Shown here piece by piece: positions 1 through 38,600 of a stretch of 38,600 nt of DNA; position 1 is the first letter of the stretch; each line of letters starts with the position of its first letter. Where the stretch lies: NCBI GenBank assembly GCA_031288475.1, contig JAITRJ010000001.1, positions 1-38,600 of the forward strand, read 5' to 3'. The notes under the pieces are model-generated. The model had not been told where the DNA came from. It did not search any database and worked only from the letters and a program-made list of their open reading frames with translations. The DNA comes from Helicobacteraceae bacterium (lineage in GTDB: Bacteria > Campylobacterota > Campylobacteria > Campylobacterales > SZUA-545). A program made the position numbers and the translations under genes.

Positions 1-354
1 CTCTTTGAAATCCTGCTGCAAAAGTTGGGCATTCCTTCCGTGCCAACCCGGAAGAGACTTGACCACAAGGCGCACTGGATTCTGCTGGAAGCCATCCAGT
101 CCGCGCCGGAAAATCGCCCAAAATTGATGAAGGAATTTCTCAAGAAGTGGTACGCTTCCATGCGCGGCTGCGCCTGGTACGGCCTGCACACCAAGCGCCC
201 GGATCGCTTCCGGGGCTACTGGTGCTTCGAGGCGGGACTCGTGACCTATCTCTGGCAAATCGACGACAGCAGCTACCGCAACCTGCCGTTCTACCCCAAA
301 GACCTCGTGGATTGGGCCAGACGCGACGGCATGGAGTTCATTCCCTGGGGGTAA
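1..354 (+). CDS. PoNi-like (DUF1911) immunity protein, C-terminal part
   Basis: The reading frame is open from base 1, so this is the 3' part of a gene that begins upstream of the window; about 117 residues are visible. The segment YWCFEAGLVTYLWQIDDSS followed by FYPKDLVDWARRDG matches what I know of the C-terminal DUF1911 domain of PoNi proteins, which neutralise PoNe DNase toxins delivered by type VI or other contact-dependent secretion systems. The protein is probably cytoplasmic; no membrane segment is visible. It is followed without a gap by a small ORF and then a DUF3396 gene, another T6SS immunity family, which supports an effector/immunity cassette. The GC-rich codon use differs from the rest of the window. 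The family call comes from motif memory, and no toxin gene is visible to pair with it. Confidence 0.6.
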   Translation, partial: LFEILLQKLGIPSVPTRKRLDHKAHWILLEAIQSAPENRPKLMKEFLKKWYASMRGCAWYGLHTKRPDRFRGYWCFEAGLVTYLWQIDDSSYRNLPFYPKDLVDWARRDGMEFIPWG

Positions 355-618
355 TTGGTGGCTATCCTTCTCCCATACGGCGCTTGCGGCGCACAACCCG
401 CTGATGCCAAGACTGGGGCAGTCACCTTGCCGAAAACCAACGGCAAGTCTGGCGTTGTCAAAGGTTGCCGCGTCGCCCTGTTTCGCTATCCCGAAGATGT
501 GGCGGTCGATCCGAAGGATGATAAAAAACAGGATAAGAAGGAAGAGCCTTCGTCCAAACCTGCCGACAAGACTGTCGACAAAAAAAGCCATAAATCAAAA
601 ATTGGGAAGCCTAAATGA
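355..618 (+). CDS. small Lys-rich protein of unknown function
   Basis: I do not recognise this 87-residue ORF. It begins with TTG (or GTG at 358) directly after the TAA of the preceding gene and in the same frame, and it ends in an ATGA overlap with the DUF3396 gene, so it sits in an operon-like array. The first dozen residues are hydrophobic with a Cys near position 11 (LPYGAC), vaguely like a truncated lipoprotein signal. The C-terminal half is a run of Lys, Asp, Glu and Pro and is likely disordered. It may be a small secreted or lipoprotein partner of the flanking immunity genes, or a gene that has lost its true 5' end. The position is clear; the function is not. Confidence 0.4.
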   Translation: MVAILLPYGACGAQPADAKTGAVTLPKTNGKSGVVKGCRVALFRYPEDVAVDPKDDKKQDKKEEPSSKPADKTVDKKSHKSKIGKPK

Positions 619-1928
619 GCACAGCCGAACTTTATCTCACGCAAGAGGAAATCGAGGAATTCATCGCGAATACACGTTGGTATTATCGTGAGCACGAGAT
701 GTACTCCTATGGCTATGAAGGCGCGCTATATGGCGTATGTCCCTTCATTACCTTCTACCTCTACCACGGGAAAGAGGATTTCCTGCCGCTCTGCCACGAG
801 GCGATCGAACTGCACCAGGAGTTGCAGACGCTGATCGACGCGCCCTACCAGTTGGTTTACAACGACAAGACAGGAAACTGGGTCAAGGCCACGCCGGAAA
901 AGCTGGGCCGTGATCTGCTGCGGGAACACGCCCAACTGGACGCCAAGGCGGGCAAGGATTTTATTGTGGCGGCGACCGATCAGGAAAGTCGCGGCGATTC
1001 CGCCTGCTGGGCGATTTCCGCATGGATTACGCGCTATCGCTGGAGGTACAGCACGATCAAGATCACTTTTCGCGACAGGTGGTATCGCCAGAACAAGAGT
1101 GTCTGGCATCGTTTCGTCGAGAAATGGCTGAACCGCCTGCAACCGGAACAGTGTTACAGTGGCTACGAAATCGGCACGACCACGACGGGACCCATGGGCG
1201 CTTATGAAAGCGACGTGATGGAGCGTATCTGCGCCGATTATTTCTACGGACTGGACATCGACCATCCGCAAAAGATGGGCTACCATCGGCATGACAATGA
1301 AGATGGGCGTATCGATTATGCCGCACTTGGCGCGGGCCTGCGTACCCCCACCTGGAGCTTCCTCCTTTCCCCGCTCTGGCGCGGCAAACTGGGCAAAAGC
1401 ATTGGGGAAGTCAAAGCCGCGTTGCGCCACCCGGACATCCTTGTTACCGAGATTCCCTATCCGCGCGGTCAGCACAATCCGCATGGCGAACCCGCCCTGT
1501 GGATTCAGTTGGGCAAATTGAACCTCTACCCCGTTGACGAAGGCGTGCCGGAACTGCCGACGCTTGCCAACCGGCTGATCCGCCCGATTCGCTGCAATCT
1601 GCTGCAACTGTATACCCTCGATCCATGGGCGGACGACCCGAACCCGCGTTTTGACGAAGAGAACAGTCCCCGCTGGATGGCGCGTTTCGACGAGGACAGC
1701 GACTGGCCGAACAAGGAATCGCGCCAGAAGCCGCCGCCACCGAAAGAGGCGGAATTGCCCGTTTCCCTGCAATGCGAAGCGGGCCGCCCCTGCCCGCGCT
1801 CCGGCTACTGGTGGACGCCCGCCCGCCCGAAGTCGCGGCAAAAGTTCAACCAGGGCGAAATCCTGCCGGAAGTCGAATCCGTCACGCACGGAACGATTTT
1901 CTGGCACTGGGATGCAAATCAGGGCTGA
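615..1928 (+). CDS. DUF3396 family (type VI immunity family) protein
   Basis: This is a 437-residue ORF whose composition and segments (ALYGVCPFITFYLYHGKE near the N-terminus, TTTTGPMGAYE in the middle, PRSGYWWTPARP near the C-terminus) resemble DUF3396 proteins, which are annotated as a type VI secretion immunity family. The segment CPRSGYWWTPA is the most family-like feature. No signal peptide is evident, so it probably acts in the cytoplasm. The start ATG overlaps the stop of the small upstream ORF. Downstream the DNA runs straight into a frameshifted VgrG fragment, consistent with a T6SS spike/effector/immunity cassette. The region is clearly richer in GC than the genes after 2.3 kb. A cognate toxin is not visible, so the protein may be an orphan immunity gene. 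Confidence 0.65.
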   Translation: MSTAELYLTQEEIEEFIANTRWYYREHEMYSYGYEGALYGVCPFITFYLYHGKEDFLPLCHEAIELHQELQTLIDAPYQLVYNDKTGNWVKATPEKLGRDLLREHAQLDAKAGKDFIVAATDQESRGDSACWAISAWITRYRWRYSTIKITFRDRWYRQNKSVWHRFVEKWLNRLQPEQCYSGYEIGTTTTGPMGAYESDVMERICADYFYGLDIDHPQKMGYHRHDNEDGRIDYAALGAGLRTPTWSFLLSPLWRGKLGKSIGEVKAALRHPDILVTEIPYPRGQHNPHGEPALWIQLGKLNLYPVDEGVPELPTLANRLIRPIRCNLLQLYTLDPWADDPNPRFDEENSPRWMARFDEDSDWPNKESRQKPPPPKEAELPVSLQCEAGRPCPRSGYWWTPARPKSRQKFNQGEILPEVESVTHGTIFWHWDANQG

Positions 1929-2225
1929 CGACCCGAAAGTGGGCGGCGCGGAAACTGACCACGGGGCGATACGTCACGCGCGACTACGACTACACCCGTC
2001 CGAAGAGCGAACTCCAGACGGCGCACACCGACCCGCGCCCCACAGCGAACAATGAGGGCGAGATCCACGACTGGCACCTGGCGGCACTACGCGCAGCCGA
2101 AGGCGGGCCGAATCAGGCCGGAAGAAGAAGGCGTCCATCTGGCGCGCCTGCGCATGGAAAGCCTGAGAAGTCCGGGAAACCGGGCGCATGGCTACAGATT
2201 CAAATTATTCAACAGCCATTTCTAG
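1929..2225 (+). pseudogene. VgrG (T6SS spike) fragment, frameshifted
   Basis: Two reading frames together spell an internal piece of a T6SS VgrG protein. From about 1929 to 2080 one frame reads KLTTGRYVTRDYDYTRPKSE and then an HTDPRPTANNEGEIHDW segment. From about 2084 the frame shifts and continues as HYAQPKAGRIRPEEEG and then HLARLRMESLRSPG up to a TAG at 2223-2225. This order (YVTxDYDYTRP, then DPRPT, EIxDW, YAQP, EGxHLARLRMESL) is the one expected across the middle of VgrG. Neither the N-terminal half nor the C-terminal gp5-like spike is present, so it is a fragment. It marks the right edge of the GC-rich patch; AT-rich DNA begins within about 20 bases of its end. Confidence 0.75.
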
Positions 2226-2326
2226 TGGATTTTTTAATTTATAAATCCTGTAAAAAGGATACAGCCCATCAGCACGATACCCATCTTCAAAATTATAAAT
2301 TTCAGCCATGATTTCTATGCGGTTAG

Positions 2327-3007
2327 TTAAACATTTTGAACGGAATTATAATACTTTTTTGGCGTTACGCCTTCGTATTTTTTGAAACACCTTATAAAAT
2401 GGCTCTGATCGTAAAATCCGCTCTCAATGGCGATTCGCGACATCCCGCAATCGCTATTTAGCGTTTTGGAGCGTTTCACGCGCGTTTGAATAAGATATTG
2501 ATGGATAGATATTCCAAACGCCTGTTTGAATAGGCGCAAAGCATAATAGGGGCTGTAGCCGATCTTTTCTGCGATGTTTTTAATCGTCAGACGATCGCTG
2601 TAATGTTCGTCGATATAAGCTGGCAAATCGCTCAGCGCTTCGCGTTTTTTATGTCGATTGTTTTCGCGCGACGCAAGGATTATATCGCCGATAGTTTTTG
2701 GATCAAAGTCTGTTTTAGCCAGATCGTTTAATATTGCCTCAATATTTATATCTGTATCGCCGCCGATCGACAGGATCGTATAGCTCGCTTTCGCCTTAGA
2801 TTCGCAGGAGTGCGCCGCGAACGGCTCAATAATAAACATCTCTCCTTCGGAATATTTCGACGTTTGCCCGTCAATCGTTATATATTTTTCGCCCGAATTA
2901 ACCTTCCCCACGCACAGTCGCTTATGAATATGCGCGGGAAAGTTACGCGCGCAGCCGCAAACTTCAAGCAGTTCGTATTCGTTTTTTTTAACGATCTTAT
3001 AAATCAC
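2327..3007 (-). CDS. AraC-family transcriptional regulator
   Basis: The protein has an N-terminal cupin-like sensing part (HIHKRLCVGKVNSGEK, then EGEMFIIEPFAAHSC) and a C-terminal double helix-turn-helix (LTIKNIAEKIGYSPYYALRLF and SRIAIESGFYDQSHFIRCFK), the standard AraC layout. I chose the GTG at 3007 because a GGAAAG-like ribosome site precedes it; a TTG start seven codons further upstream is possible. Its start lies inside the 3' end of the cupin gene, so the two are probably co-translated and the regulator may control that operon. The effector is unknown; many regulators of this shape bind sugars, organic acids or amino acids. The DNA-binding class is near certain, its target is not. Confidence 0.88.
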   Translation of the reverse strand: MIYKIVKKNEYELLEVCGCARNFPAHIHKRLCVGKVNSGEKYITIDGQTSKYSEGEMFIIEPFAAHSCESKAKASYTILSIGGDTDINIEAILNDLAKTDFDPKTIGDIILASRENNRHKKREALSDLPAYIDEHYSDRLTIKNIAEKIGYSPYYALRLFKQAFGISIHQYLIQTRVKRSKTLNSDCGMSRIAIESGFYDQSHFIRCFKKYEGVTPKKYYNSVQNV

Positions 3008-3386
3008 GCTGTCTTTCCGATGGCGCAAATATAGCGATCATAACCAGTCCGCTATTGAAGGCTTTCACGCTGTGAGGCGTATCGGGCGGAATTAAAGAGA
3101 TTGCGCCCGTTTTGTATTCGGCGCTTAACTCTCCGATGCGCGCCTCTCCCTCGCCGTAAATAACCTCGTGCAATTCCGCCTCCTTGCCGTGCATATGGTT
3201 TCCTATCGCGCTGTTGGGCTCTATTTTAACCAACATCGCGTTTAAGCCCTTGCCGCTCTCGTCGCAACCGATCAGGCTCTTGGTATAAACTCCGTCGAAC
3301 TTTGGGTGCGCAGTCCACGCCGCAGCGCTTGCGTCTCTTATTTTATCGCCGCCAATATAGACACTTGCCGCCTCGAACGCCGTCAT
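2997..3386 (-). CDS. cupin-domain protein
   Basis: This is a 129-residue single-domain cupin. The first cupin motif is HMHGKEAELHEVIYGEGEA and the second is PPDTPHSVKAF, so the His and Glu ligands for a metal ion are present. The AAGGAGT ribosome site just upstream supports the ATG at 3386. The stop overlaps the AraC-family gene, indicating one transcript. Small cupins next to AraC regulators are often sugar- or aromatic-binding proteins or isomerases, but the sequence does not allow a substrate to be named. It is probably cytoplasmic, as no signal peptide is seen. Confidence 0.8.
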   Translation of the reverse strand: MTAFEAASVYIGGDKIRDASAAAWTAHPKFDGVYTKSLIGCDESGKGLNAMLVKIEPNSAIGNHMHGKEAELHEVIYGEGEARIGELSAEYKTGAISLIPPDTPHSVKAFNSGLVMIAIFAPSERQRDL

Positions 3387-3540
3387 ATAGACTCCTTTTT
3401 ACTATTCATGCCGTTATGATAGCGGTGGTTTTGGCTTTGGTATTGGACAAAGTTGCGGTTTTGGCAGACGCAGCTTTACCACTCGCAAGCGCGATCGAGA
3501 GCAAACGCATCGTAAATCCGCCGCGATCAAAACGTAAAAG

Positions 3541-4314
3541 CTATTTTATCGGCATAAAAAATATGTCCCATCTGTGTTCCAGCAATACATCGTATCCATT
3601 ATCAAGCATAAATGCTTTCAATTCATCGCCCTGACCTATAACCTCTTCGTTGTTTTCCGCCGCCATAAGCCCAAACGTGTATTTAGTAAAATCGATTGAT
3701 TTTAATATACTCATCTCCGCGCCCTCAACGTCTATAGATAAAAAATCGATATGGGTAACGTCGGGATAATTTTTCATCAGATCATCAAACGTCATCGTTT
3801 TAACTTTGATGCGTTCGCACGATTTTATATTTTTTTTACGAACGCTAGGCAACCGAGCTTCCAATCCGCTGAACATTTCCGTGTAGTTGGTTCCGCCCCC
3901 TCCCACTTTAATAAAATCGACATTATCCTCCGTTTGATCGGATATAGCGACGTTATAGCAGTCGCATTTTCGATTTTGCCTCAGCCGCTCGAAAATATCC
4001 GGCAACGGCTCTACGCAAGCCCCTCTCCAGCCAAGCCGCTCAAAAACGTAGGTATTGTTTATGCTTAATCCGTCGTGCGCTCCAATGTCCAGATAAAATC
4101 CGTTTTTCTTACCTTTGAAATATAAATATGCTAATAGATCCTGATCTAACTGCCCTCTGAAATTAACGCCGCTGTACATTTGCGCAAAAAGCCTGATAAA
4201 CAACATCGTCGCATTCGCCGAATTGTCAATTTTTTGCGCGATCGCCTGTCTGGCGTGCGTTATTTGCCATAAAGTCCGTTTTATTCTTCTGATCGTATTT
4301 GCCATATCGCCCAT
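3541..4314 (-). CDS. FkbM-family SAM-dependent methyltransferase
   Basis: The protein (257 aa) carries the FkbM pattern: QLDQDLLAYLYFKGKKNGFY followed by DIGAHDGLSINNTY (SAM-binding loop), then WRGACVEPLPDIFERLR, a core acidic block at HIDFLSIDVEGAE, and an AAENNEE segment. FkbM enzymes O-methylate sugars or secondary metabolites and are frequent in surface glycan loci. The AGGAG ribosome site six bases before the ATG at 4314 fixes the start. It stands alone, without neighbouring glycosyltransferases, in a stretch that holds a dead argJ and the edge of a T6SS scrap, so it may be a transferred accessory gene. The substrate cannot be told from sequence. Confidence 0.85.
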   Translation of the reverse strand: MGDMANTIRRIKRTLWQITHARQAIAQKIDNSANATMLFIRLFAQMYSGVNFRGQLDQDLLAYLYFKGKKNGFYLDIGAHDGLSINNTYVFERLGWRGACVEPLPDIFERLRQNRKCDCYNVAISDQTEDNVDFIKVGGGGTNYTEMFSGLEARLPSVRKKNIKSCERIKVKTMTFDDLMKNYPDVTHIDFLSIDVEGAEMSILKSIDFTKYTFGLMAAENNEEVIGQGDELKAFMLDNGYDVLLEHRWDIFFMPIK

Positions 4315-4412
4315 TTGCCGCTCCTCAGGCTTATTGTATAGGAGCTGCGCTTAAATACGCCGCGCTTGTTTAATATTGAATATTTGACTTTATGCGCAAT
4401 TTGAGGGTTAAA

Positions 4413-4850
4413 ATGCCTAAAGAGCTGATTATTATTTCAGTTAAGGGCGGCGCATGCGCTCCGCGCGGGTTTTACGCCGACGGATTGAATTCCGGGCTGC
4501 GTAAAGGAGAGCGGGGCGATCAGACGTTTATCCGATCGGACATTCCGTGCGAGGGCGGCGGTTTTTACGGCTGACCGCTTTGCCATCGCCTCGCTTCCAC
4601 GCTAAAAAAGCGTATCAGCGAGGCGCAAGCCATCGTAATCAACGCCAAAAACACCAACGTGATGACAGGCGAAGCGGACTTGAGGGCGATCAAGGAGATC
4701 GCGAGGCGTATCCCGTTTGAAAATCCACTGACAATCTCCGCAGGCATAATCGGAACGCCGTTTCCCGTCGAAAAAATTATCGCCGGGCTGAAGCGTTTGA
4801 TTGTAACGCGAAAACCACAACGGACTTTTATGCGAATGCGGGCTGGTTTA
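4413..4850 (+). pseudogene. argJ: argJ remnant (ornithine acetyltransferase N-terminal part)
   Basis: Three frames in turn spell the N-terminal half of ArgJ, the bifunctional ornithine acetyltransferase/N-acetylglutamate synthase of arginine biosynthesis. From 4413: MPKELIIISVKGGACAPRGF then YADGLNSGLRKGERGDQTFI and RSDIPCEG. After a shift near 4557: AVFTADRFAIASL. After a second shift near 4600: LKKRISEAQAIVINAKNTNV, MTGEADLRAIKEIARRI and SAGIIGTPFPVEKIIAGLKR. After a third shift near 4797: FDCNAKTTTDFYANAG. The catalytic Thr region and the C-terminal subunit are absent. Similarity fades at about 4850, 130 bases before the next gene. Whether another arginine gene set exists elsewhere cannot be seen here. 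Confidence 0.85.
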
Positions 4851-4983
4851 ACCCGCGATCTTACGAGCCGCCGCAGGCGCAAAGCTACCGTGGTATAAAA
4901 CGCGGACGAAGCGGACTCGAAATCGCGGAGAATTTTGAGGGGGCGTTGGTTAGAATTATAATATCCGCATTTGAAAGGCATAT

Positions 4984-6678
4984 TTGGTCGCCCTTAGATA
5001 TTTTGCTTTTTTTTCGATCGTATTGCTTTTGGCAGCGGCGGTTGCACATTCTCTGACGTTGGGCGTTCTGGATATCGCGCAAAGCAATCTTTTCTGGGGA
5101 CTTTGCGCTTCGTTCGGAGCGCTGCTGCTGATTTCGCTCAGGGGCAAAAGGGCGAATTTCCTCTGCGCGGCGCTGTTGATGGCGCTTTTTTTACCACTTT
5201 TGACCAATCCACACATAACCTCCGCGCTTGGGGCGAAAACGACGCTGTTGTGCGCCTTCTGCGCACAGGCGATTATGCCGTTTAACCTTATGGCGTTCGC
5301 GGTGCTGCCGCACAAGCCGCTTTTTTCAATAGGCGGCGCATACTCGATTCTCTTTGTCCTGCTGGAGCTTCTGGCGGTGGTGCTCCTGCCTGTCGCGTCC
5401 GTCTATTTTGGGTTTGAGATTGAAGCCGCCGAGGCCTCTTTGGCTATGCTGATCAGCTCCGTTTTTTCGGCGGCTGTTTTGGCGATCGTCGCCATAAGAA
5501 ACGCGCACGAAAGCGAATCGGTTTCATTTTTCGCGGCGTTTGCCGCTTTTTTTGTTTCGCTGTATCTCTTCCCCAAAAGCGCTCAGATGTTTGTCTTTGC
5601 CGCTGCCGGCGCGCTTATTCTGCTGCTGGGCGCGCTGTTGGAACAGCGTCCGGTCGTGCCCGTCAGGGGAGGTAAGCCGCCGCCCGCGATCAGAGAGAAG
5701 ATCAAGCGGCAACATCGTTCTTTCCGCCTTGCCCTGCCCTCTCTGTCGTTTGATGGAGGCGCCTTTGATACGATTATCGTGCACAGCGGAGAACGGTACG
5801 ACCTTTTCAACCACAAGGTCAACATCGTGCTTTCGCCCGCCTACTACTGGTACAAGCGCTCCGATATTGCGTTTAAAAGCCTCTTTTCAGCTAGAAAATT
5901 TGCGCCTTCTATCTTCTTCTCGTGGGTTCCTGAGGGTAAATACCGCTACTACGTCTTCAAAGAGACGGAAGGGTATGGTTTTATCGCCTGCGATCCAGAC
6001 GCCGTCAAAAGCAGCCTGATTGCACAAGGCTTCGATTTGGATATGATCGGACGCATATACTTTGCCCAATGCGCGATCGACGCGGAGCTTTCGCCGGTCA
6101 GGGCGGGGGTGTCCTCTATTCTCGCGATCGTAAATGGCGCGTGGGTCGCGCTGCCATCCTCGACGGCGGAGAACGCAAATGAGTTTTTCGCGCCGATCAA
6201 CACCCGAAAACAGCCGTCGCTGCGCATATCTCGATCTCTGTACGAGCCGGGCGGCGACATAAAAGACATCAAACAAAGAAGTTTTATCTATGCGGCGGCG
6301 CTTTTGATTCTGCTTTTTTCCGCTCTGCTTATCGACATCTTCCATATCAAAGCGCAGAACTCCCGTCTTCAAGCCGCACAAGAGGAAATACTAGAAAACG
6401 CTAAACTGCCGTCGACGCTTTTACAATTGGAAAGTATAGAAAAGCGGCTAAACGCCACCGCTTCCGGACAGTACGCGATCAGAGAAAAGCTTTCCAAGCT
6501 GCTGGGATCGATTCAGAACGCCTGCGTTGAGTCTATTGAAATCAAGGATGGCAGAATCGAAGCGGTGGTGCGCCCCAACTTTCCAGATAACAGCGAAGCG
6601 CTTGCCGGCCAGCTTAAAACGGCACTTAACGGCTCAAGGATAGAGGTTCTCAATCAGATGGCGGTGGTCAGATGGTGA
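4984..6678 (+). CDS. GspL-like T2SS protein with polytopic membrane N-terminus
   Basis: This is a 564-residue protein that opens the type II secretion operon. Residues about 4-222 are eight or so hydrophobic segments (for example VLLLAAAVAHSL, ILFVLLELLAVVLLPVAS and FAAAGALILLLGALLEQR), unlike ordinary GspL. Residues about 225-425 form a soluble part, followed by one membrane helix (FIYAAALLILLFSALLIDIF, about 430-450), a coiled-coil-like stretch (QEEILENAKLPSTLLQLESI) and a short C-terminal domain. The tail after residue 425 has the layout of GspL/PilN-type inner-membrane platform proteins. TTG at 4984 is preferred because GAAAGG lies six bases upstream and no ATG is suitable. The stop overlaps the GspM-like gene. 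The role is inferred mainly from operon position and topology, and the extra membrane module could be sensory or structural. Confidence 0.6.
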   Translation: MVALRYFAFFSIVLLLAAAVAHSLTLGVLDIAQSNLFWGLCASFGALLLISLRGKRANFLCAALLMALFLPLLTNPHITSALGAKTTLLCAFCAQAIMPFNLMAFAVLPHKPLFSIGGAYSILFVLLELLAVVLLPVASVYFGFEIEAAEASLAMLISSVFSAAVLAIVAIRNAHESESVSFFAAFAAFFVSLYLFPKSAQMFVFAAAGALILLLGALLEQRPVVPVRGGKPPPAIREKIKRQHRSFRLALPSLSFDGGAFDTIIVHSGERYDLFNHKVNIVLSPAYYWYKRSDIAFKSLFSARKFAPSIFFSWVPEGKYRYYVFKETEGYGFIACDPDAVKSSLIAQGFDLDMIGRIYFAQCAIDAELSPVRAGVSSILAIVNGAWVALPSSTAENANEFFAPINTRKQPSLRISRSLYEPGGDIKDIKQRSFIYAAALLILLFSALLIDIFHIKAQNSRLQAAQEEILENAKLPSTLLQLESIEKRLNATASGQYAIREKLSKLLGSIQNACVESIEIKDGRIEAVVRPNFPDNSEALAGQLKTALNGSRIEVLNQMAVVRW

Positions 6679-7076
6679 TGGGAAAGCTCACAAAGATACT
6701 CGCCACGCTACTGTTGCTTCTGTGCGCGCTTTTTATCGCGCGCGCCTCAATGCAAAGCTCTCTGGAAGAAACCGCCGCACGCTACAAAGCGGTAGAAGCG
6801 AGCGTCCGATCGATTACGCGGCTTAAACTTGAGTGGGAGAACAATGCCGCCGCCAGATCGAACGTCGCCAATCTGTTCGCCTCCGAATCCTACAGAAAAC
6901 TGGGAACGATCGCGCAGACGCCGCAAGGGATCAAAGCTGAGCTTAAGGGGCTGAACGCGCAGACATTCGGTTATCTTACGCGGCAGATCTTCGAATCGCG
7001 GGCGATCGTAAAGGCTATGCGCGTTGATAGAAGAAACGACGAAGCGGTCGATCTCATGCTGGAGATTGTCTGGTGA
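6672..7076 (+). CDS. GspM-like T2SS inner-membrane protein
   Basis: This is a 134-residue protein with one N-terminal membrane helix (ILATLLLLLCALFIARA) followed by a helical, Glu/Arg-rich part and a small C-terminal domain, the GspM/PilO arrangement. It overlaps the GspL-like gene by seven bases and the next gene by four, so it is translationally coupled to both. GspM partners GspL in the inner-membrane platform of type II secretion systems. Sequence conservation in this family is weak, so the call rests on topology, size and position directly after a GspL-like gene. Possible starts are ATG at 6672 or 6678. Confidence 0.55.
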   Translation: MVMGKLTKILATLLLLLCALFIARASMQSSLEETAARYKAVEASVRSITRLKLEWENNAAARSNVANLFASESYRKLGTIAQTPQGIKAELKGLNAQTFGYLTRQIFESRAIVKAMRVDRRNDEAVDLMLEIVW

Positions 7077-7597
7077 GAAGGATATTCGCCCTTTTTATCT
7101 GGTTGATCGTCTTTATCCATACCGCGATCTTCTTTCTGCCAAAAAGGGAGATTTACTTTTTGGCAGAGCGGTTTTTACAAGAATGGAAGATTGCGGTCAA
7201 CTATGAGGATCCAAAAGATTACGGACTACTCTTTTCGCTGAAAAACCCCGAAATCATCTACGATAAAATCCCAATCACCGCCGCGGAGAGCGTCGATCTG
7301 TTTGTTTCGCTTTTTTACAGCTCACTCAGCGTTTCGCCTTTTACACTCTCAAACAGCTTCTCGTTTCTGCCGCCGCGCGTCGATTCGCTCCGCGCCCGCC
7401 ATACGATCTTCGCGCCGCACATCGTTTATGTAGAGGGAACGGGGGCGTTTGGGGAGTTCAAAGGCAGAATCAACCTGCTTGATCGGACGGCTAGCCTCCT
7501 GCTTCAGTCGCCAAGCGAGATACAGGGTCGTTATCCGTTGCTGTTTGGGGAGATGAATAAAACGGAGGATGGGTTTGTCTATGAACATACGTTTTGA
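7073..7597 (+). CDS. GspN-like T2SS accessory protein
   Basis: This 174-residue protein starts at GTG 7073, four bases inside the end of the GspM-like gene. It has a single N-terminal membrane anchor (IFALFIWLIVFIHTAIFFL) and a beta-rich remainder (for example IVYVEGTGAFGEFKGRINLL), the shape of GspN/AsmA-like periplasmic proteins. It overlaps the gspC ORF at its 3' end. I do not recognise a decisive motif; the identification is from order (L-M-N-C-D-E) and topology. It would act in the periplasm on the inner-membrane side of the secretion complex. Confidence 0.45.
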   Translation: MRRIFALFIWLIVFIHTAIFFLPKREIYFLAERFLQEWKIAVNYEDPKDYGLLFSLKNPEIIYDKIPITAAESVDLFVSLFYSSLSVSPFTLSNSFSFLPPRVDSLRARHTIFAPHIVYVEGTGAFGEFKGRINLLDRTASLLLQSPSEIQGRYPLLFGEMNKTEDGFVYEHTF

Positions 7598-8396
7598 CAG
7601 GATAACGCCTCTGTGGAAAACCCGTCTCCTGCTCTTTGGATATATGGCGGCGGCGATGGTGCTTTGTTCGTCAATAGCGCGGATATTCCTGCCCGTGGAT
7701 TCGGTTGAAACCGCAGACGCAGAACCGTTTAACTTCTTCAGGGCGTACCCTGTCGATCGCGCTTTTGCCCTCAGAAATACGGCGGGTGCCACGCCACCCG
7801 CGATATCGGGTGGCGCTCAGACCGGCGCGGCGACGCTCACGGGACTTACGATCAAGGCAATTTACGCCGAAAAGGACAAAAACGGCTTTATTGTGCTGGA
7901 TGACGGTGGATCGCTTACTTTCGTTTCCGTAGGCGAGTCGATACGCGGTTATACCCTGACGGAGGTGGAGGCGCGCCGCGCTATCTTTTCGCGAGGCGGC
8001 GTCATCTATGAACTGCGGATGGAAGAAAAAGCGCTGGAGATCAAAACAACGCGGACGGGAGATCCGGAAACGCCGCAGAAGAAGCGGGTCGTTACCAGAG
8101 ACGAGATCAAGCGGTATATGGAGGAACCGGCAATGATCTGGAACAATATCGGGATCACGCCGGTAAGCGAGAACGGTAAATTCAAGGAATTTCTTGTAAC
8201 TTTTGTGGCGCCGAACTCCGTTTTCAGCGAACTTGGTTTGAGGGCGGGCGATAAGCTGAAGTCAGTAAACGGCATAGAGCTGGATGGCTACGCCGCCGCT
8301 ATGAAACTTTATAGCGACATTGGTACAATAGGGTTTTTGAGGCTGATAATTGTGCGGAACAACCAGACAAGAGAGCTTAGTTATGAGATTCGCTAG
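7581..8396 (+). CDS. gspC: GspC-like T2SS clamp protein with PDZ domain
   Basis: There is one membrane helix near the N-terminus (LLLFGYMAAAMVLCSSIARI), a Pro/Gly/Ala linker, an HR-type domain (IKAIYAEKDKNGFIVLDDGG, then FVSVGESIRGYTL) and a C-terminal PDZ domain (SVFSELGLRAGDKLKSVNGI). This is the GspC layout: GspC links the inner-membrane platform to the secretin. The ATG at 7581 follows GGAGG by about a dozen bases; an in-frame ATG at 7569 lies on top of that site and is less likely. The 3' end overlaps gspD. An odd alternating inverted repeat sits in the linker-coding DNA at 7782-7814. Confidence 0.78.
   Translation: MNIRFDRITPLWKTRLLLFGYMAAAMVLCSSIARIFLPVDSVETADAEPFNFFRAYPVDRAFALRNTAGATPPAISGGAQTGAATLTGLTIKAIYAEKDKNGFIVLDDGGSLTFVSVGESIRGYTLTEVEARRAIFSRGGVIYELRMEEKALEIKTTRTGDPETPQKKRVVTRDEIKRYMEEPAMIWNNIGITPVSENGKFKEFLVTFVAPNSVFSELGLRAGDKLKSVNGIELDGYAAAMKLYSDIGTIGFLRLIIVRNNQTRELSYEIR
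7782..7814. repeat. alternating inverted repeat inside gspC
   Basis: An 8-bp stem GCCACCCG (7793-7800) and its complement CGGGTGGC (7807-7814) are separated by CGATAT, and a third part-complementary copy (GCGGGTG) precedes them, so the arms can pair in two alternative ways. The repeat encodes part of the Pro/Gly/Ala linker of GspC. It may be a small palindromic element tolerated in a flexible linker. Confidence 0.5.
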
Positions 8397-10197
8397 CCTG
8401 TTTTTGGCGCTGTTTTTAATTCTTTTGCCCGCCGAGGAGACGGTGGAGATCAATTTCAATGATCTGCCAATTGAGGAGTTCCTCAAAATGACCTCCAAAA
8501 TTATGGGCAAAAACCTGTTACTTACACAGCGGGTGCAGGGCAACGTGGATTTTATAAGCTCCAAGCCCGTTTACAAGGAAGAGATTTTGAAGCTGGCGCT
8601 GAGCGTGCTCGCCACGCGGGGGCTGACGCTGGTAGAGGAAGGAAGCTACTACAAACTGGTGCGGCTCGCAGAGGCGGCACAGGAGAATATTCCCGTCGTA
8701 AGCGGGAAAAACGCCGAAGGGGCGCTGATGGTAACACAGACGGTCCGCATAGAGGAAGAAAACGTCGACATTGTTGTCCAGAAAATACGCCACCTTCTCT
8801 CTCCCGCGGCGAAACTTGTTACGATGAGAGAGTCCAACTCTATGGTGGTGTCGGACTACCCCAGCAACATAAACACAATGCGAAAGGTAATTGACGATCT
8901 TATTGATAAACGCGCTTTGACAGTGGAATTTCTGCAGCTTAAATATGTGAAAGCCGCCTCGATCGTCGTCCCGCTCCAGCAGATCGTAAAAGGCGTACTT
9001 AATCCGCGTGTGGTGGATAACGAGGTACAGATATTAAAGGACGACGCGTCCAACTCGATCATCGTTACGGGGCGACCGGAGCACATCCGCCTGATCAGAA
9101 CGATGGTGCGAAGGCTGGACGTGGAGGACAACCAAGCCGCGACCACGGCGGAAGTAATCCTTTTACAGAACTCCGAAGCGGTGTCGCTGGTAAAAATTCT
9201 CGGCGCGATTCTGGATAAGACAACAACTACCGATCCGAAGCTGCGCCCAACGCTGAGCGCCGACGAGGAAATGAACGTGCTGATCGTGGCGGGTATGCCG
9301 GAGGATATCGTCAAAATCTCCGCGCTGGTTCACTCCCTCGACGTTCCACGCCAGCAGGTTTACGTGCAGGCGGCGATCGTTGAGATCAGCGACAATCTGG
9401 CGGATCAGATCGGCTTGACATATGGCGTTGAGGGCGCGTCCGTGGGCGGCAACGGCATATACACAATCGGCGCGCAGCTTACTGGCAGCGTCCCCTCCTC
9501 TATCACCTCCGCAATCCTGAGCCAATTGCAGACAACCGACGCGAACGGCAACATTAAGGTGGAAAGCGCGACGGCGCTGGCTGTCGGCGTGGGGTTGAAT
9601 CTGCTAACCAGTTCCAGCGCCGCCGAGGTGCTCAGTGAACCGTCGGTGCTATGCGTAAACAACAAGGAATCCACCATCTATGTTGGCGAAACAAGATCAA
9701 TCTTAACCAGCGAAACTACTACAACAGCGGGCATTCCCACCAAAAACTACACCCGTCAGGATATTGGCCTGACGCTCAAGGTCAAACCGCGCCTCTCCAC
9801 CAACAACAAAGTCGCCCTTACAATTGAAGCGCAGCTAGAGGGCATCGTGGGCGTTGATGGCAGCGCGCAGCCTACGACTACCAAGCGCAAGGTTACTACA
9901 AGCGCAATCGTGAGCGACGGCGAGCCGGTGATTCTGGGCGGTCTGATCAAAAACGAGGAGATCATTACGGAAACGAAGGTGCCGATCATATCCGCGATCC
10001 CATTCTTTGGACAGCTTTTCAAAAATACGCAGGAGGGCACGAATAAAACCAGTCTTGTGGTGATCGTAACGCCTTATATCGTGGAAAAAAGTGAGGATCT
10101 GGCGGCGCTGAGAAGCAGGCTGGGCAGGCTGGAGGCGCTCCGCCAGCAGTATGCCAAAGAGATTATCAAGGCGGCGGGTGAGCCGAAGCGCGACTGA
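8383..10197 (+). CDS. gspD: GspD secretin, T2SS outer-membrane channel
   Basis: This is an about 604-residue secretin. After a signal-peptide-like start (MRFASLFLALFLILLPAEE) comes an N0 domain (VEINFNDLPIEEFLKMTSKI), then repeated KH-like N domains with ESNSMVVSDYPSNI and DASNSIIVTGRPEHI, and the C-terminal secretin barrel with VYVQAAIVEISDNLADQIGL, SEPSVLCVNNKE and VPIISAIPFFGQLF. I chose ATG 8383 because the longer ORF start at 8350 would add eleven non-hydrophobic residues before the signal sequence. It overlaps gspC by 14 bases and lies just before gspE. It forms the outer-membrane pore for folded exoproteins or, in some Campylobacterota relatives, for DNA uptake. No pilotin gene is seen. 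Confidence 0.93.
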   Translation: MRFASLFLALFLILLPAEETVEINFNDLPIEEFLKMTSKIMGKNLLLTQRVQGNVDFISSKPVYKEEILKLALSVLATRGLTLVEEGSYYKLVRLAEAAQENIPVVSGKNAEGALMVTQTVRIEEENVDIVVQKIRHLLSPAAKLVTMRESNSMVVSDYPSNINTMRKVIDDLIDKRALTVEFLQLKYVKAASIVVPLQQIVKGVLNPRVVDNEVQILKDDASNSIIVTGRPEHIRLIRTMVRRLDVEDNQAATTAEVILLQNSEAVSLVKILGAILDKTTTTDPKLRPTLSADEEMNVLIVAGMPEDIVKISALVHSLDVPRQQVYVQAAIVEISDNLADQIGLTYGVEGASVGGNGIYTIGAQLTGSVPSSITSAILSQLQTTDANGNIKVESATALAVGVGLNLLTSSSAAEVLSEPSVLCVNNKESTIYVGETRSILTSETTTTAGIPTKNYTRQDIGLTLKVKPRLSTNNKVALTIEAQLEGIVGVDGSAQPTTTKRKVTTSAIVSDGEPVILGGLIKNEEIITETKVPIISAIPFFGQLFKNTQEGTNKTSLVVIVTPYIVEKSEDLAALRSRLGRLEALRQQYAKEIIKAAGEPKRD

Positions 10198-11722
10198 ACG
10201 ATTCCCCAGACTGAACGGGGCGAGTCTTGAGCCTGCGTTGTGCGAAGGGATCGACCGCGCCCTCTCTCTGAAGTACTTTGTGCTTTTTGCGGCGGTCAAC
10301 GGGACAACCGCCATCTGCCTTTCAGAGGCGTATCTTGCCGATTCGCTTGGCTTTTTGAGCAAGTACTCCCTTAATCTGCCCATTTATCTGCTCGATCAGG
10401 ATTCGTTCGATCGTCTCTACAACCGTTTTCTGGAGCAACGGACAGATGACGAACTAAGTAAGCTTGGCGGCGCTGACGATCCTATGGCGGAAGTCGCCGA
10501 AGAGGAGGAAGGATTCTCTCTCGCCGAGTTTCTTCGAAACAAAGCCGATCTTCTAAGCAGCGAGGAGTCCGCGCCGATCATACGTTTTGTAAACGCGCTT
10601 TTCTACCAGGCGATCAAAAAAGGAGCAAGCGATATTCACATAGAACCGCACGAACACAAAGGCGAGGTGCGTTTCAGGATCGACGGCGCGCTGGTGCGCT
10701 ATGTTGATCTCGATCTGAGGATTATCAACCTTGTTATCAGCCGTATCAAAGTTATATCAAATCTTGACATCGCCGAAAAACGCAAGACACAGGACGGACG
10801 CACACAAGTCAATATAGCCCGCCGTACGCTGGATATCCGCGTCTCCATGCTGCCCACGTACTACGGTGAGCGCGTAGTGATGCGGATACTGATGGAATCG
10901 GAGACAATTCCGCATCTGAAAGAGCTGGGATTTAACAATGCGCTGATAACCAAGCTGGAAGGGCTGCTTGAACACAGCCATGGCATTATTCTGGTAACAG
11001 GACCCACAGGAAGCGGTAAATCCACCACTCTGCACAGCTTTTTACAGCAGGTCGCCGAACCGCATAAAAATATTATCACGGTTGAAGACCCTGTCGAGTA
11101 TAAGGCGGACAATATCAATCAGGTGCAGGCGCGCGCAGATATCGGCTTTACCTTCGCTTCCGCTCTGCGATCGATACTGAGGCAGGACCCCGACGTGATT
11201 ATGATCGGCGAAATCAGGGACAATGAGACCGCCTCAATTGCCATTCGGGCGGCGCTTACTGGACATTTGGTTTTCTCCACGCTGCACACCAACACGTCTA
11301 CCGGCGCCGTTACGCGCCTTGTCGATATGGGGGTGGAGCGCTTTCTGGTCAGTTCCTCTTTGCTTGGCGTACTGGCGCAGCGGCTTGTACGCAAGTTGTG
11401 TGAGCGGTGCAGAACAGAAGACGAGCTTGCCGAAACATATGAAACCGAGTTCGGTATACGACGGGGCACCAAGATATATAAAGCGGCAGGCTGCCCTGAG
11501 TGCAACCACACAGGCTACAAAGGTCGGCGGGCGATCGGCGAACTGTTTATACCGGATGACGAAACGCTTACTCTTTTTAAGGAGACGATCGAAGAACACG
11601 CGATCAGAGAGCTTGCTGTCCGCAAAGGGATGCGGACGCTTCAGATGCAGCTAAAGGAGTTGGTGATTGCGGGCATAACCAGTATGGACGAAGCGGTAAG
11701 AATAGGGATCAAAAGCGAATAA
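10151..11722 (+). CDS. gspE: GspE type II secretion ATPase
   Basis: This is the hexameric cytoplasmic ATPase that drives pseudopilus assembly. Counting from 10151, Walker A GPTGSGKST is at about residues 284-292. The Asp box follows (NIITVEDPVEYK), then Walker B (DPDVIMIGEIRDNETA), the His box (GHLVFSTLHTNT) and the zinc-binding tetracysteine region (KLCERC, then GCPECNHTGYKG). The N-terminal domain is shorter than in many GspE proteins and holds an acidic stretch (AEVAEEEEGFSLAEFL). The start may instead be the GTG at 10178; both overlap the end of gspD. It is the last gene of the operon here, so GspF and the major pseudopilin must lie elsewhere. Confidence 0.95.
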   Translation: MPKRLSRRRVSRSATERFPRLNGASLEPALCEGIDRALSLKYFVLFAAVNGTTAICLSEAYLADSLGFLSKYSLNLPIYLLDQDSFDRLYNRFLEQRTDDELSKLGGADDPMAEVAEEEEGFSLAEFLRNKADLLSSEESAPIIRFVNALFYQAIKKGASDIHIEPHEHKGEVRFRIDGALVRYVDLDLRIINLVISRIKVISNLDIAEKRKTQDGRTQVNIARRTLDIRVSMLPTYYGERVVMRILMESETIPHLKELGFNNALITKLEGLLEHSHGIILVTGPTGSGKSTTLHSFLQQVAEPHKNIITVEDPVEYKADNINQVQARADIGFTFASALRSILRQDPDVIMIGEIRDNETASIAIRAALTGHLVFSTLHTNTSTGAVTRLVDMGVERFLVSSSLLGVLAQRLVRKLCERCRTEDELAETYETEFGIRRGTKIYKAAGCPECNHTGYKGRRAIGELFIPDDETLTLFKETIEEHAIRELAVRKGMRTLQMQLKELVIAGITSMDEAVRIGIKSE

Positions 11723-11847
11723 CCGCGCGCGCCAGTCTGATCGAAAACGGAAGCGCTTTATTACAAAGACAGAAGCGTCTTAAATCTGCGATTAAGAATA
11801 TAGACCGGACTTTCGTACGCGCTTTTATTGTTTTTTAAGGAAAAATA

Positions 11848-11866
11848 GATAATGATTATCATTGTA
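11848..11866. promoter_or_regulatory. Fur box
   Basis: GATAATGATTATCATTGTA matches the classical 19-bp Fur consensus GATAATGATAATCATTATC over the first 16 positions except the central base. It lies in AT-rich DNA about 110 bases before the DUF2325 gene and after the end of gspE, where a promoter for the downstream genes would be expected. The match is visible directly; iron-dependent repression is an inference. Confidence 0.75.
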
Positions 11867-11925
11867 ATTTTATATCGAAGTTAATTTCGGCTGCGCGTTA
11901 AAATTACGACATTTCAGGAAAGGAT

Positions 11926-11973
11926 ATGGTAACATTCCAATGTTTATTAAATCTATCAAGATTAAGGACTTAA
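11926..11973 (+). CDS. possible 15-residue leader peptide
   Basis: ATG at 11926 is preceded by AGGAAAGG and opens a 15-codon frame (MVTFQCLLNLSRLRT) that stops at TAA, one base before the ATG of the DUF2325 gene. The tight spacing would allow translational coupling. There is no independent evidence that it is translated. Confidence 0.25.
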   Translation: MVTFQCLLNLSRLRT

Positions 11974-11974
11974 A

Positions 11975-12259
11975 ATGTCGGTGTTGGTAATCGGCGGAGA
12001 TCGCGTTGATTGCGTTAAAGAGGTGCTTATCTCCCGCGGCGTTGATCGTGTGATGCACTGGGATATGCGTAAGGCGAGAGACTGTGATCGCAAGCTCCCG
12101 GAGTGCGCGGAGTGCGTTGTAATGATGATCGATTACCTGAGCCACAACGCTATGAACCGCTTCAAAAAAGAAGCGAAAAAGAACGGTGTAAAGGTGATAT
12201 GCTCAAAACGTGGAAAAGCCTCAGTAACCTGCGCGCTTGATGAGGCAGGTTTCTGCTGA
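11975..12259 (+). CDS. DUF2325 family protein
   Basis: This is a 94-residue protein matching the DUF2325 pattern: MSVLVIGGDRVDCVKEVLIS at the start, then VDRVMHWDMRK, CVVMMIDYLSHNAMNRFKK and VKVICSKRGKASVTCAL. The family has no settled function; the small Rossmann-like fold and conserved Asp/His suggest nucleotide or metal binding. Six Cys (three near the C-terminus) and the Fur box upstream hint at a link with metal homeostasis, which is inference. AAGGA lies before the ATG at 11975. A wrecked slyD, encoding a metal-binding prolyl isomerase, follows on the same strand. Confidence 0.8.
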   Translation: MSVLVIGGDRVDCVKEVLISRGVDRVMHWDMRKARDCDRKLPECAECVVMMIDYLSHNAMNRFKKEAKKNGVKVICSKRGKASVTCALDEAGFC

Positions 12260-12295
12260 AATTTGGCATTTAATACAAAGATTTGCTGGCGGCGA

Positions 12296-12762
12296 TTGCG
12301 AAAAAACAGCGTAGTCGGCATTGAATATGAGATAAAGGCGCTTCAAACGGCGCTATTATCAATTCAAGGAAAGACAGAGACGCGCTGGAGTTTCTCTGGA
12401 GGTAGGGCTGAATGAGCCTTATGAGCGGAGATCGCTCGCAGTCTCCAGCAAAAAGCGTATGACGGGCATAACGACAGCGCCGTGAAAAATGTTGATATCG
12501 AATAGGGTACTGAACTGAAAAAGGCGTGATCCTATACGGCGAGAGCAAAGATGGACAGAGCGTTCAGGCGATAGTCAGGAGAATCGACGGAAAGGCGGTC
12601 ATAATCAACTATAATCACCCGCTTGCTGGCAAAAATTTAAGTTTCAACGTTAAGCTTGCAAAGGTACGCGAAGCAATCGAAAGGGAAATCAATTCTGGCG
12701 CACTTGAGCATAAGTGTTGCGACGAGTATTCGTATGACGCAGGTTGCTGCTGCTCGTGCTAA
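12296..12762 (+). pseudogene. slyD: slyD remnant (FKBP-type peptidyl-prolyl isomerase)
   Basis: The SlyD order can be read across several frames. KNSVVGIEYEIKA starts near 12302, KDRDALEFL lies near 12370, LEVGLNE near 12395, GDRSQSP near 12427, and KAYDGHNDSAVKNVDIE near 12452, which runs into an in-frame TAG. After a further shift comes the open C-terminal part from about 12522: VILYGESKDGQSVQAIVRR and IDGKAVIINYNHPLAGKNLS. The last part is unmistakable (VDYNHPLAGK is the SlyD hallmark). The tail ends in a Cys-rich metal-binding-like sequence, KCCDEYSYDAGCCCSC. At least four frameshifts and one stop mean no full product. Only the final 79 codons form a continuous ORF, which lacks most of the isomerase domain. 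Confidence 0.85.
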
Positions 12763-13175
12763 GGCAACTTGTCCTCTCTGATCTGATATATTCTGGCGCT
12801 GCTACCGTTTAAGGTTACGGTTTTTTCCACAATTTCAAAACGAGGCAGCCCATACTCTTCTGCGTTTGGTATCAACTCCCAACTGGATACCCGCTCCTCG
12901 TTGTACAAAACCCACGTGTTGTCCAGATAGTCGATCAGCGCCTCGTTTTCGATCTTGTAGCTACTTTCCAACATCGCAAAGAGTCTCTTTTGAGTGTTTG
13001 AAAACTCTACATTCCCGTGAAAAGCGGCGATGCTTATCGGCGCGACAAGCCGCCGTCGCTCTTTAAGAAGCGTCTCTATTCTGGCGCTTTGTATACCCAT
13101 ATTAAGCGCCGCCACAGCGCCAAGCGTTGCAATGATAACAGCGATCATCACTTCGATCAGCGTGAATGCCCTCAT
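12759..13175 (-). CDS. type II/IV pseudopilin-like protein
   Basis: This 138-residue protein begins with a class III signal, MRAFTLIEVMIAVIIATLGA, which has the Glu at +5 after the FTLIE motif typical of prepilins cleaved by PilD/GspO peptidase. The rest is a small globular domain resembling minor pseudopilins of type II secretion systems. Its start overlaps the stop of tkt (ATGA), so it is co-transcribed with transketolase rather than with the T2SS operon 1 kb away. It would assemble in the pseudopilus tip. Which minor pseudopilin (GspH/I/J/K) it is cannot be told. It ends just beyond the slyD remnant on the opposite strand. Confidence 0.75.
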   Translation of the reverse strand: MRAFTLIEVMIAVIIATLGAVAALNMGIQSARIETLLKERRRLVAPISIAAFHGNVEFSNTQKRLFAMLESSYKIENEALIDYLDNTWVLYNEERVSSWELIPNAEEYGLPRFEIVEKTVTLNGSSARIYQIREDKLP

Positions 13176-15085
13176 AAAAGCGCTTTTACTTTTGCGGTAA
13201 CCGCCTCTGCCGTAAAGCCAAATAGCTCGTAGAGTCGATCCGGAGGAGCGCTCAAGCCAAAACTGTCAATGCCGAGCACGTGATCGGCAAATCTGTACCA
13301 TTCTTGCGCGCGTGCCGCCTCGATCGCGATTTTTGTGGTTTTTGAATCGATGAGCCAGTCGATATACTCCCGCTCTTGTTCGCAAAGAAGATCAAAGCAA
13401 GGCGCGCTTACCACATTTACGCCGATCCCCTCCTCTTTCAGCTTAGCCGCTGCCGCGATCGCTAACGCAACTTCGCTGCCGGTTGCGATCAGGCTTACGC
13501 GCGGGCTGGGATTGCGCACGAGAAGATACGCCCCTTTTGCGATGTCGCCCTCCTCGCAGGAGCGGTCAAGCGCGTCAAGTTTCTGACGACTAAGCACAAA
13601 CCCGCTGGGGGCGTTTAACGTGAGCGCCAGTTTCCAACAAGCGATATTTTCCGCGCCATCCGCAGGGCGAAAGAGATAGAAGCCGGGCAGAGCGCGGAAA
13701 GCGGATATCTGTTCGATCGGCTGATGGGTCGCTCCATCTTCGCCGACACCTATACTGTCGTGTGTCCAGATAAATATGTTTTTGGCTTTCATCAGTGCCG
13801 CCGTGCGTACGGAAGGCTTCAGGTAATCGCTGAACACGAAAAAGGTGGCGTTAAATGGTATAAACGTTCCATAGAGAGCAATTGCATTGCAAATTGCCGC
13901 CATCGCGTGTTCGCGGATTCCAAAGCGTACCCCTCGCCCGCTTATCGCTATTTCCGTTTTGTTGGAGCTTTCAAGATCGGCGCTGCCACCCACAAAGCCT
14001 GGCAGAGCGGCGGCAATAGCGTTCATAATCACGCCGTTGGTGTCCCTTGTGGCGCACGGCAGGCTGTCGAAACTCGGATAATCCACCGCGTCAAAATTGG
14101 GATTAACAAGAGCGCGGAGACTTTCCTTTTGCGCGGGATGTTCGTTTAGCAGCGCGTTCCACTCTCTCTCTGCAATTTCTCCTCTGTCAATCGCGCTTCT
14201 AAACCACACCAAAGCCTCATCCGGTATGTAAAACTGCTCGCCGCTCCAGCCCGCTTTGGCTTTTGACGCGGCAATTTCCGCTTCTCCCAGCGGCGCGCCA
14301 TGCGTTTTGTTGCTTCCCTCCATCGTCGCCGCGCCTTTTGCGATTGTACTGTTTGAAATGATCAGCGTTGGCTTTGAAGCCTTTTTTGCCCGCTCAAATG
14401 CGCTGTTTATTTCGCTGAAGTTATGCCCGCAGATGGGGATTACATCCCAATTTTGCGCTCTGAAACGCGCCGCCACGTCTTCACTGAAGGTGAGATCGAT
14501 AGAACCGTCGATCGTAATACGATTGCTGTCGTACAGCGCGATTAGATTGTTCAGTTTCAAATGTCCGGCAATTGAGGCGCTTTCATAGCTGATCCCTTCC
14601 ATCAAATCGCCATCGCCGCAGAAACACCAGACTTTATGATCGATAATTTTTGCCTCTTTGGTGTTCAGCCTCTCCGCCGCAAGGCGCGAGGCAAGCGCGA
14701 AGCCAACAGCATTCGCAAACCCCTGTCCCAGCGGACCGGTGGTTGCATCGATACCGGGTGTTTGAATAGTTTCGGGATGTCCGGGTGTTTTTGAGCCAAG
14801 CTGCCGGAAGTTTTTCAGATCGTCCAGCGTAAGATCGTAACCTGCAAGATGCAGAAAAGAGTACAATAGGGCGCTGCCGTGTCCGCCAGAAAATATCAGC
14901 CGATCACGATTGAGCCAGCGCGGGTTTTTGGGGTTATGGCTGTAGTGAAAATGAAATACGCTTATTACATCCGCCATTCCCATTGGCATACCAGGATGCC
15001 CGGAGTTTGCCTTTTGCACCATATCGACCGACAAAAAGCGGAGAGTGTTTGACATCTTGGTCAGCAGATTCGCATCAATATCCAT
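13172..15085 (-). CDS. tkt: transketolase
   Basis: Thiamine-diphosphate enzyme of the pentose phosphate pathway that moves two-carbon units between ketoses and aldoses. From the ATG at 15085 the protein is 637 residues, the usual size. Visible motifs are NSGHPGMPMGMADV (His30 region), GGHGSALLYSFLHLAGY, the ThDP-binding CGDGDLMEGISYESASIAGH followed by LIALYDSN, and in the second half GIREHAMAAICNAIAL and THDSIGVGEDGATHQPIEQ. A longer ORF start at 15157 adds residues without family likeness and crosses toward the terminator hairpin, so I rejected it. It is translationally coupled to the pseudopilin gene. A strong hairpin separates it from the peroxiredoxin gene upstream, so it probably has its own promoter. 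Confidence 0.95.
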   Translation of the reverse strand: MDIDANLLTKMSNTLRFLSVDMVQKANSGHPGMPMGMADVISVFHFHYSHNPKNPRWLNRDRLIFSGGHGSALLYSFLHLAGYDLTLDDLKNFRQLGSKTPGHPETIQTPGIDATTGPLGQGFANAVGFALASRLAAERLNTKEAKIIDHKVWCFCGDGDLMEGISYESASIAGHLKLNNLIALYDSNRITIDGSIDLTFSEDVAARFRAQNWDVIPICGHNFSEINSAFERAKKASKPTLIISNSTIAKGAATMEGSNKTHGAPLGEAEIAASKAKAGWSGEQFYIPDEALVWFRSAIDRGEIAEREWNALLNEHPAQKESLRALVNPNFDAVDYPSFDSLPCATRDTNGVIMNAIAAALPGFVGGSADLESSNKTEIAISGRGVRFGIREHAMAAICNAIALYGTFIPFNATFFVFSDYLKPSVRTAALMKAKNIFIWTHDSIGVGEDGATHQPIEQISAFRALPGFYLFRPADGAENIACWKLALTLNAPSGFVLSRQKLDALDRSCEEGDIAKGAYLLVRNPSPRVSLIATGSEVALAIAAAAKLKEEGIGVNVVSAPCFDLLCEQEREYIDWLIDSKTTKIAIEAARAQEWYRFADHVLGIDSFGLSAPPDRLYELFGFTAEAVTAKVKALL

Positions 15086-15140
15086 AAGGCGCTTTCGTGT
15101 AAAGGTGAGGTGAGATTTTATCAGATAAGCCGTTAGGCGG

Positions 15141-15174
15141 AGAAGCCCGCCCGGCAACGGGCGGGTGCTTCAGT
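15141..15174 (-). terminator. hairpin after the peroxiredoxin gene
   Basis: On the minus strand, GCACCCGCCCG / CGGGCGGGC with a TTGC loop forms a GC-rich stem flanked by AAGC/GCTT. It starts just after the peroxiredoxin stop, and the bases that follow are CTCC rather than a clean U tract. It most likely terminates the peroxiredoxin transcript before tkt. Confidence 0.7.
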
Positions 15175-15771
15175 TTACAGTTTCGCGGCGTTTTTCGCCA
15201 GATAGTCGGCGACACCTTTGGGAGTTGCCTTCATGCCTTCTTCGCCTTTGCGCCAGCCAGCGGGGCATACTTCGCCGTATTTGTTTGTGAAAATCACCGC
15301 ATCTACGACGCGCAATGTTTCGTCAATGCTTCTTCCAATCGGAAGGTCGTTGATTGTCGAGTGACGGATCGTGCCATTTTTGTCCAGCACAAAGGTCGCG
15401 CGGAATGCTACGCTGTTCGGATGCTCTACGTCAAAAGCTCTGACGATCGCCTTGCTCACATCAGCGACGATTGGAAATTTGACTTGTCCGATACCTCCAT
15501 CGCTGACCGCCGTATTTTTCCAAGCGAGATGAACATACTCGCTGTCGATAGAAACACCGATCACGGAGAATCCGCGTTCTTTAAACTCATCAAATCTATT
15601 GTTAAACGCGATAATTTCGGACGGGCAGACGAATGTAAAATCCATCGGCCAAAAGAAAAGAACTGCGCCGTCAGATCCGATGTTTTTGTAAAGACTGAAA
15701 TCAACGATCTCGTTATTGCCCAACACCGCTTTTGCGGTAAAGTCGGGCGCCTTAGTTGCAACAAGTGCCAT
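15175..15771 (-). CDS. typical 2-Cys peroxiredoxin (AhpC/TSA family)
   Basis: This is a 198-residue thiol peroxidase that reduces hydrogen peroxide and organic hydroperoxides. The peroxidatic Cys49 lies in DFTFVCPSE and the resolving Cys169 in GEVCPAGW, so it is a typical 2-Cys enzyme. Other family features are APDFTAKAV at the start and FRATFVLDKNGTIRH. The GGAGT ribosome site is just before the ATG at 15771. It appears monocistronic, with a terminator hairpin right after the stop. No ahpF or thioredoxin gene is nearby. In Campylobacterota this protein is often among the most abundant antioxidant enzymes; expression here is not known. Confidence 0.95.
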   Translation of the reverse strand: MALVATKAPDFTAKAVLGNNEIVDFSLYKNIGSDGAVLFFWPMDFTFVCPSEIIAFNNRFDEFKERGFSVIGVSIDSEYVHLAWKNTAVSDGGIGQVKFPIVADVSKAIVRAFDVEHPNSVAFRATFVLDKNGTIRHSTINDLPIGRSIDETLRVVDAVIFTNKYGEVCPAGWRKGEEGMKATPKGVADYLAKNAAKL

Positions 15772-15851
15772 AGTAGTACTCCTTATGATGTTTTACAATA
15801 CTAATTGTAGAGAAAAAATCCTAAATTATAAAAATTCCTAACTGTATTTTT

Positions 15852-15867
15852 TGCTTCACGTGAAACA
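15852..15867. other. parS-like ParB-binding site
   Basis: TGCTTCACGTGAAACA differs from the widely conserved parS sequence TGTTTCACGTGAAACA at one position. It lies between rlmN and the peroxiredoxin gene, about 13 kb from dnaA. Together with the second site 55 bases away it suggests a chromosome-partitioning centre. Confidence 0.7.
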
Positions 15868-15918
15868 TTCACGTTTATCCGTTTCGATTATCCGCAAAGC
15901 GCATTGGGCGGAGATGGA

Positions 15919-16977
15919 TTATGTTTCACATGAAACAATTTGACGTTCCTGTAACTGCCCGCAGGCAGCGTCAATCTCCGCTCCGCGCGGAACTCGAACA
16001 GTACAAAAAAGACCGCTGCCCAGCAAACAGCGTTGAAACGCTTCAATGCTCCGTTGATCGGGACGTTCAAACTCCGATCCGATATACGGATTGAACACTA
16101 TAAGATTCACTTTCGCGCGAATACCGTTTAACAGCCTGATGAGTTTATTCGCGTGAGAAAGAGAGTCGTTTATTCCTTTAAGCATAAGATATTCAAACAT
16201 CACCCGTTTGCGCAGATCGATCGGAAAGCGGCGAACGCTCTCCAACAGGCGAGCAATATTAAAAGCCTTGTTCATCGGTATCAATTGATTTCGGGTGCCG
16301 TCATCAACGGCGTGGAGCGAAATGGCCAAAAGAACGCCGAGCTTCATCGCGCCTAGCAAATCGATCTTAGGCGCGATGCCGCTGGTGGAAACGGTCTGTC
16401 GTCTGGGAGAGATGTTCAGCCCGCTTTCGGCGGAGATGATCGAGACGGCTTTGCGCAGATTCTCAATATTATCCAGAGGTTCACCCATGCCCATATAGAC
16501 AACATTCACTGCCTTTTCTGCGCTCAAGCCAAGATCTTTTTTTACCATAAGAACCTGCGCCGCGATCTCACCGGCAGTAAGGTTACGGAAAAAGCCGCGC
16601 TTGCCGGAAAGGCAGAAAGCGCAGCCAACTTTACAGCCTACTTGAGTAGAGACGCAAACTGTCCAGTTCGCCGCGCGAAGATCGGCGTTTTCCCCCCGCA
16701 TCAAAAGAGCCACGCTCTCAATCGCGAGATCGTCATTCAAACGAAAGAGATATTTTATAGAGCCATCATCGGCATTTTGCTTTTTTGCAATCTTCACCGC
16801 TTCAATAGTGAATTCGCAATCCAAAGCGGCGCGGATTTTTTTTGGGAAAGTGGTAAGCGCGTTAAAATTTTCGCCATACTGCCGGTAGATGAATTGAAAA
16901 AGCTGTCGTGAACGATAATCCGGCGAGACCGCCAGCTTCAACTCATCGGGAGTGAGATCGAGAAGCAACCGTTTCAT
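15919..16977 (-). CDS. rlmN: dual-specificity 23S rRNA/tRNA adenine C2 methyltransferase RlmN
   Basis: Radical SAM methyltransferase that makes 2-methyladenosine in 23S rRNA (A2503) and some tRNAs. From ATG 16977 it is 352 residues. The cluster-binding CKVGCAFC motif lies at about 115-122, followed by GKRGFFRNLTAGEI, YMGMGEPLDNIEN, STSGIAPKI and the resolving-Cys segment RGAEIDAACGQL near the end. GAGGCG before 16977 favours this ATG over the TTG at 16989. In this cluster (rlmN, phosphorylase, hisF, then divergent rsmA-rnj) the gene order resembles other Campylobacterota. A parS-like site covers its final codons. Confidence 0.95.
   Translation of the reverse strand: MKRLLLDLTPDELKLAVSPDYRSRQLFQFIYRQYGENFNALTTFPKKIRAALDCEFTIEAVKIAKKQNADDGSIKYLFRLNDDLAIESVALLMRGENADLRAANWTVCVSTQVGCKVGCAFCLSGKRGFFRNLTAGEIAAQVLMVKKDLGLSAEKAVNVVYMGMGEPLDNIENLRKAVSIISAESGLNISPRRQTVSTSGIAPKIDLLGAMKLGVLLAISLHAVDDGTRNQLIPMNKAFNIARLLESVRRFPIDLRKRVMFEYLMLKGINDSLSHANKLIRLLNGIRAKVNLIVFNPYIGSEFERPDQRSIEAFQRCLLGSGLFCTVRVPRGAEIDAACGQLQERQIVSCET
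15922..15937. other. parS-like ParB-binding site overlapping the end of rlmN
   Basis: TGTTTCACATGAAACA differs from the parS consensus at one central position. It overlaps the last codons of rlmN (encoding IVSCE), as parS sites often lie within coding sequence. The pairing with the site at 15852 strengthens both. Confidence 0.7.
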
Positions 16978-17058
16978 TAAACGCCTCAAAACAGAACATA
17001 GAAATACCTTCGCGCGAAAAACGCGATAAAAATAAGACTAGTGCAAAAGCAGGGTAAA

Positions 17059-17604
17059 TTACGATTCAAATTTACCAATAACGCTCTGCTCAACGTACCT
17101 CTTGAGCAGCATGCGCGCCTGATCGTGATTTGCGATGAAATCGCTGTGGGCGTTTTCATTACAGAAATTTGTTACGCAAAAAACGCCGCCTGCCGGAACG
17201 CCAAACTCCTCGGCAACGCGCATAACGGAGAAAAATTCCATATTTTCAAGTCCGATCGAACGCTTCAGCATATAATCAGAAACGGAGGAATCGGTTGTCA
17301 CATAGTTCGAGCTGTTGACAACGCAAAGATGATCAAGCATGCCGGTGTTAGACAATATCACATTTTCAATCGGGGTATAACACATTTTCTTCAGAAAGCC
17401 GATCTCAATATTTGCCGCGCCCTGCGAAGTTACAATCTCAAAAGGTTTAAAACCGCCATAGCTGCCCGCCGAACCAACAAATATAAGTGTCTTCGGGCGA
17501 AGCTGCACACAGAACTCCGTAAGGCGCATAGCGCTCTCGATCAGACCGACTCCGATCGGCATAGCGAAATCAAACGTCTCGGATTTACCCGCGCATACAA
17601 TCAT
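17059..17604 (-). CDS. nucleoside phosphorylase-superfamily protein
   Basis: From the ATG at 17604, which follows AGGAGG, the protein is 181 residues. The segments LIFVGSAGSYG (phosphate/ribose-binding glycine loop) and ENMEFFSVMRVAEEFGVPAG (the MEFF-type ribose-binding region) followed by CVTNFCNENAHSDF place it in the purine nucleoside phosphorylase / methylthioadenosine nucleosidase superfamily. It is shorter than typical MTAN or DeoD proteins (about 230-240 aa). I cannot say whether it is a phosphorylase, a nucleosidase or a futalosine-pathway enzyme. It lies between hisF and rlmN in the same direction. Function is uncertain; the fold is well supported. Confidence 0.75.
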   Translation of the reverse strand: MIVCAGKSETFDFAMPIGVGLIESAMRLTEFCVQLRPKTLIFVGSAGSYGGFKPFEIVTSQGAANIEIGFLKKMCYTPIENVILSNTGMLDHLCVVNSSNYVTTDSSVSDYMLKRSIGLENMEFFSVMRVAEEFGVPAGGVFCVTNFCNENAHSDFIANHDQARMLLKRYVEQSVIGKFES

Positions 17605-17687
17605 ATAAACCTCCTGCCGGCTATTGTAACAAAAAAAGAAGCGCGCTTTGGCAATCCAAAAACTTTTTAAGCACAAAGGCACAAAAT

Positions 17688-18452
17688 TCAGATACGTACC
17701 GAAATACCGCTCTTTTGGAGATAGGCTTTGAGATCGCCGATGGCGATCTCGCCGTAATGAAAGATTGATGCGGCAAGTGCGGCGTCAGCGCCCGCGTCAA
17801 ACGCGTCTCTTATGTGCTCCATAGTTCCTGCGCCTCCGCTGGCGATCACCGGAATCTCCACGGCGAAACAAACCGCTTTCGTAATCGGCAAATCATAGCC
17901 GCTTTTGGTGCCGTCCGTATCCATACTTGTCAGCAATATTTCGCCGGCTCCTCTGTCCGCTGCTTCGCACGCCCATTCCAACGCGTCCTTGCCCGTGTCG
18001 ATTCGTCCGCCGTGGACATAGACGCTGTAATGATCTCCGTTCCGTTTTGCGTCGATCGCGACGACAACCGTCGAACTGCCAAAGCGCCGCGCCGCCTCGT
18101 CAATCAACGCCGGAGTTTTGAAGGCAGCGGAGTTGAGGCTGATCTTGTCACATCCCACCTGCAGAAGCGCGTATATATCATCCGCGGAAGAGATGCCACC
18201 GCCAACCGTAAGCGGGATAAAAACCTCCTTCGCCACCTCGCGTAACACGTCCGCCATCAGCCCACGCCGCTCGTGGCTTGCCGTAATGTCCAAAAAGCAT
18301 ATTTCGTCCGCACCCTCGTCGTTATAGCGCCGCGCTACCTCCACAGGATCACCAGCATCGATCAGACTGACGAAATTAATCCCCTTAACCACTCTACCCC
18401 GTCTAATGTCAAGACAAGGGATGATCCGCTTTGCCAGTGTATTGACTTGCAT
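17688..18452 (-). CDS. hisF: imidazole glycerol phosphate synthase subunit HisF
   Basis: Cyclase subunit of histidine biosynthesis; it uses ammonia from HisH to form imidazole glycerol phosphate and AICAR. It is a (beta/alpha)8 barrel with the catalytic Asp in [15 protein letters not shown] and the second Asp in [10 protein letters not shown], and phosphate-binding loops [10 protein letters not shown] and [12 protein letters not shown] take ATG 18452 (MQVNTLAKR) as the start because a GCAGGA site precedes it; the ORF is open eleven codons further upstream. It is divergent from rsmA across 121 bases. Other his genes are not in the window, as expected for a scattered pathway. Confidence 0.95.
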
Positions 18453-18573
18453 AAATTGTCCTGCATAGAAAATATCGTTTGGCATACTATAGCTCTTTAA
18501 GCGTTAATCGGATAAAGTAGCGGTTGTTATCGGGGTAAACGCCGCATTTGCCAATTAAGGAGTTTATACAAGA

Positions 18574-19326
18574 TTGCCAAAAGCCAAGAAAAGGCTTGGA
18601 CAAAATTTTTTACGCGACGCAGTCGTACAGAAGCGAATCGTTGAAGCGATACCCGAAACCAAATATCGGCTGGTTGAAATCGGGTCTGGCTTGGGTGATT
18701 TGACAAGGGAAATTCTCACAAAGAGAGAGATGATCGCCATAGAGATAGACAGAGAGCTTATTGCGTCGCTGGAAGTACGTTTTGCGAGTGAAATCGCCAG
18801 CAAGAGGCTGAAGCTGATCTGTGCAGACGCACTTTTATTGTGGAAAGAAGGTGGGGTGAGCGAGATCGAATACGATCTCGTCGGCAATTTGCCCTATTAT
18901 ATAGCCACAGAAATCATCCTATGCGCTCTTGCCGACCCGCTCTGCAAGAGCTTGACAGTGATGACGCAAAAAGAGGTGGCGTGGAAATGGACAGCGGAGA
19001 AAGGCAGCGCCCTCTCGTTGCTTGCGCGTTCCGTAGGAGAGACGCGACTCTGCTTTGATGTTCCGCCGGAGGCGTTTGAGCCAAAACCGAAGATCTTTTC
19101 GGCAGTGTTGAGGATAATCAAAAACGCGGATAGCTTCGACATGGAGTTTTCGCGCTTTTTACGCGCCGCGTTCGCGCAGCCCCGCAAGACGCTGCTTGGC
19201 AATCTGCGCAAGCGGTACGAAAAAACGGCTGTTGAGAAGGCGTTCAGAATCTGCCGGATTGCGCCGATGGCGAGGGCTCATGAACTGACATTGGAACAGT
19301 TTAAGCGGTTGAAAAATATATTGTAA
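18574..19326 (+). CDS. rsmA: 16S rRNA dimethyladenosine transferase RsmA/KsgA
   Basis: This enzyme dimethylates two adjacent adenines in the 3' hairpin of 16S rRNA during 30S maturation. The protein is 250 residues; GQNFL at 9-13, the SAM-binding motif EIGSGLGDLT at 35-44, acidic IEIDREL at about 56-62 and the substrate motif NLPYY at 105-109 are all present. The start is TTG 18574, with AAGGAG nine bases upstream. It is followed eight bases later by rnj, forming the ksgA-rnj pair found in Campylobacterota. It is slightly shorter than gammaproteobacterial KsgA. Confidence 0.95.
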   Translation: MPKAKKRLGQNFLRDAVVQKRIVEAIPETKYRLVEIGSGLGDLTREILTKREMIAIEIDRELIASLEVRFASEIASKRLKLICADALLLWKEGGVSEIEYDLVGNLPYYIATEIILCALADPLCKSLTVMTQKEVAWKWTAEKGSALSLLARSVGETRLCFDVPPEAFEPKPKIFSAVLRIIKNADSFDMEFSRFLRAAFAQPRKTLLGNLRKRYEKTAVEKAFRICRIAPMARAHELTLEQFKRLKNIL

Positions 19327-19334
19327 GGAACTAA

Positions 19335-21275
19335 ATGGACGAAAAAAACACAAGCGCGCCACCCAAAGATGGGGTGCAGGAGAGCGGCAAACGCTGGAAA
19401 AACAAGAGAGCGCAGCGGAGCGGCAAGCGATCGTCGGACGAGGCAAAAAAGGAGACTAAAAGCCGCGACCCCAACGAGAATCGTGTAGGTGATCCGTTTT
19501 CAGGCGGCGTGAACAGAAACGGTGAAGGGTGGTTTGGGCGGATGAGAGACGCCATAACGGCAAACAGAAAGAGCCACGAAGAGCGGCTTAGCTGTTATAT
19601 GAACTTCGGCAATAGAGAAAAGTCGATCCGTTTTGCGCCGCTAGGAGGTCTCGATCAGATCGGCGGGAATATCGCGGTCTTTGAAACGGAAAAGAGCGCG
19701 ATCGTCGTTGATGTTGGAATGAGTTTCCCTACGCCGGAAATGCACGGCGTTGATATTCTGGTGCCGGATTTTAGCTATCTGCACGCGATTCGGGATAAGA
19801 TCGCCGGCATTGTAATCACACATGCGCATGAAGATCATATCGGGGCGGTGCCGTACCTATTCAAGGAGCTTCAGGTGCCGCTTTACGGCACACCGCTACC
19901 GCTCGCAATGATCGGCAGCAAGTTTGACGAGCATAAAATAGTCGCGCATAAGAGCTTTTTTCGTTTCGTAGAGAAGCGTAAGCCGGTAAGAATCGGCGAT
20001 TTTGAGATAGAGTGGATACATATGACCCATTCGGTGATCGACGCCTGTTCGCTGGCAATCACGACGGAAGCGGGCACGGTGATCCATACTGGTGACTTTA
20101 AAATGGACAACAGCCCGATCGATGGTTTTCCTCCCGACTACCACCGCTTAGCGTATTACGGAGAACGCGGCGTTCTGGCGCTCTTTAGCGATTCGACCAA
20201 CAGCTTCAATCTCGGTATGACCAAAAGCGAATCGATCGTGGGCAAAACCTTTGACGAGCTGTTTTCCAAAGCGAAGGGAAGGGTGATTATGTCCACCTTC
20301 AGCTCCAACACGCACCGCATAGCGCAAGCAATTGACAGCGCCTGCAAGTTTGGGCGCAAGGTGGCGGTGATTGGGCGATCGATGGAAAAGAATCTCAGTC
20401 TGGCGATGGAATTGGAATACGTGAAGTTCGATCAGAAGATATTTATCGACGCGCACGAAGTTGCAAAGATGCCAGACACCGAAGTTCTGGTAATCACGAC
20501 AGGCTCACAGGGCGAGAATCAGGCGGCGCTTTTTAGGATGAGCATCAACGAGCACCGCCATATCCACATCAAGCCTACCGACACGATCGTCATCAGCGCC
20601 AAAGCGATACCAGGCAATGAGGCGAGCATATCAACGGTTGTAAACCAGATCGCCAAATCAGGCGCGACGATTGCCTATCAGGAGTTCAGCGAAATTCACG
20701 TCAGCGGGCACGCCGCGCAAGAAGAGCAAAAGATGATGATCCGCCTTATAAAACCGCGCTTTTTTATTCCCGTTCATGGCGAATGTCAGCACTTGTTAAA
20801 ACATAAAGAAACAGCGGTTAGCTGCGGCGTTCCTGAGCGCAATATTGCGGTGATTGAAGACGGCGAGCAGATTGACATATCGGCGCAGGGTATTCACAAG
20901 GTACGCAGCGTCCGTTGCGGTAAAACCTTTATAGACAATCAGATCAACCGCGAAGTGGAAAGTGACGTGGTTTATGACCGCCAGAACCTTGCCAAAGAGG
21001 GAATTATCGTATTAATTATGCAGATCGACAAGAAAGAGCAGAAGCTCAGTACGAAGCCAAGCGTGATGAGCTATGGATTGGTGGCACAGAAGCGCGAAAG
21101 GGCGTTTAACAAGGAGCTTGAGGGAGTGCTGGACAACTTCGTGCGCGGAATCAAGCCCGAAGAGTACGGCAATATGAAGATGCTTGAAAACAACCTTCGG
21201 CAGGCTATGAAAAAGCATATTTTCCGATCGCTCAAACGCTATCCGATCATCGTGCCGAACATCTTTGTGCAGTAG
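19335..21275 (+). CDS. rnj: ribonuclease J
   Basis: This is a 646-residue metallo-beta-lactamase/beta-CASP ribonuclease, the main mRNA-decay and rRNA-processing enzyme in bacteria lacking a canonical RNase E. The core starts near residue 98 (RFAPLGGLDQIGGNIAVFE); the zinc motif HAHEDHIG is at 163-170, with DFKMDN, SDSTN and the SGHA segment later. Residues 1-95 form a Lys/Arg/Ser-rich, probably disordered extension, also known from Helicobacter RNase J, where it matters for RNA binding and complex formation. It directly follows rsmA with TAAGGAA before the ATG. No helicase partner is visible nearby. Confidence 0.95.
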   Translation: MDEKNTSAPPKDGVQESGKRWKNKRAQRSGKRSSDEAKKETKSRDPNENRVGDPFSGGVNRNGEGWFGRMRDAITANRKSHEERLSCYMNFGNREKSIRFAPLGGLDQIGGNIAVFETEKSAIVVDVGMSFPTPEMHGVDILVPDFSYLHAIRDKIAGIVITHAHEDHIGAVPYLFKELQVPLYGTPLPLAMIGSKFDEHKIVAHKSFFRFVEKRKPVRIGDFEIEWIHMTHSVIDACSLAITTEAGTVIHTGDFKMDNSPIDGFPPDYHRLAYYGERGVLALFSDSTNSFNLGMTKSESIVGKTFDELFSKAKGRVIMSTFSSNTHRIAQAIDSACKFGRKVAVIGRSMEKNLSLAMELEYVKFDQKIFIDAHEVAKMPDTEVLVITTGSQGENQAALFRMSINEHRHIHIKPTDTIVISAKAIPGNEASISTVVNQIAKSGATIAYQEFSEIHVSGHAAQEEQKMMIRLIKPRFFIPVHGECQHLLKHKETAVSCGVPERNIAVIEDGEQIDISAQGIHKVRSVRCGKTFIDNQINREVESDVVYDRQNLAKEGIIVLIMQIDKKEQKLSTKPSVMSYGLVAQKRERAFNKELEGVLDNFVRGIKPEEYGNMKMLENNLRQAMKKHIFRSLKRYPIIVPNIFVQ

Positions 21276-21327
21276 TAGTCTAAAAAACGAGACAAAACGC
21301 GAGGGAAACAGGAAGACAACGTTAATA

Positions 21328-21447
21328 TTATTTTGCGCGGGCAAAAGGGAGGAGCGCAATCTCTCGTAGCAACACGATAGGACGCGGATAAGAACGGAAG
21401 AAGCTCTCCTCCAACAAGATGTTGGAGACTTCAATGCGAAACTTCAT
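21328..21447 (-). CDS. possible 39-residue small protein
   Basis: ATG at 21447 is preceded by AGGAG at good spacing and opens 39 codons (MKFRIEVSNILLEESFFRSY, then PRPIVLLREIALLPFARAK) to a TAA. I do not recognise it. The coding DNA includes a perfect 8-bp hairpin (CTCCAACA/TGTTGGAG, 21409-21427), so the segment could alternatively be a structured RNA. It lies in a gene-poor stretch after rnj. Confidence 0.3.
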   Translation of the reverse strand: MKFRIEVSNILLEESFFRSYPRPIVLLREIALLPFARAK

Positions 21448-21468
21448 ATCTCACTCCTCTCCTGAATT

Positions 21469-21484
21469 TGTGGAATAATCCACA
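21469..21484. repeat. inverted repeat TGTGGA-N4-TCCACA
   Basis: Perfect 6-bp arms around ATAA lie 22 bases before the small-ORF start at 21447 (minus strand), in operator position. The right arm TAATCCACA also resembles the enteric DnaA box TTATCCACA with one mismatch, but the DnaA boxes near dnaA here are of a different type. Confidence 0.35.
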
Positions 21485-21524
21485 CTCTCCTAGTAGGTAA
21501 GAGGCGAAGGCGAGATTCTTCTTT

Positions 21525-21617
21525 GTGATTATTGCAGCTTCGATCGCTCTTATAAGCGGAGCTTGTTCTATTTTTGCCGCCCTCACTGATAGTGACGCCG
21601 ATATCTCTGATGATTAG
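21525..21617 (+). CDS. possible 30-residue membrane peptide
   Basis: GTG at 21525 opens MIIAASIALISGACSIFAAL then TDSDADISDD, a hydrophobic segment followed by an acidic tail. The frame is open upstream to a TAA at 21499, with basic residues (KARFFF) before the hydrophobic part but no ATG and no convincing ribosome site. It may be the end of a decayed lipoprotein or membrane gene. Confidence 0.2.
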   Translation: MIIAASIALISGACSIFAALTDSDADISDD

Positions 21618-21747
21618 ATTGATCGTATAGGGGATTCTGACCTCTAGAGAAGAACATCTGCTTATCCCTTGCTTATCCCTTTTGACAGGAGATCTGTATC
21701 TTCATAAATGTTTCACGTTGCTGGACGCCGCCTCAGCGAAGGCGAGC

Positions 21748-21818
21748 GGATCGATCGCCTCCGTTTTCACGACCGCGCTCTGTTCGGCAATCTTGCCGAA
21801 CAAAATCGCCAGCCCGCC
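21748..21818 (-). pseudogene. ilvD internal fragment (duplicate)
   Basis: These 71 bases align without gaps to 24282-24352 inside the intact ilvD, same strand, with six mismatches by my count (about 92% identity). On the minus strand they encode [20 protein letters not shown] then EAID, against [20 protein letters not shown] in the real gene. Flanking sequence on both sides is unrelated to ilvD as far as I can see. The fragment lies on the far side of the restriction-modification genes from ilvD. Confidence 0.85.
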
Positions 21819-21888
21819 CGTTGACGGAATTTGCCTCAAGCTAAAATCGCTCTGTCCCGAATAAGGTTTTTTCCGTTTTGCTCCGCGG

Positions 21889-22692
21889 TCACTCGATCGA
21901 ATAATTGGATATAAACAGCTCTTTCCCGCTTTGATCCGAAACATCCGTGATATTTCTCATTCCGTAAGTCAGCGTCCACCGCGCTATATTCGCGAAAGAA
22001 AAAATATCTCTGATATATTCGCAGTCGTCGTATGTGATCAGCCACTTATGCGGGCAGTTTTTCATAGCTTCCGCAAAGCGGATATGATCGAACGATCTGT
22101 GAAGATCGCCATTTTTGCCGTACAGCGAGGATTTGACCGATGAATAGTAGGGCGGATCGAGAAATATAAACACATTGCCGCCCTCTTGATTTACCAAAGT
22201 CTCGTAATCGCAGTTTGTGATGGCGGCGCCTTCCGTGATCGCGCTGAAACGCCGCAGCCTCCAGATGCTGCTCTCCGTAAATCTCCCTTTAAACGCCGCG
22301 TCGCTGAAACCTCCGCTTAAGCTTGTTCCGGAAAAAGTTATGCGGTTATAGACAAAAAACGCGGCGGCGCGTTCCAGATCGTTAAAGTTATCGATATTCT
22401 CGTTGAGAAAGCGGTGCAGTTTTCTGCCTGCGGCGTATCTCTCTTTCCACTCGCGTATCTTATCAATCAGAGAATCGGCGTCCGCTTGAGACATCATCCA
22501 GAACTTGTAAAGATCCGGGTATAGATCGTTTATCCAATACTTTTTGTCGGGATACATCTGCTTTAGATATATAAAAACAGACCCTCCGCCCAGAAACGGC
22601 TCTCTGTATTCGTCAAACTTCGGAACTAATCGCGCTATCTCCTTTACAGCGCGGCTTTTTCCTCCCGGATAGCGCAGGGGGCTTTTAATCAT
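21889..22692 (-). CDS. DNA N6-adenine methyltransferase (D12 / Dam-like class)
   Basis: This is a 267-residue adenine methyltransferase. It opens with KSPLRYPGGKSRAVKEIA (the PGGK motif of the D12 class), has SAM-binding EPFLGGGSVF at about 31-40 and the catalytic DPPYY at about 179-183 (motif IV). The start overlaps the stop of the adjacent gene (ATGA), so the two are translated together and form a probable type II restriction-modification pair in which this enzyme protects host DNA. Specificity cannot be read from sequence. GATC is very common in the window, so if the partner nuclease is active, a simple GATC specificity would require full methylation. It ends at the edge of the gene-poor, ilvD-fragment-bearing stretch. 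Confidence 0.88.
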   Translation of the reverse strand: MIKSPLRYPGGKSRAVKEIARLVPKFDEYREPFLGGGSVFIYLKQMYPDKKYWINDLYPDLYKFWMMSQADADSLIDKIREWKERYAAGRKLHRFLNENIDNFNDLERAAAFFVYNRITFSGTSLSGGFSDAAFKGRFTESSIWRLRRFSAITEGAAITNCDYETLVNQEGGNVFIFLDPPYYSSVKSSLYGKNGDLHRSFDHIRFAEAMKNCPHKWLITYDDCEYIRDIFSFANIARWTLTYGMRNITDVSDQSGKELFISNYSIE

Positions 22693-23792
22693 TGGGCATT
22701 TCTTATGCTTACTGTAAAACCGTTCTTTTGCGCTTCCTCAAAAACGCCTTCAATCAACTTTTTGTCTGCGTTCGATAAGCTGTTTTGTTTGGCAAAATTT
22801 TGATTATCACCTTGATTAGATGATAGTTTTCCGGCAATTTTAGAGGATGTCAGATTTAATACGGCAACGCTGTTCAGCGCCTTACCGCTAACCGTAATAT
22901 CGCGAAGGTTTGAGTACAAAATCATTTTCAGCAATCCATCTTTAATATCGCTTTTGCTTGGCAATATAGCGCTTCTTGTATGTTTGCTCTCAATCAGAAA
23001 AAGTGTATCCCTCTTAACTAGCGTTTCATCAACGGTAAAATAATATAGTCCTCCCAAATGATTACTAATAGTTATCCGCGCTTTTGAAATAGTCGTTAGG
23101 CTTTCCTTGGGTTGAATCACGTTAAGTTCCCTAAGCTGAGCTTTTTGTGCCTTCGTCCGAGAGAAATTCATAAATTCGCAAAGCTCTATATCTATCCGAT
23201 TTTGAAAATCATCCAGCCCTTTAGCGCTATGCAAAGCAACGCCGCTTTCACTTTCAATGATCGCGTAACTCTTCTTGGACTTTTCTACGAGTTTTGACAA
23301 ATTTTTAAGTTCTTCTAAATTCCAGTGAAGCGCGGAGCTATGACATTCTTCTATTTCCTTGATTTTTAATTTAATATAGTCGTTATCAAATTTCTGATTC
23401 GTGATTTTTTGATTTTTGGCGACAGCGTCGCAATAATAAGACAAGATCACGTAAACGCCTAGCAAAGACATCAATGAAACTGTATCCCACTGGATAAAAT
23501 CCCTATCGCCCTTCAAGCCTTCGTCTTTGACTATTGGAATAACGGCGATTCGTTTTGGGTAATCAAGCGTGTTATATACCCGCTCATATGGATATGATCT
23601 TGTGCGTTTTGGCGATACCCATTTTGAAACGGCGCACAAATATCCATTATCATCGACAAAACAAGCGGCTGAAGATTCGTTTATATCAAATGAGGCAAAA
23701 TCGTAACATTTCAGCGGCTCGTTCAGATATGTTTTATATTTAATCACGCATTTAATGTGTCCTTTAATATCCAAAATCCCGCGCCTAATCAT
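22689..23792 (-). CDS. probable type II restriction endonuclease, family not recognised
   Basis: This is a 367-residue protein with no family I recognise. Its coupling to an adenine methyltransferase by a four-base overlap is the main evidence that it is the cognate restriction enzyme. A PD-(D/E)XK-like active site is visible: [20 protein letters not shown], with Asp255 (or Asp262) and Glu268-x-Lys270. The middle region, around residues 130-185, is Lys/Glu-rich and helical and may contain the target-recognition part. The start ATG overlaps the stop of ilvD, so the pair lies in the ilvD transcript. The base composition is more AT-rich than ilvD, consistent with acquisition. A different role, such as an anti-phage nuclease, remains possible. 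Confidence 0.6.
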
Positions 23793-25471
23793 CCTTCTAG
23801 CCCGGTTTTCAAGACCGCGCCGCGGCTCGCGTTGGTTACAAGCAGGCTGTAGCGTTTAAGCCAGCTTGAATCGATTGGCTTGGCAATCGGCGCGAAGCGC
23901 GCGCGGCGCGCGGCGATCTCTTCCCTGCTTAAACGCGCCTCAATCAGGTTTTTATCAATATTGATATAGATTTCATCGCCGTCTTGGAGCAATCCTATCA
24001 AACCGCCCTCCGCCGCTTCGGGCGATATATGTCCGATCGCGCCGCCGCGCGTCGCGCCAGAAAACCTCCCATCGGTGATCAGCGCCACTTTGTCGCCCAG
24101 CCCCATTCCCATAATCAGGCTTGTGGGGGAGAGCATCTCCCGCATTCCCGGTCCGCCCTTTGGTCCTTCGTAGCGGATCACGACTGCGTCTCCCGCCTTA
24201 ATCCCGCCGGAAGAGATTGCTGCGCTAGCCTCCGCTTCGGAGTTGAAGCAAGCCGCTTTGCCCGTAAATTCGCGCATTTTTGGATCGATCGCCGCCGTTT
24301 TCACGACCGCGCCCTGTTCGGCGAGATTACCGAACAAAATCGCCAGCCCGCCGCTCTGCGAATACGGATTGTCTAGCGTACGGATTATCTCCGCGTCCTT
24401 AATGGCTTTGTTCTTAATCCGATCGCCAAGCGTCCCGCCCTCAATTGCGATCGCATCAAGCCGGAGCGTTCCCAGTTTGGATATCTCGTTCATAATCGCG
24501 CTGAGCCCGCCCGCGCGGTGAATATCCTCGATATGCACGCTGCTCAGCGCGGGCGCGATCTTGGCAATATGCGCGACCTTTTTGCCGATTTCGTTAATTT
24601 TACGCAGGTTAAAATCAACGCCCGCCTCCCACGCAATTGCCAGCATATGCAGAACGGTATTTGTGCTGCCGCCCATCGCCATATCGACGACAAAGGCGTT
24701 ATGGATCGCCTTCTCACCTATAATATCGCGGATCTTCGGCGCGTCGTTTCTAGCCATTTGAACGATCCGCCGCGCAGCTTTGCGCAAAAGTTCCTCGCGC
24801 TCGCTACTCAACGCTAATATTGTGCCGTTACCCTCAAAGGCGATCCCCATCGCCTCGCACAGCGTATTCATACTGTTGGCGGTGAACATTCCGCTGCAAC
24901 TTCCCGCGCCAGGACAGGCGGCACACTCGATCTCTTTAAGATCGTCGCTGCCGATCTGCCCCAGCGTCTTTTTGCCCACCGCCTCAAATGCGGAGGTAAG
25001 ATCGACAATCGTCCCGTCCTTAAGCCTGCCCGCCCGCATAGGACCGCCCGAAACGAAGACCGTAGGTACATTGACGCGCAAAGCGCCCATAAGCATACCG
25101 GGCACGATCTTATCGCAGTTTGGAATGCAAAAAAGCGCGTCCAGTTGATGCGCGTTCATCATTGTTTCCACCGAATCGGCAATCAGCTCGCGGCTTGGCA
25201 GCGAATAGCGCATTCCGCCGTGTCCCATCGCTATGCCATCGTCCACGCCGATCGTGTTAAACTCAAACGCGACGCCTCCTGCTTTGACAATCTCCTCTTT
25301 TACAATCGCGGCGTATTCGCGCAGGAAAAAGTGGCCGGGAATAATGTCGATCGCGCTGTTCGCAATACCGATAAACGGCTTGTCAAAATCCTCGTCCTTC
25401 AGCCCCGTCGCCCGCAGCAGCGCGCGGTGCGGCGTTCTCTCATAACCTCTTTTAATAACGTCGCTTCGCAT
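23789..25471 (-). CDS. ilvD: dihydroxy-acid dehydratase
   Basis: This is a 560-residue Fe-S dehydratase of valine/isoleucine biosynthesis that turns dihydroxy acids into 2-keto acids. Cluster-ligand segments are [12 protein letters not shown] (Cys119) and [14 protein letters not shown] (Cys186/Cys192). The early segment reads IIPGH rather than a PCN form, which by family knowledge points to the oxygen-labile [4Fe-4S] type. Other conserved parts are [35 protein letters not shown] and [24 protein letters not shown] precedes the ATG at 25471. The 3' end is coupled to the restriction gene, and a 71-base copy of its internal part lies 2.5 kb away. Confidence 0.96.
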
Positions 25472-25569
25472 AAATCTCCTTTGATCGGCACTGGATTTGA
25501 GCGCGTCCTAAACGCCCGTTAAAACCTTACGTATTTTACAGAGACGAAAATAAGCAAGCGCGCCGCTTT

Positions 25570-26676
25570 TTACGACAGCGCCCGATCGAGATCGGAAATA
25601 ATATCCTCCGCATCCTCTATGCCGCAGGAGAGACGAAGCAGCCGATCATTCACGCCAACCGCGTTTCTCATCTCCTCCGGAATCGCGCCGTGTGTCTGAA
25701 CCAGCGGATAGGTAATCAGCGACTCCACTCCGCCTAAACTCTCCGCGAAAAGGATCATCTCCACCTTCGCTAAAACGCTTTCGACTTTTGCCCGATCCTT
25801 GACGTAAAAGGAGAGCATTCCGTTGCCGCCCCGCGACTGTTTGTGCTTTGGCGCGTAAAAGACCTTTTCCACCGCCTTATGCCCAAGCAGAAACTCGCTG
25901 ACAGCAGCGGCGTTCTGGCGGTGTTTCTCCATACGAAGCGCCAGCGTTTTAATCCCGCGCAGAACAAGCCACGCGTCAAAGGGGGAGAGACTCGCCCCCT
26001 CGCTTTTCTGCGCCTCTCTCAACTGCGCCTCCAGCCCTTCGTCAGAAAGCGCGATCAGTCCCGCGAGCGTGTCATTGTGACCGCTTAGATATTTGCTGGC
26101 GGAATGAACCACGATATCCGCGCTGAATTCCAGCGGATTTTGGAAATAAGGAGTTAAAAAAGTGTTGTCTACAATCAAGATTCCGCCCAAGTGGTGAATC
26201 AGATTCGCACACTCTTGAATATCGCTGATCCTCATCATCGGATTCGACGGCGTCTCTATAAAAAATGCTTTGGTGCCGCGTTTGATCGCGCTCCGCAGCA
26301 CTTCCTGATCGCTGGTGTTCACAAAGCTGAACTCAATACCGTATTTTTCGTAGTATTCGTGGAAAAGACGGTATGTGCCGCCGTAAAGATCGTTGCTGAC
26401 CACAATATGATCCTTCGGGGCGAAGAGTTTGGAGATCGCGCTGATTGCGCCCATTCCACTTGCAAACGCCAATCCGTATTCAGCGCCCTCCAATTTTGCT
26501 ATGGTCATTTCCAGCGTGGTTCGCGTAGGATTGACAGCGCGCGAATAGTCAAAGCCCGTCGAAACGCCCAGCTTTGGATGACGAAACGGCGCGCTTTGAT
26601 AGATTGGCGCGCTTACGGCTCCTGTTTTTTCGTCAAAATAGTAAGCGCCGTGAACACACAGAGATTCTCTTTTCAT
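25570..26676 (-). CDS. cystathionine beta-lyase-like PLP enzyme (Cys/Met metabolism family)
   Basis: This is a 368-residue member of the Cys/Met-metabolism PLP family. Conserved parts are DYSRAVNPTRTTLE, YGLAFASGMGAI, FIETPSNPMMRI, VDNTFLTPYFQNPLEFSADI, the PLP-lysine segment VHSASKYLSGHNDTLAG, and SLGGVESLITYPLVQTHG. The C-terminal segment (RLSCGIEDAEDIISDLDRAL) looks more like MetC-type lyases than like synthases. It is coupled by a four-base overlap to a paralogue upstream, an arrangement similar to the metI-metC pair of Bacillus, so one gene may form cystathionine and the other cleave it to homocysteine. The precise activity is not settled by sequence. Confidence 0.85.
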   Translation of the reverse strand: MKRESLCVHGAYYFDEKTGAVSAPIYQSAPFRHPKLGVSTGFDYSRAVNPTRTTLEMTIAKLEGAEYGLAFASGMGAISAISKLFAPKDHIVVSNDLYGGTYRLFHEYYEKYGIEFSFVNTSDQEVLRSAIKRGTKAFFIETPSNPMMRISDIQECANLIHHLGGILIVDNTFLTPYFQNPLEFSADIVVHSASKYLSGHNDTLAGLIALSDEGLEAQLREAQKSEGASLSPFDAWLVLRGIKTLALRMEKHRQNAAAVSEFLLGHKAVEKVFYAPKHKQSRGGNGMLSFYVKDRAKVESVLAKVEMILFAESLGGVESLITYPLVQTHGAIPEEMRNAVGVNDRLLRLSCGIEDAEDIISDLDRALS

Positions 26677-27800
26677 CGTAATGCCCTTTCAAAATCTTCC
26701 ATCAGATCATCGATATTTTCCAATCCAGCCGAGATTCTAATCAATCTTTCGCTGATCCCCAGCTTCTCCCTTTGCGCGGGAGGCATCGCCGCGTGACTCA
26801 TCCGTACGGGATAGCTGGCTATTGTCTCCACACCGCCTAAACTGACAGCCCTTGCGCATAATCTGGTCTTTTTCAGAAAATCAAGCGCCCGATCGAGTGT
26901 TTTTGTCTCAAACGAAAACACCGCGCCAAAGCCCTCCGCCTGCGAAATATGAAGATTTTTCTCATCACTGAACTCCGGGTAAAAAACGCGATCGATCTCC
27001 CTGTGAGATTGCAGGAATAACGCAAGTTTTCGGGCGTTTTGCTCCTCAATTGACATTCTTGCCTTCAGCGTTTTAATTCCGCGCAGCACGAGAAAGCAGT
27101 CAAAAGAGGATGGCACTGCGCCAAAACCGTTCTGAACGGCGTATATCAACTTACCGATCTTCTCCGTAGCAGCCACCGCCAACCCAAAAATCACGTCGCT
27201 GTGCCCTCCCAAGAATTTGGTCGCCGAGTGAACCACGATATCCGCGCCAAATTCGATCGGACGTTGCAACAACGGCGTCATAAAGGTGTTATCCACAATA
27301 GTTAAAAGCCCCTTTTCTCTGGCGATCGCTATCGCCGTTCTCAGATCGGTTATTTTCAGCAACGGATTGGAAGGAGTCTCCAAAAACAGCGCTTTGGTGC
27401 CAGGTCTGATCGCGCGTTTTATTGCCTCCGCGTCGGAAGCATTCACAGCGGTATGTTCCAAATTCCACCGCCTGTAAAAGGTGTTTAATATACGGTAACT
27501 TCCACCGTAAATATCCTCCGCCGTTACAATATGATCACCCGCGGAAAATATGCCAAGTATGCTGGCTATAGCAGCCATACCGCTGGAAAAGGCATAGCCT
27601 TTCAACCCTCCCTCCAGAAACGCAATTGTCTCCTCCAAAGCTTTCCTGGTCGGGTTGGAACTTCTCGCGTAGTCGTACTCCTGCTCTCCTGAAACATCCA
27701 TCTGATCAAAAGTGGAGGAGACAGAGATTGAAGCGTTAATTGCGCCTGTTATTCTGTCGCGGTCAAAGCCGCCATGAATAAGTTTTGTATCTTGTTTCAT
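26673..27800 (-). CDS. cystathionine gamma-synthase/lyase-like PLP enzyme
   Basis: This is a 375-residue paralogue of the downstream gene. It has DYARSSNPTRKALE, GYAFSSGMAAI, FLETPSNPLLKI, VDNTFMTPLLQRPIEFGADI, PLP-lysine segment VHSATKFLGGHSDVIFG and SLGGVETIASYPVRMSHA. The segments are closer to MetB/MetI-type gamma-synthases or gamma-lyases; which one depends on substrate-pocket details I cannot judge here. It overlaps queD by four bases upstream and the beta-lyase-like gene by four bases downstream, giving a tight queD - PLP enzyme - PLP enzyme operon. Methionine supply is the likely role. Confidence 0.82.
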   Translation of the reverse strand: MKQDTKLIHGGFDRDRITGAINASISVSSTFDQMDVSGEQEYDYARSSNPTRKALEETIAFLEGGLKGYAFSSGMAAIASILGIFSAGDHIVTAEDIYGGSYRILNTFYRRWNLEHTAVNASDAEAIKRAIRPGTKALFLETPSNPLLKITDLRTAIAIAREKGLLTIVDNTFMTPLLQRPIEFGADIVVHSATKFLGGHSDVIFGLAVAATEKIGKLIYAVQNGFGAVPSSFDCFLVLRGIKTLKARMSIEEQNARKLALFLQSHREIDRVFYPEFSDEKNLHISQAEGFGAVFSFETKTLDRALDFLKKTRLCARAVSLGGVETIASYPVRMSHAAMPPAQREKLGISERLIRISAGLENIDDLMEDFERALR

Positions 27801-28336
27801 ACTGCCCCTAAGATCTCGGTAAAACGCTTTCTGCTATCATTATCTTCCAGAATTGTCTTTGAAAAAGCAAAATCCTCAGCGAGAATCACCCCCATACTTT
27901 CATTGTTTACATCTTCCAAAAACGCCTGAGCATAACCACTTTCGGTTTCGTGAACGATCACGCTGTAAACCGACACGTTCCACTCCTTTGCCAGAGCGCG
28001 GCGGGCAAACCAGAAGATCACGCGCGCGAATTGTTCAGCACTTGGATTTACGCCTAAGATTACCCAGCGGCTGCTGAATTTCTTCATCACTTCAATAAAC
28101 TCAGCGCTGTCGTCTTTCCAAATGATGATCGAATGATCAAAAATATCAATGAAAAAATTAATAATCTCTTTTACACGCGTAAAATCAAGAACAAGCTGCC
28201 CCTCCCTGAAGCGATTTGATTCAAGCAGCAGTTCCGCTTTATAGCTGTGGCCGTGAATACTCTCCCTGCACCGCGCATCCTCCGCGCCTCTTAAAATATG
28301 CGCGCTTTCAAACCGAAAAAGCTTTCGTATGATCAT
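27797..28336 (-). CDS. queD: 6-carboxytetrahydropterin synthase (QueD / PTPS family)
   Basis: Enzyme of the queuosine/7-deazaguanine pathway that makes 6-carboxy-tetrahydropterin. It has the zinc-binding histidines (FESAHI, His13; HGHSY, His28 and His30), the catalytic Cys23 in ARCRES, and the Glu of VIVHETESG. At 179 residues it is longer than E. coli QueD (about 120), owing to an insertion around residues 68-100 (IIIWKDDSAEFIEVMKKFSS), a layout I believe is common in Campylobacterota. GGAAGG lies just before the ATG at 28336, and the ruvC stop is immediately upstream. Downstream it overlaps the first transsulfuration gene. Confidence 0.9.
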   Translation of the reverse strand: MIIRKLFRFESAHILRGAEDARCRESIHGHSYKAELLLESNRFREGQLVLDFTRVKEIINFFIDIFDHSIIIWKDDSAEFIEVMKKFSSRWVILGVNPSAEQFARVIFWFARRALAKEWNVSVYSVIVHETESGYAQAFLEDVNNESMGVILAEDFAFSKTILEDNDSRKRFTEILGAV

Positions 28337-28813
28337 CTACCTTCCTATCACAATCCGTTGCGCGTGCGTAATAGCCACGGCGATCGCGTCGGTAGTGTCA
28401 AGCGGCTTGATCTCCTGTTTGATCGCCAGGAGAATTTTAACCATATAAGCCACTTGTTCCTTAGCGGCTTTTCCTTTTCCCGTTACCGATTTTTTCACCT
28501 GTAAAGGTGTATATTCGTGAAAACTGCCGAATTCCTGAATGATTTTTAACGCCAACGCTCCACGGAATTGTGCGAGTTTAATCACCGTTTTGGGATTATA
28601 GGCGAAGAAGATATCCTCAACCGCCACTTCATCGACTCTAACTTTTTTTATGACGAGATCAAACCCTTCAATAAGTTCACAGATCTGCTCCTGAAGACGG
28701 TTTGACGAGATTTTGATAAAACCGGCTTCAACCAGTTTCATTCTCTTTTTTGAGAGTTCCAAGAGAGCATAACCACACTTCGCAGTGCCTGGATCGATAC
28801 CTAAAATCAACAC
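28337..28813 (-). CDS. ruvC: Holliday junction resolvase RuvC
   Basis: Homodimeric endonuclease that cuts Holliday junctions together with RuvAB. From GTG 28813 (AAGGAGG at ideal spacing) it is 158 residues, the usual length. The catalytic acids are Asp7 (GIDPGT), Glu66 ([11 protein letters not shown]), Asp139 and Asp142 ([14 protein letters not shown]). The longer ORF start at 28843 runs over the ribosome site and is rejected. It is divergent from dnaA across 90 bases that contain a DnaA box, an arrangement also known in Helicobacter and Campylobacter relatives. It is followed without a gap by queD. Confidence 0.95.
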
Positions 28814-28856
28814 GAAACCCTCCTTAAACAAAATTTCCTTCACGCCGTTTTCACTA

Positions 28857-28865
28857 TGTGAATAA
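28857..28865. other. DnaA box (Campylobacterota type) between ruvC and dnaA
   Basis: TGTGAATAA (reverse TTATTCACA) fits the YYATTCACN DnaA-box form described for Helicobacter. The preceding bases (TTCAC-TAT-GTGAA) make it part of a short inverted repeat. It sits where the upstream half of a bipartite origin (oriC1) would be. Confidence 0.6.
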
Positions 28866-28903
28866 GTCGTATGTTATGATTTTTGTACTTGAAAGGAGAG
28901 AAG

Positions 28904-30223
28904 GTGATTTTTGATCTAGTAAAAAACGAACTGAAAAAGAGCGTTCCGAACGACGAGTTTTCCCGCTACATAAGTCAACTGACTTATGCTGAAGATGAAT
29001 CATTCTCTGACTGCGTCTGCCTGAACGCGCCAAATCCTTACATAGCCGCGTGGGTACAGACAAAGTACGCGTCAAAAATAGCAGGAACATTTCAAGAGCT
29101 AAATGGCACCACTCCACAGGTGATCATTAAGATAAAACATCCGCGGGCAAGAACCGTCATCAGCGCTGACGACATACTCCAAAAAGAGATAAAAACCGCT
29201 AAAAGCACACTTCTAAACCCTTCCTACACATTTGAGAGCTTTGTAATCGGCCGTTCTAACGACCTTGCTTTCTCCGTTGCTAAAGCGGTATGTGAAAATC
29301 CTGATGTCCTTTATAATCCCGTTTTCATCCACGGAGGCGTCGGACTGGGGAAAACTCATCTTTTACAGGCGATTGGCAACGCGGCTGTAAAAAATAACAA
29401 ACACGTCATCTACAGCACCTGCGATCAATTCACTAACGAATTTATCTTTCACATAAACAATCACTCAATGGAACGTTTCAGGGATAAATACCGCCACTGC
29501 GACTTCTTCCTAATTGACGACGTACAATTTTTGAGCACCCGCGAATCCACGCAGGAGGAATTTTTCAACACTTTCAACGACCTTCACAACGATAAGAAAC
29601 AGATCGTGCTGACCGCCGACAAGAACCCAAAATTGATCGCAGGACTTGAAGAAAGGCTTAAAAGCCGCTTTATGTGGGGAATGATAGCGGATATCCAACG
29701 CCCCGATCTTGAAACAAAAATCGCAATTATCAAAAAGAAGTGCGAAATCGACCAAATCAAAATCAGCGATGAAATCGTCAATTACATAGCAACCATTCTT
29801 GAAGAAAACATCCGCGAAATCGAAGGAGCGCTGATCAGAATCAGAGCCTACGCCAATATGCTGAATCAGGCGATCACAATTGATTTTGTCAAAGATACAT
29901 TAAAAGACTATATTAAGGAAAAACACGAAAACATCACAATTGAAGAGATTATCACTACAGTCGCAAAAGAACTGAACTGCAAGCCAAGCGAAATCCGCAG
30001 CAAATCAAGAACGGCGCGGATTGTCAATGCCAGAAGAATGGTAATTTTCCTTGCCCACAAGCTCACACAAAACTCAATGAGAGTCATAGCGGAATACTTC
30101 GAAATGAAGGATCATTCAGCTGTAAGCCATTCTTTAAGGACAATTTCGCAAATCATTGCCAGCGACGCCGGTTTTAAACTGAAAATTGACGAACTATCCA
30201 GCAAAATCACCTCCGTACACTAA
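28904..30223 (+). CDS. dnaA: chromosomal replication initiator DnaA
   Basis: AAA+ initiator that melts the origin. From GTG 28904 (GGAGAG just upstream) it is 439 residues. It has an N-terminal domain I (FDLVKNELKKSVPNDEFSRY), a short linker, Walker A GGVGLGKT at about 144-151, Walker B FFLIDDVQFLSTRE, and a C-terminal helix-turn-helix domain IV with FEMKDHSAVSHSL. The TTG at 28883 overlaps the ribosome site and is unlikely as a start. DnaA boxes flank the gene on both sides. dnaN and gyrB follow on the same strand, the usual order at origins. Confidence 0.97.
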   Translation: MIFDLVKNELKKSVPNDEFSRYISQLTYAEDESFSDCVCLNAPNPYIAAWVQTKYASKIAGTFQELNGTTPQVIIKIKHPRARTVISADDILQKEIKTAKSTLLNPSYTFESFVIGRSNDLAFSVAKAVCENPDVLYNPVFIHGGVGLGKTHLLQAIGNAAVKNNKHVIYSTCDQFTNEFIFHINNHSMERFRDKYRHCDFFLIDDVQFLSTRESTQEEFFNTFNDLHNDKKQIVLTADKNPKLIAGLEERLKSRFMWGMIADIQRPDLETKIAIIKKKCEIDQIKISDEIVNYIATILEENIREIEGALIRIRAYANMLNQAITIDFVKDTLKDYIKEKHENITIEEIITTVAKELNCKPSEIRSKSRTARIVNARRMVIFLAHKLTQNSMRVIAEYFEMKDHSAVSHSLRTISQIIASDAGFKLKIDELSSKITSVH

Positions 30224-30230
30224 TCCATAA

Positions 30231-30239
30231 TGTGAATAA
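30231..30239. other. DnaA box between dnaA and dnaN
   Basis: TGTGAATAA again (reverse TTATTCACA), eight bases after the dnaA stop, in AT-rich DNA. It corresponds to the position of oriC2, where unwinding occurs in Helicobacter. A long-loop inverted repeat (AAAAGCCA 30260-30267 / TGGCTTTT 30288-30295) follows. Only one good box is visible on each side, fewer than in well-studied origins. Confidence 0.55.
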
Positions 30240-30346
30240 TTGTAAAATCTCAAAAACCAAAAAGCCACGAACCAAACGTGCAAAAAATGGCTTTTCACGT
30301 TTTCACGCCGGCTACTACGGCTACTACAAGAATTAAAGGAGATCGC

Positions 30347-34928
<4,582 letters not shown>

Positions 34929-34946
34929 ATTTTATAAACTGGAATG

Positions 34947-35056
34947 AAAGGCTTCTTCCCAGATAACTGCGGCACACGACATTAACGGTTGGACTGCTCG
35001 GTTCCCCGCCTGACCCGGTGACCGGCAAAATCGTTGCACAGGTCTGAAAAGAAGCG
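34947..35056 (-). ncRNA. ffs: signal recognition particle RNA (4.5S)
   Basis: On the minus strand the conserved SRP domain IV is visible: GGGTCAGGCGGGGAACCGAG then CAGTCC, i.e. a symmetric internal loop (TCAGG / AGCAG) capped by a GGAA tetraloop. The two ends pair over about a dozen bases (CUUCUUUUCAGA at 35043-35054 with UCUGGGAAGAAG at 34952-34963, including G-U pairs), closing a rod of about 110 nt, the expected size. A TATAAT -10 box at 35061-35066 places the start near 35055, agreeing with the paired end. The RNA binds Ffh to target membrane proteins. Confidence 0.9.
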
Positions 35057-35090
35057 GCTAATTATATATCAAATAATTTTAATTAGCCGC
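35054..35090 (-). terminator. thrC terminator hairpin
   Basis: An 11-base perfect inverted repeat, GCGGCTAATTA (35054-35064) and its complement (35080-35090), with a 15-base loop, is followed on the minus strand by TTCTTTTC. The thrC stop codon lies inside the first-transcribed arm. The hairpin shares bases with the ffs promoter and 5' end. Confidence 0.75.
35061..35066 (-). promoter_or_regulatory. -10 box of ffs
   Basis: A perfect TATAAT on the minus strand lies about six bases before the paired 5' end of the SRP RNA. No good -35 is seen, as is usual in Campylobacterota. It falls in the arm and loop of the thrC terminator. Confidence 0.65.
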
Positions 35091-36519
35091 GCTGAGTGAT
35101 AAAATCAATTATTTTCTCTTCGATCTCTTCAGCGCGAATCGGCGGCGGGTTTGTGTGTTCTCCCTCAAACAACGCCATCACGGGTGAACTGATAGAAACC
35201 CTGAACTCAGCGTTTATCTTCTTTAACGCATTTTCGTCGCTGTCTGTGCCAAGACGAAACGCTTTTAACAGTGTCGGGGCGAATTTGATCCATTCGGCGG
35301 TAGAGCAGATTACTTTCTTTTTAGAATTTCCAAGCCGTGCGGCGTGTATGCAGGTTGCGGTGTGAGGATCGATGACATATCCGTTTTTCGCGCTCTCGAA
35401 AAGCGCCGTGTTTACCATATCTTCATTTGACCACGCAGCTTCAAAAATGCTCTGCATAACGTCAAGCTCTTTTTCGTTCAAAGCAAAAAACCGCTCGTTC
35501 TCCAGCGAAGTAAACATCTCGTTCGCGCGCTCGCACCCAAAGAGATTAAAAACTACCCTTTCCACGTTGCTTGACTTCAGAATATCCATCGCGGGGGAAG
35601 TCGTCTCAACCAACTTTCGTTTGCGCAGATCGTATTGACCGCTCATAATAAGATCGGTTAGGATATTGTTGTCATTGCTTGACACGACGATTTTGCCTAT
35701 GGGAAAACCCATTTTACGGGCATAGAACGCTCCCAGTGCATTGCCGAAATTTCCGCTTGGAATGACGATATCGATCGACTCGCCAATGGCGAGGGCGCTT
35801 CTGGCATGGTAGATAATCTGAAATAAAATCCGCCCGAAATTTACCGAATTTGCTGCGCTTACTCTTATATTTTGCCATTTTAACATGTCCGCGAATCTTC
35901 CGCTGGAAAGCAGCTTTTTAAGCGCATTCTGCGCGTCGTCAAAATCCCCTTCGATCGCGATAACCTTCAAATTTGGCGCTTTCTGGCTTATCATTTGCAG
36001 TTCCTGTACCCTGCTTGTTCTGCCGTGCGGGTAGAGGCACACCACATCAATATTATCCGCGCCTGAAAAGCTTTTCAGCGCCGCCGGACCCGTGTCGCCG
36101 CTGGTAGCGGTCAGAATCAGCAATTTCTCGTCCCTTTTTGCCGCGAGATCTCTCAGAATGCTCCCAAACGGACAGAGCGCCATATCTTTAAACGATCGCG
36201 TAGGTCCGTGCCAAAGTTCACACACAAAAAGATTGTTTCCTATCTCTTTAAGCGGCGCCGGATCATTTGGATTGTCGAAAAGCGCGTAGCTCTCCAGCGC
36301 CCGTTCTATTGTGTCGTCGTCGATATCTATATTCAGCTTTTTGATCACCTGTTTCGCCAGATTCGCATATGAAAGCGTGGACAGCTTCCGCCGCTCCTTT
36401 TCTGAGAAAACGGGTAGCTCTTTTGGCGCGTAGAGTCCTCCAAGTGCGGACATTGGCTCTAGCACAGCCTGCGAAAAAGTTACCGCCTGATCGTTCAGGC
36501 GGGTAGGGAAAAGAAGCAT
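35083..36519 (-). CDS. thrC: threonine synthase
   Basis: PLP enzyme converting O-phosphohomoserine to threonine, 478 residues. The PLP Lys111 is in GPTRSFKDMAL; ATSGDTGPAALKSF and IPSGNFGNALGAFYA bind the phosphate groups. The N-terminal ALGGLYAP segment is family-typical (SDGGLYVP in many). The long form and internal segments place it with the E. coli/yeast-like class. AAGGA precedes the ATG at 36519. It is divergent from alr across 65 bases. The terminator hairpin overlaps its stop codon. Confidence 0.95.
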   Translation of the reverse strand: MLLFPTRLNDQAVTFSQAVLEPMSALGGLYAPKELPVFSEKERRKLSTLSYANLAKQVIKKLNIDIDDDTIERALESYALFDNPNDPAPLKEIGNNLFVCELWHGPTRSFKDMALCPFGSILRDLAAKRDEKLLILTATSGDTGPAALKSFSGADNIDVVCLYPHGRTSRVQELQMISQKAPNLKVIAIEGDFDDAQNALKKLLSSGRFADMLKWQNIRVSAANSVNFGRILFQIIYHARSALAIGESIDIVIPSGNFGNALGAFYARKMGFPIGKIVVSSNDNNILTDLIMSGQYDLRKRKLVETTSPAMDILKSSNVERVVFNLFGCERANEMFTSLENERFFALNEKELDVMQSIFEAAWSNEDMVNTALFESAKNGYVIDPHTATCIHAARLGNSKKKVICSTAEWIKFAPTLLKAFRLGTDSDENALKKINAEFRVSISSPVMALFEGEHTNPPPIRAEEIEEKIIDFITQRG

Positions 36520-36555
36520 GGCAGTCCTTAACGGATTATTTTTTTGCGCGATTTT

Positions 36556-36561
36556 ACTACA
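36556..36561 (+). promoter_or_regulatory. probable -10 box of alr
   Basis: TACAAT, preceded by a T-rich stretch, lies about 24 bases before the alr ATG in the 65-base thrC-alr divergent interval. The placement and sequence fit a sigma-70-type -10 element; there is no clear -35. Confidence 0.4.
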
Positions 36562-36584
36562 ATGCGCGTTTTTGAGGATAAGAG

Positions 36585-37598
36585 ATGTCGTTAATTAAAC
36601 TGAGCCGATTGGCACTTTTTCATAACCTTTCACAAATAGGCAGTCGTTGCGGCGTTGAAAAGATCGGCGTCGTGCTGAAAGATAACGCATACGGGCACGG
36701 ATTGGCAGAGATAGCGCCGCTATGCGCAGGCTATGGCGTCAGATTCGCCGTCGTGCGTAAACTTTTGGAGGCCGAAAAAATCGCGCCTCTTTTTGATGAG
36801 GTGCTGGTACTTTCCGATCGTGTAAAAAAAACGGCGTCAAATATCAGCTTTGCTGTAAACGATATCGATCTTCTCCCGCCGGAGGGCGCGAATGTGCACA
36901 TAAAGGTTGACTCCGGAATGCATAGAAACGGCGTCGCTTTGTCTGATCTGGAAGGTGCGATTGAGCTTTTATCGGCAAATGGAGTCGTTATCCGCGCCGT
37001 TTTTTCGCATCTGCGATCAGCGGATATTATATCAAGCGAGTTTTTCTGGCAGGAGAAAAACTTCAACCACGCGCGTAACATCGCGCTTAGAACCGCTGAA
37101 CGTCTCAGCCTTGAGTCTCCCAAATTTCACCTTTACAACAGCGCGGGGCTTTTTCGCGCGAAAGATGGCGCAAAGTATGACTATACCCGCGTCGGAATCG
37201 CAATGTACGGCTATTGTGATCTCACTTTTCCCTTTGAGTCGCCAGAATTGAAGCCCGTTTTGTCACTTTGGGCGGATCGCGTTTCTAAACGGCATTTTGA
37301 GAAAGGAGATCGGGCGGGGTACGCCGGAGTGTTTCGCGCCGAAGATGATTTTAACGCCGGAGTATATGATGTGGGTTATGGAGACGGCTTTCTGCGCTTA
37401 AACGGCGGTGAGGGCTACGAAATACCGGGCGGCGGGAAATTGCTGGGTCGGGTTAGTATGGATAACGTAATCGTACGGAGTGATCAAGAGAGGATCTGCA
37501 TTATGGATGACGCGAAGAAATTCGCCGGTTTGCGGGGAACAATCAGCTATGAGGTATTGGCGCGTCTTAACGGGGATATTCCAAGGGTGGTGATTTAA
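36585..37598 (+). CDS. alr: alanine racemase
   Basis: PLP enzyme that provides D-alanine for peptidoglycan, 337 residues (slightly short for the family). The PLP lysine is Lys32 in VVLKDNAYGHG, where the usual motif is VKADAYGHG. The catalytic Tyr246 is in RAGYAGVF, and VDSGMHRNG, TRVGIAMYG and GRVSMDNVIV are the remaining family segments. The ATG at 36585 follows GGATAAGAG. It stands alone, facing away from thrC. A frameshifted unknown gene follows. Confidence 0.92.
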   Translation: MSLIKLSRLALFHNLSQIGSRCGVEKIGVVLKDNAYGHGLAEIAPLCAGYGVRFAVVRKLLEAEKIAPLFDEVLVLSDRVKKTASNISFAVNDIDLLPPEGANVHIKVDSGMHRNGVALSDLEGAIELLSANGVVIRAVFSHLRSADIISSEFFWQEKNFNHARNIALRTAERLSLESPKFHLYNSAGLFRAKDGAKYDYTRVGIAMYGYCDLTFPFESPELKPVLSLWADRVSKRHFEKGDRAGYAGVFRAEDDFNAGVYDVGYGDGFLRLNGGEGYEIPGGGKLLGRVSMDNVIVRSDQERICIMDDAKKFAGLRGTISYEVLARLNGDIPRVVI

Positions 37599-37632
37599 AA
37601 GAATTCTTTTTCCATATATCCCGGAGGAGATT

Positions 37633-38008
37633 ATGCTTGATAGCTTCGCCTGCTCAAGGAGCTACGATAATATTCTTTCGGGCAACTATGCAGATTCTGT
37701 TAGCCCTTTCCAATTTCAAGTAAAAAGCTTGTACGCGCGGGAGACGATAGAGGCGCAGCTATCAGATAGGAAATTGGAAATAAAAACGAGAAAAGAGACA
37801 GGAGCGAGACTACTGAATAAATCCGCACAGCGCGAGGAATACGATCCAACTGCCCACGTAGACACGAATAGCGGTTCTGACAAGTTGCAACATATAAATA
37901 GTAATAGGAAATATTTGGCAAAATCCAAGCTAAATCAAGGTCAAGATTGATAACGACAGCGCTCACGATCTGTGGGGCGTTGAAGCCTACGGCGACAAGG
38001 CGGCGTGA
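37633..38008 (+). pseudogene. unknown gene, probably frameshifted near its 3' end
   Basis: A strong ribosome site (GGAGGAG) precedes ATG 37633, and 105 codons follow to a TGA at 37948. I do not recognise the family. The N-terminal part is Ser-rich, then comes QFQVKSLYARETIEAQLSDR and a Lys-rich helical stretch. Near the end the +1 frame reads IKVKIDNDSAHDLWGVEAYG then DKAA and stops at 38008, which looks like a natural C-terminus (acidic, folded pattern), whereas the last residues of the first frame look random. I therefore suggest a single frameshift between about 37900 and 37945. If no shift exists, the 105-codon ORF is the gene. Confidence 0.5.
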
Positions 38009-38086
38009 TTAACAAGCGTAGCGATCAGACTAAACAGTTAATTGCTCATCCGTAAATAACCATAACTTCGTTGAGGGCAATCATAT

Positions 38087-38564
38087 CTGAAGCGGGACAC
38101 AGCAGGGTGTGGCAAAGAGGCGATATTGTGAAGATCAATCTTGTCAACGGTACTTTTGGATATGGCAGAGTATTGCCTGATCCCTTGATGGCATTTTATG
38201 ACATTTAGACGTCGGAAGGCAAAAATATTTTGCCAAAGGATATTATACTTAAGCCGATATTGTTCCGGGTATACGTTATGCATCGTGCCATAAAATCGGA
38301 TAACTGGGAAATCATTGACAACCTACCTATTGACGACCCGTCATTATTGCCAGAACCAGATTATTTTAAACAGGATTCAATCAGCAAAAATTTTACATTT
38401 ACCACGCTGGCAAAAATATTTCAGTTCCAAGAGAAGCGTGCATTGGTCTTGAACGCGTGGCAGCGTGGGAAGATTGGCATAAGTTCTTCCGCTCCCTCGC
38501 CAGTTATTCCAGCTCTGTCGCCGCTGTGACACGCCCAAGCGGGCGCGGTGTTGAATACATCTGA
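38087..38564 (+). pseudogene. Imm26-family immunity gene, broken
   Basis: Read across frames the segment spells an Imm26-type protein: VWQRGDIVKINLVNGTFGYG and RVLPDPLMAFYDI, then an in-frame TAG at 38206, then ILKPILFRVYV, DNWEIIDNLPIDD and PDYFKQDSISKNF. After a shift near 38400 it continues YHAGKNISVPREACIGLERV and AAWEDWHKFF, stopping at 38562-38564. The order RGDIxKI, GYGRVL, AFxD, ILFxV and CxGLERVAxW is the Imm26 pattern as I know it. Imm26 proteins protect against polymorphic toxins. A stop plus a frameshift mean no full product. No toxin is visible upstream. Confidence 0.7.
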
Positions 38565-38600
38565 CGTATGGCTGTATGGCTTCGCCGTCGTATGGCGCGT

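Follow-up and report, generated by a model that had tools for sequence, protein, structure and literature searches.

A GspL-type protein of the type II secretion system with an N-terminal eight-helix module homologous to that of GGDEF cyclases in two genera of Campylobacterales

The window analyzed here, a stretch of 38,600 nt from a Helicobacteraceae bacterium (assembly G000, 71% complete, 1.25 Mb), derives from an uncultured lineage; among named genomes, our scan returned Helicobacteraceae bacterium Cc175_bin116 as the sole congener. Its plus strand carries a type II secretion system (T2SS) operon headed by an intact open reading frame of 564 aa (4984-6678), which we call fused gspL. This frame starts with a TTG codon (printed as L), separated by a 5-nt spacer from a Shine-Dalgarno-like GAAAGG (4973-4978, +). 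The genes downstream overlap or abut, with starts at 6672, 7073, and 7569. The gspM-like gene (6672-7076, +; 134 aa, one N-terminal transmembrane [TM] helix) was assigned by position and size, a Pfam search giving no match above chance, and the gspN-like gene (7073-7597, +; 174 aa, one N-terminal TM helix) by position only, with no match in Pfam or NCBIfam. They are followed by PDZ-containing gspC (7569-8396, +; NF041515, E value of 2e-23, and TIGR01713, E value of 2.5e-18, both below the curated cut-off), the gspD secretin gene (8350-10197, +; TIGR02517, 359 bits against a cut-off of 351.35), and the gspE ATPase gene (10151-11722, +; PF00437, E value of 3.6e-130; TIGR02533, E value of 8e-166), GspC and GspE being the best matches of their respective genes. 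In the congener G001, the immediate neighbors of the fused gene are the gspM-like gene on one side and, on the other, a gene for a protein of ∼320 aa with one TM helix, which is gspK-like by position only and matches no family. We did not find gspF in G000, while T2SSF-family proteins are encoded in the complete genome of the congener G002; since G000 is only 71% complete, missing parts such as gspF carry no meaning.

The original prediction had placed eight hydrophobic segments at residues 4 to 222 of the fused protein, which proved correct to within a few residues: hydropathy showed eight segments within residues 2 to 219, plus a ninth at 434 to 452. An AlphaFold2 model of the full-length protein (50-row alignment, mean pLDDT of 86, pTM of 0.52) agrees with these segments, placing helices at residues 2-26, 33-53, 57-74, 84-107, 116-142, 148-172, 177-194, and 199-219. 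This 8-TM module (residues 1-219; 4984-5640, +), when modelled alone, gave a pLDDT of 93.6 and a pTM of 0.89. It is followed by a linker rich in Lys, Arg, and Pro (residues 220-261; 5641-5766, +) that is poorly conserved, varies in length among relatives, and is predicted to be disordered, with a pLDDT of <50 at residues 228 to 258. The remainder comprises a mixed alpha/beta domain modelled at residues 262 to 391, which corresponds to a predicted GspL-type cytoplasmic domain with the motif VxLSPxYYWYK (about residues 262-395; 5767-6168, +), a long helix (431-472) and a second one (479-509) that together form a single TM helix running into a periplasmic helical stalk (residues 431-509; 6274-6510, +), and a tail whose beta-beta-alpha-beta-beta order (513-563) suggests a periplasmic ferredoxin-like domain (residues 513-564; 6520-6675, +). 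Summed over the ten fused proteins, Lys and Arg of the loops number 111 on the predicted cytoplasmic sides versus 26 on the other sides. From this distribution we infer a module embedded in the inner membrane whose two ends face the cytoplasm, a topology that would leave the GspL domain cytoplasmic, in line with expectation.

As to the identity of the part beyond the module, a Foldseek search of the full-length model against 350,542 PDB chains ranked 4pht_X, 4pht_Y, and 1yf5 first to third, all of them cytoplasmic domains of Vibrio GspL/EpsL (E values of 5e-3 to 1e-2, probability of 1.00), with PulL (5tkw) at rank 15; the PulM C-terminal domain was among the weak matches (E value of 0.76). The GspL resemblance originally read into residues 225 to 564 was thus borne out at the level of fold. 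By sequence, the fused protein scored 11.7 bits with the curated GspL model TIGR01709 (cut-off of 65) and found no meaningful match among solved structures in the PDB. Its profile aligned with E. coli GspL in a plausible register that was not significant (hhalign, E value of 0.41), and an unfused Campylobacterales homologue (L013) likewise had no NCBIfam match. Fold rank, the Foldseek probability of 1.00, and gene order suggest that the residues beyond the module are of GspL type, an E value of 5e-3 being modest. As in GspL/EpsL/PulL/OutL, the model combines a cytoplasmic GspL fold with one TM helix, a helical stalk, and a ferredoxin-like periplasmic domain, and the gene stands ahead of gspM-like, gspC, gspD, and gspE genes. 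The cytoplasmic domain, of ∼135 aa, is smaller than the matched PDB chains of 224 to 238 aa. GspL as described elsewhere is bitopic and crosses the membrane only once (PMC3815138), whereas here eight extra TM helices and a disordered linker come first; we therefore file the protein as a GspL variant. Unfused GspL-type proteins of other Campylobacterales, with open frames of ∼240 to 390 aa, are its orthologues by sequence, tree, and gene order, the unfused gene occupying the same slot ahead of the same genes, but lack the 8-TM module. The fused protein is accordingly orthologous to the GspL-type proteins of the Campylobacterales assembly platform.

Where, then, does the additional module come from? 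The original prediction had likened it to multi-TM sensory inputs, and we indeed found it to be homologous to the N-terminal part of a group of Campylobacterales diguanylate cyclases, here termed 8TM-GGDEF cyclases, whose eight helices are collinear with it one by one. Comparing an alignment of fused GspLs only with one of cyclases only, hhalign returned a probability of 99.5 and an E value of 8.9e-23 over 182 collinear columns. In addition, a profile built from cyclase modules only retrieved the fused GspLs of four genomes at E values of 1.4e-14 to 1.4e-19 and matched the module in the window at 4.7e-15; it missed the copy in genome G009, the most diverged fused GspL among those sampled. Across 397 genomes, the other matches of this profile were GGDEF proteins, with a single exception in G383, a marginal partial match (E value of 5e-4) to an unrelated 4-TM protein. 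A chance similarity of hydrophobic helices was rejected on this ground. A paralogue is present in the same genome (contig C56 of G000, about 19263-20678), where the same module precedes a GGDEF domain (PF00990, E value of 5e-28) with a GGEEF motif, and the module is found on GGDEF proteins with this motif across the family of the window and several other families of Campylobacterales. Identity between the module in the window and those of the cyclases is only ∼20 to 25%.

No Pfam family covers the module, and at the E values allowed neither it nor its cyclase relatives matched the Pfam model of a named sensor such as MASE1 or 7TMR. Sequence comparison of the module with the PDB likewise gave no match, and fold searches, including one of a viral library, found only weak, generic GPCR-like bundles at E values above 0.05. 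We therefore rejected MASE1, 7TMR, and other named sensors as its identity. To our knowledge, MASE1-type integral membrane input domains occur on signalling enzymes and not on secretion platform proteins. The module is like these input domains of cyclases and histidine kinases in being a polytopic N-terminal part common to different output domains, but differs from them in matching no such Pfam model. In DgcE, the MASE1 domain is required for activity and localisation (PMC6510439).

A GspL-domain homologue is present in 141 of 299 genomes of the order Campylobacterales, yet open frames long enough to hold the module occurred in just 10 of these, all from two genera (g1 and g6) of one family; the homologues of the other 131 genomes are unfused and at most 387 aa long. 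Thus, while the earlier reading of a GspL-like protein joined to a sensory-input-like module holds, the architecture, when sought at T2SS loci elsewhere in the Campylobacterota, turned out not to be general but confined to these two genera. In all 10 genomes the N-terminal part is fused and no separate gene. The fused GspL domains form one clade (support of 95/94) with the unfused protein of G006 as sister and the other unfused proteins outside, indicating that the module was gained once. In the module tree, a weakly supported split (77/47; recovered in 71% of bootstrap trees) groups the fused modules together among the cyclase modules. G006 itself encodes an 8TM-GGDEF cyclase alongside its unfused GspL. 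Judging from these trees, the simplest account would be one gain, by duplication of a cyclase module, in the common ancestor of g1 and g6. A literature search, most subscription journals lying outside it, found no description of such a fusion.

The way in which the module is connected to its output differs between the two protein types. In the cyclases listed, TM8 is separated from the GGDEF domain by only 4 to 7 aa ending in a conserved YRLA-like stretch, a short fixed joint that would be typical of helical signal relay. In the fused GspLs, by contrast, the GspL domain follows a disordered, Lys/Pro-rich linker of 39 to 168 aa; almost all of them lack the juxtamembrane YRLA and the F that the cyclases conserve in the TM2-TM3 loop, while P99 and S115 are retained. 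Since the cyclase joint has been replaced in this manner, a simply transplanted, direct cyclase-style relay is unlikely, and the flexibility of the linker weakens any signalling model. Instead, the module in GspL probably acts by tethering, that is, through self-association, clustering, or localisation.

The origin of the module is well supported; its function we infer. Our preferred reading, to which we give about even chances, is that GspL gained a duplicated cyclase module that serves as a tethered receptor or oligomerisation domain and affects platform assembly. That is, the GspL N terminus of the g1 and g6 ancestor would have acquired the duplicated 8-TM module of a resident 8TM-GGDEF cyclase, with the long flexible linker tethering it to the cytoplasmic domain. 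By analogy with known GspL, which binds GspE via its cytoplasmic domain (PMC3815138, PMC11981180), this domain should dock GspE. Self-association of the module, possibly controlled by a ligand, might then alter local GspL clustering and, with it, how GspE assembles on the platform; the module would pass on no rigid helical movement, unlike its presumed action in the cyclase. Known GspL cytoplasmic domains both dimerise and bind GspE (PMC3815138, PMC11981180), so clustering could alter recruitment of the ATPase. Action by proximity or clustering fits better than a direct relay of the cyclase type. A more far-reaching version, which we put forward tentatively and consider less probable, is that GspL has a built-in membrane receptor, the 8-TM module sensing a ligand or membrane state to control GspL-GspE assembly and thereby gate secretion post-translationally.

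The TTG start codon and a full-length gene unusual for GspL might suggest an annotation or assembly artefact, either the merging of two genes or a real start located after the module, and yet such an artefact is highly improbable: the same open frame recurs in 10 assemblies with no internal stop codon in any copy (one being a 100%-complete congener with 86% identity), most fused relatives likewise open with TTG, and most of the 10 are consistent in start codon and length. Moreover, codon-level constraint spans the module. Between two congeners, dN/dS was 0.118 in the module, 0.122 in the GspL cytoplasmic domain, and 0.33 in the linker, and by this comparison the module is under purifying selection. 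We thus rejected an assembly join or false start, in keeping with the original view of the locus. The same values bear on whether the module, its ancestral sensory role gone, is now no more than an additional, passive means of anchoring GspL in the membrane or stabilising it. Loss of the cyclase coupling joint in favor of a long, disordered, and variable linker would be consistent with this, as would the degeneration of cyclase-conserved module residues in genus g1, where E110-R111 have become H-K in the protein of the window. Against it stand the constraint on the module, similar to that on the GspL domain, and its identity of 90% between congeners, compared with 65% for the linker. One membrane helix is present in GspL anyway, and the other homologues all do without the module. 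On balance, we regard a mere anchor as rather unlikely.

Still less probable, in our view, is a pairing of the GspL module with that of the resident 8TM-GGDEF cyclase, which might recruit a source of c-di-GMP to the platform or let platform occupancy control the cyclase. It would fit that 9 of the 10 fused genomes also encode a cyclase with a homologous module, and that PA14_29490 of Pseudomonas aeruginosa, an ATPase of the T2SSE class, binds c-di-GMP (PMC4624772). Against it, most T2SSE ATPases tested do not bind c-di-GMP (PMC4624772), and the modules that would have to pair are as divergent as noted above. The GspE of the window matched no T2SSE_N/MshEN domain, and a separate scan of its N-terminal 200 aa gave no PF05157, leaving direct c-di-GMP control via this GspE unsupported. 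G009 (98% complete) has kept its fused GspL with no cyclase of the 8TM-GGDEF type detected; if this genome is representative, pairing cannot be the sole function.

T2SS platforms are suspected of relaying signals. In the present case, a receptor-type module of a signalling enzyme appears to have been attached, once, to the very protein expected to hold the secretion ATPase, and to have been kept under selection. In one lineage related to Campylobacter, a receptor-like part may therefore belong to the secretion platform, and the fusion provides a natural setting in which to ask whether secretion can be controlled at GspL. In addition, it suggests that an unnamed 8-TM module, known here from cyclases of several Campylobacterales families, can serve an output besides c-di-GMP synthesis. 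If the receptor reading is true, post-translational gating of secretion would rest with a sensor module that was captured from a c-di-GMP enzyme.

Several further observations concern the relatives and the surroundings of the locus. With at least 12 GGDEF matches in its 71%-complete, 1.25-Mb assembly, G000 has a c-di-GMP network that is rich for a small genome. In G009, the fused gspL (contig C44, L077:4939-7017) lies away from other T2SS genes, with moeA on one side and, one small open frame away, an M48-peptidase gene on the other, and a GspD-like secretin is encoded on a different contig; its product has a linker of 168 aa and the most diverged module. The unfused GspL homologue of G021 (L018:1408-2565; 385 aa) has a longer soluble N-terminal extension with an apparent internal repeat, INEINTRINAYKKSLNVD occurring twice. 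Elsewhere in the window, a minor-pseudopilin-like gene with a prepilin N-methylation motif (12759-13175) lies on the strand opposite the gspL-E operon, separate from it and abutting a transketolase open frame. Near the contig edge, a gene at 615-1928 (+) shows weak similarity to a TsiV-type T6SS immunity family (PF11876, E value of 2e-4, below the cut-off). Finally, dnaA, dnaN, and gyrB follow one another at 28883-33741 (+), ∼17 kb from the secretion operon, in what is likely the replication-origin region.
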